Assembly: GCA_023248635.1 (NCBI GenBank)
Contig: JAHFED010000029.1
Span: forward strand, 1 to 35,963
Reading direction: 5' to 3'
DNA: 35,963 bases
Origin: Myxococcales bacterium
Lineage (GTDB): Bacteria; Myxococcota; UBA727; VGSZ01
In this document: in pieces, positions 1-35,963 of the stretch
Numbering within the stretch: the stretch's first letter is position 1
Layout of the letters: each line of letters begins with the position of its first letter
Position numbers and translations under genes: made by a program
The notes under the pieces: generated by a model
Told to the model about the DNA's origin: nothing
What the model saw: only the letters and a program-made list of their open reading frames with translations
Database searches by the model: none

Positions 1-24
1 GCAGACGCGTCCTTGGGAGGGAGG

Positions 25-49
25 CTCGTCGAGGCTTCGCCTCGACGAG
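25..49. repeat. Perfect hairpin 1 of intergenic palindrome cluster
   Basis: Arms CTCGTCGAGGC (25-35) and GCCTCGACGAG (39-49) are perfectly complementary around a 3-nt TTC loop. It directly abuts the next palindrome. Confidence 0.7.
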
Positions 50-72
50 GGAGGGTCTGGGACAGACCCTCC
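50..72. repeat. Perfect hairpin 2 of intergenic palindrome cluster
   Basis: Arms GGAGGGTCTG (50-59) and CAGACCCTCC (63-72) pair perfectly around a GGA loop. It starts at the base after hairpin 1 ends. Confidence 0.7.
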
Positions 73-82
73 GGAAGTACCG

Positions 83-116
83 CAGGGTGCGAAAAACGGA
101 GTTTTTCCGCACCCTG
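83..116. repeat. Long hairpin 3 of intergenic palindrome cluster
   Basis: The left arm CAGGGTGCGAAAAAC (83-97) pairs with 101-116 around a GGA loop, with a single extra C as a bulge in the right arm. It shares the GGA loop with hairpin 2. On the minus strand it is the first structure met downstream of the lipoprotein stop at 156, so it could act in termination or mRNA 3'-end protection. Confidence 0.65.
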
Positions 117-155
117 TTAGTGCCTTGCCCTGCTGCCTTCGACTTGTGTCCCCAC

Positions 156-3100
156 TCAGCGGCGCAGGCGGACGACGCCATCGTCGGTGGAGGCCAAGAC
201 GTCGCCGTCGAAGGCATCCAGATCGTGCACGTAGCCGCGCAAGCGCTGCTGGTTCTCTCCTGCCGGAGCGATGATCAGAGGCGGGTGCACGACGCCATCG
301 TTGAGGTCGACGATGCTGAGGGACCCCGGCGCTCGGGCCGCGACCACCAGGCCCGCGGGCAGCGCCAACACCGCGCTCACATCGTCGTCGAGGTCGATGG
401 GGGCGCCAAGCAGCAGGTTGGCGCGGTTGGTGGCGTCGACCCGTACCACGCGTCCGCGGCCCGCTGAGGTGCCGCCGCCGACGATGATCTGGGCGCCATC
501 GATACAGAAGCGCGAGGGAGAAAAGGGCAAGGCGACGTCGTCGACGATGGCGGCGTCAGAGATCCGCACGACGCGCAAGGTCCCGACCGTGCCGGCGTCG
601 AGCAAGAACACCAGCGTGTCGTCGTCGAGAAAGGCCAGGTCGACGGCGTCACCATTGCCGGCGAAGCCGCGGAAGCGATCCCCCGTCGAGGCCTCGAGCA
701 CCCGCACATGGTCGTCGGCACCGCCAAACGCCGCCAGCGTTCCCGCAATGAGGTCTCCGCTCGGGTTGGCGGCGATGCGCGCATAGACCTCGTCGTCCTC
801 GGTGACCGAGGTCGCGACACCGGTGGTTGCGGCGACCCGATCGATGCCGCCCTCAGCGAGGCTCGCAAAGATGAAGCCCGTCGCCGCCGGCGCCAGATCA
901 AGGGCGGCGATCGAAGGCAGCACCGTGCGCGCATCGTCGTAGACGAAGAGCCCGTTCACGCCGGCCACAAAGAGCGCCCGCCCGGCGACCACGGCGGTGG
1001 AGCGCAGTCCAGTGCCGATGTCGACGGCGAAGGCGCGCAGGGATCGATCGATGCCGTCGGCGCTGAGAAGCTCGACGCCCCCACTGCTGGTAGCGCGCTT
1101 GAGGATCAGCGACGACGACGCCAGGGTGTCGGTGGCGGCACCCAGATTCCGGGTCGAGAGATCGGCGAGATCGATCGCCAGCAGCTGCCCCTCGACCAGC
1201 GCGGTGGCGATGTCGTTTCCAAGGGACAGCCTGGCCACCGGTGCGCTGAGGTCCGTGGAGCGCGCGAGCACAAAGAGGCCGGCGGCGTCGACGTCGTAGA
1301 GCGACAGCGATCCATCTTCGGCTCCGACCAGAACCTGCGCGGCTGCGGTCGCCAGCGCGGTGATGGGGGCGGCAGCAAAGGGCCCTTCTTCGTCGACGAG
1401 GGTGTTGGAGGTCGGGCGGTGGCTGACCAACCGTCCATCGACGCCCGCCGAAACGACAAAGCCGCCGACGAAGCCGACGCCGACGGCGGACCCCGTGTGG
1501 GCGACCAGGGTGCGTTGCACCAGACCGGTGCTCTGGCTCCAGATCTTCACCCGGCCCAGGGCGTCGCTGGTTGCGGCGAGGGTGCCGACGGCGTCGAGGG
1601 CGCCGCCGGTGATGCGATCGCTATGCCCCACCAATGCCACGGCCGCGCCCGGCGCCAAGCCTTGCATCAGGTAGGCGGTGCGATCGTCGTCGATCACCAA
1701 GAGGCGGCCCGCGTCGTCGACGACGGCCTGGCTGACGGGATCGACGATGTCGCTGCTGCTGAGGGCGAAGCTGCTGCGCAAGTGCCCGGTGGCCGTGTCG
1801 AGGAGCTGCACCCTGCCCTCGTCGACCGACACCAGGAGGTGCCCGGCCGGGTCGAGGGCGAGCACGGTGCCGCCGACCCCAACGTCGGCGTCGACGATGC
1901 TGAGCCCGAGGGCTTCCCCAAAAGACGCGGTGCAAGCGGCTTGGCTGGTGGTGGACACCGTCGCCGTGAGGGCGGGGCCCAGACAATCGCCCGACCAGCC
2001 CAAAAAGACGGCGCCGTCGTCGGGGATGGCTCTCAGTGTCCGACCAAATGTGTTCGGATCGTCCGCAATCAGACACAGGTGGTTTTGAGTGGGCGCGATG
2101 GCCGTGCAATCGCCATTGCTACAGCCCTCGCAAAAGCTGCAGGTCGACGACGACGACGCGCAATCGGGATCGGGGGCGCCGCAGCCGCAGTCACAGCCGT
2201 CGCCGCTGCCTTGGAAGGAGAGGGAACACACCCAAGTGCCGGGACCGGGATCGACGGTGATGCCGCCGCCGGCGCCTTCGGCCACGCAATCGCCGGGACA
2301 ATCAATGTCGAGCTCGGGCTCGGTGACCACCCGTCCCGCGCCCACGATGCTGACCTCGATGCTCAGGGGGATCTCTTCGAACACGGCGGTGCAAGTCCGG
2401 TCGGTGGCCTCGATGACGACGGCGGGCAAGGTACCCGCGCAGTCGCCGCTCCAACTCACGAAGCGGGCGTTGGCGTCGGCGACGGCAGTCAGTGCAGAGG
2501 GCAGAGGCGCGAGGCTGCAGGAGGTCGTGCAGTCGTTGCCGACGTCGGGGCTCACGCTGCCGGGTCCGGTGACCACGACAGTCATGCCAAGGGCGAAGAG
2601 GGCAGTGCAGGTGGCTTGCTCGGTGGTGGAGATCGAGGTCGTCGCAGCCGCACCGAAGCAATCGCCGCCCCAGCCCATGAACACTGCACCCTCATCGGGG
2701 ATGGCGCGCAGCGAGCGGTTGAGGGAGTCGATGGGATCGGCGCCGGTCAGGCAGAGGTGGTTCTGGTTGGGGGCGATGTCGGCGCACTCAAACGCGCAGC
2801 CGTCGCTGCAAAACGAGCACACCGACGACGACGAGGTCTCGCAGTCGGGATCGGGGACGCCGCACCCGCAGTCGCAGCTGCCATCGCCCTGGAATTCGAA
2901 GGGGCACACCCAAACACCCGGACCCGGGTCGACGCCGCCACCGCCGCCACCGGTGCCCTCGACGCTGCAATCGCCGGGGCAGTCGATGTCGAGCTCGGGC
3001 TCGGCGACCACGCGTCCCGGGCCGGTGAGCTCCACGGTCAATGTCGGCGGAAGCCGCTCGAACACCGCAGTGCAACGGGCGTCGGCTTCGTCGACCGTCG

Positions 3101-4163
3101 TGGTCGGCTCGGTGCCGTCGCAGTCGCCCTCCCAACGCACAAAGAGGGATCCTTCAGCGGCGGTGGCCGTCAAGCGGGAGGGCAGACTGGGGGTCTGGCA
3201 GCTGCCGAGAAAGGACGCGCAGTCGAAGGGTCCGTCGACGGTTTCGGCCTGCACCGATCCTTCGCCCGCGATGTCGATGAAGAAGGTGCGTTCGAAGCGC
3301 GCGCTGCAGGCGAGGCCGAAGGTGACGGGCCCGATGTAGATGCTGGTCTCGACGCCAAAGAGCTCGCAGCTGTGTCCCCAACCCGCGAAGCCCCAGCCCT
3401 CCTCGAGCTCGACATTGAGGGTGACGTCGTCGGTGGGGCCAAACAAAACGTCGCAGTGCGCGCCAGCGGTTCCACAAGAGATGCCGCTCGGCGACGACGT
3501 CACGGTGCCCTCTCCTTCGACGTCGATGCGCACGGGAAATTGCACATCGTCTTCGATGAAGGTCACGCCACAGACGAGGTCTTCATCCAGCACGACGTTG
3601 GCCGTGCCGTCGCCGTTGTCGAAGGCCGCGCAGTCACCGTTGAAGCCAATCAAGGTCGCGCCCGCCACCGGCGTGGCCCGCAGCAGCACCGAGGTGCCGG
3701 CGACGAAATGGGATTCGCAGACCGCGTGGGCGGCGTCGGTGCCACTGCAGTCGATGTTCGCTGGCTCGCTGGTGACGGTGCCAGGCCCCAACACGTCGAC
3801 CGAGAGCAGCGGGCCCTGCGCGACCAGAACGGGATCGAGCTCGAAGCTCGCGGTGCAGGTCATTTCGGCAACGACGTCGAGGTCGACCACCGTGTTGACT
3901 TCGCTGTCGGCGCAGTCACCGCCCCAGCCGAGAAAGAGGCTGCCTGGATCGGGCACCGCGACCAAGGAGACGAAGCTGCCTGCGTCGTAGCTGAAGACGC
4001 AGCGATCGCCGTCCTCACAGATCTCGTCATCGGGAAGCACGCGCACGAAGCCGTCGCCGTCGACGTCGATCTTGACGCTGTGGCTGACGATGGGCACCGG
4101 CTCGCAGCCAGCCGCGACCCCCAAAAAGGCGAGGGCGAAGAAACTCTTCGAGACAAACTTCAT
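156..4163 (-). CDS. Large lipoprotein with InlB-like repeats, Cys-rich modules and a WD40-like propeller
   Basis: A 1335-residue exported lipoprotein. The N-terminus has a signal peptide with lipobox AAGC (Cys20). Residues about 30-750 carry seven copies of a repeat centred on a [FY]xGWxGDC-type motif and ending in CTAxFE, typical of the divergent InlB B-repeat / bacterial repeat families of surface proteins. Two of these repeats (about 388-474 and 611-706) are enlarged by a Cys-rich module with CDCGCG, PDPDC and a CxxC cluster. Residues about 755-1335 are WD40-like blades (for example GHSDRITGGALDA, DGRLVSH), probably a beta-propeller. The start overlaps the stop of the upstream VWA lipoprotein as ATGA, so the pair is translationally coupled and may work together on the outer surface. 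The ligand is unknown; adhesion or protein binding is inference only. Confidence 0.85.
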   Translation of the reverse strand: MKFVSKSFFALAFLGVAAGCEPVPIVSHSVKIDVDGDGFVRVLPDDEICEDGDRCVFSYDAGSFVSLVAVPDPGSLFLGWGGDCADSEVNTVVDLDVVAEMTCTASFELDPVLVAQGPLLSVDVLGPGTVTSEPANIDCSGTDAAHAVCESHFVAGTSVLLRATPVAGATLIGFNGDCAAFDNGDGTANVVLDEDLVCGVTFIEDDVQFPVRIDVEGEGTVTSSPSGISCGTAGAHCDVLFGPTDDVTLNVELEEGWGFAGWGHSCELFGVETSIYIGPVTFGLACSARFERTFFIDIAGEGSVQAETVDGPFDCASFLGSCQTPSLPSRLTATAAEGSLFVRWEGDCDGTEPTTTVDEADARCTAVFERLPPTLTVELTGPGRVVAEPELDIDCPGDCSVEGTGGGGGGVDPGPGVWVCPFEFQGDGSCDCGCGVPDPDCETSSSSVCSFCSDGCAFECADIAPNQNHLCLTGADPIDSLNRSLRAIPDEGAVFMGWGGDCFGAAATTSISTTEQATCTALFALGMTVVVTGPGSVSPDVGNDCTTSCSLAPLPSALTAVADANARFVSWSGDCAGTLPAVVIEATDRTCTAVFEEIPLSIEVSIVGAGRVVTEPELDIDCPGDCVAEGAGGGITVDPGPGTWVCSLSFQGSGDGCDCGCGAPDPDCASSSSTCSFCEGCSNGDCTAIAPTQNHLCLIADDPNTFGRTLRAIPDDGAVFLGWSGDCLGPALTATVSTTSQAACTASFGEALGLSIVDADVGVGGTVLALDPAGHLLVSVDEGRVQLLDTATGHLRSSFALSSSDIVDPVSQAVVDDAGRLLVIDDDRTAYLMQGLAPGAAVALVGHSDRITGGALDAVGTLAATSDALGRVKIWSQSTGLVQRTLVAHTGSAVGVGFVGGFVVSAGVDGRLVSHRPTSNTLVDEEGPFAAAPITALATAAAQVLVGAEDGSLSLYDVDAAGLFVLARSTDLSAPVARLSLGNDIATALVEGQLLAIDLADLSTRNLGAATDTLASSSLILKRATSSGGVELLSADGIDRSLRAFAVDIGTGLRSTAVVAGRALFVAGVNGLFVYDDARTVLPSIAALDLAPAATGFIFASLAEGGIDRVAATTGVATSVTEDDEVYARIAANPSGDLIAGTLAAFGGADDHVRVLEASTGDRFRGFAGNGDAVDLAFLDDDTLVFLLDAGTVGTLRVVRISDAAIVDDVALPFSPSRFCIDGAQIIVGGGTSAGRGRVVRVDATNRANLLLGAPIDLDDDVSAVLALPAGLVVAARAPGSLSIVDLNDGVVHPPLIIAPAGENQQRLRGYVHDLDAFDGDVLASTDDGVVRLRR

Positions 4164-6007
4164 GGGGTCACCGTCTCGCCAGCGTCGATGGTGCAGGACT
4201 GCAGGGTGAGCGTGCCGCCGCCGACAATGTCGTCGCAGGCGCTGCCGAAGAGCTCGAGGGTGTCGCTGTCGACGACGTCGAAGCCCTCGGTGTGTTGGGC
4301 GTCGCGCTCGATCTCGACGCCGTCGATGGCGGCCTGCAGCGACGCCGAATGGCGCAGATCGAGGTCGGCGACCTCTACGGTGCAGCCCCGCGCCCGGCGG
4401 TTGATGTCGTTGATGGCCGCCTCGAGACGCGCGTTGTCGGAGGCCAGATAGAAGCCCGTGGGGCCGGGTTGCAGCGTGCGTCCGGCCACCGACATGGCCC
4501 GCAAGACCGAGGAGAAATTCTCCACCCCGGGGATGCCGACGACGTAGGTGTCAACGTCGTCGTCGGCGAGCCCCCGCACGGCGTCGACGGCGCTCTCGTC
4601 ATCGAGACAGAGAGAGGCCGCGAGCACGGGATCGCTGAACGCGAAGTCAGCGCAATCCGTGCCGCCGCTGCTGCAAATGCATGTGAAGGGATCGAGGTCC
4701 TCGTTGCAGTTGGGTCCCCCGTCGGTGGCCAACATCACCGCCCGCGGGGCCGCCGACGGATTGGCCCTGAAAAAGGCCTGGGCAGCGACCAGCGCCGCAG
4801 CCGTCGGCGTCGCGCCCAGGGGCTCGGTGTCGAAGTCGTTCAAGAGCGCGGCGATGTCGGCCCCCTGCCCCAGAGCTGGAGCCAGGTTGACGTCGGAGGT
4901 CTCACAACCTTCGACCGCGTCGAGCGAGGGAAAGAAAGTGACACCGAACGCGATTTGCCCGTCGTTGGCGGCGGTGACCGCAGTGATGGCGTTTTTCACG
5001 CCCCGCCAGCGGGTGGTGCCGTAGCCCGGTGCGGCCTCGTTCATCGAGCCGCTGCGATCAACGACCAACAACAGCTCGAGGGGTGTGGGGGCCTCGACGA
5101 CGACGCTGCGCTCGACACAGGTCAGGGGCTCGCAGGTGCCGCCGGCGCTGACTTGGGTCTCTTCGCCAGCCACGACGAAGCCCACCAGCTCGAAGACCAC
5201 CAAGCCCGCGCGGCTGACGCTCACCGCAGCCGATCCGGCGGCCATCGGCCCGGCCAAGAAGGCGCCGTCTTCGTCGGTGAGCTCCCGGTGCACATCCCCG
5301 GCGGCATCGGTGACGACGACATCGGCGCCGGCGAGCACTGCGCCGTCGCTGGTGGGATCGCAGAGCACGCCGCTGAGCAGGCCCAGCGACAACCCGGGCA
5401 AAATGCACTCGGCACCGGGGATCTCGGCGGTGGCCCCCTCGAGCACTTCGACGACGTAGGTGCGTCGGTAGTCCACGCCCTCGACGATCACTACCCGCGA
5501 CCCGGTGGGCACGTCCCCGAGGTAGAAGGCGCCGGTGTCGTCGGTGGTGGTCACGAGCGTGGTGCCGTCGTCGAGGATCACACTGACCGTCGCGTCTTTC
5601 ACGCTGCCACCGACATGCCTGTCGCAGATGACGCCGAGGAGATCGCCGGTGCCGGGCAGCGGCGGCGTCGAACGGCAAGCTGGATCGACGACGACGCTGG
5701 TCTCGCCGATGGCGGCGGTGAAGGGAAAGCTGCGTTCGCCGGAGGCGGTGGTCACCCGCAAAGCGGCTTCTCCTTCGCCCAGGCGATCCACGGAGAAGCC
5801 ACCTTGGTCGTCGGTGCTGCCAGCGGCGACTTCGGCGCCGTTGACGTCGACGGCGAAGGGCGCGCTCACCGCCGGAAAACCCGTGGCCGGATCGCAGACG
5901 TTGCCGAGCAAGCGCGCGGGCAACTTCTGCAGCGGCTCACTGCACTCACAGCCCGGCCACACCAGCAGGGCCAGACACAGCGGAGCAGCGAGGGGGATGC
6001 GACTCAT
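4160..6007 (-). CDS. Lipoprotein with carboxypeptidase-regulatory-like repeats and a von Willebrand A domain
   Basis: A 615-residue predicted lipoprotein. I chose the ATG at 6007 because it gives a compact signal peptide ending in lipobox WPGC (Cys20); a TTG at 6043 and an ATG at 6037 are in frame but would lengthen the leader, and none has a strong ribosome site. Residues about 30-290 hold three Ig-like units of the carboxypeptidase-regulatory type (GxxCDxxTGxP, DDTGAFYLGDVPxG patterns). From about residue 305 comes a VWA domain with the MIDAS motif DRSGSMN, then TDGGPNCNED and a Cys-rich insert. VWA domains bind protein ligands through a metal ion. Translationally coupled (ATGA) to the 1335-residue lipoprotein. 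The specific partner is unknown. Confidence 0.85.
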   Translation of the reverse strand: MSRIPLAAPLCLALLVWPGCECSEPLQKLPARLLGNVCDPATGFPAVSAPFAVDVNGAEVAAGSTDDQGGFSVDRLGEGEAALRVTTASGERSFPFTAAIGETSVVVDPACRSTPPLPGTGDLLGVICDRHVGGSVKDATVSVILDDGTTLVTTTDDTGAFYLGDVPTGSRVVIVEGVDYRRTYVVEVLEGATAEIPGAECILPGLSLGLLSGVLCDPTSDGAVLAGADVVVTDAAGDVHRELTDEDGAFLAGPMAAGSAAVSVSRAGLVVFELVGFVVAGEETQVSAGGTCEPLTCVERSVVVEAPTPLELLLVVDRSGSMNEAAPGYGTTRWRGVKNAITAVTAANDGQIAFGVTFFPSLDAVEGCETSDVNLAPALGQGADIAALLNDFDTEPLGATPTAAALVAAQAFFRANPSAAPRAVMLATDGGPNCNEDLDPFTCICSSGGTDCADFAFSDPVLAASLCLDDESAVDAVRGLADDDVDTYVVGIPGVENFSSVLRAMSVAGRTLQPGPTGFYLASDNARLEAAINDINRRARGCTVEVADLDLRHSASLQAAIDGVEIERDAQHTEGFDVVDSDTLELFGSACDDIVGGGTLTLQSCTIDAGETVTP

Positions 6008-6127
6008 GGGGCCGGCAATCGACGACCGGCTGGTCATGGTCAAAGGGTCGAGCTCCGATCACCGACGGATGCCTGTGACGCGCGTCAAGCTCTGCGCGCT
6101 TTGGGCGCGGCTCGAGACGACCGTGCT

Positions 6128-6949
6128 TCAGCACCAGGCGTTGTTCATGATCTCGCCGAAGCCGCCGCCGCCGGGGACGATGTACTGCTTGTCGGTCAGG
6201 CCGCTCTCTTCGCTCCAACGCGTGCCCGGACGGGTCTGCAACACCTCGGGCGATGAGGCCCCGCGATCCAAGCGCAAGGCGTAGACGACGACGTCGGGGT
6301 GCTCTTCGGCCATGCGCTTCAGGTACTCGGGGGTGACGATGAGGTTCACCGTGATGAACCTGCGCGCGGTGCCCGAAACCTTGGTCTTGTAGTAGCGGAT
6401 GGCCTCACACAGCGAGCCACCGGTGGCCCCCATGGGATCGGGGAACAAGACGAAGGCGGCGTCGACGTCGCCGCCGATCTTGCTGTCGCCGAAGTGCGAG
6501 CCTGTCACCTTTCCAGCCTCGTTGGTCACACGACTCATGACCACATGATCTTGACGGACCAGCCTCGGAGTCAGTGTCTTGTTCAAGAAGTCGAAGCACA
6601 CCTGGCTCGGCAGCGTTCCCGCGCGCATGATGTTGACCGACACCGCGCGCACGTCGGGATCGAGGATCTGACCCGTCCAGATTCCGTGGGATGACAGGGC
6701 GGCCATCCGGGTGGTGATCTTTTTGACCACGCGCGGCAACTCACCATTCATGACTGCTTTGATCAGATATTGATACAGATCTCTCACCACCTGATTGATG
6801 GCCGGTTGCTGCGTGCCCTCGGAGCAGAGGAAGGCCAGGTGCGTGAGCAGGAAAGGGTCGGCGAGGATGTGCACGTTCTTGCCATAGGCATGATCGAGCT
6901 CGAGCTCGCGCGAGGGCAGGTGCTGGTAGGCGACGTCGACGTTGGACAT
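6128..6949 (-). CDS. upp: Uracil phosphoribosyltransferase (divergent, long form)
   Basis: A 273-residue cytosolic enzyme that would make UMP from uracil and PRPP. The PRPP-loop region reads FPDPMGATGGSLCEAI (about 170-185, compare the usual DPMLATGGS) and the C-terminus carries YIVPGGGGFGEIMNNAW, matching the uracil-binding YIxPG segment but with altered residues after it. The family is usually about 210 residues, so this copy is longer, mainly at the N-terminus. The ATG at 6949 is preceded by AGGA and lies 7 bp after the thymidine kinase stop, so the two pyrimidine salvage genes form an operon. The frame stays open upstream within tdk, but that extension shows no UPRT features. Confidence 0.85.
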   Translation of the reverse strand: MSNVDVAYQHLPSRELELDHAYGKNVHILADPFLLTHLAFLCSEGTQQPAINQVVRDLYQYLIKAVMNGELPRVVKKITTRMAALSSHGIWTGQILDPDVRAVSVNIMRAGTLPSQVCFDFLNKTLTPRLVRQDHVVMSRVTNEAGKVTGSHFGDSKIGGDVDAAFVLFPDPMGATGGSLCEAIRYYKTKVSGTARRFITVNLIVTPEYLKRMAEEHPDVVVYALRLDRGASSPEVLQTRPGTRWSEESGLTDKQYIVPGGGGFGEIMNNAWC

Positions 6950-6956
6950 TTTTTTC

Positions 6957-7577
6957 CTAGGTGCCGGGGGCATGGGCCGAGGGAGCATCGATGCCGAGCA
7001 CGTAGCAGACGCGGCAGCGGGCCTCGTAGGCGTCGCCGCCTCCGACGAGGATGGTCTCGTTCTTCTGGCGGGCTGCGAGGGCTGCACCCTTGTGCACGCG
7101 TTGAGAGCGCGAAGCCGGCGCGCCGCAGACCATGCACACGCTGAGTTGTTTGGTGACCTCTTCAGCGAGGCAGAGCAGGCGCGGCATGGGACCAAAGGGA
7201 CGGCACAGGTAGTCCATCTCGAGGCCGGCGACGACGACGCGGGTGCCCCGATCGGCCAAGCGCTGCACCACATCGACGATGCCGTCGTCGAAGAACTGCG
7301 CTTCGTCGATGCCGACGACGGCGACCTTGCCGGCTTCGGCTTTGAGCAGGGGATCGATCTCGCTGGAGCTCTGGATGGGCATCGAATCGATGCGGTGGGA
7401 GGAGTGGCTGACGACGTCGGCGGCGTCGTAACGGTCGTCGATCTTGGGCTTGAACACCAGCACGCGTTGTCGGGCGATGCGCGCGCGGCGCAAGCGTTTG
7501 ATCAGCTCTTCGGTCTTGCCCGAGAACATGGGGCCGCAGATGACCTCGACGTGTCCGCGCGTGTGCCAATCGTGCAT
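6957..7577 (-). CDS. tdk: Thymidine kinase (type II)
   Basis: A 206-residue enzyme phosphorylating thymidine with ATP. Visible features are the P-loop GPMFSGKT (15-22), the Walker B-like DEAQFF (about 88-93), and a Cys4 zinc site formed by CMVC and CRVC in the C-terminal lasso region. The length matches the bacterial/poxviral TK1-like family. I chose the ATG at 7577, which has a purine-rich GGGTGG upstream; the frame extends further but into the divergent promoter region and past the dinG start. First gene of the tdk-upp operon, divergent from the helicase gene. Confidence 0.93.
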   Translation of the reverse strand: MHDWHTRGHVEVICGPMFSGKTEELIKRLRRARIARQRVLVFKPKIDDRYDAADVVSHSSHRIDSMPIQSSSEIDPLLKAEAGKVAVVGIDEAQFFDDGIVDVVQRLADRGTRVVVAGLEMDYLCRPFGPMPRLLCLAEEVTKQLSVCMVCGAPASRSQRVHKGAALAARQKNETILVGGGDAYEARCRVCYVLGIDAPSAHAPGT

Positions 7578-7612
7578 GGGCCCACCCTTCCCCGCCCACG
7601 CGCCCGAGGAAA

Positions 7613-7669
7613 GCAGGGAATTCTCTGCCCTCCGGCCGGGCGGCCAATTCTGAGTTCCGCATTCCCTGC
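7613..7669. promoter_or_regulatory. Dyad-symmetric divergent control region between tdk and dinG
   Basis: A perfect 9-bp inverted repeat, GCAGGGAAT (7613-7621) and ATTCCCTGC (7661-7669), flanks a central GC palindrome (GGCCG at 7634-7638, CGGCC at 7641-7645). It sits in the 113-bp gap between two divergent starts, so it is a plausible operator for one or both genes. No regulator is identified. Confidence 0.45.
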
Positions 7670-7679
7670 GGCGCAGCGG

Positions 7680-7691
7680 TACAGTGCGCGA
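7680..7691 (+). promoter_or_regulatory. -10 box TACAGT abutting the dinG start (probable leaderless promoter)
   Basis: TACAGT at 7680-7685 is only 5 nt from the ATG at 7691, which puts the expected transcription start at or next to the start codon. There is no ribosome-binding site between them. The -35 region is weak. The same arrangement recurs at 24737, 24780 and 34358. Confidence 0.45.
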
Positions 7692-9865
7692 TGCCCCGCG
7701 TCGTCGACGCTGCTGCCGTGGAGGCCGTCTTTGCCCAAGATGGTCCGCTCGCGCGTTTGCTGCCTGGGTATGCCCCGCGGCGGGCGCAGATCGACATGGC
7801 CCTGCAGGTCGCGAGCATTCTCTCAACAGCACGCGGTCGACTCGTCGTCGAAGCCGGCACGGGCACAGGCAAGTCTCTCGCCTATCTGGTGCCCGCGCTG
7901 CTGTCCGAAGGTCGCGTCGTCGTCGCCACCGGCACCCGTGCGCTGCAAGATCAGCTCGTCGACAAAGATGCGCCCCTGGCGGTCGCCGCGGTGATGTCTC
8001 TGCGCGGCGAGGACAAGCCGACGCAGACGGTGATGCGCATGAAGGGGCGCAATAATTATCTCTGCAAGTTGCGCTGGGATCGCTTTGATCGCCAGCAAAG
8101 CTTCGGCTTCAGCGACGACGTGCTCGTGCAAATCGGACGCTTCGCCAAAGAGACGAAGACGGGCGACAAAGCCGAGCTCAAGGGACTGCCCGACTCCTTT
8201 GCCCTGTGGGCCGACATCGACGCCAACAAAGACCACTGCCTGGGACAAGCCTGCCCCGTTTACAACGACTGCTACGTCGTCGAGATGAGGCGCCAGGCAG
8301 AGAAGGCCAGCGTCGTCGTCGTCAACCACCACCTCTTGTGCGCCGATCAGCGCCTGCGCCTGGACTCCGCGGGCTTCGACGATGGAGACTTCGCCCGGGT
8401 GTTGCCCACCACTGATGCCCTGATCGTCGACGAAGCCCACGCCCTCGCCGACGTCGCCACCGACTATTTCGGACTGGCCACGGGCTCGGAGGTGATCGCG
8501 CGCCTCACGGGCGATGTCCGCCGCCACGCCGATGCCTGCCTCGGCGACGACCGGGCCGCCCTGCTCGATCGCATCGTCGACGTCGACGCCGCTGCTGCCG
8601 CCCTCTTTGCTTCCATCGGTGGCGTGCAGCGGCAACGCACCGAGCGTGCGCTCTACCGGCCCTCGATCGACAACACCAACCTGGCGGCCAGCGCTGGTGA
8701 GTCCCTGGCGTCGTTGTCGTCGACCCTCGATGCCGCACGCGGCCGCCTCATCGACGACAGCGCCGACGTCGTCATGCAGAAGGCGGGCCTCGACGCCCTC
8801 TACCGCCGCAGCGAACGCACGCGGGCCGAGCTTTCGTACCTGACCGGACCCGCCGCCAGCGACGATCGCTTCGTGCTCTTCGTCGACCACAGCGCGCGCG
8901 GCACCCACATCACCGCCGCCCCCATCGACGTCAGCTCGCCGCTTTCGGGCACCTTGTTCGCCGGCACCACGCCCGTGATTCTGACCAGCGCAACCCTCGC
9001 CGTCGGCGACGACGTCGCTCCCTTCTTGTTCACCGTCGGGCTCGCCGGACGTCCCGCCGCTGACCGCAGCGACGAGCCAAAACCAGGCACTGAGGACGCA
9101 GCCGAGGACGCCGGAGCTGGTGCTGGCGAAACGCTCGTCAGCGCCATTTTTCCTTCACCCTTCGATCACCGCCAGCGGGCCGCGCTGTATTGCCCCGTCG
9201 ACATGGTCGAGCCCAACGATCCCCGGTATTTGAAGTGCTTCGACGACGAGATGATCTTCTTGTTGGCCCTGGCCAAAGGCGGCGCCTTGGTGCTGTTCAC
9301 CAGCCACCGGGCCATGGACGAGGCCCACCAACGCCTGCGCCCCGCCTTGGCCGAGCTGGGCATCCCGCTGCTCAAGCAAGGCGAAAGACCCAAGGCCGTG
9401 CTCCTCGACGAGCTGCGCACCCAGGGCAACAGCGCTCTCTTTGCCACCGCGTCGTTTTGGGAGGGCGTCGACGTCAGAGGAGCTGCGCTGCGCCTGGTGA
9501 TCATCGATCGTCTGCCCTTTCGCGTTCCGAGCGATCCCCTGGTGCGGGCCCGCGGCGAGCACGCGCGCAGTCTCGGCAAAGACCCCTTCAAAGACGTCGC
9601 CGTGCAGGAGGCAGCCCTCGCCCTCAAGCAAGGAGCCGGACGCCTGCTGCGCACCGTCGACGATGCTGGCGTGGTCGCCGTCCTCGATGGGCGTTTGCGC
9701 CGCCGCAGCTACGGCAAGATTTTTCTGGATGCCCTGCCCCCCATGACGCGGGTCGGGGCGCGCAAGGCTCTTGCCCAGTTCTGGATCCGGTTCGTAGAAC
9801 CCGCCCTCGGGATCTCTCCCGCGGCCGTGTCTGCGTCCCCGACGTCGAAAGAGGTCTCGCCATGA
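7691..9865 (+). CDS. dinG: DinG-family ATP-dependent DNA helicase
   Basis: A 724-residue XPD/DinG-type superfamily 2 helicase (5'-3') of the DNA repair type. Visible features: Walker A GTGTGKS (56-62), four cysteines for a 4Fe-4S cluster (125, 183, 188, 194), DEAH box (247-250), SATL, and the C-terminal FWEGVD and DRLPFRVPSDP motifs. A low-complexity acidic and Gly/Ala insert at about 455-478 (TEDAAEDAGAGAGE) is not typical of the family. No N-terminal exonuclease domain, so it resembles the E. coli DinG/YoaA length class. Its stop overlaps the next start as ATGA. The gene symbol is by family; YoaA-like is an alternative. Confidence 0.9.
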   Translation: MPRVVDAAAVEAVFAQDGPLARLLPGYAPRRAQIDMALQVASILSTARGRLVVEAGTGTGKSLAYLVPALLSEGRVVVATGTRALQDQLVDKDAPLAVAAVMSLRGEDKPTQTVMRMKGRNNYLCKLRWDRFDRQQSFGFSDDVLVQIGRFAKETKTGDKAELKGLPDSFALWADIDANKDHCLGQACPVYNDCYVVEMRRQAEKASVVVVNHHLLCADQRLRLDSAGFDDGDFARVLPTTDALIVDEAHALADVATDYFGLATGSEVIARLTGDVRRHADACLGDDRAALLDRIVDVDAAAAALFASIGGVQRQRTERALYRPSIDNTNLAASAGESLASLSSTLDAARGRLIDDSADVVMQKAGLDALYRRSERTRAELSYLTGPAASDDRFVLFVDHSARGTHITAAPIDVSSPLSGTLFAGTTPVILTSATLAVGDDVAPFLFTVGLAGRPAADRSDEPKPGTEDAAEDAGAGAGETLVSAIFPSPFDHRQRAALYCPVDMVEPNDPRYLKCFDDEMIFLLALAKGGALVLFTSHRAMDEAHQRLRPALAELGIPLLKQGERPKAVLLDELRTQGNSALFATASFWEGVDVRGAALRLVIIDRLPFRVPSDPLVRARGEHARSLGKDPFKDVAVQEAALALKQGAGRLLRTVDDAGVVAVLDGRLRRRSYGKIFLDALPPMTRVGARKALAQFWIRFVEPALGISPAAVSASPTSKEVSP
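9115..9139 (+). repeat. 25-bp exact repeat, copy 1 (inside dinG)
   Basis: These 25 bases occur again, identical and on the same strand, at 23236-23260. Here they encode the end of the low-complexity insert of the helicase (AGAGETLV region). Exact copies of this length are not expected by chance in 36 kb even with biased composition. Confidence 0.7.
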
Positions 9866-10389
9866 CTGCGTTTCTCCTGCGCTTCGCCCTCCTGGGTGCC
9901 GGGCTGTGCGTTGCCTGCACCACCGGCCACGCCAAGAAAAACGACGCTGGCGCGGGTGATGCCGCCGCCGACGCCGGGTCTGTCGACGCCACCCCCCACG
10001 TGGAGTCTGGGGCCACGGAGCCCGTCCCGGTGGTGAGCGAGCAGGTCGACGCGGGCCATCTGGGAGACGCCACGGCCAACGCCGTCGACGGTCATGCGCC
10101 CCCCGGGACCGACAGCGATCTGAAGACCATCATCTTCAACCGCCTGCTGGTGAAAGCCGCAGCCAAAGACATGGCGCAGGGCGAGTTGCAGGCCTTCGTC
10201 GAGGAGAGGACCGGCCAAAAGCTGGAGAAGGTCCGCAGAACCGCCGGCACCTTCTGGCTGTTGCAGTTTGCGCCCACCGAACCCGCGCGCACCAAAGCCG
10301 CCCAAGAAGCGCTCATCGCCAAGCTCAAAGAGACCAAGGCCTTCGCCGTCGTCGAAGCCGATCAGGTCGTGACGCTGAAGAACCCATGA
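9862..10389 (+). CDS. Small predicted lipoprotein with a protease-propeptide-like C-terminal domain
   Basis: 175 residues. A short signal peptide leads to CVAC (Cys19 the likely lipid site; the Cys at -3 is atypical). Residues 20-85 are a low-complexity Asp/Ala/Val-rich linker. Residues about 88-175 (TIIFNRLLVKA to VVEADQVVTL) have the layout of an inhibitor-I9 / S8-peptidase propeptide fold: a strand, a helix, a central GTFWLLQF strand, another helix and a final VVEADQ strand. That assignment is my inference from pattern. It is coupled by ATGA overlaps to dinG upstream and the LOG-family gene downstream. Function unknown. Confidence 0.8.
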   Translation: MTAFLLRFALLGAGLCVACTTGHAKKNDAGAGDAAADAGSVDATPHVESGATEPVPVVSEQVDAGHLGDATANAVDGHAPPGTDSDLKTIIFNRLLVKAAAKDMAQGELQAFVEERTGQKLEKVRRTAGTFWLLQFAPTEPARTKAAQEALIAKLKETKAFAVVEADQVVTLKNP

Positions 10390-10940
10390 AGCGCCTGCTC
10401 GTCTACTGCGGCGCCGCCGCCGGCAACGATCCCCACTACACAGCCGCGGCCTTCGGCTTCGGCCAGGCCGTGGCGCGGCGCGGTTGGGGCATCATCTATG
10501 GCGGCCACCACGCCGGCATGATGGGCGCGGTGGCCCAGGGGTGTCGCAAGGGCGGAGGGCTCGTCACCGGCATCCTCCCCGACGTGCTGCAGGGCAAAGA
10601 GCATCCACCCGACGGCATCGAGCTGCTGCGCGTCGCCGACATGCACGCGCGTAAGACCCTGATGGTCGATCGCTGCGCGGCCATGGTCGCGCTCCCCGGC
10701 GGCTACGGCACTCTGGACGAGCTCTTCGAGCAGCTGACCTGGCGGGTCATCGGCCTGCACGACAAACCCGTGGGCATGTTCGACGTCGTCGTCGATGGGG
10801 TCTCTTATTGGGGTCCGCTGCTCGCCTTCCTCGATCATGCCGCCCGGGCCGGGTTCGTGCGTGAAGCGGCGCGGCAGCTGCCCATCGTCGACGACGATGC
10901 CGGGCGGCTGCTGGACCGGCTGGGCGTGGACCCGGCCTGA
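10386..10940 (+). CDS. LOG-family protein (cytokinin riboside 5'-monophosphate phosphoribohydrolase type)
   Basis: A 184-residue Rossmann-like protein of the TIGR00730/LOG family, which cleaves nucleoside 5'-monophosphates to free base and ribose 5-phosphate. The signature PGGYGTLDE (104-112) is intact, and GGHHAGMMGAVA near residue 40 replaces the usual GGGxxGLMG. The start ATG overlaps the previous stop (ATGA), ending a three-gene unit with dinG. In non-plant hosts the physiological substrate is usually unknown; a nucleotide housekeeping role is the likeliest. Confidence 0.88.
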   Translation: MKRLLVYCGAAAGNDPHYTAAAFGFGQAVARRGWGIIYGGHHAGMMGAVAQGCRKGGGLVTGILPDVLQGKEHPPDGIELLRVADMHARKTLMVDRCAAMVALPGGYGTLDELFEQLTWRVIGLHDKPVGMFDVVVDGVSYWGPLLAFLDHAARAGFVREAARQLPIVDDDAGRLLDRLGVDPA

Positions 10941-10999
10941 GCAAGAGACGCGGCCGGAAGTTCGTACGGCGTGCCGCGCGGTACTACCGTCGTCGCGTA

Positions 11000-13900
11000 G
11001 TGCCCCAAGCCCTCCGCTCCATCGCCCTCGCGACGCTGCTGGCCAGCATGGCCGTGCAGGCCAGCCCCGTGAGCGGGGCCGACAACGGCCTCGTCGTGTT
11101 GCAGGCTCTCGATTCACCGCAAGATCTCGAAGGACAGTGGCGCGTCGTCTTCGCCGACGACCCGGCCTTCGCGCGACCCGACTACAACGATGCCAGGTGG
11201 GCCCTCGTCGACGTCCCGCGTGGTCTGGGGCTGCAGGGCTACGCCGAGAAGGTCGGCTACTTCTGGTACCGCTTCAAGGTCGTGCTCCCGACGGACTTCG
11301 ACCGGTCCACCGCCCAGCTCGCGTTGCGCCTGGGCCAGTGCGACTCCGCCGTCGAGGTCTACGTCGACGGCCACCGCGTCGGCGGCACCGGCCATGTGCC
11401 ACGGGATGCCAATGATCCAGCACTGATGAACCACGATCACGAGACCATCGTGACCGTCCCCGCCGACGCGCTGGGCGACGGTGAGCTGGTGGTTGCACTG
11501 CGCGGCTGGCGCACGCCCACGCGGGCGTCCTCCAACAGCAAACGCGGCGGCGTGACCCACGGTCCCCTGCTCATCGGCGACGCGCTCACCATCGCGCGCG
11601 GCGCCTTGCTCAACGACCTCGACGACATGTGCCTGGTCGCCATCTTCGCAGCCGTCGGCCTCTATCACCTCAACCTCTGGTCACGGCGTCGCGAGCAGCG
11701 CTCCTACCTCTGGTTTGGGGTCTTCTCGTTGCAGATCGGGCTGTATATTTTCTGCGCGCGCGACATCTCCTACCTCGTCATCGAGTCGAATCTGCTGCGC
11801 AACAAGCTTGGCTACACCGCAGTCTTTTCGCTCTTCCCCGTCTTCATCGAGTTTCTCTGGCCTTTCCTGGGCGTCCCCATCCGCTGGTGGTGGAGGGTCA
11901 CCCAGGCCCTCGCCCTGGCCTTCCTCGTCGTCGGCGTGAGCTGGCCCTCGCTCTGGTTCATCCAAAGCACCTTCGTCGTCTTCGAGGTGACCGTGTTGGT
12001 GCCGACGGCGCTGGGCTTGATGTCGCTGCTCTTGCGCCAGGCTTGGCAGCACAATCCCGAGGCCCGCACCATCTTGCTGGGCGGTATCGCCATCGGCATC
12101 AGTGGGCTCAACAACGCCGCCATCGAACGCAACCTCTGGCAGGCCCCCGAGATCACCAACATCGCTTTCGCCGTCTTCGTGCTGTCGATGGGTCTCTCGC
12201 TCTCCAACCGCTTCACCCGCGTCTACGGCGAGGTCGACGAAAAAAACGCCGAGCTCACGCGCATGGACAAGCTCAAAGACGAGTTCCTGGCCAACACCAG
12301 CCACGAGCTGCGCACCCCCCTGAACGGCATCCTCGGCATCACCGAAGGCCTCGTCGACAACGAGAGCATCAAAGGCGAAGCCCGCGTCGTCGACGACCTG
12401 CGCATGATCCTCACCAGCGGCCACCGCCTGAGCAGCTTGATCAACGACATCCTCGATTTCAGCAAGCTGCGCGAGGGCAAGCTCGAGATGAGGTTGGTGC
12501 CCGTCGACCTCCGCCCCCTCGTCGACGTCGTCGTGCGCTTGTTGGCTCCCCTGGCCACGCGCAAGGGCCTGGTGTTGAAAAACGAGGTGCCTATCGATCT
12601 GCCCGCGGTGCTCGCCGACGAAAATCGCCTGCAACAGATCCTCGTGAACCTCGTGGGCAACGCGGTGAAGTTCACCGAGGCTGGCCACGTCAGCGTCGGC
12701 GCGGCAGCGGCCGGACGCGGGAGCATCGCTCTCTTCGTCGATGACACCGGCATCGGCATCGCCGGCGAAGATCAGGGGCGCATCTTCAACGCCTTCGAGC
12801 AGGCCTCGGGATCGACCGCGCGCGTCTACGGCGGCACTGGCCTCGGTCTGTCGATCACCCGCAAGCTGGTCGAGCTGCACCGGGGCAAGCTCAGTTTGAC
12901 GTCGACGCCGAACCAAGGCTCTCGCTTCACGGTCACGCTGCCGGCGGCCAAGCTGACGACGTCGTCAGGTGCCATCGCTGTGCCCACCGTCGTTCCCCTG
13001 GCCTCGTCGGCGCCCTCGCTGGCCGCCGAGGTGCCCTCGGAGCGGGAGATCACCGGCTCGAGCTCGGGAGCACGCCCGGTCGAGGGACGGCACATGCGCG
13101 TGCTGGTCGTCGACGACGAACCCATCAACGTTCGCGTGCTCGAGAGCCATCTCACCTCGCGCCAATTCGAGGTGACCTGCGCCGAGAGCGGACCCGAGGC
13201 CCTCAAGCTCCTCGAAAGCGGCTGGATCCCCGATCTGGTGCTCCTCGACGTCATGATGCCCAAGATGTCGGGCTACGAGGTGTGCACGCGCATCCGCGAG
13301 CGCTTCTCCGCCAACCAGGTCCCGGTGGTCTTGGTGACCGCGAAGGACCGCGTCGCCGACGTCGTCGCCGGCTTCGAGGTCGGGGCCAACGATTACGTGA
13401 CCAAGCCCGTCGGCAAAGGCGAGCTGCTCGCGCGCATCAAGACCCACCTCCAGCTGGCCAAGGTCAACGCCGCCACCAGCCGCTTCGTGCCTTTCGAATT
13501 CCTCTCGATGCTGGGCAAGGAGTCCGTTGTCGAGGTGCAGCGCGGCGATCAGGTGCAGCGGCAGATGAGCATCTTGTTCTCCGACATTCGCTCGTTCACG
13601 AGCATCGTCGAGAAGAGCACGGCGGCCGAGAGCTTCGGCTTCATCAACAGCTACCTGGCCCACATGGAGCCGGCGATCAAAGCCCACCGCGGCTTCGTCG
13701 ACAACTTCATCGGCGACGCCATCATGGCCCTCTTTGACGGCAGCGGCGTCGACGGCAGCGACAGCGGCGGAGCCAAAGACGCCGTCGACGCCGGCATCGC
13801 CATGCAGCGCGCGTTGCCGGCCTACAATGTCGACCGGCTCGCCCGCGGGCTCATGCCGGTGCGCATCGGCATCGGCGTCCAAACCGGCACGCTGACGGCG

Positions 13901-14359
13901 GGGACCCTGGGCGGCGAGCACCACATCAAGTGCACCGTGATCGGCGATCCCGTGAACACCGCCAGCCGCATCGAGGGCATGACCAAGATGTACGGCGCGC
14001 GCTTTTTGATCGGTGAAGCCACCAAAGACGCCCTGCCACCGGGCGTGTTCACGCTGCGCACCGTCGACCGCGTGACGCCCAAAGGCAAAGACGTGCCAAC
14101 GACCATCTTCGAGGTGCTCGACGCCGAAGACGTCCCCATCTTTGACCAACGCCTGCGCACGCTGGCCACGTTCGAAGAAGCCCTGGCCCTCTATTACGCG
14201 CGCCACTTCAAAGACGCCCACCGGCTGCTGATGGACCTGATGGCCGACGACGACGACGACGACGCCCTGGTGGCCATCTACCTTTCGCGTTGCGCGTCTT
14301 TCATCGCCAAGCCCCCGGGCGAGGACTGGGACGGCGTCGTCAACCTGAAGAACAAATGA
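11000..14359 (+). CDS. Hybrid sensor: 7TM receptor, histidine kinase, receiver and class III nucleotide cyclase
   Basis: 1119 residues, GTG start (first in-frame start that keeps the signal peptide). Order: signal peptide (1-27); beta-rich extracellular domain (about 35-190, DISMED/galactose-binding-like); seven hydrophobic helices (about 207-405) of the 7TMR-DISM type; HisKA with ANTSHELRTPLNG (phospho-acceptor His435); HATPase with N box VNLVGNAVKFTE and G boxes DDTGIGI and GGTGLGLSI; receiver domain with VVDDEP and phospho-acceptor Asp750 in LLDVMMPK; and a class III cyclase domain (about 850-1040) with metal-site Asp in FSDIRSFTS and IGDAIMALF and the VIGDPVNTASR segment. It probably turns an external signal into phosphorelay plus cAMP or cGMP. 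The C-terminus has a run of six Asp. Single-gene transcription unit. Confidence 0.92.
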   Translation: MPQALRSIALATLLASMAVQASPVSGADNGLVVLQALDSPQDLEGQWRVVFADDPAFARPDYNDARWALVDVPRGLGLQGYAEKVGYFWYRFKVVLPTDFDRSTAQLALRLGQCDSAVEVYVDGHRVGGTGHVPRDANDPALMNHDHETIVTVPADALGDGELVVALRGWRTPTRASSNSKRGGVTHGPLLIGDALTIARGALLNDLDDMCLVAIFAAVGLYHLNLWSRRREQRSYLWFGVFSLQIGLYIFCARDISYLVIESNLLRNKLGYTAVFSLFPVFIEFLWPFLGVPIRWWWRVTQALALAFLVVGVSWPSLWFIQSTFVVFEVTVLVPTALGLMSLLLRQAWQHNPEARTILLGGIAIGISGLNNAAIERNLWQAPEITNIAFAVFVLSMGLSLSNRFTRVYGEVDEKNAELTRMDKLKDEFLANTSHELRTPLNGILGITEGLVDNESIKGEARVVDDLRMILTSGHRLSSLINDILDFSKLREGKLEMRLVPVDLRPLVDVVVRLLAPLATRKGLVLKNEVPIDLPAVLADENRLQQILVNLVGNAVKFTEAGHVSVGAAAAGRGSIALFVDDTGIGIAGEDQGRIFNAFEQASGSTARVYGGTGLGLSITRKLVELHRGKLSLTSTPNQGSRFTVTLPAAKLTTSSGAIAVPTVVPLASSAPSLAAEVPSEREITGSSSGARPVEGRHMRVLVVDDEPINVRVLESHLTSRQFEVTCAESGPEALKLLESGWIPDLVLLDVMMPKMSGYEVCTRIRERFSANQVPVVLVTAKDRVADVVAGFEVGANDYVTKPVGKGELLARIKTHLQLAKVNAATSRFVPFEFLSMLGKESVVEVQRGDQVQRQMSILFSDIRSFTSIVEKSTAAESFGFINSYLAHMEPAIKAHRGFVDNFIGDAIMALFDGSGVDGSDSGGAKDAVDAGIAMQRALPAYNVDRLARGLMPVRIGIGVQTGTLTAGTLGGEHHIKCTVIGDPVNTASRIEGMTKMYGARFLIGEATKDALPPGVFTLRTVDRVTPKGKDVPTTIFEVLDAEDVPIFDQRLRTLATFEEALALYYARHFKDAHRLLMDLMADDDDDDALVAIYLSRCASFIAKPPGEDWDGVVNLKNK

Positions 14360-14400
14360 CAATAGTCTAACCAGTCGAAAAACAAGGGGAATCGCGTACG

Positions 14401-14429
14401 TGGACGGTGTGGGTTGCGACGCCGATAAT
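14401..14429 (+). promoter_or_regulatory. Sigma70-type promoter for the FliK-like gene
   Basis: A -35 element TGGACG (14401-14406) and a -10 element GATAAT (14424-14429) lie 17 bp apart, matching the consensus at four and five of six positions. The expected start near 14436 leaves a short leader that keeps the GAGG ribosome site in front of the ATG at 14456. Confidence 0.5.
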
Positions 14430-14455
14430 CTGCCTGGCTGTGTCCGAGGTGCTCT

Positions 14456-15367
14456 ATGTCGCGCGTCGATAATGACTCTTCACCCTCGACCCAAGAAGCG
14501 GAGCGCGCCCAGAAGGAGGCCGACAAGCGTACCCGCGACGCCAAGAACCAGGAGACCGATCGCCAAGCCTTCGGCAAGTTGATGTCGGGCCAGAAGCAGT
14601 CAAGGGAAACCCAGGGTCAGCAGGGCAAACAGCGAGCCGAGGCCAAGCAGGGCGAGCACAGCGCCAAGGCCCAGCAGAAAGGCTCCGCCGACGCCGAACG
14701 CACCGCCCGCCTGGCACGGGGCGGCACCGCCCAACACTCCAAGGCGATGGAGCAAGCCAAGGGTTTTCAGGGCGCCCTCGAGCACACGCAGCAAAAGAGC
14801 GCCGGCAACGATCAGGGTCGGGTCGAGCGTCGCGACGTCGGCAAACAGAAGGACAAGGTGGAGTGCGAGGATCGCCAGGGCGATCAGCTCAAGAAGGCCG
14901 ACGCCAAGAAAGACGCCGACGTCGAAAGAGCCCACGTCGAAGCACGCGAGGCCCAACGACCCAACGCCGCCATCGGCAGCGACAGCGGCGAATCCGACGG
15001 CAAAGGCAAAGACGACGGCAGCGCCGCCGCCGCCGCCGCCCTCAAGAAGCCGACGTCAACGGCCCCGGTGGCGAAGTCGAAGGCCTCGCACGAGGTCAAA
15101 CAGATCCCGCCCGAGCTCCTCGAGAAGCTGGTGTCGACGGTCTATCTGGCGGTCACCGAGAAGGGCTTGAAGGAGTTCCAAATGGAGATGAAGGACGGTC
15201 CGCTGGCCGGTGCCTTTCTCAAGATCAGCGCCGAGAACGGCAAGGTTGCGCTGAGATTCTCCGGGCTCGATACCAACACCAAGAATCTGGTTGAGGCGAG
15301 CAAGGGAGACCTGCTGCGCCGGTTGGAGAAGAAGGGCTTGACCCTCTCTCGCCTCGATCTGGGCTGA
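14456..15367 (+). CDS. FliK/SctP-like protein (length-control-type C-terminal domain)
   Basis: 303 residues. Residues 1-215 are hydrophilic, Gln/Lys/Ala/Asp-rich and probably disordered or coiled, with an Ala run near 190. Residues about 220-303 form a compact domain with the pattern FQMEMKDGPLAGAFLKI, GKVALRFSG and LLRRLEKKGLTL, which resembles the C-terminal domain of flagellar hook-length protein FliK and type III secretion needle-length proteins. The long disordered N-terminus plus small C-domain is the family's usual architecture. GAGG precedes the ATG. No flagellar or type III secretion gene is next to it here, so the assignment rests on sequence pattern only. Confidence 0.75.
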   Translation: MSRVDNDSSPSTQEAERAQKEADKRTRDAKNQETDRQAFGKLMSGQKQSRETQGQQGKQRAEAKQGEHSAKAQQKGSADAERTARLARGGTAQHSKAMEQAKGFQGALEHTQQKSAGNDQGRVERRDVGKQKDKVECEDRQGDQLKKADAKKDADVERAHVEAREAQRPNAAIGSDSGESDGKGKDDGSAAAAAALKKPTSTAPVAKSKASHEVKQIPPELLEKLVSTVYLAVTEKGLKEFQMEMKDGPLAGAFLKISAENGKVALRFSGLDTNTKNLVEASKGDLLRRLEKKGLTLSRLDLG

Positions 15368-15368
15368 G

Positions 15369-15424
15369 CACCAAGAGCAGCTGATCGACTGATCGCTCCG
15401 GTCGCTGATTGGTGACGCGGGAGC
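15369..15424. terminator. Possible bidirectional terminator between convergent genes
   Basis: Outer arms CACCAA (15369-15374) and TTGGTG (15419-15424), plus inner CAGC/GCTG, form an interrupted dyad. The loop contains a tandem TGATCGAC/TGATCGCT. It lies between the FliK-like gene (+) and the lipoprotein (-). No T-run follows, so this is tentative. Confidence 0.3.
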
Positions 15425-15446
15425 GCAGTCACAAAGAAGCAACTGA

Positions 15447-15953
15447 TCAAAGGCAACCGTGGGTGCCCGGGACGTAGACGACGATCAAGCCGTTTTCCGC
15501 GTTGCGGGTCGCGAAGCCGCCGTCGACGAGAGCCATGAACTCCGTGTCCCAGGTGCTCCACAGCGCCGCGGGTTGCCCGTTGAACCGGCCGATCGCCTGC
15601 ACGCTGACGGAGCCCGCGTGGGTGTCGAAGCCTGAGTAGCGAAAACCGTCTGCGCCGAAGAAGGCGTACTGCTGCAAATAGGATCCGGTGGACTCCCAAC
15701 AAGCCTGCGCGGTGAGCACGCGCCAGATGTCGCCGCCGAGCCGCTGCTGTTCGCCAACATCGCTGGTGGGCACGAACACATTGTTCGCCGACTCTTTTAC
15801 GGGGTTGGCCTCGACGTCGGTGGTGTCGGTGGGCTCTGCGTCGTCGTCGACGTTGGCGTGCCCGCGATCGGCATTCCCGTCGGACGTCGACACCGGCTGC
15901 CCGCAGGCCACACTCAGTGCGAAGAATGAAAGGGTGATGCAGGTACGATTCAT
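15447..15953 (-). CDS. Predicted lipoprotein of unknown function
   Basis: 168 residues, not recognised. The ATG at 15953 is favoured over upstream in-frame starts because it has a strong GGAGG ribosome site and begins a clean signal peptide ending SVAC (Cys17). A short acidic linker (about 20-55, DDDAEPTDTTDVEANP) leads to a small C-terminal domain (about 60-168) with aromatic-rich strands (WESTGSYLQQYAFF, WSTWDTEFMALVDGG) and a single Cys pair candidate. It is monocistronic, convergent with the FliK-like gene and divergent from the CxxCH lipoprotein cassette. Confidence 0.75.
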   Translation of the reverse strand: MNRTCITLSFFALSVACGQPVSTSDGNADRGHANVDDDAEPTDTTDVEANPVKESANNVFVPTSDVGEQQRLGGDIWRVLTAQACWESTGSYLQQYAFFGADGFRYSGFDTHAGSVSVQAIGRFNGQPAALWSTWDTEFMALVDGGFATRNAENGLIVVYVPGTHGCL

Positions 15954-15981
15954 GGTTTGCCTCCGCCTTTCGTTCAGCATC

Positions 15982-16001
15982 CGCTGGGCCAAGGGCCAGC
16001 G
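15982..16001. repeat. Hairpin in the leader of the minus-strand lipoprotein
   Basis: Arms CGCTGGGCC (15982-15990) and GGCCAGCG (15994-16001) pair around AAG with a one-base bulge. It sits 29 bp or more upstream of the lipoprotein start at 15953, in the divergent control region. Confidence 0.4.
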
Positions 16002-16042
16002 TCATCGCCACCGAGCCCCCAAGCGGCTTCCAACCCCGACGT

Positions 16043-16078
16043 TTGCGCAAGGATTTGCGTCAGGAGTTGCGGACAGGG
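16043..16078. repeat. Three phased TTGCG repeats (12-bp period) upstream of the CxxCH cassette
   Basis: TTGCG occurs at 16043, 16055 and 16067, exactly 12 bp apart. The first two units share AGGA at the same place as well. It lies in the 206-bp divergent gap, about 80-115 bp before the lipoprotein start, so it could be a direct-repeat regulator site. Alternatively it is N-terminal coding sequence, since the same frame is open from 16043. Confidence 0.4.
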
Positions 16079-16159
16079 GTCTCTCGAGCGCCGCGGGCAC
16101 GGCAGCAAACGATGGCGAACGGCGGGGCACCCTGGCATGGCCGCTGCTGCCTCGGGCTC

Positions 16160-17950
16160 ATGCGCATCGCTCTTCTGGGTTCGCTCTTGCTGGGCGCTGG
16201 CTGTGGTGGAGCCGGTGCGCCGTCCTCTTTCCCCACGCCAACGCTGTCGTTGCCGGCGGACTGTGGTGATGCGGTTGGGGGGGCGACGCTCGACGCGTCG
16301 ACGGGGCTGGACCCTGTCGATGACCTGCTGGAGCCGGGCCGGCTGTTGCGGCGGGCGGCGCTGGTGCTGCGCGGCTTGCCCCCAGACGACGACGAGCTCG
16401 AGGCCCTCGATGCCGCCGGCGACGACGACGCCCAGCGTGCCTTCGTCAGCGCTTTTGTCGACGACGCTCTTCAGAGTCCGGTTTTTTACAAGGCGATGTT
16501 TGAGCTCGGGTCTGAGTGGCTACACATCCCTTTGATACCTCCCACTGCAGATGAACCAGAATATGGTGCTCAACAGCAGCGCTCCGTGCAGGTTTGTGAT
16601 GTCACGACTTTGAACCCAGGGGCCTGGGCCAAGATCCGCGACGGCGACGCCTGCAACAGCACCCAGGTGCTGGAGGTCGAGCCCTGGTGGGCGCCGGGGA
16701 CCAGCGTGACCTTGGTGGGCAGTGCGGCCAGCACCAGCGATGACGGCGTGGATCTCGTCGAAGGCAATGAGGTGGAGGTCCCTTGCCGCGGTGGGCCGCG
16801 CGGCACCTGCGGCTGTGGCCCTCACGCCGTGCGCTGTCACCCCGACTTCGAGACCTTCGCCGGCTACGAGAGCTTTGTGTCGTTCAATGCCGATGGTCAA
16901 CGTCGCCAATTGGCCGAGGAGCCCGCTCGGCTGTTTGCCCACCTGGCTTGGTTCGATCGTCCCCTGACCGAGTTGATTGCGGGTCATATCTCTGTCGGCA
17001 CGACCAATGTGCAAGCCGCCTACGTCATGCAAGGGATCGAGGGTGGGCGCCTGGATCTGCTCGACGACGATAGCTGGTGGCGCACCCTCCGCTTCGTCGA
17101 TGCGGCTCATGACCCGTTGCACGACGGCGGAGACGCCAACGCCTGGCGCGAGTTCGACGTCAGCGCCAGAAATCCCTTCTTGCTGGCGGCCCGTGACACG
17201 ACCTTCGATCCCCGCGTCGACGTCGTGGCCCTGCCTGGCGTTCCGGCTGCTGGCATGCTGACCAGCCTGGGTTTCTTGAACGGCTATCCGCGCGAACGCC
17301 TGCGGGCCGCGCGGGCGCTCGAAGCGCTGGCCTGCGAGTCCCTCGATCCTCCTCAGGGCCTGGTGTTCAACGCCTACCGCAGAGACCCCGCCAGCGAGGG
17401 CAGCTGCCAGCATTGTCACCGCCGCATCGATCCGGCGGCCATCCATTTCAAGCGTTGGGCGAAAGCCGGCTCGGCCTTCGAAGGTTTTGGCGCCACCTAC
17501 CTGATGCCTGGTGTGGGCGCCGACAGTCCCTGGCATTTTGAGCCCAGTTGGCGTGGCGGCGTCTATCCCTTCGACGGCGAGCCCTTCGCCCACTGGAACC
17601 GCTGGTACGCGCCCGAGACGCGCCTGACGCCGGTGACGACGGCGCAGGCGGCGCAGAACCCCGAGGTGCTCTTCATCGATTTCCTGCCGCCCGACCAAAC
17701 GCTCTTGGGCCAGACCAGCGATGGGACGGTCGGACCGCTGGGGTACGCCAAGCTCATCATCGACGCCGGTGCTTTCGATCGTTGCGTCGTCCGTCAGTTG
17801 CACAAGGCCGTAATCGGCCGCGACGTCGACGTCGCCCTCGAGGCTGGCTACCTGGATCGCCTGGTGCAGGTGTTCGTCGACAGCGATCGAAGAGTGCGGC
17901 CTTTGGTGCGTGCCCTCATCGACAGCGACATCTTTCGGCGGGGGCTGTGA
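16160..17950 (+). CDS. Lipoprotein with C-terminal CxxCH motif (DUF1588/DUF1592-like surface cytochrome type)
   Basis: 596 residues from the ATG at 16160, which gives a compact signal peptide with lipobox GAGC (Cys15). The frame is open further up (ATG 16112, TTG 16043), and no start has a strong ribosome site. Near the C-terminus, CQHCH (416-420) followed by RRIDPAA matches the CxxCH-xxIDP signature of the DUF1588/DUF1592 family, and the GMLTSLGFLNGYPRERLRAARALEAL stretch before it (about 365-390, key residues Gly-Met-Leu-Thr and Arg-Ala-Leu) fits the same region. Such proteins occur beside DUF1501/DUF1552 partners in Planctomycetes and Myxococcota. Heme attachment is possible but unproven. 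Overlaps the next gene by one base (TGATG). Confidence 0.8.
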   Translation: MRIALLGSLLLGAGCGGAGAPSSFPTPTLSLPADCGDAVGGATLDASTGLDPVDDLLEPGRLLRRAALVLRGLPPDDDELEALDAAGDDDAQRAFVSAFVDDALQSPVFYKAMFELGSEWLHIPLIPPTADEPEYGAQQQRSVQVCDVTTLNPGAWAKIRDGDACNSTQVLEVEPWWAPGTSVTLVGSAASTSDDGVDLVEGNEVEVPCRGGPRGTCGCGPHAVRCHPDFETFAGYESFVSFNADGQRRQLAEEPARLFAHLAWFDRPLTELIAGHISVGTTNVQAAYVMQGIEGGRLDLLDDDSWWRTLRFVDAAHDPLHDGGDANAWREFDVSARNPFLLAARDTTFDPRVDVVALPGVPAAGMLTSLGFLNGYPRERLRAARALEALACESLDPPQGLVFNAYRRDPASEGSCQHCHRRIDPAAIHFKRWAKAGSAFEGFGATYLMPGVGADSPWHFEPSWRGGVYPFDGEPFAHWNRWYAPETRLTPVTTAQAAQNPEVLFIDFLPPDQTLLGQTSDGTVGPLGYAKLIIDAGAFDRCVVRQLHKAVIGRDVDVALEAGYLDRLVQVFVDSDRRVRPLVRALIDSDIFRRGL

Positions 17951-19008
17951 TGGGCGCAGCAGCGATGTTGGGGCCCCTGGCCCGGTTCACAGTGTTTGGG
18001 ATCTGCTGCGCCTGCTGCCTGAGCGCCTGCGTCGTGGGCGCAGACGTCGACGACGGCGGCGACGCGGTCCCCTCGCCTCCTGTGGCGATCACCTGCCCCA
18101 GCCCGGCCACGCCCGAGACGCTGCGGGTGTACGAAGGCTTGCGCCCGTCCTGCGTCGGCTGCCACGCAGAGGGTGAACGCGGCTTCTTCCAGAGTGCTGC
18201 GGCCTTTCAAAGCCTCGTGGTCGCCGATCCCCGCTACGTCGTCGCCGGCGACGCCGACGCCAGCGAGCTCCTGCGCTTGCTGAGCGGCACCGGCACGGGG
18301 GCCTTCACCCAGATGCCCATCGCCGGACCCTCCTACGCCCAGCTCGTCGACGAGGGCGCCGCCTTCCTCACCTTGGCGGCTGTGCGGGACTGGATCGACG
18401 GGCTCGGCGCCCAGACCCGCGGCAGTGCACCGGACCCGCAGGCCGCGCGCGCCACGCGCATGTCCGCCGTGCAGGTGCAGCGGGCGCTCTACCAGCAGCT
18501 CGGGCTGGCCAACGACGACTTCTTCGTCGGGGCAGAACAGTTTGGCATCGAGATGGCTGAGGCCAAAGACGACGAGCTCTATCCGCTGCTCTCGGCAGAC
18601 GCGCTCCCGGCGCCGCGGGATCGAGCCACCGCCGAGCGCCACCAGGGCTTCGGCGGCTTCTCCGTCGTCGAGCAGACCCGCGGAGAGAACACGCCTTCGT
18701 CGAATTTCGTGAACAACCTCGTCCAGCTCTCCCAGCGTTGGTGTCGCCTCGCACTCGACAAGCCCGGCAACCGCGCGCTCTTTCCCTCCGACGACGCTCG
18801 CGGTCGCGACGACACCGACAACGTTAAAGCCACCCTGCGTCGCTGGTCGCGTCACTTTCACGCAACCACCCTCAGCGACGAGCAGGTCGATGAGCTCTAT
18901 GCCTCGTTGTTCCTGCCGCTGCGCGCCGACGTCGACGGCGACCTGACCTCGGCCTGGGCAGGCACCTGCTCTTTTTTCATCCGTCACCCGCGCTGGGTTT
19001 TCTATTGA
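17950..19008 (+). CDS. Lipoprotein with N-terminal CxxCH (planctomycete-cytochrome-like) domain
   Basis: 352 residues. The signal peptide ends in lipobox LSAC (Cys27). CVGCH at 68-72, then a QMPIAG segment near 118 and an AAVRDWIDGLG helix near 145, match the layout of small c-type cytochrome domains (heme Cys-Cys-His, distal Met before Pro, closing helix). The remaining 200 residues are not recognised. Its start overlaps the previous stop by one base, so it is co-translated with the larger CxxCH lipoprotein. A T6 run and a weak 5-bp palindrome right after the stop (19008-19024) may attenuate transcription before the next gene. Confidence 0.8.
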   Translation: MGAAAMLGPLARFTVFGICCACCLSACVVGADVDDGGDAVPSPPVAITCPSPATPETLRVYEGLRPSCVGCHAEGERGFFQSAAAFQSLVVADPRYVVAGDADASELLRLLSGTGTGAFTQMPIAGPSYAQLVDEGAAFLTLAAVRDWIDGLGAQTRGSAPDPQAARATRMSAVQVQRALYQQLGLANDDFFVGAEQFGIEMAEAKDDELYPLLSADALPAPRDRATAERHQGFGGFSVVEQTRGENTPSSNFVNNLVQLSQRWCRLALDKPGNRALFPSDDARGRDDTDNVKATLRRWSRHFHATTLSDEQVDELYASLFLPLRADVDGDLTSAWAGTCSFFIRHPRWVFY

Positions 19009-19062
19009 TGCGTGCGCATTTTTTGCAGTAATCTTCATCAAGATATGGTCGCGAGGATCGTC

Positions 19063-20655
19063 ATGAAAATCCACCGACGAAACCTGTTAAAAACGGCTCT
19101 CGGAGCAGGCCAGCTCGCTCTGCTCTCGCGCTTTGGACTGCTGGCCCAGCCAGCGCGCGCCCAGGCCCCGCCGACAACGCCGTCGCGCTTGCTTTCGATT
19201 TGGCTCGATGGGGGCTGTCACTGGGAGACGCTCTTTTCTCCCCTGTCTGCGGCTGGCATCATCAAATACATACCAGAACCAACCGGAGACTTGGTTCCAT
19301 TTGGGTACGTTCCCAGCCAAGTCGAGCGCTGGGATCGGCAGTCTTTCGATCCCAATGAGTCGGGGCCGACGCGGGCACTGCGCGGGCCCATTTATTGGGA
19401 TTGGAACAACCCGGCGGCGAGCTCGGGTGCCATCCCCGGCAGCGAGGGCAGGCAACAGTTTCGACCCTACGGCTACGCCTGGGCCGATCCCACCTACCGG
19501 CTCTACGACAAGACGTGCCTGCTCGTCGGCGCCGACCAGGGCACCGCGTCTCACCTCAGCGGCATCGTCGCCAGCATGAGCGGGGTGGCCGGCGCCGCCT
19601 TTCGCGCTCCCGCCGTGCAAGCCGTGGTGGCCAACGCGCTGCAGGCTCGCTTTCCCGATCGACCACTGCTGAACGTGTGCCTCGGCGGGGTGTTGCCCAG
19701 CGCGCTCGGCCTGCCTTCGATCGCGGCGCCGACGTCGATGGCGTCGTTGTCGTCGGTGGAGCCGACCCTGTCTGATCGCCGCCCTGGGGCCTGGCAGGGG
19801 TTGCGCTCGCGCAGCGACACCGCCGACGTCGCCTTTGACGGCAGCCGTCGCGCTGGCAGCGTGCGCCGCACCCTCGTCGATGCTGCTGTGGCGGCCGCCA
19901 CCCTCGGCCTGCGGGGGACCAGCTCGATCGGCACCGATGCCCAGCTCGAGGCTCTCTACGACGCCTACAAAGACCACAGCCAGATCATCGCTCGCGATGT
20001 GCTCAACGTGCTCGGGAGCACGCCGGGTTTTGAACGCCTGGCCAGCGATCCCCTCTACGCCGACGGCACCGCTTGTCTGGGCGCCGCCGACCTCTGCGGC
20101 GACCTGGCCCAGACCGCCCCGTGGGAATTTGCGCTGCAACTGTTGAAGAGCGATCTCGCCACCTCAGTGACGCTGCGGGCCACCAGCATCGCCAACAGCT
20201 CCTTCGACACGCACCAGGCCGACGGTCCGCAGATCCACACCAACCATCTGCGCATCGCCTTCGAGTCCATCGGTCGCCTACTCCTCGAGATGGAGCTCAC
20301 ACCCGCGGGCGTCGGCCGCGGCTCTCTCCTCGATGACACCTTGGTCTACATCTACAGCGATTTCGGCCGGACCTTTCCCAAACAAGGCAGCGACCACCAC
20401 CCCGCCACCTGCGCCGTCCTCGTCGGCGGCGGCGTCGTCGGCAACCAGATGATCGGGGGCTACGACGAAAGCCTCGACGGCTCGCCGCTGGGTTCGCCCG
20501 TGGCGTTGCGCACCGAAGACGGCACCGTCGACGTCCGGCCCCCCAAGTCCCAAGACGTCGCCGCCACCGTCTTGCGGGCCTTTGGTCTCGAACCAGGCCG
20601 GGACTTCTTTCTCCCAGGTGGCTACGGCGTCTTCGAGAGCGCCCTCCGTTTTTGA
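19063..20655 (+). CDS. Tat-exported DUF1501-like protein
   Basis: 530 residues. The ATG at 19063 has a GAGG ribosome site and starts a Tat signal (HRRNLLKTA, hydrophobic stretch, PARAQ cleavage site), so upstream in-frame ATGs were not used. The body matches the DUF1501 (alkaline-phosphatase/sulfatase-like) pattern: LSIWLDGGCHWETLF near the start, FDTHQ in the middle, then DDTLVYIYSDFGRTF, DHHPATCAVLVGGGVVG and the C-terminal DVAATVLRAFGL. Folded export through Tat fits a metal- or cofactor-containing protein. It follows two CxxCH lipoproteins after a 54-bp gap, the gene partnership known from Planctomycetes and Myxococcota. The function of the partnership is not established. Confidence 0.85.
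   Translation: MKIHRRNLLKTALGAGQLALLSRFGLLAQPARAQAPPTTPSRLLSIWLDGGCHWETLFSPLSAAGIIKYIPEPTGDLVPFGYVPSQVERWDRQSFDPNESGPTRALRGPIYWDWNNPAASSGAIPGSEGRQQFRPYGYAWADPTYRLYDKTCLLVGADQGTASHLSGIVASMSGVAGAAFRAPAVQAVVANALQARFPDRPLLNVCLGGVLPSALGLPSIAAPTSMASLSSVEPTLSDRRPGAWQGLRSRSDTADVAFDGSRRAGSVRRTLVDAAVAAATLGLRGTSSIGTDAQLEALYDAYKDHSQIIARDVLNVLGSTPGFERLASDPLYADGTACLGAADLCGDLAQTAPWEFALQLLKSDLATSVTLRATSIANSSFDTHQADGPQIHTNHLRIAFESIGRLLLEMELTPAGVGRGSLLDDTLVYIYSDFGRTFPKQGSDHHPATCAVLVGGGVVGNQMIGGYDESLDGSPLGSPVALRTEDGTVDVRPPKSQDVAATVLRAFGLEPGRDFFLPGGYGVFESALRF
19276..19297. repeat. Small hairpin in an AT-richer patch of the DUF1501-like gene
   Basis: Arms GAACCAA (19276-19282) and TTGGTTC (19291-19297) are perfect around an 8-nt loop, inside a patch that is visibly less GC-rich than the flanks and uses rare codons such as ATA. 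Confidence 0.45.
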
Positions 20656-20680
20656 TCCACCGCGCGCTACCCGCCCCACC

Positions 20681-20730
20681 CAAGATCGCGAGCGCAGACG
20701 CAACCCGCCCATCCAAGATCGCAAGCGCAG
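20681..20730. repeat. Imperfect direct repeat in convergent gap
   Basis: CAAGATCGCGAGCGCAG (20681-20697) recurs with one mismatch at 20714-20730, a period of 33 bp. It precedes the long hairpin in the same gap. The gap 20656-20814 contains no recognisable gene. Confidence 0.5.
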
Positions 20731-20766
20731 CGAGACGGAACCCCGGCCGCCGCAGGGCACAAATAT

Positions 20767-20818
20767 CTGACGTTTGGATCGCGCAGCCGACGCAGTCGGC
20801 CAGCGATCCAGACGTCAG
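20767..20818. terminator. Long nested hairpin, probable bidirectional terminator
   Basis: Outer arms of 16 bases (20767-20782 and 20803-20818) pair with one mismatch. Inside them a second perfect stem, GCCGAC (20786-20791) and GTCGGC (20795-20800), forms around GCA. The right arm includes the stop codon of the OmpA-like gene (20815-20817). Position between convergent genes suits termination in both directions; there is no flanking T-run. Confidence 0.5.
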
Positions 20819-21489
20819 ATCGCGCAGTCGATCCAGGCGACGAAGGCGCTGCGGTTGATGTCTTTGGCGCTGCATTCGGCGGTGCCGCCGTGGCTGCGCT
20901 GCCAGGCGCAAAAGCCCGTGTCGAGCTGCGCGTAGTCTTCGCCGAGCCAGAGCAGGCCCACCTTGCTGAGGTCTTCGTCGCCAGGGAATCTCTGCTGCAG
21001 GTGGGTCATCACCGCCTGAGCGCGCTGCTGGCTGAGCTGGGTGTTGTACTCGGCGTCGCCGTCGGGGGACGCGCGGGCGACGACGAAGAGGAAGCTGGCG
21101 CCGCCCTTCTCGGTCCACACCTTCTCGACCTCTTTTTGGCCGCCATCGTCGAGACCGGTCTGCTCGACGTCGAATTGGATGATGTGGGCGCGCTGGGCCA
21201 AAGGCTTGAAGAGCGCGTTGAAGTCGTTGCCGCTCATGGTGGCCACGCTCTTGGCATCGGCGGGCTTGCAACCGCGGCCCCCCTCGACGAGACCGCACGA
21301 CGTCGCCACGCGGCGCACGATGGCCTTGAGCTGGGGCGTGCAATAGCCCTCGTCGGCGGCGGAGGCGATGGGGACGTCGGCGGCGGCGGCCCCGATCTCG
21401 GCCATGCGTCCCGCGGCGTTGCGCTCGCCAACGACGACGGCGACGGTGGGCACCAGCAAGAAGGTCAGAAACAACGCCAGGTTCTTCAT
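20815..21489 (-). CDS. OmpA-like domain protein with N-terminal membrane anchor or signal
   Basis: 224 residues. The N-terminus (MKNLALFLTFLLVPTVAVVV) is a signal peptide or signal anchor without a clear AxA site. Residues about 120-175 include FLFVVARASPDGDAEYN and QLSQQRAQAVMTHLQQRF, matching the OmpA/MotB C-terminal motif (NxxLSxxRAxxV) that binds peptidoglycan. Several Cys (two near 50-75 and three near the C-terminus) could form disulfides. AAGGA lies upstream of the ATG. It follows the VKOR-thioredoxin gene by 52 bp on the same strand, consistent with co-expression and with a disulfide-containing envelope protein. Confidence 0.78.
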   Translation of the reverse strand: MKNLALFLTFLLVPTVAVVVGERNAAGRMAEIGAAAADVPIASAADEGYCTPQLKAIVRRVATSCGLVEGGRGCKPADAKSVATMSGNDFNALFKPLAQRAHIIQFDVEQTGLDDGGQKEVEKVWTEKGGASFLFVVARASPDGDAEYNTQLSQQRAQAVMTHLQQRFPGDEDLSKVGLLWLGEDYAQLDTGFCAWQRSHGGTAECSAKDINRSAFVAWIDCAI

Positions 21490-21541
21490 TCGGTGTCCTT
21501 GCTGCAGGCAAGTCTCGTTGGGCTCACGGAAGATCAGAGCT

Positions 21542-22840
21542 TCAACGACGACGACGCGCGGGTTCTGCCGATCCGCTGCCGTTGAGCAGCTGGGTCACCG
21601 TGTATTCAAGGCCGAGGTCGGTGTCTTCGTCGCACACCCGCTTGTCGCCGATGAAGAGCTGCGGCGTCAGCACCGGCAACGCGTTCTGCACGGCCCAGCG
21701 CACGGACTTGTTCACCTTGTTCTTGATCATCGAGCTGCCGAGGCATCCTTTGACCTTGGGGAAGGTCTTTTCGATCTCGCTGCGCACCGGAGCGTCGCCG
21801 TCTTTGGCCGCCGTCCGCAGCCGCTCTTGGTTGGCAAAGGCCCAATCCAGCACGTCGAGGGCGGCGTCGGCGGAGTCGGCCTTGGCGCACAACATGGCCT
21901 CGCTCACCGCGCAGGCCCCGGGGTGCATGGACTCCTTCACGTTCCAATTGCAGCTGCTGTCGAGCGGGAAGAGCACGGCGTTCATGGCCAACTGCTCGCT
22001 CAAGCCCGACGACGTCAAACGCTCGTCGAAGCCCTTGCAGGCCGGGCACAGCGGGTCGAGGACGGCGATGGCCGGGGTGCCGGTGCCGTGGGAGATCGGG
22101 ATGAACACGCCCGCGCTGTCTTCTTTGTGCACCAAGGTGCCGCAGCCCTCGAGGGACTTCGGCGCTTGGGGGGCGAACAGGAGATAGAAAATCACCATGA
22201 CGGTGACATAGATGACGCCTTCGCCGAACCAGCGCGCATACAGACCCAAAGGCAGCGGATCCGACGACGACGACGCCTTCAGGTGGGCCGCGATCGCCAG
22301 CCCGAATCCGAGGCCCGAGCTGAGATAGATGCCGACGCAGAGCTTGCAGACCTCGCCTATCTTTGTGACCGCGATGGTCCCAAAGACCACGCTCATCAGC
22401 ACCGGCAGCAGCCAGGCGACGACGAGAAAGAGGGTCTCTTTGCGGCTCAGGCTCTGGCTCAAGGCAAGCTGGGCGCTCTTCATCACCAAGAAAGCAAAGG
22501 TCGCCACCGCCAGCAGCGCCATGGGAATGCCGCCCCACAGCGAGGTCCGCAGCACCGAACTGTAGGCCGACATCATCACGGCCTTGCAGCCGTTGTCGCC
22601 GAGCTCTTTATTGGCGCCGGGGATGAACGAACAGTGAATCGAATGCACCTGCCGATCGAGGTGCTCGATGAAATCCGCCGTCGACACGGCCGCGAAGATC
22701 AAGCCCAGCAACGCGACGGCGGCGACGCAAAAGAGCAGCGCCACGGAGCCGTTTCCGCCGGCTGGGGGCTTGCGCTCATCGGAATATTGGTAGGGCTTTT
22801 GATCGCCGCGGTCGTCGCTGAAGGAGAGCGGTGTACCCAT
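21542..22840 (-). CDS. VKOR-thioredoxin fusion, disulfide bond-forming membrane protein
   Basis: 432 residues. The N-terminal half (about 30-250) is a vitamin K epoxide reductase-type four-helix membrane domain with a loop Cys pair (CSF...DNGC, about 70 and 84) and the quinone-site CxxC as CKLC (about 163-166), followed by a further helix. The C-terminal half is a DsbA/thioredoxin-like domain with active-site CPAC (about 266-269) and extra Cys. In this family VKOR passes electrons from the thioredoxin domain to quinone, so secreted proteins gain disulfides. GGAGG sits ahead of the ATG. It fits the many Cys-rich exported proteins in this window. Confidence 0.9.
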   Translation of the reverse strand: MGTPLSFSDDRGDQKPYQYSDERKPPAGGNGSVALLFCVAAVALLGLIFAAVSTADFIEHLDRQVHSIHCSFIPGANKELGDNGCKAVMMSAYSSVLRTSLWGGIPMALLAVATFAFLVMKSAQLALSQSLSRKETLFLVVAWLLPVLMSVVFGTIAVTKIGEVCKLCVGIYLSSGLGFGLAIAAHLKASSSSDPLPLGLYARWFGEGVIYVTVMVIFYLLFAPQAPKSLEGCGTLVHKEDSAGVFIPISHGTGTPAIAVLDPLCPACKGFDERLTSSGLSEQLAMNAVLFPLDSSCNWNVKESMHPGACAVSEAMLCAKADSADAALDVLDWAFANQERLRTAAKDGDAPVRSEIEKTFPKVKGCLGSSMIKNKVNKSVRWAVQNALPVLTPQLFIGDKRVCDEDTDLGLEYTVTQLLNGSGSAEPARRRR

Positions 22841-22969
22841 GGAGCCTCCGGGTCTTGCCCCTTCTTCTCCCTCGTCGAGCCCGGCGCAACGGTCTTCTTC
22901 GTCGCGGGTGCGGAGGTCGAGCGCGAGCGGTGTCGACGGCGCGAACCATCAACACCCCACGCGTTCGGC

Positions 22970-23098
22970 TTATTTCTTTTTTCCGGCGGGGGGCGCGGGG
23001 GCCGTTTGCTTCTTGTCGTGAGCGGCCTTGTCGTTTTTCTTCTGGGCGTCGCCCTGCTTCTTGTTCTTGTCTTTGGACTTCGGTGATTTGTCGCCCAT
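22970..23098 (-). CDS. Small basic protein of the MGDKSPKS type
   Basis: 42 residues, Lys-rich (14 or so Lys) and predicted disordered, beginning MGDKSPKSKDKNKKQ and ending PAGKKK. I recall the MGDKSPKS start from short conserved hypothetical proteins in several bacterial phyla; that is family memory, not a search result. I chose the ATG at 23098 over an upstream start at 23188 because the upstream part is not of this type. A weak GGCGGGG precedes it. Nucleic-acid binding is possible from charge alone. The 129 bp between it and the VKOR gene hold nothing I recognise. Confidence 0.6.
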   Translation of the reverse strand: MGDKSPKSKDKNKKQGDAQKKNDKAAHDKKQTAPAPPAGKKK

Positions 23099-23130
23099 GG
23101 GCCCCGCCTGGTTGGAGTGAGTGTGGATGC

Positions 23131-23153
23131 TCGAGACGCTCTCGGCGTCTCGA
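23131..23153. terminator. Hairpin between protease gene and the small basic protein gene
   Basis: Arms TCGAGACGC (23131-23139) and GCGTCTCGA (23145-23153) pair perfectly around a 5-nt loop, downstream of the protease stop at 23214 on the minus strand. No T-run follows, so termination is tentative. Confidence 0.4.
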
Positions 23154-23213
23154 CGGCGGAGCTTAGGCGCAGACCCACTCCCCAACACAACGGACAGGTC
23201 GCCCGATGGCGGT

Positions 23214-24737
23214 TCAACGTGAAAGGAGTCGGGTTAGCTGGTGCTGGCGAAACGCTCGTCGTCGTCGAAAGACCATCAGCAGTGCCGCCCCGACTGTCGT
23301 GCCCTGGCTGTGGGCGCAGTCGCAGCCCCCTGGCTCCTCGACCTCGGGCGGGAGCGGGGGATCGACCAGGCTCTCGAGTGCTGCCACCGGCTGAATCAAG
23401 CCGAAGCCGTATTCGTCGTCGTGGCCGGCGGCGTCGGGGCGGGCGAATACCGATTGTTCAGCACTCGCCTCGAGGATCTCGTCGACCTCGTCGGCGGTGA
23501 GCTCGGGATCGAGCGCCAGCAGCAAACCGACGATGCCCGAGACGATGGGGGCTGCCGACGACGTGCCGCCGAACTGCACGGTGACGTCGCCGGGGTCTGC
23601 TCCCCCGCTGCCGCTGATGTCGGTGGTGACGGTGCCAGTGGGGGCGACGATGTCGACGGAGGGTCCGCGGTTGGAGAATTGCGTGAGCTCGTCGAGGTTG
23701 TTGACGGCCCCGACGCCGACGACGCCTCTGACTGCGAGCAGCTCGTCGTCGTTGATCAAGCGGGAGTCGTTGCCGGCGGCGAAGACGACGACGGCACCTT
23801 TGCCAGAGCGGCCGTGGTCGTGCACCTCGGTGATGGCATCGGCCAGCACGCCGGGCACTGGGATGGCGTCGACGAAGCCCCAGGAGTTGGAGACGATGGC
23901 GACGTCGTCGTCGAAGGCGAAGCCGAAGGCCCGCACGTCGGCGTTCAAGGGCACATCTTCACCTTGGCCCGAGAGCATCCGTGTGCACCTGGCGCGACAC
24001 AAGGGACAAGCGCCGGCGACGTCGAGGCCGTTGTCGGTGAGGGCGGCGATCAATCCCGTGCAAGCGGTGCCGTGCTCGTTGCCAGAGCCGCTGGGAAAAA
24101 ACGTAGGGTCGTCGTCGTCGTCGACGACGTCGTGGCCGGGATCGAGCTTGGCCTGCAGATCGGGGTGCAGCAGGTCGCAGCCGTTGTCGACCACCGCGAC
24201 CACGATGGAGGGATCGCCGAGCGAGAGAGCCCAAGCCGACTCCATCTCGAGGTCGTCGAAGAAAAACTGGCCGACGTAGCGGGGGTCGTTCGGCGGCAGG
24301 GAGATGTCGGCGAGGGCGTGGCGCAAGTGCAGATCGGGGAAGGCCTCGAGCACGGTGCCGTCGTCCACGAAGGGCATCAGGCGTTGGGCGAGGGCTACGC
24401 CGTCTTCGCCCGCGCGCGCGCTCTTCACCAGCCACAAGCCCAGGGAGGGAAAGAGCGAGCGCAGCACCACGACATCGAGGAGGGCGGCATCGAGGTGCTC
24501 GGTTTTGAGGATCACGCCGCTGCCGATGCGGGCCTGGGTGCTGCGCCCGGTGGCGGGATCGGCATAGACGACGTCGACGGGCGAGCTGTCGCTGCCGGCC
24601 ACGGGCCCGCGCATCGCCGTGCGCAGTTGCCCCCGATCGCGAAAAACAAAGGTGGACCCCAGCGTGAGGGGCCGCACGTCGACAGGCAGGTCGGTGACGG
24701 CGCTGGCGAAGGCAACAGTGGCGGCAAATAGGATCAC
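23214..24737 (-). CDS. Subtilisin-like serine protease (S8) with MYXO-CTERM-like tail
   Basis: 507 residues, GTG start. Signal peptide (1-14), a propeptide-like region (about 20-150), then the S8 catalytic domain with Asp184 (VVDNGCDLLHPDL), His222 (NEHGTACTG), the oxyanion Asn in FAAGNDS and Ser393 (GGTSSAAP). The triad is complete, so it should be active outside the cytoplasm. An acidic DDDDD loop may bind calcium. The tail GGCDCAHSQG, a short hydrophobic stretch and RRRR matches the MYXO-CTERM sorting-tag layout. A 17-residue extension after RRRR is unusual and contains a repeat shared with dinG. Divergent from the lipoprotein at 24780 with a gap of only 42 bp. Confidence 0.92.
   Translation of the reverse strand: MILFAATVAFASAVTDLPVDVRPLTLGSTFVFRDRGQLRTAMRGPVAGSDSSPVDVVYADPATGRSTQARIGSGVILKTEHLDAALLDVVVLRSLFPSLGLWLVKSARAGEDGVALAQRLMPFVDDGTVLEAFPDLHLRHALADISLPPNDPRYVGQFFFDDLEMESAWALSLGDPSIVVAVVDNGCDLLHPDLQAKLDPGHDVVDDDDDPTFFPSGSGNEHGTACTGLIAALTDNGLDVAGACPLCRARCTRMLSGQGEDVPLNADVRAFGFAFDDDVAIVSNSWGFVDAIPVPGVLADAITEVHDHGRSGKGAVVVFAAGNDSRLINDDELLAVRGVVGVGAVNNLDELTQFSNRGPSVDIVAPTGTVTTDISGSGGADPGDVTVQFGGTSSAAPIVSGIVGLLLALDPELTADEVDEILEASAEQSVFARPDAAGHDDEYGFGLIQPVAALESLVDPPLPPEVEEPGGCDCAHSQGTTVGAALLMVFRRRRAFRQHQLTRLLSR
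23236..23260. repeat. 25-bp exact repeat, copy 2 (3' end of protease gene)
   Basis: Identical to 9115-9139 on the same DNA strand. Here it is read antisense by the protease gene and encodes part of the extension after the MYXO-CTERM-like Arg cluster. Confidence 0.7.
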
Positions 24738-24779
24738 AGACCGACTTTACCGGCCCGCTTCACTCGGTACAGTGCCCAG
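24738..24779. promoter_or_regulatory. Face-to-face leaderless-type promoters in a 42-bp divergent gap
   Basis: On the plus strand, TTTACC (24746-24751), a 16-bp spacer and TACAGT (24768-24773) end 6 nt before the ATG at 24780. On the minus strand, TAAAGT (complement of 24744-24749) ends 6 nt before the GTG at 24737. The -35 of one overlaps the -10 of the other, so the two transcripts probably compete. Neither leaves room for a ribosome site. Confidence 0.5.
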
Positions 24780-25880
24780 ATGCCTCAGATGCTGCGGGTC
24801 AGCGTCCTCGTCGCCGCCCTCCTCGCCGGCCTGTGCGTGGCCGCGTGCGAGCGGCCGCCCGTCGCTGGACCTCCCGCCGTTGTCGACGACGATCGCGTGC
24901 TGCTCGACCTTCCCAGCTTCTTGCAGGACCGGCCCGCCATCGGGGGCAAGTGGTACGACTACAGCGTCGACGGCCACGTGCTCGAGCCCAAGAGCGAAGC
25001 GTGGATCCTCAAGGACGACGTCGACACTTCTGGCGCGCCAGCGCCTGAAGCAATAAACACTTTTGGTTTTCGCATCGCCAGCGTCTACGACGACGACAGC
25101 GGTGAAACCGGCCTCTTCACCCTCGAGGTCGTGAGGCGCGAGGGAGCGGTCTGGACGGACTCCGAGCTCTTCACCGCACCCGCCAATGTGAAAGATGGCG
25201 CTCCCGTGTGCGTCGATCTCGGCAGCAAGAGCGGCATCGACTGCGACGACGACGGTTGGCAGCTGCGCTTCACCTTGCAGAGTCGCCTGAGCGTGTTTGC
25301 GGCCTTTGCGGTGGCCGAGCCGGCCGTGTTTCTGGCCGACGGTGTGCTGGTCGCCCGCGTCGATGGGCTGTCGTCGTTGTCGGAGCTCCCCGATCCCGCC
25401 ACGCTGCAAACGCTCGACGACGAACCGGCCTTCGACAGCAGCGATTGGGACTTCTCCCGCTACGCAGCGGACCTGCCAGTGCCGGGCCGCGTCTTGGGAT
25501 CCCTGGCCCGCGCCGAAGCCGTTCCCTGGGACTTTGTCTCCGCCGACTTTGCCTTGGTGCGCTGGTCGGTGGCCCGCGTCGACGACGACACCTTGCGCTT
25601 TTCGCTGCAGCAACAGCCCATCGGGCGCGAAGATCTGACCATCCCCAAAGACCTCGGTGACAGCGTCGACGTCGACGTCAACGTGGGCGCCCTCCCCGTC
25701 TTTGTCTCCTTCAGCGCCGCCGATCTGCTGACGCCCGCCGCGGACCTGGCTGGCTCGAGCTGGCCCCTGCAGCCCCCCTTCGCCAAGCGCTACGACCTCG
25801 TCATCGAAGACGACGCCGGCACGGGCGAGCTGCAACTGCTCTTGTCGCCGGCGACGGCGGCCCTTCACCTGGATCCCTGA
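24780..25880 (+). CDS. Predicted lipoprotein, possible HmuY-related partner
   Basis: 366 residues. Signal peptide with lipobox VAAC (Cys23). The middle (GGKWYDYSVDGHVLEPKSEAW, about 55-78, key Trp-Tyr-Asp-Tyr) recalls the YYxYDxxxGHVV opening of HmuY-type heme-binding lipoproteins, but I cannot confirm the domain across the rest, which is beta-rich with many Asp. A hairpin-forming palindrome at 25027-25050 lies in frame at about residues 83-91. It ends 8 bp before the HmuY-like gene, so both are co-transcribed. Function otherwise unknown. Confidence 0.75.
   Translation: MPQMLRVSVLVAALLAGLCVAACERPPVAGPPAVVDDDRVLLDLPSFLQDRPAIGGKWYDYSVDGHVLEPKSEAWILKDDVDTSGAPAPEAINTFGFRIASVYDDDSGETGLFTLEVVRREGAVWTDSELFTAPANVKDGAPVCVDLGSKSGIDCDDDGWQLRFTLQSRLSVFAAFAVAEPAVFLADGVLVARVDGLSSLSELPDPATLQTLDDEPAFDSSDWDFSRYAADLPVPGRVLGSLARAEAVPWDFVSADFALVRWSVARVDDDTLRFSLQQQPIGREDLTIPKDLGDSVDVDVNVGALPVFVSFSAADLLTPAADLAGSSWPLQPPFAKRYDLVIEDDAGTGELQLLLSPATAALHLDP
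25027..25050. repeat. In-frame palindrome, copy A (10-4-10 hairpin)
   Basis: Arms CTTCTGGCGC and GCGCCTGAAG, one mismatch, loop GCCA. The right arm is identical to that of copy B at 27073-27082, and both encode the same SGA-x-APE peptide in the same frame. An AT-richer stretch with TTGGTTTT follows. Confidence 0.6.
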
Positions 25881-25888
25881 GGCTGGTC

Positions 25889-26659
25889 ATGAGGCTCTTG
25901 CTCTCGGCATCGATCGTCGTCGTCACGGGCCTGGCTGCCTGCGCGCAACCGCCCGTCGCCACCGAGGGGGAAGGCGAGGGCGAGGGCGAGCCCGCCGCCA
26001 CCTGCACCGAAGCGGTGGCGGTGCCCTGTCGCGACGACGTCTTTGGCACCCTGTCGATGAGCCTCGATGAGACGGCCACCGGCGTCATCGACAACGTCGT
26101 CGACGGCGACGGCTATGACACTGGCGTCGACGCCCGCAGCAACGGCGCCTTCGCCAGCGGGCCCTGGGTCTATGGACGCTTCACCGAGGCCGGCCTCGAA
26201 AAAGTCGAGCTCTTCGACGACGAAAGCCTGGATTCCCTCGACTGGGACATCGCCTTTCAGCGCTTCGTCATCCGCCTCAACTCCGGCTTCGGCGGGCCCT
26301 CGTGCGTGAGTGCCGCCCGCACCGCGGTGGACACCGACTTCGAGACTCTCGACGCCGTGCCCGCGGGGCTGAACTTCAATGGCGAAGAGTTCATGACCGA
26401 CAACGGCGACGGCTCGTGCACCATCGTCCCCGACGGCAGCGGCCAGGGTTCGCCCGGCGTGGTGCTGCAAAACTGGTGGGAGTACCCGGGCTGTGTGGCG
26501 ACGACGGGCAACGTCTACGTCGTCAGCTTGAGCGATGGCCGACGCGTCAAGCTCGTGGTCACCCAGTACTACGGACAGGGCCAGGAGCTGTGCAACGACG
26601 GCACGCGCGGTGAGTCGCAGTCGGCCTTGGTGCGCTTCCGCTGGGCCTTCCTGCCTTGA
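25889..26659 (+). CDS. HmuY-like lipoprotein
   Basis: 256 residues. Lipobox LAAC (Cys18), then an EGEGEGEGE linker (27-35). The body has the HmuY hallmark segment LDSLDWDIAFQRFVIRLNSG (about 110-129; key Trp-Asp-Ile-Ala-Phe and Arg-Leu-Asn-Ser-Gly), preceded by WVYGRFTEAGLE and followed by a second half with the VVTQYYG strand. HmuY proteins bind heme at the cell surface in Bacteroidetes; the domain also occurs in Myxococcota, where ligands are less clear. TGAGG precedes the ATG, and the stop overlaps the next gene's TTG start as TTGA. Confidence 0.82.
   Translation: MRLLLSASIVVVTGLAACAQPPVATEGEGEGEGEPAATCTEAVAVPCRDDVFGTLSMSLDETATGVIDNVVDGDGYDTGVDARSNGAFASGPWVYGRFTEAGLEKVELFDDESLDSLDWDIAFQRFVIRLNSGFGGPSCVSAARTAVDTDFETLDAVPAGLNFNGEEFMTDNGDGSCTIVPDGSGQGSPGVVLQNWWEYPGCVATTGNVYVVSLSDGRRVKLVVTQYYGQGQELCNDGTRGESQSALVRFRWAFLP
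25962..25983 (+). repeat. 22-bp repeat encoding an EGEG linker, copy 1
   Basis: Identical to 27971-27992. Here it encodes the linker right after the lipobox of the HmuY-like protein. Confidence 0.65.
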
Positions 26660-28176
26660 GCCCGCGCGTTTTGACTGGGTTGGTGCTGCTGCTGGCGACG
26701 ACGGCGGCGGCGCGTCCCGACGATCCGGGCTCGGATCTCTTCAGCTTCGACGTCGGCGACGAGGTGCTCACCTTCGATTCGGCGCGTTTCAGATTTCACT
26801 ATTCCCTGGCAGGAACGCACGCCATTCCTGCTGCAGATGATGACGCGTCCGGAGTGCCAGACCACCTCGAGGAGCTGGCGGAGATCTACGAGGGCGCCCT
26901 TGAGCTTTATGTCGAGCTCGGCTACCGCGCCCCCGTTTCCGACGAGAACCAGGGCGACAACGGCGGCGACGGCCGCTTCGATGTCTACCTGGTCGACTTC
27001 GCCTTGACCGCCGACGGCGCCTACCGACCTGAGAATTGCATCGCCGCAGTGCCAAATGCTTCAGGCGCTCGCGCGCCTGAAGTGTGCTCTGGTTTTATGG
27101 TGCAGGAGAACGATTTCCGCGGTTATGGTTATCCCAGCGTCAGCATCGCCAACCGCACCGTCGCCAGCCACGAGCTCTTCCACGCCGTGCAAGCGGCCTA
27201 CGACAACGGCCAGGGCGCGGTGATGGCCGAGGGCACCGCGGTGTGGGCCAGCGAGCGCTTCGACCCTTCGCTCTTCGATCTCGAGGGCTTCTCCTCCGGC
27301 TACCTCGACGACGCCGAGACCTCCCTGGATTCCCCCTCCTCTGGTGCCGTCGACCCCTTCAGCTACGGCGCCGCGGTGTTCTTTCTGTCGCTGAGCGAGC
27401 GCTACGGTGACGATGTGCTCTTGCACTTGTGGGAGCACACCGAAAACGGCGCCGCCGGCATCGACGACCCCTTCTGGTTCGACGTCATCGACGGCGTGCT
27501 GCAGGAGGACGCCGGCGTTACTTTTGCCGACGCCTTCACCGAGTTCTCCGCTTGGACCCTGTTCACCGGCCGGCGCGCCGATGCCGCGCGTGGCTTTGCC
27601 CACGGTGAGGACCTCTCAGAACGCGAGGCCGAGGTGCTCGAGCTCCCCGTCGACCGGGCCAGCTTCGTCGTGTTCACGTCGTCGTCGCGGCTGGTGCGGG
27701 TGGTGCCCCGCGGTCGTTCGCAGGTGGCCGTGGCCCTGAGCGGCGATCCCGTGAACTTCGACGGCATGACGCTGTTCTTGCTGCCCATCGACCTCAACGC
27801 GGGCCCCAAGGAGCTCGTCTCCGTCTCCGACGTCGCCGCCGGCGGCATCGTCGACCTCGGCATCGACGACGAGCTCTTGGTCCTCTTGGTCAACGCCCGC
27901 CAACAAGGCCAAGGCGCCCGTCCCACCCTCTGCATCGGCGACGAAGCCGAAGTCGCTGCGTGCACGGCAGCCGAGGGGGAAGGCGAGGGCGAAGGCGAAG
28001 GCGACGTCGTCGTCGACCCGCCCCGGGGCTGCGGCTGCGGAGCGCTGCCCGGGACCTGGGCCATGGGCGGGATCGCGCTGCTTGCGTTGGCGCCGAAGCG
28101 GCGGCACCGTAGTCGGCATGGCACCTCTCCTCGGGCCCGTGCTCTTGTTGGCGCTGCAGACCAGCGGCGATCCTGA
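26656..28176 (+). CDS. HExxH metalloprotease of the MXAN_6640 type with MYXO-CTERM-like tail
   Basis: 506 residues starting at TTG, which overlaps the previous stop (TTGA) and opens a signal peptide ending AAARPD. The zinc motif HELFH (172-176) is followed at about 192 by EGTAVWASE, the arrangement of MXAN_6640-family putative metalloproteases. An early Ca-site-like DNGGDGRFDVYLVD is also typical. The C-terminus has an EGEGEGEGEG linker, then GCGCGALPGTWAMGG, a hydrophobic stretch and KRRHRSR, a MYXO-CTERM-like sorting tag; a further 20 residues follow. Probably secreted or surface-held and active. It lies in one unit with the HmuY-like lipoprotein and overlaps the next gene by 59 bases. Confidence 0.85.
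   Translation: MSPRVLTGLVLLLATTAAARPDDPGSDLFSFDVGDEVLTFDSARFRFHYSLAGTHAIPAADDDASGVPDHLEELAEIYEGALELYVELGYRAPVSDENQGDNGGDGRFDVYLVDFALTADGAYRPENCIAAVPNASGARAPEVCSGFMVQENDFRGYGYPSVSIANRTVASHELFHAVQAAYDNGQGAVMAEGTAVWASERFDPSLFDLEGFSSGYLDDAETSLDSPSSGAVDPFSYGAAVFFLSLSERYGDDVLLHLWEHTENGAAGIDDPFWFDVIDGVLQEDAGVTFADAFTEFSAWTLFTGRRADAARGFAHGEDLSEREAEVLELPVDRASFVVFTSSSRLVRVVPRGRSQVAVALSGDPVNFDGMTLFLLPIDLNAGPKELVSVSDVAAGGIVDLGIDDELLVLLVNARQQGQGARPTLCIGDEAEVAACTAAEGEGEGEGEGDVVVDPPRGCGCGALPGTWAMGGIALLALAPKRRHRSRHGTSPRARALVGAADQRRS
26809..26831. repeat. Small hairpin within the metalloprotease gene
   Basis: Arms GCAGGAA (26809-26815) and TTCCTGC (26825-26831) around a 9-nt loop, in a locally AT-richer part of the coding region. 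Confidence 0.4.
27059..27082. repeat. In-frame palindrome, copy B (10-4-10 hairpin)
   Basis: Perfect arms CTTCAGGCGC and GCGCCTGAAG around TCGC, coding for ASGARAPE in the metalloprotease. Same arms and frame as copy A at 25027. A stretch with TGGTTTT follows, as at copy A. Confidence 0.65.
27971..27992 (+). repeat. 22-bp repeat encoding an EGEG linker, copy 2
   Basis: Identical to 25962-25983. Here it encodes the linker just before the MYXO-CTERM-like tag. Confidence 0.65.
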
Positions 28177-29803
28177 AGAGCTGCGCGAACAGCCCGCGCT
28201 CCCCGCCGTCGAGAGCAAGCCCGTCGAAAGCAAGGTCGAGGCTGGGGAGAAGAAACCCGAGCCCCCCGAACCCGGTTCCATCGAGGAGCACAGGGACATC
28301 GCCCTCCTGCAAGCCCTCGAGGGACGCCTCTCCGTCGGCGACACGCTGGGACCCAAGGACGTCGACGTGCTGCTCCGGCTGCTCTCGTCGAGCCCTGCCC
28401 CCCGCGCCCGCGCGCTCGCCGCCGCCGTGCTGCCCTGGCTCGAGCCTCCCGTGGCCGCGCCGCCTTTGTTTGCCGCCTCCCGCGACGCCGATGCTCGGGT
28501 GCGGGCCACCGCCGGTCAGTCGTTGGTGGCCCTGGCGCGACGCCTGCCCGACGACGTCAAGAAGTCCGCCGCCACTGTCGGTCTGTCGCTGCTCGACGAT
28601 CCCAGTGATGAAGTGGGCTGCGCCGGTGCCGAGCTGCTCGCCGCCCTCACGCCATCCGATTTGAGCCGTGCCAACGGCTCAAACATCAGCACTGTGCGCG
28701 ATGCCTTCGACGTGCGGGCAAAGACCGCTTCCGACGTGCGCTACGCCTGCTTCGTGCGCCACGGCGGGTTGCCCGCTCGAGCCGTCAACATGCCGCCCCT
28801 GCCCCCAGACCCCGACGCCAACAAGCCGAAAACGACGACGTCGGGGCAGCCGGCTGTCGCCCCACCACCAGGTGCAGCGCCCAAGCAATGGTTGTTTGTG
28901 GCCACCGCCGCGAGCACCGGACTCCTCGCTGGCGGAGGCTTACCGGGCGCCTTCGTGCCCTCGCGCGATGTGCTCGTGTACGACGACCGCGAGAGCAAAC
29001 TGTCGCGCGAAGAAGTTTCCGTGCTGACCCAAGGGGGCACGGCCTTGCTCGGAGCGGTGGCCCTGGGTGGTGCGGCCTGGGGAACGGAGTTGATCCTCGG
29101 TCCCTTGTCGACGACGGAGGCGACCAGCGTCCTGGGGGCTGCGGGCGCGGGCACTGTCTTGGGCGCGGGGCTGGGCCTGATGGCGGGGCTCGACGGCAGC
29201 GGCCAATCGCTCTCGCTCTCGCTGGGATCCCTGGGCGGCTTCGTCGGCGGCGCCGCCCTCGCTTATGGGCTCGACCTCGACGACGACGACAACGCCTTGA
29301 TGGCCTCCGCCATGGTGATGGGGGGGCTCGCCAGTGCGCTGGGGGCCTTCACCGCGGTGCCCGTGGGCCTTGACGAGGTGTTCTTGGCGCAGCGTTCCAA
29401 TTTTGGTCTGGGCGCGGGGTTGACGGGGGCGGGTCTGTTCGGGCTCGTGGCCCTCGGCGTTGGCGCCTTCTCCGATCTGCCGGCGTCGCGCTCGGCGGCC
29501 GTCGTCGCCGGCGGGTTGATGGGAGGCGGGCTGCTGACGGGCCTTGGCTTCTTGATCGTGCCCAAAGAGATCGACACCAGCTCGCGCATCGCCTGCGGCT
29601 TGGGTTTGTCGGGGCAGGCCATCGGCATGGCGCTGGCGCTGGTGCTCATTCCCGACCAGTGGTTGGCCATCAGCAGCCCCGCCGTCATCGACGTCACCGC
29701 CAAAGAAGCTCGCTTCGGTTTGCCCCTGCCGGTGGTGTTTGCGCCGCTGCCCGGTCGCAGCGACGCCCCCATCGGCATCACCCTGGTGCGCGCGCGCTTC
29801 TGA
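28118..29803 (+). CDS. HEAT-like domain plus Gly-rich multi-helix membrane protein
   Basis: 561 residues from the ATG at 28118; a longer frame from 28082 exists, but 28118 begins a good signal peptide (APLLGPVLLLALQ). Residues about 55-190 look like HEAT-type helical repeats (ALAAAVLPWLEPP, RDADARVRATAGQSLVALAR, DDPSDEVGCAGAELLAAL). A Pro-rich linker (about 220-250) leads to roughly nine Gly/Ala-rich hydrophobic segments. I do not recognise the whole protein; an envelope role is inferred from topology. It overlaps the metalloprotease gene by 59 bases and ends the four-gene unit. Confidence 0.78.
   Translation: MAPLLGPVLLLALQTSGDPEELREQPALPAVESKPVESKVEAGEKKPEPPEPGSIEEHRDIALLQALEGRLSVGDTLGPKDVDVLLRLLSSSPAPRARALAAAVLPWLEPPVAAPPLFAASRDADARVRATAGQSLVALARRLPDDVKKSAATVGLSLLDDPSDEVGCAGAELLAALTPSDLSRANGSNISTVRDAFDVRAKTASDVRYACFVRHGGLPARAVNMPPLPPDPDANKPKTTTSGQPAVAPPPGAAPKQWLFVATAASTGLLAGGGLPGAFVPSRDVLVYDDRESKLSREEVSVLTQGGTALLGAVALGGAAWGTELILGPLSTTEATSVLGAAGAGTVLGAGLGLMAGLDGSGQSLSLSLGSLGGFVGGAALAYGLDLDDDDNALMASAMVMGGLASALGAFTAVPVGLDEVFLAQRSNFGLGAGLTGAGLFGLVALGVGAFSDLPASRSAAVVAGGLMGGGLLTGLGFLIVPKEIDTSSRIACGLGLSGQAIGMALALVLIPDQWLAISSPAVIDVTAKEARFGLPLPVVFAPLPGRSDAPIGITLVRARF
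28660..28683. repeat. In-frame palindrome, copy C (10-4-10 hairpin)
   Basis: Perfect arms TTTGAGCCGT and ACGGCTCAAA around GCCA, inside the HEAT-like gene. Geometry and loop match copy A although the arm sequence differs. Confidence 0.6.
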
Positions 29804-29822
29804 TCATTTCAGGATGATGTGA

Positions 29823-30365
29823 ATGCTCTTCAGCCCCACCGCAATCGAAGGCGTCGTCGTCGTCGCTGCTCGCCGCAGCGAGGATGGTCGCGGCAGCTTT
29901 TCCCGCCTCGTCGACGTCGATGCCTTCGCAGCTGCCGGCTTGCCCACGCGCTTCGTGCAGGTGAGCCAATCGCGCAACAAGAGCCGAGGAACCCTGCGCG
30001 GCCTGCACTTCCAGGCCGCTCCCCACGAGGAGGACAAGCTGGTGGTGTGCACCCACGGCGCCGCCTTCGACGTCGTCGTCGACTTGCGGCCCGCGAGCCC
30101 GAGCTATTGCAAGTGGCTGGGGTTCGAGCTGAGCGGCGACGTCGACCGCGCCGTGTTTCTCCCTCGCGGTTGCGCCCATGGCTTTCTCACCCTCGTCGAC
30201 GACACCGACCTCGTCTATTTCATCACCACTCCCTATGTGGCGTCGGCGGCGCGCGGGGTGCGCTTCGATGATCCCGCCTTCGGCATCGCCTGGCCGGGTG
30301 CTGCTGCGGTGATGTCCGACAAGGATCGCGCACTGCCCGATTTTGCGAGAGCGATGGGACCATGA
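29823..30365 (+). CDS. rfbC: dTDP-4-dehydrorhamnose 3,5-epimerase-type sugar epimerase
   Basis: A 180-residue cupin enzyme of the RmlC family, which epimerises C3 and C5 of a 4-keto-6-deoxy sugar nucleotide. Visible are GTLRGLHFQ (catalytic His near 61), KLVVCTHGAAFDVVVDLR (about 73-90, acidic residue) and FLPRGCAHGFLTL (about 116-128). The length is the usual one. AGGA precedes the ATG. No RmlA, RmlB or RmlD is in view, so the natural substrate may be a different NDP-sugar; the symbol is by family. Stop overlaps the next start (ATGA). Confidence 0.85.
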   Translation: MLFSPTAIEGVVVVAARRSEDGRGSFSRLVDVDAFAAAGLPTRFVQVSQSRNKSRGTLRGLHFQAAPHEEDKLVVCTHGAAFDVVVDLRPASPSYCKWLGFELSGDVDRAVFLPRGCAHGFLTLVDDTDLVYFITTPYVASAARGVRFDDPAFGIAWPGAAAVMSDKDRALPDFARAMGP

Positions 30366-31153
30366 AGGTCGTCGTCACCGGCGCATCGGGCTTCATCGGT
30401 GCTGCCCTCGTGCAACAGCTCCAGGCCCGCGGCGACGTCGTCGTTGCACTCTCGCTGCGCGATCCCCTCACGCCCGCGCGGCTGAAAGACGAGAACCCCG
30501 ACGTCGTCTTTCACCTCGGCTGGTGCGCGCGCGGCGACTATCTGACCAGCGCGGAAAACCTCGATTGCCTCGCGCAGAGCCTGATGCTGGTGCGGGCGCT
30601 GACACCGGGGCAGCGCCTCGTCGTCGCCGGCACCTGCTACGAGCATGCGTGGGCGCCGCCGACCTTGTACGCAGCCTGCAAGCGGGCGTTGCGGGAGGTG
30701 GTGTTGGGGCTGTCCCTCGACGTTTTTTGGGCGCGCATTCATTTGCTCTACGGACCAGGGGAGGCGCCAACGCGTTTGGTCCCCGCGGTGATCCGCGCCT
30801 TGCTGAAGGGCCAACCCAAGTCGCTCAGCGCTGGCACCCAGATCCGAGACTACCTGCACGTCGACGACGTCGCTGCCGCGTTGCGGGCCCCCTTGTCGGG
30901 CACCCACGACGTCGGCACCGGGGTGGGCGTCAGCGTCAGGGCGCTGGCCGAAGAGATCGCCGACATCGTGGGCAAGCCAGAGCTGGTGCGTTTCGGGGCG
31001 CCCGCGAAGGAACCGCCCCTGATCGTCGCCGACGCCGAAGCGCTGCGGGCAAGTGGGTGGCGGCCGCGCTGGTCGCTGCGGGCGGGACTCGAGGACACCG
31101 TGGCCTGGTGGCAAGCCAAGCCCAACGACGTCGACGCTGGCGGATCAACCTGA
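30362..31153 (+). CDS. NAD-dependent epimerase/dehydratase (extended SDR sugar enzyme)
   Basis: 263 residues. Rossmann motif TGASGFIG at the N-terminus, VVFHLGW, the serine/threonine-type TCYEHA segment, YAACK (active Tyr and Lys), and RDYLHVDDVA typical of sugar-nucleotide SDRs. It is short for the family (usually about 300 or more), lacking part of the substrate domain. A 4-reductase or epimerase acting after the RmlC-like enzyme is likely; the product is not determinable. ATGA overlap with rfbC. Its 3' end overlaps the convergent GMD-like gene by 9 bases. Confidence 0.85.
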   Translation: MKVVVTGASGFIGAALVQQLQARGDVVVALSLRDPLTPARLKDENPDVVFHLGWCARGDYLTSAENLDCLAQSLMLVRALTPGQRLVVAGTCYEHAWAPPTLYAACKRALREVVLGLSLDVFWARIHLLYGPGEAPTRLVPAVIRALLKGQPKSLSAGTQIRDYLHVDDVAAALRAPLSGTHDVGTGVGVSVRALAEEIADIVGKPELVRFGAPAKEPPLIVADAEALRASGWRPRWSLRAGLEDTVAWWQAKPNDVDAGGST

Positions 31154-32101
31154 TTCTGCGGCCCGCAGCAGAGCGCACTCCGCCTGCACCATCTCGGCGA
31201 TCATCTCCGCGAAGGGTTTGGTCGCGCGCCAACCCAAGAGCTCTGCGGCCCGACGGGGATCGCCGACGACGGCCACCGGCTCGGGGGGACGGACCAAGTT
31301 GGGATCCACCCGCACATGATCGTGAGACCGCAGGCCGGTGGCTGCAAAGGCCGCGTCGACGAGCTCCTGCACGGTGCGGCCGATCCCCGTTGCGAGCACG
31401 AGGTCGATGGGTTGGGCGAGCTCCAGCATGCGCGCCATGGCGACGACGTACTCAGGGGCGTGGCCCCAATCGCGCACCGCAGCGAGGTCGCCGCAGTCAA
31501 CGTGATCGTCGAGGCCCGCGGCGATGCGGGCGACGGCGCGGGCGATCTTGCGCGAGAGGAAGGCCGGATCCCGGCGGGTGGATTCGTGGTTGTACAGCAG
31601 ACCGACGACGCCGAAGACCCCATGTTGTCGACGGTAGAAGCGCACCGCCGCCGACGCCATCGCCTTGGAGAGCCCGTAGATCGAGCGCGGTAGCTCGGCG
31701 CTGTCCTCACTTTGGGGCGTTTGAGATCCACCCGCCAGCTGCTCGGCAGAGCCCGCCAGAAAAAAGCGTGTCGACGGAGAGTGGCGGGCCACGGCCTCGA
31801 GCAAGTGCACAGTGGTCAGCGTGTTGGAGGCCAGCGTGAAGCCCGCATCGGCGTTGTGCGAGGTGCTCTGCGCCGCCAGATGGAAGCAGCGATCTGGGCG
31901 CAGCGATCCAATCAAGACGTCGACGTCGTCGCTTTTGCCGAGATCTGCTGGGTGCAGCTCGACGTGATCGCGGACAGCGGCGAGGTTGTCGAGCTTGTCC
32001 CCCGTGCGGACGACGCCGTGCACTTCGATCCCCTGGGCCAGCAGGTGCTCGGCAAGCCAGGAGCCATCCTGCCCCGCCATGCCGGTAACCAGCGCTTTCA
32101 C
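31145..32101 (-). CDS. GDP-mannose 4,6-dehydratase paralogue
   Basis: 318 residues, starting at a GTG that overlaps the gmd stop as GTGA. It keeps [15 protein letters not shown] (Rossmann), the GSAEQLAG segment, YGLSK and [20 protein letters not shown], clearly of the GMD family. It lacks the RRSSS loop that binds NADP(H) and supports tetramers in true Gmd (VRTGDKLDN instead), and the segment holding the catalytic Thr/Ser-Glu is altered. It may have a different cofactor, act as a downstream enzyme (for example a reductase or epimerase) or form a heteromer with Gmd. In one unit with gmd and the glycosyltransferase. Confidence 0.85.
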
Positions 32102-33108
32102 GTCGACGACCCTGCGGCAGCGACGCGCCGCTCGCGGGCCAAGTCGGCGTCGACCATCATCTGCACCAGGGCGGTGAAGCGCACCTTGGGTTCCCAAGCA
32201 AGCACGCGACGTGCTTTGGCTGCGTCGCCGAGCAGCACGTCGACCTCGGTGGGCCGGAGGTGGCGCTCATCGTGGACGACGTGGGACTGCCATTGAAGCC
32301 CGACGTGGGCGAAGGCGACGTCCAGCAGCTCGCGCACCGAGTGGGTCTCCCCCGTCGCAATCACGTAGTCGTCGGCGCGCTCCGCCTGGAGCATCCGCCA
32401 CATGGCGTCGACATAGTCGCCGGCGTAACCCCAATCGCGCTGGGCCTCGAGGTTGCCCAGGGCCACGGTCTTTTGCAGCCCGAGCTTGATGCGGGCTGCG
32501 GCGCGCGAGACCTTGCGGGTGACAAAATTGGGACTTCGACGCGGAGATTCATGATTGAACAAGATGCCGTTGACGGCGAACAAGCCGTAGGCCTCCCGGT
32601 AGTTGCGGGTGGCGTAGAAGGCGAGGGCCTTGGCGCAGGCGTAGGGGCTGCGCGGGTTGAAGGGCGTCTCTTCGCTCTGAGCGGCCAACTGGGACCCGCC
32701 AAAGAGCTCCGAGGTGCTCGCTTGGTAGAAGCGCGGAGCGATGCCGACGTCGCGGATGGCCTCCAGCAGTCGCACGACGCCGACGCCGTCGACATCGGCG
32801 GTGTACTCCGGGACGTCGAAGGAGACGCGCACGTGGCTCTGGGCTCCGAGGTTGTAGACCTCATCGGGCTGCCACTGGCGCAACGCGCGGTTGAGCGAGG
32901 ATCCGTCGCTGAGGTCGCCGTAGATTAATTCGATGCGTTGCTTGTCGTTTTCACGATCCATCAAATGCAGATGGTCGATGCGTTCCCGCTCGATGGAGCT
33001 GCTGCGCCGTACGATGCCGGCGACGTCGTAGCCCTTGGCCAACAAGAGCTCGGCCAGATAGGAGCCGTCTTGTCCCGTGATGCCAGTGATGAGCGCGCGC
33101 TTGGCCAT
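32098..33108 (-). CDS. gmd: GDP-mannose 4,6-dehydratase
   Basis: A 336-residue enzyme converting GDP-D-mannose to GDP-4-keto-6-deoxy-D-mannose, precursor of GDP-fucose or GDP-rhamnose. All hallmarks are present: [21 protein letters not shown] loop, [18 protein letters not shown] (about 127-133, catalytic Thr-Glu), PYACAK (Tyr, Lys), [17 protein letters not shown] and [17 protein letters not shown]. Length is typical. GGAGGAG precedes the ATG, and the gene lies 17 bp after the glycosyltransferase stop. Confidence 0.96.
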
Positions 33109-33125
33109 GACTCCTCCTCACACCC

Positions 33126-34226
33126 TCACAGCAGCGCTTCGCGCCAGACGCCCACGGTTTGTCGCGCCGTCGCCTGCCAGTCCAGCCCGGACACCACCTG
33201 CGCCGCACGCTGACACAGAGAGGCGCGCAGAGCGGCATCGGTGCACAGCCGCAGCATCGCCTCGGCCCAGGCCCGCTCGTCAGCAGCAGCGACGACGACG
33301 CCAGCGCCGTCGAGCACCTCCGGCAACGATCCCGCGTCAGCAACGATGGCCGGAATGCCAAGACCCAGCGCTTCGACGACGGGGAAGCCGTAGCCCTCAC
33401 CCACCGACGCAAAAACCAGGGCCGCCGACGACGACAAAAGGGCGGCGACGTCGGCGTCGGAGGCGGACTCGACCTGCCGCACACCCTCACCGAGGGGTCC
33501 GCGCAGCAGCCGAGGAACCTCGGGGAAGCGCGCATCGCTGCGACCGACCAGCAGCAGCTCGGCCTGGGGTCGGCGACGGCGAACCTCAGCGAAGGCGCGC
33601 ACGAGGACCTCGACGCGCTTGTGGGGACGGTGGTTTCCCACATAAATGAAGCGATCGCTGTTGACAGGCACCGGCGTCGACGTCGTCAGCGCCAGATGAG
33701 AGGGGCCAGGTGTGGTCACTCGCACACGGCCGGCACACTGCGGAGCATGGGCAGCGATGGCCCGTGCGCTGGCGTGGCTCAAGGTCACCACACGGGCAGC
33801 GCGGGCACAGGAACCCGCGAGCAGCGCGGCGGCGGCAACGCGGCGCCACCCAGCACCGCTCCCGAAATAGCGTGGCTCATCCACGGGGGTGAGGTCGTAG
33901 ACGGTTGCCACAGCGGCGATGCCGGTGGGCACGGCGGGCAGGTCGTATTGGGGATAGTGAACGAGGTCGGGAGCGATGCTCGCCACCAGCGCCGGCCAAT
34001 GGAGCTGCTGGGCGAAAGAGGCGATGGGCAGCTCGCTGCCGATCACCCGCGCACCGGGAACCTGCGCGCTCCAGGCGACGACGTCGTCGACGTGGACGAG
34101 CAAGGTCAGGCTCTCGTTTTTGTGCAACGCAGCCGGCAACGCCGCCGCCGTCGACCACAGGTGCCGTCCCACGCCGTCGAGGGCGCTGGGCCGCGCGAAG
34201 CGCACGTCGAAGAGGTAGGTCGTCAT
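33126..34226 (-). CDS. Glycosyltransferase, GT4 (family 1) type
   Basis: 366 residues, GT-B fold. The C-terminal donor domain has YVGNHRPHKRVEVLVRAF, AELLLVGRSD and the signature EGYGFPVVEAL (ExxxxxxxE), matching GT4 retaining transferases such as mannosyl- or rhamnosyltransferases. The N-terminal domain (VGRHLWSTAAAL, PDLVHYPQYDLP, TVYDLTP) fits as well. First gene of the unit with gmd and the GMD-like gene, so it may use the deoxy sugar these make. Divergent from the asparagine-synthetase-like gene. Confidence 0.9.
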   Translation of the reverse strand: MTTYLFDVRFARPSALDGVGRHLWSTAAALPAALHKNESLTLLVHVDDVVAWSAQVPGARVIGSELPIASFAQQLHWPALVASIAPDLVHYPQYDLPAVPTGIAAVATVYDLTPVDEPRYFGSGAGWRRVAAAALLAGSCARAARVVTLSHASARAIAAHAPQCAGRVRVTTPGPSHLALTTSTPVPVNSDRFIYVGNHRPHKRVEVLVRAFAEVRRRRPQAELLLVGRSDARFPEVPRLLRGPLGEGVRQVESASDADVAALLSSSAALVFASVGEGYGFPVVEALGLGIPAIVADAGSLPEVLDGAGVVVAAADERAWAEAMLRLCTDAALRASLCQRAAQVVSGLDWQATARQTVGVWREALL

Positions 34227-34312
34227 CTGCGCGCGGGTCGGAAGCAGCTGGAAAGGCGGATGGGTTTCATGGCGTGAGCATCCTGCCTGCGGGGGACGGC
34301 GTCGGCTACTGC

Positions 34313-34351
34313 GAGGTGTCTCGATCGCCGTGAGACGACCTCTGCTAGCGT
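34313..34351 (+). promoter_or_regulatory. Dyad operator and extended -10 promoter of the asparagine-synthetase-like gene
   Basis: An inverted repeat, GAGGTGTCTC (34313-34322) and GAGACGACCTC (34332-34342, one extra base), abuts an extended -10 box TGC-TAGCGT (34343-34351). The -10 ends 6 nt before the ATG at 34358, so the transcript is probably leaderless. The dyad covers the place of a -35 element, as an operator or activator site would. Confidence 0.5.
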
Positions 34352-34357
34352 CGCAAG

Positions 34358-35963
34358 ATGTGCGGCATCGCGGGTTTCGTCTCTGCCTTTGGGACCAGCG
34401 ACGTCAAACGCGACCGGGCCCACGCACTGCAGCAGGGACTCGCCCACCGTGGCCCCGACGGCGCCGGCGCTTTCTTCGACGAGCACGTCGGGCTCGTCCA
34501 CCGCCGTCTCAGCATCATCGACGTGGCGGGCGGTGCGCAGCCCCTGCACGACGACGATCAGGGGTTGGTGCTCATTGCCAACGGCGAGATCTACAACCAC
34601 CACGCATTGCGCGATTCGTTCACGGCCCGTGGTCACCGCTTTCGCACCCGCAGCGACAGCGAGGTGATCCTCCCCCTCTACCTCGAGCACGGCGACGCCT
34701 GCGTCGAACACTTGCGCGGGATGTTCGCCTTTGCCCTCTATGACGCCCGTCGAGGGCGGGTCTTGCTCGCGCGCGATCGGATGGGGGAAAAACCCTTGTT
34801 CGTCGCCGTCCGCGACGACGCCGTCTGGTTCTCGTCCGAGCTCGTACCGCTCGCGCGCGTCCTCAGTGCCACCGCGCTCGATGCGCAAGCTCTCGCTGAC
34901 TATTTCTGCTTCCAGTTCGTCCCCGGCGAGGCGACGGCGTTTGCAGGCATTCGGCGTCTGGCTCCGGGGCACACGATGTCGATCGCTGTCGACGGATCCC
35001 CTCCGCGCACGACCCGCTTTTGGGCTCCCCTCGCCCGCGCGGCCTCGCCGTCAACGACGACGATGCCTTTGGCTGACCGGCTCGAAGACGTCGCCGACCT
35101 CGTCGTGCGGGCCGATGTTCCGGTCGGTGTCGCTCTCAGCGGCGGCCTCGATTCGAGCCTGGTGGCGGCTCTCGCTGTGCGACGGCTCGGGAGTGATGCC
35201 CTCACCTTTACCGTCGGATACGCCGAGAGTTCCTCGTCCGATGAGCGAGCGGCCGCAGCCGAGCTGGCAGCACACCTCGGCGTGCGCAACGTCGCCGTCG
35301 AGCTCACCACTGCGGCGATCGTCGACGGCTTCCTCGATCTCGTCGTTGCCCGCGACGAACCCATCGCCGACATCGCTGGCGCCGGCTACTTCGCCGTCGC
35401 TGCCGCTGCGCGTGCACACGACACACCCGTGCTGCTCTTGGGTCACGGTGGCGATGAGCTCTTCTGGGGTTACCGCTGGCTTCAACGCGCCGCCCGCGAA
35501 GCCACGGCCCACGCCGTCCTCGCTCAGCGCGGTTTCGAGATCCCGCCCTTTGCCAAGCGCCTCCTGCGTCGAGGGCGAGATGCTGCCGCCCGCGTCGACG
35601 ACGTCCGGGCCGCACTCGCTCGCATCCTGACGCCGACGACCTTGGAGCGCTGCTTTTATGCCGCCAACCAGGATTGGTCCTTCTCCCGCGCTGCCCGACG
35701 GCGCTACCTCGGGCTCTCGGTGCTGGCAGGCGCCCCCGCCTTCCCCGAAGACGCCGTCGTCGTCGAAGGCCGCGCCGATCTGGCCGCCACCCTCGAGATC
35801 GCGGCCACCTTTCTGAGTGAGAATGGTCTCGCGCAGGTCGATCGGCTGGCAATGCGCTCCGGCGTCGAGCCGCGCCTTCCCCTGGTCGACGCCCTGCTCG
35901 TCGAGGACGTGCTTGCGCGTCGATCCGCCGACAGCGACGTCTTCCTGCCTGGGAAGGCGTGGT
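34358..35963 (+). CDS. asnB: Asparagine synthetase (glutamine-hydrolysing)-like protein, 3' end cut off
   Basis: 535 residues visible, running off the window without a stop. The glutaminase domain has Cys2 as nucleophile (MCGIAGF), HRGPDG (about 30-36), NGEIYN (about 76-81), and RDRMGEKPLF. The synthetase domain has the PP-loop ALSGGLDSSLV (about 259-269) and GHGGDELFWGY, where GDGGDE is usual, then DRLAMRSGVEPRLPLVD. It transfers glutamine ammonia to an adenylated carboxylate. Next to polysaccharide genes, such proteins often amidate sugars rather than make asparagine; that is inference. Leaderless-type start. Confidence 0.9.
   Translation, partial: MCGIAGFVSAFGTSDVKRDRAHALQQGLAHRGPDGAGAFFDEHVGLVHRRLSIIDVAGGAQPLHDDDQGLVLIANGEIYNHHALRDSFTARGHRFRTRSDSEVILPLYLEHGDACVEHLRGMFAFALYDARRGRVLLARDRMGEKPLFVAVRDDAVWFSSELVPLARVLSATALDAQALADYFCFQFVPGEATAFAGIRRLAPGHTMSIAVDGSPPRTTRFWAPLARAASPSTTTMPLADRLEDVADLVVRADVPVGVALSGGLDSSLVAALAVRRLGSDALTFTVGYAESSSSDERAAAAELAAHLGVRNVAVELTTAAIVDGFLDLVVARDEPIADIAGAGYFAVAAAARAHDTPVLLLGHGGDELFWGYRWLQRAAREATAHAVLAQRGFEIPPFAKRLLRRGRDAAARVDDVRAALARILTPTTLERCFYAANQDWSFSRAARRRYLGLSVLAGAPAFPEDAVVVEGRADLAATLEIAATFLSENGLAQVDRLAMRSGVEPRLPLVDALLVEDVLARRSADSDVFLPGKAW

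Follow-up and report, generated by a model that had tools for sequence, protein, structure and literature searches.

The best-known selfish palindromes that insert in frame into conserved genes are those of Rickettsia, and we describe here a similar phenomenon in a Myxococcota genome. The Rickettsia palindromic elements (RPEs) are palindromic selfish DNA that lies in frame inside conserved protein genes (PMC2229807, PMC10969869). REPs are 20-40-bp palindromes of high copy number, mostly intergenic but with some copies in genes, whose subfamilies have covarying stems; the CGTC REPs, which include RPE-4, RPE-6 and the Neisseria dRS3, are short hairpins with 4-5-nt loops, copies in genes and no known transposase (PMC3733652).

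The DNA analyzed here (the window) is a 35,963-nt contig, C49, of an assembly (G000) of 6.53 Mb in 135 contigs. Three hairpins, A, B and C, each with 10-base arms and a 4-base loop, lie in three different genes of the window (Table 1), and they are members of a superfamily of REP-like palindromic repeats in this genome. Each of them is probably a single copy of a very small, non-autonomous palindromic mobile repeat that has spread through the genome. An earlier note on this DNA, made from the sequence of the window, had placed all three hairpins correctly, and it was right that A and B have the right arm GCGCCTGAAG in common and that A and C have the loop GCCA in common. It had also listed TGGTTTT, 3' of A and B, as a shared feature; this is host sequence, and orthologues that lack the palindrome read GGCTTC or GGCTAC there (Gly-Phe or Gly-Tyr). 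The window contains five perfect hairpin registers, compared with a mean of 1.4 in Markov-3 sequence, which is barely above chance. The strength of the case comes from the remainder of the genome and from the relatives. An Rfam search of the window gave no match.

Table 1. Hairpins, repeat units and genes discussed in the text, with positions in the window.
Feature	Position	Strand	Description	Basis
Host gene of A	24780..25880	+	unassigned in Pfam and NCBIfam	orthologue in the syntenic locus of G002
Unit A with tail	25024..25062	+	between direct repeats ACACTT (25024-25029 and 25057-25062), exactly 33 nt apart	sequence; script
Hairpin A	25027..25050	+ (GCCA on +)	beta family; CTTCTGGCGC-GCCA-GCGCCTGAAG; one mismatch	residues absent from orthologues L076 and L077
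HmuY-like gene	25889..26659	+	between the host genes of A and B; no insert	PF14064; synteny
Host gene of B	26656..28176	+	MXAN_6640-family putative metalloprotease	NF045524, E=7e-65
Unit B with tail	27048..27084	-	between CACT on the - strand (27081-27084 and 27048-27051), 33 nt apart	sequence; script
Hairpin B	27059..27082	-	beta family; perfect 10-bp arms; loop TCGC on + (GCGA on -); tail on -	exactly 33 nt absent from four orthologues
Host gene of C	28082..29803	+	HEAT-repeat protein; start probably 28118	PF13646
Hairpin C	28660..28683	+	gamma family; TTTGAGCCGT-GCCA-ACGGCTCAAA; perfect	exactly 33 nt absent from four orthologues
Tail of C	28684..28692	+	CATCAGCAC; 9 nt, the form of the gamma tail that keeps the frame	sequence; gamma tail lengths inside and outside genes

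A search of the whole genome for the pattern, as the earlier note had proposed, found it recurring throughout. The unit consists of a 24-nt hairpin (arms of about 10 bp and a conserved 4-nt loop, GCCA) and a 3' tail of 9-11 nt, and it measures 33 nt in genes. There are four stem families, alpha (TTCAAGACGC), beta (CTTCAGGCGC, with A and B), gamma (TTTG[A/C]GCCGT, a sister stem family to beta, with C) and delta ([A/G]TTCATCGCC), and in every one the stem arm is followed by GCCA and then by the complementary arm. The total comes to about 1000 copies, mostly between genes and sometimes inside them. With at most two mismatches, alpha has 211 and 187 matches on the two strands (about 398) and gamma 197 and 151 (about 348); since GCCA and TGGC differ at four positions, the counts of the two strands represent different copies. 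The beta pattern of A and B has 37 matches per strand at the same threshold, some of them in tandem arrays with a period of 32 on contig C60 and of 33 on C112 and C31.

The same loop emerged when no template was used. The 400 kb examined on contig C9 contain 36 perfect 10-4-10 hairpins, 27 of which carry the loop GCCA/TGGC, while the Markov-4 control gave three to seven hairpins with unrelated loops. A sample of 1.63 Mb (25% of the genome, drawn partly from contigs that had given hits, its genes predicted with a simple codon model) contains 391 hairpins in 178 arrays, of which 100 are singletons. The loop is GCCA in 320/402 hairpins, the total ranging from 384 to 402 with slightly different score cut-offs between scripts. 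Over all families the paired positions covary, with 1600 of 1900 cells Watson-Crick as compared to 1049 after shuffling; the excess is small within alpha alone or beta alone, so most of the covariation is between families, where it may reflect separate origins as well as selection. The hairpins are predicted to fold stably as DNA and as RNA, on both strands. The d(cGNNAg) motif is a stable DNA tetraloop, and as a lead it would suit the loop in three families, alpha, beta and delta, whereas gamma does not fit.

Several other repeats were seen in this genome. A fifth hairpin repeat, TCAGTTGAGT-GCAA-ACTCAACTGA, has four copies in the sample (G000:C9:83699, C96:94137, C112:12277 and C33:22783). 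At G000:C36:30295-30671 (L122), a second hairpin, ACCGACA...TGTCGGT, stands in alternation with delta arrays, and AATTC bounds both units, giving a 63-nt period. Three stacked hairpins (CTCGTCGAGGCTTCGCCTCGACGAG, GGAGGGTCTGGGACAGACCCTCC and GTGCGAAAAACGGAGTTTTTCCGCAC) occupy positions 1-123 of the window, are found again at L014 (G000:C8, ~10,830), and have further copies in the genome. A longer repeat, about 240 bp in length and containing several inverted repeats, occurs at G000:C9:168234-168494 and about 50 other sites in the sample (81-97% identity between copies); as far as could be seen, it has no relation to the GCCA hairpins.

The comparison with orthologues, also suggested in the earlier note, revealed that the residues and the palindrome are both absent from them. 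The order of the host genes of A, HmuY, B and C is kept in a relative of the same genus (G002). Profile searches gave matches to the CglB and MXAN_6640 models, which point to Myxococcota. At B and at C, the missing stretch is exactly 33 nt and coincides with the palindrome in each of the four relatives' orthologues aligned for each gene. At A, the gap is 30 nt against L076 and is placed differently against L077, yet the two copies of the direct repeat ACACTT around it are spaced by exactly 33 nt. Beyond the window, the B12 domain of MetH is longer by 11 residues than in solved structures and in five relatives, and methionyl-tRNA formyltransferase (Fmt) has 11 extra residues that correspond to a 33-nt gap in its orthologues; a histidine kinase, in a more distant comparison, has a 9-residue gap. 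The 33-nt gaps at B, C, MetH and Fmt thus bear out the suggestion that the palindrome enters several genes in frame: several host genes have received an in-frame insertion of 33 nt, which adds 11 amino acids. In the MetH domain model (pLDDT 79) the insert sits in the loop that connects a helix and a strand. Insert B lies about 30 residues upstream of the HExxH motif of its host protein, for which the AlphaFold model is too weak to interpret (pLDDT 55). The end of the same gene (window 27950-28176) encodes a Glu-Gly tract and a Cys-Gly, hydrophobic, Arg-rich tail, and it overlaps the start of the host gene of C; we take this C-terminal tail to resemble a MYXO-CTERM sorting signal.

Selection for the reading frame acts on the copies inside genes. 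Tandem spacings are multiples of three in 14/14 cases within genes and in 62/174 between genes (p=1.4e-6), although the 14 come from eight arrays and are not all independent, and gamma tails end at a multiple of three in 9/9 cases in genes as compared to 8/76 outside (p=6e-8). Copies inside genes would then persist only if their length is a multiple of three. Arrays inside predicted genes number 36 of 178, with 24 of the 36 away from gene ends; genes make up 91% of the sample, yet hold only these few arrays, so insertion into genes is rare or its products are mostly removed. Each family has a preferred frame, with exceptions (alpha, FKTRQRLE; beta, ASGAxAPE; gamma, LSRANGSN; delta, GSSPGGDE).

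All these copies belong to one kind of repeat, and its alpha and gamma families are absent from close relatives, with no match in two genomes of the same genus (G001 and G002) or one of the same family (G003). Beta matches once in G002, with one mismatch, and has no match in G001 or G003. A degenerate alpha/beta/gamma pattern has 502 matches here and at most six in any of 194 other genomes, and no hairpin repeat family emerged when parts of G002 (272 kb) and G003 (120 kb) were scanned without a template. Alpha and gamma also had no match in the GTDB r220 collection, which may omit the window's own genome and very near ones. The near-identity of the copies suggests that the repeat may still be mobile. 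Six matches resembling CTCCCGACGC-GCCA-GCGTCGGGAG occur in a distant genome of the same phylum (G182, loci L086, L088 and L090), possibly an unrelated repeat sharing the loop. A phage or plasmid source was considered and rejected: the alpha, gamma and delta cores are absent from IMG/VR, and alpha is absent from PLSDB and INPHARED.

The boundaries of the unit offer some indication of how it is inserted. The left edge is abrupt at the base of the hairpin, while the right side bears the conserved tail, which in alpha, beta and delta ends in the element's own 5' start (AACTTC, CACTT and CAATTC, respectively). Immediately before the first copy stands AC in 25/63 alpha arrays and A in 10/13 beta and 37/40 delta arrays; gamma arrays have no flank preference before the first copy. 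Direct repeats of at least 5 nt bracket 23/37 alpha and 20/25 delta singletons, as compared to 5-7% in shuffled controls, but only 2/10 beta and 1/26 gamma singletons; these repeats include the element's own 5' arm and are therefore not clean target duplications. To this extent, alpha, beta and delta copies adjoin a short CACTTC/ACTTC or AATTC sequence that also ends the element. Orthologous sites without the insert agree in part: both same-genus relatives already carry GACTTC or GGCTTC at the MetH site and the two closest relatives carry GACCTC and CACCTC at the Fmt site, while at B, out of three close relatives, a single one shows CACCTC. Neighbors of the same family have the same orientation in 188 cases and the opposite in 10, so that arrays run head to tail. 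The strand carrying GCCA was also compared with local GC skew as a sign of replication-linked orientation, and the two were uncorrelated overall (171 arrays, rho 0.07-0.09); of the families, only delta reached p=0.04, with one of the three window sizes used and before any correction for multiple tests, and an apparent switch of orientation along C9 disappeared once all arrays were counted.

We infer that the element would insert beside a short CACTTC/AATTC-like site, that this target would pair with the 3' arm as the outer stem of the hairpin, and that every insertion would regenerate the target, so that later copies could stack head to tail; regeneration of the target would explain the prevailing order of the arrays. 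Gamma, the family of C, with neither a target preference nor a bracketing repeat, speaks against this model, which leaves it unaccounted for. The mover might be template switching at microhomologies, or an enzyme that recognizes hairpins and belongs to none of the families searched. Spread may even have been wholly passive, with replication slipping or switching templates at short direct repeats and no dedicated enzyme involved, a possibility to which we give about one chance in four: direct repeats of 4-8 nt bound the alpha and delta units at a spacing of 33-34 nt and tandem arrays are common, but slippage by itself would not account for copies dispersed to hundreds of separate loci and sharply bounded on the left, and gamma again has no bracketing repeat.

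A less probable reading is that these are ordinary GTAG-type REPs, spread by a RAYT/Y1 transposase that has since been lost or was missed in the assembly. Their size, hairpin form, high copy number and occasional copies in genes would fit, but GTAG lies within 6 nt of the hairpin in just 2/391 hairpins, the order is head to tail where REP dimers are mostly head to head, and the Y1 transposase (PF01797) was not found in the genome, which is 96.7% complete, whereas 5 of 14 control genomes matched. The IS110 transposase (PF01548) was likewise not found in the genome, with working controls; the Y2 search (PF04986), in which no control genome matched, carries no weight. A search for an autonomous master element, by all-against-all BLAST of the 1.63 Mb, found no gene-sized repeat bounded by these hairpins, and four gamma units beside a duplicated gene at C112:18244-20000 look fortuitous.

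The earlier note had offered as its alternative that the hairpins act as RNA pause or decay signals along the operon. It is very unlikely that selection maintains them as functional RNA signals, be it as terminators, pause sites or decay sites. The predicted stems are strong, and 32/126 intergenic arrays lie between convergent genes, a slight enrichment over the 17% of intergenic bases found there; however, the hairpins are not intrinsic terminators, as a T-tract follows 1/384 and 16/384 of them on the two strands, orientation in genes is mixed (15 sense, 21 antisense), and the hairpins are absent from the orthologous operons. Chance hairpins in a G+C-rich genome, which the near-expected count in the window alone would allow, can be dismissed in view of hundreds of near-identical copies with one conserved loop and the exact 33-nt gaps in orthologues.

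Under the mobile-repeat interpretation, which we prefer, an 11-residue insert is small enough to be accommodated in the cobalamin domain of MetH and in methionyl-tRNA formyltransferase. These genes provide natural 11-residue insertion variants of conserved enzymes, open to activity tests, and the repeat makes it possible to study the movement of REP-like palindromes in a case where no transposase has been recognized.

In comparison with known systems, the elements resemble small non-autonomous mobile repeats of the MITE kind (Correia/NEMIS, ERIC and RUP), which are sometimes fused in frame to genes; MITEs, however, are 70-300 bp long with terminal inverted repeats and usually target duplications, whereas a single hairpin with a one-sided tail is found here. 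CRISPR arrays also have palindromic repeats of about 24-35 nt at regular spacing, but their spacers are unique, while here the linker is nearly identical within each family and the copies are dispersed, also into genes. The 4-nt loop and the copies in genes are shared with the CGTC REPs, from which the present repeats differ in the tag (CGTC in 6/391 hairpins), the longer stems (10 bp), the different and longer tail, and head-to-head dimers that do not predominate. With the GTAG superfamily (REPs, BIMEs and REPINs) they share a 24-nt hairpin with a 9-11-nt tail in hundreds of copies; they differ in the scarcity of the GTAG tag, the Y1/RAYT gene that was not found, the GCCA loop common to different stems, and head-to-tail arrays in place of head-to-head dimers. 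We tentatively suggest, as a possibility short of an even chance, a third REP-like class, in which a GCCA tetraloop takes the place of the end tag, the site would become the outer pairs of the hairpin and be regenerated 3', copies would stack head to tail and enter genes as 33 nt, and the mover would be other than a Y1/RAYT transposase. The likeness to Rickettsia elements drawn in the earlier note holds for behavior, namely in-frame entry into several host genes, and fails for membership, since RPEs are about 105-150 nt long as compared to 33 nt (11 residues) here, nearer to REPs in size, the two being compared by description. Without GTAG or CGTC tags, a Y1 transposase or the length of an RPE, the elements are claimed as members of neither group; in their behavior they are like both REPs and RPEs.
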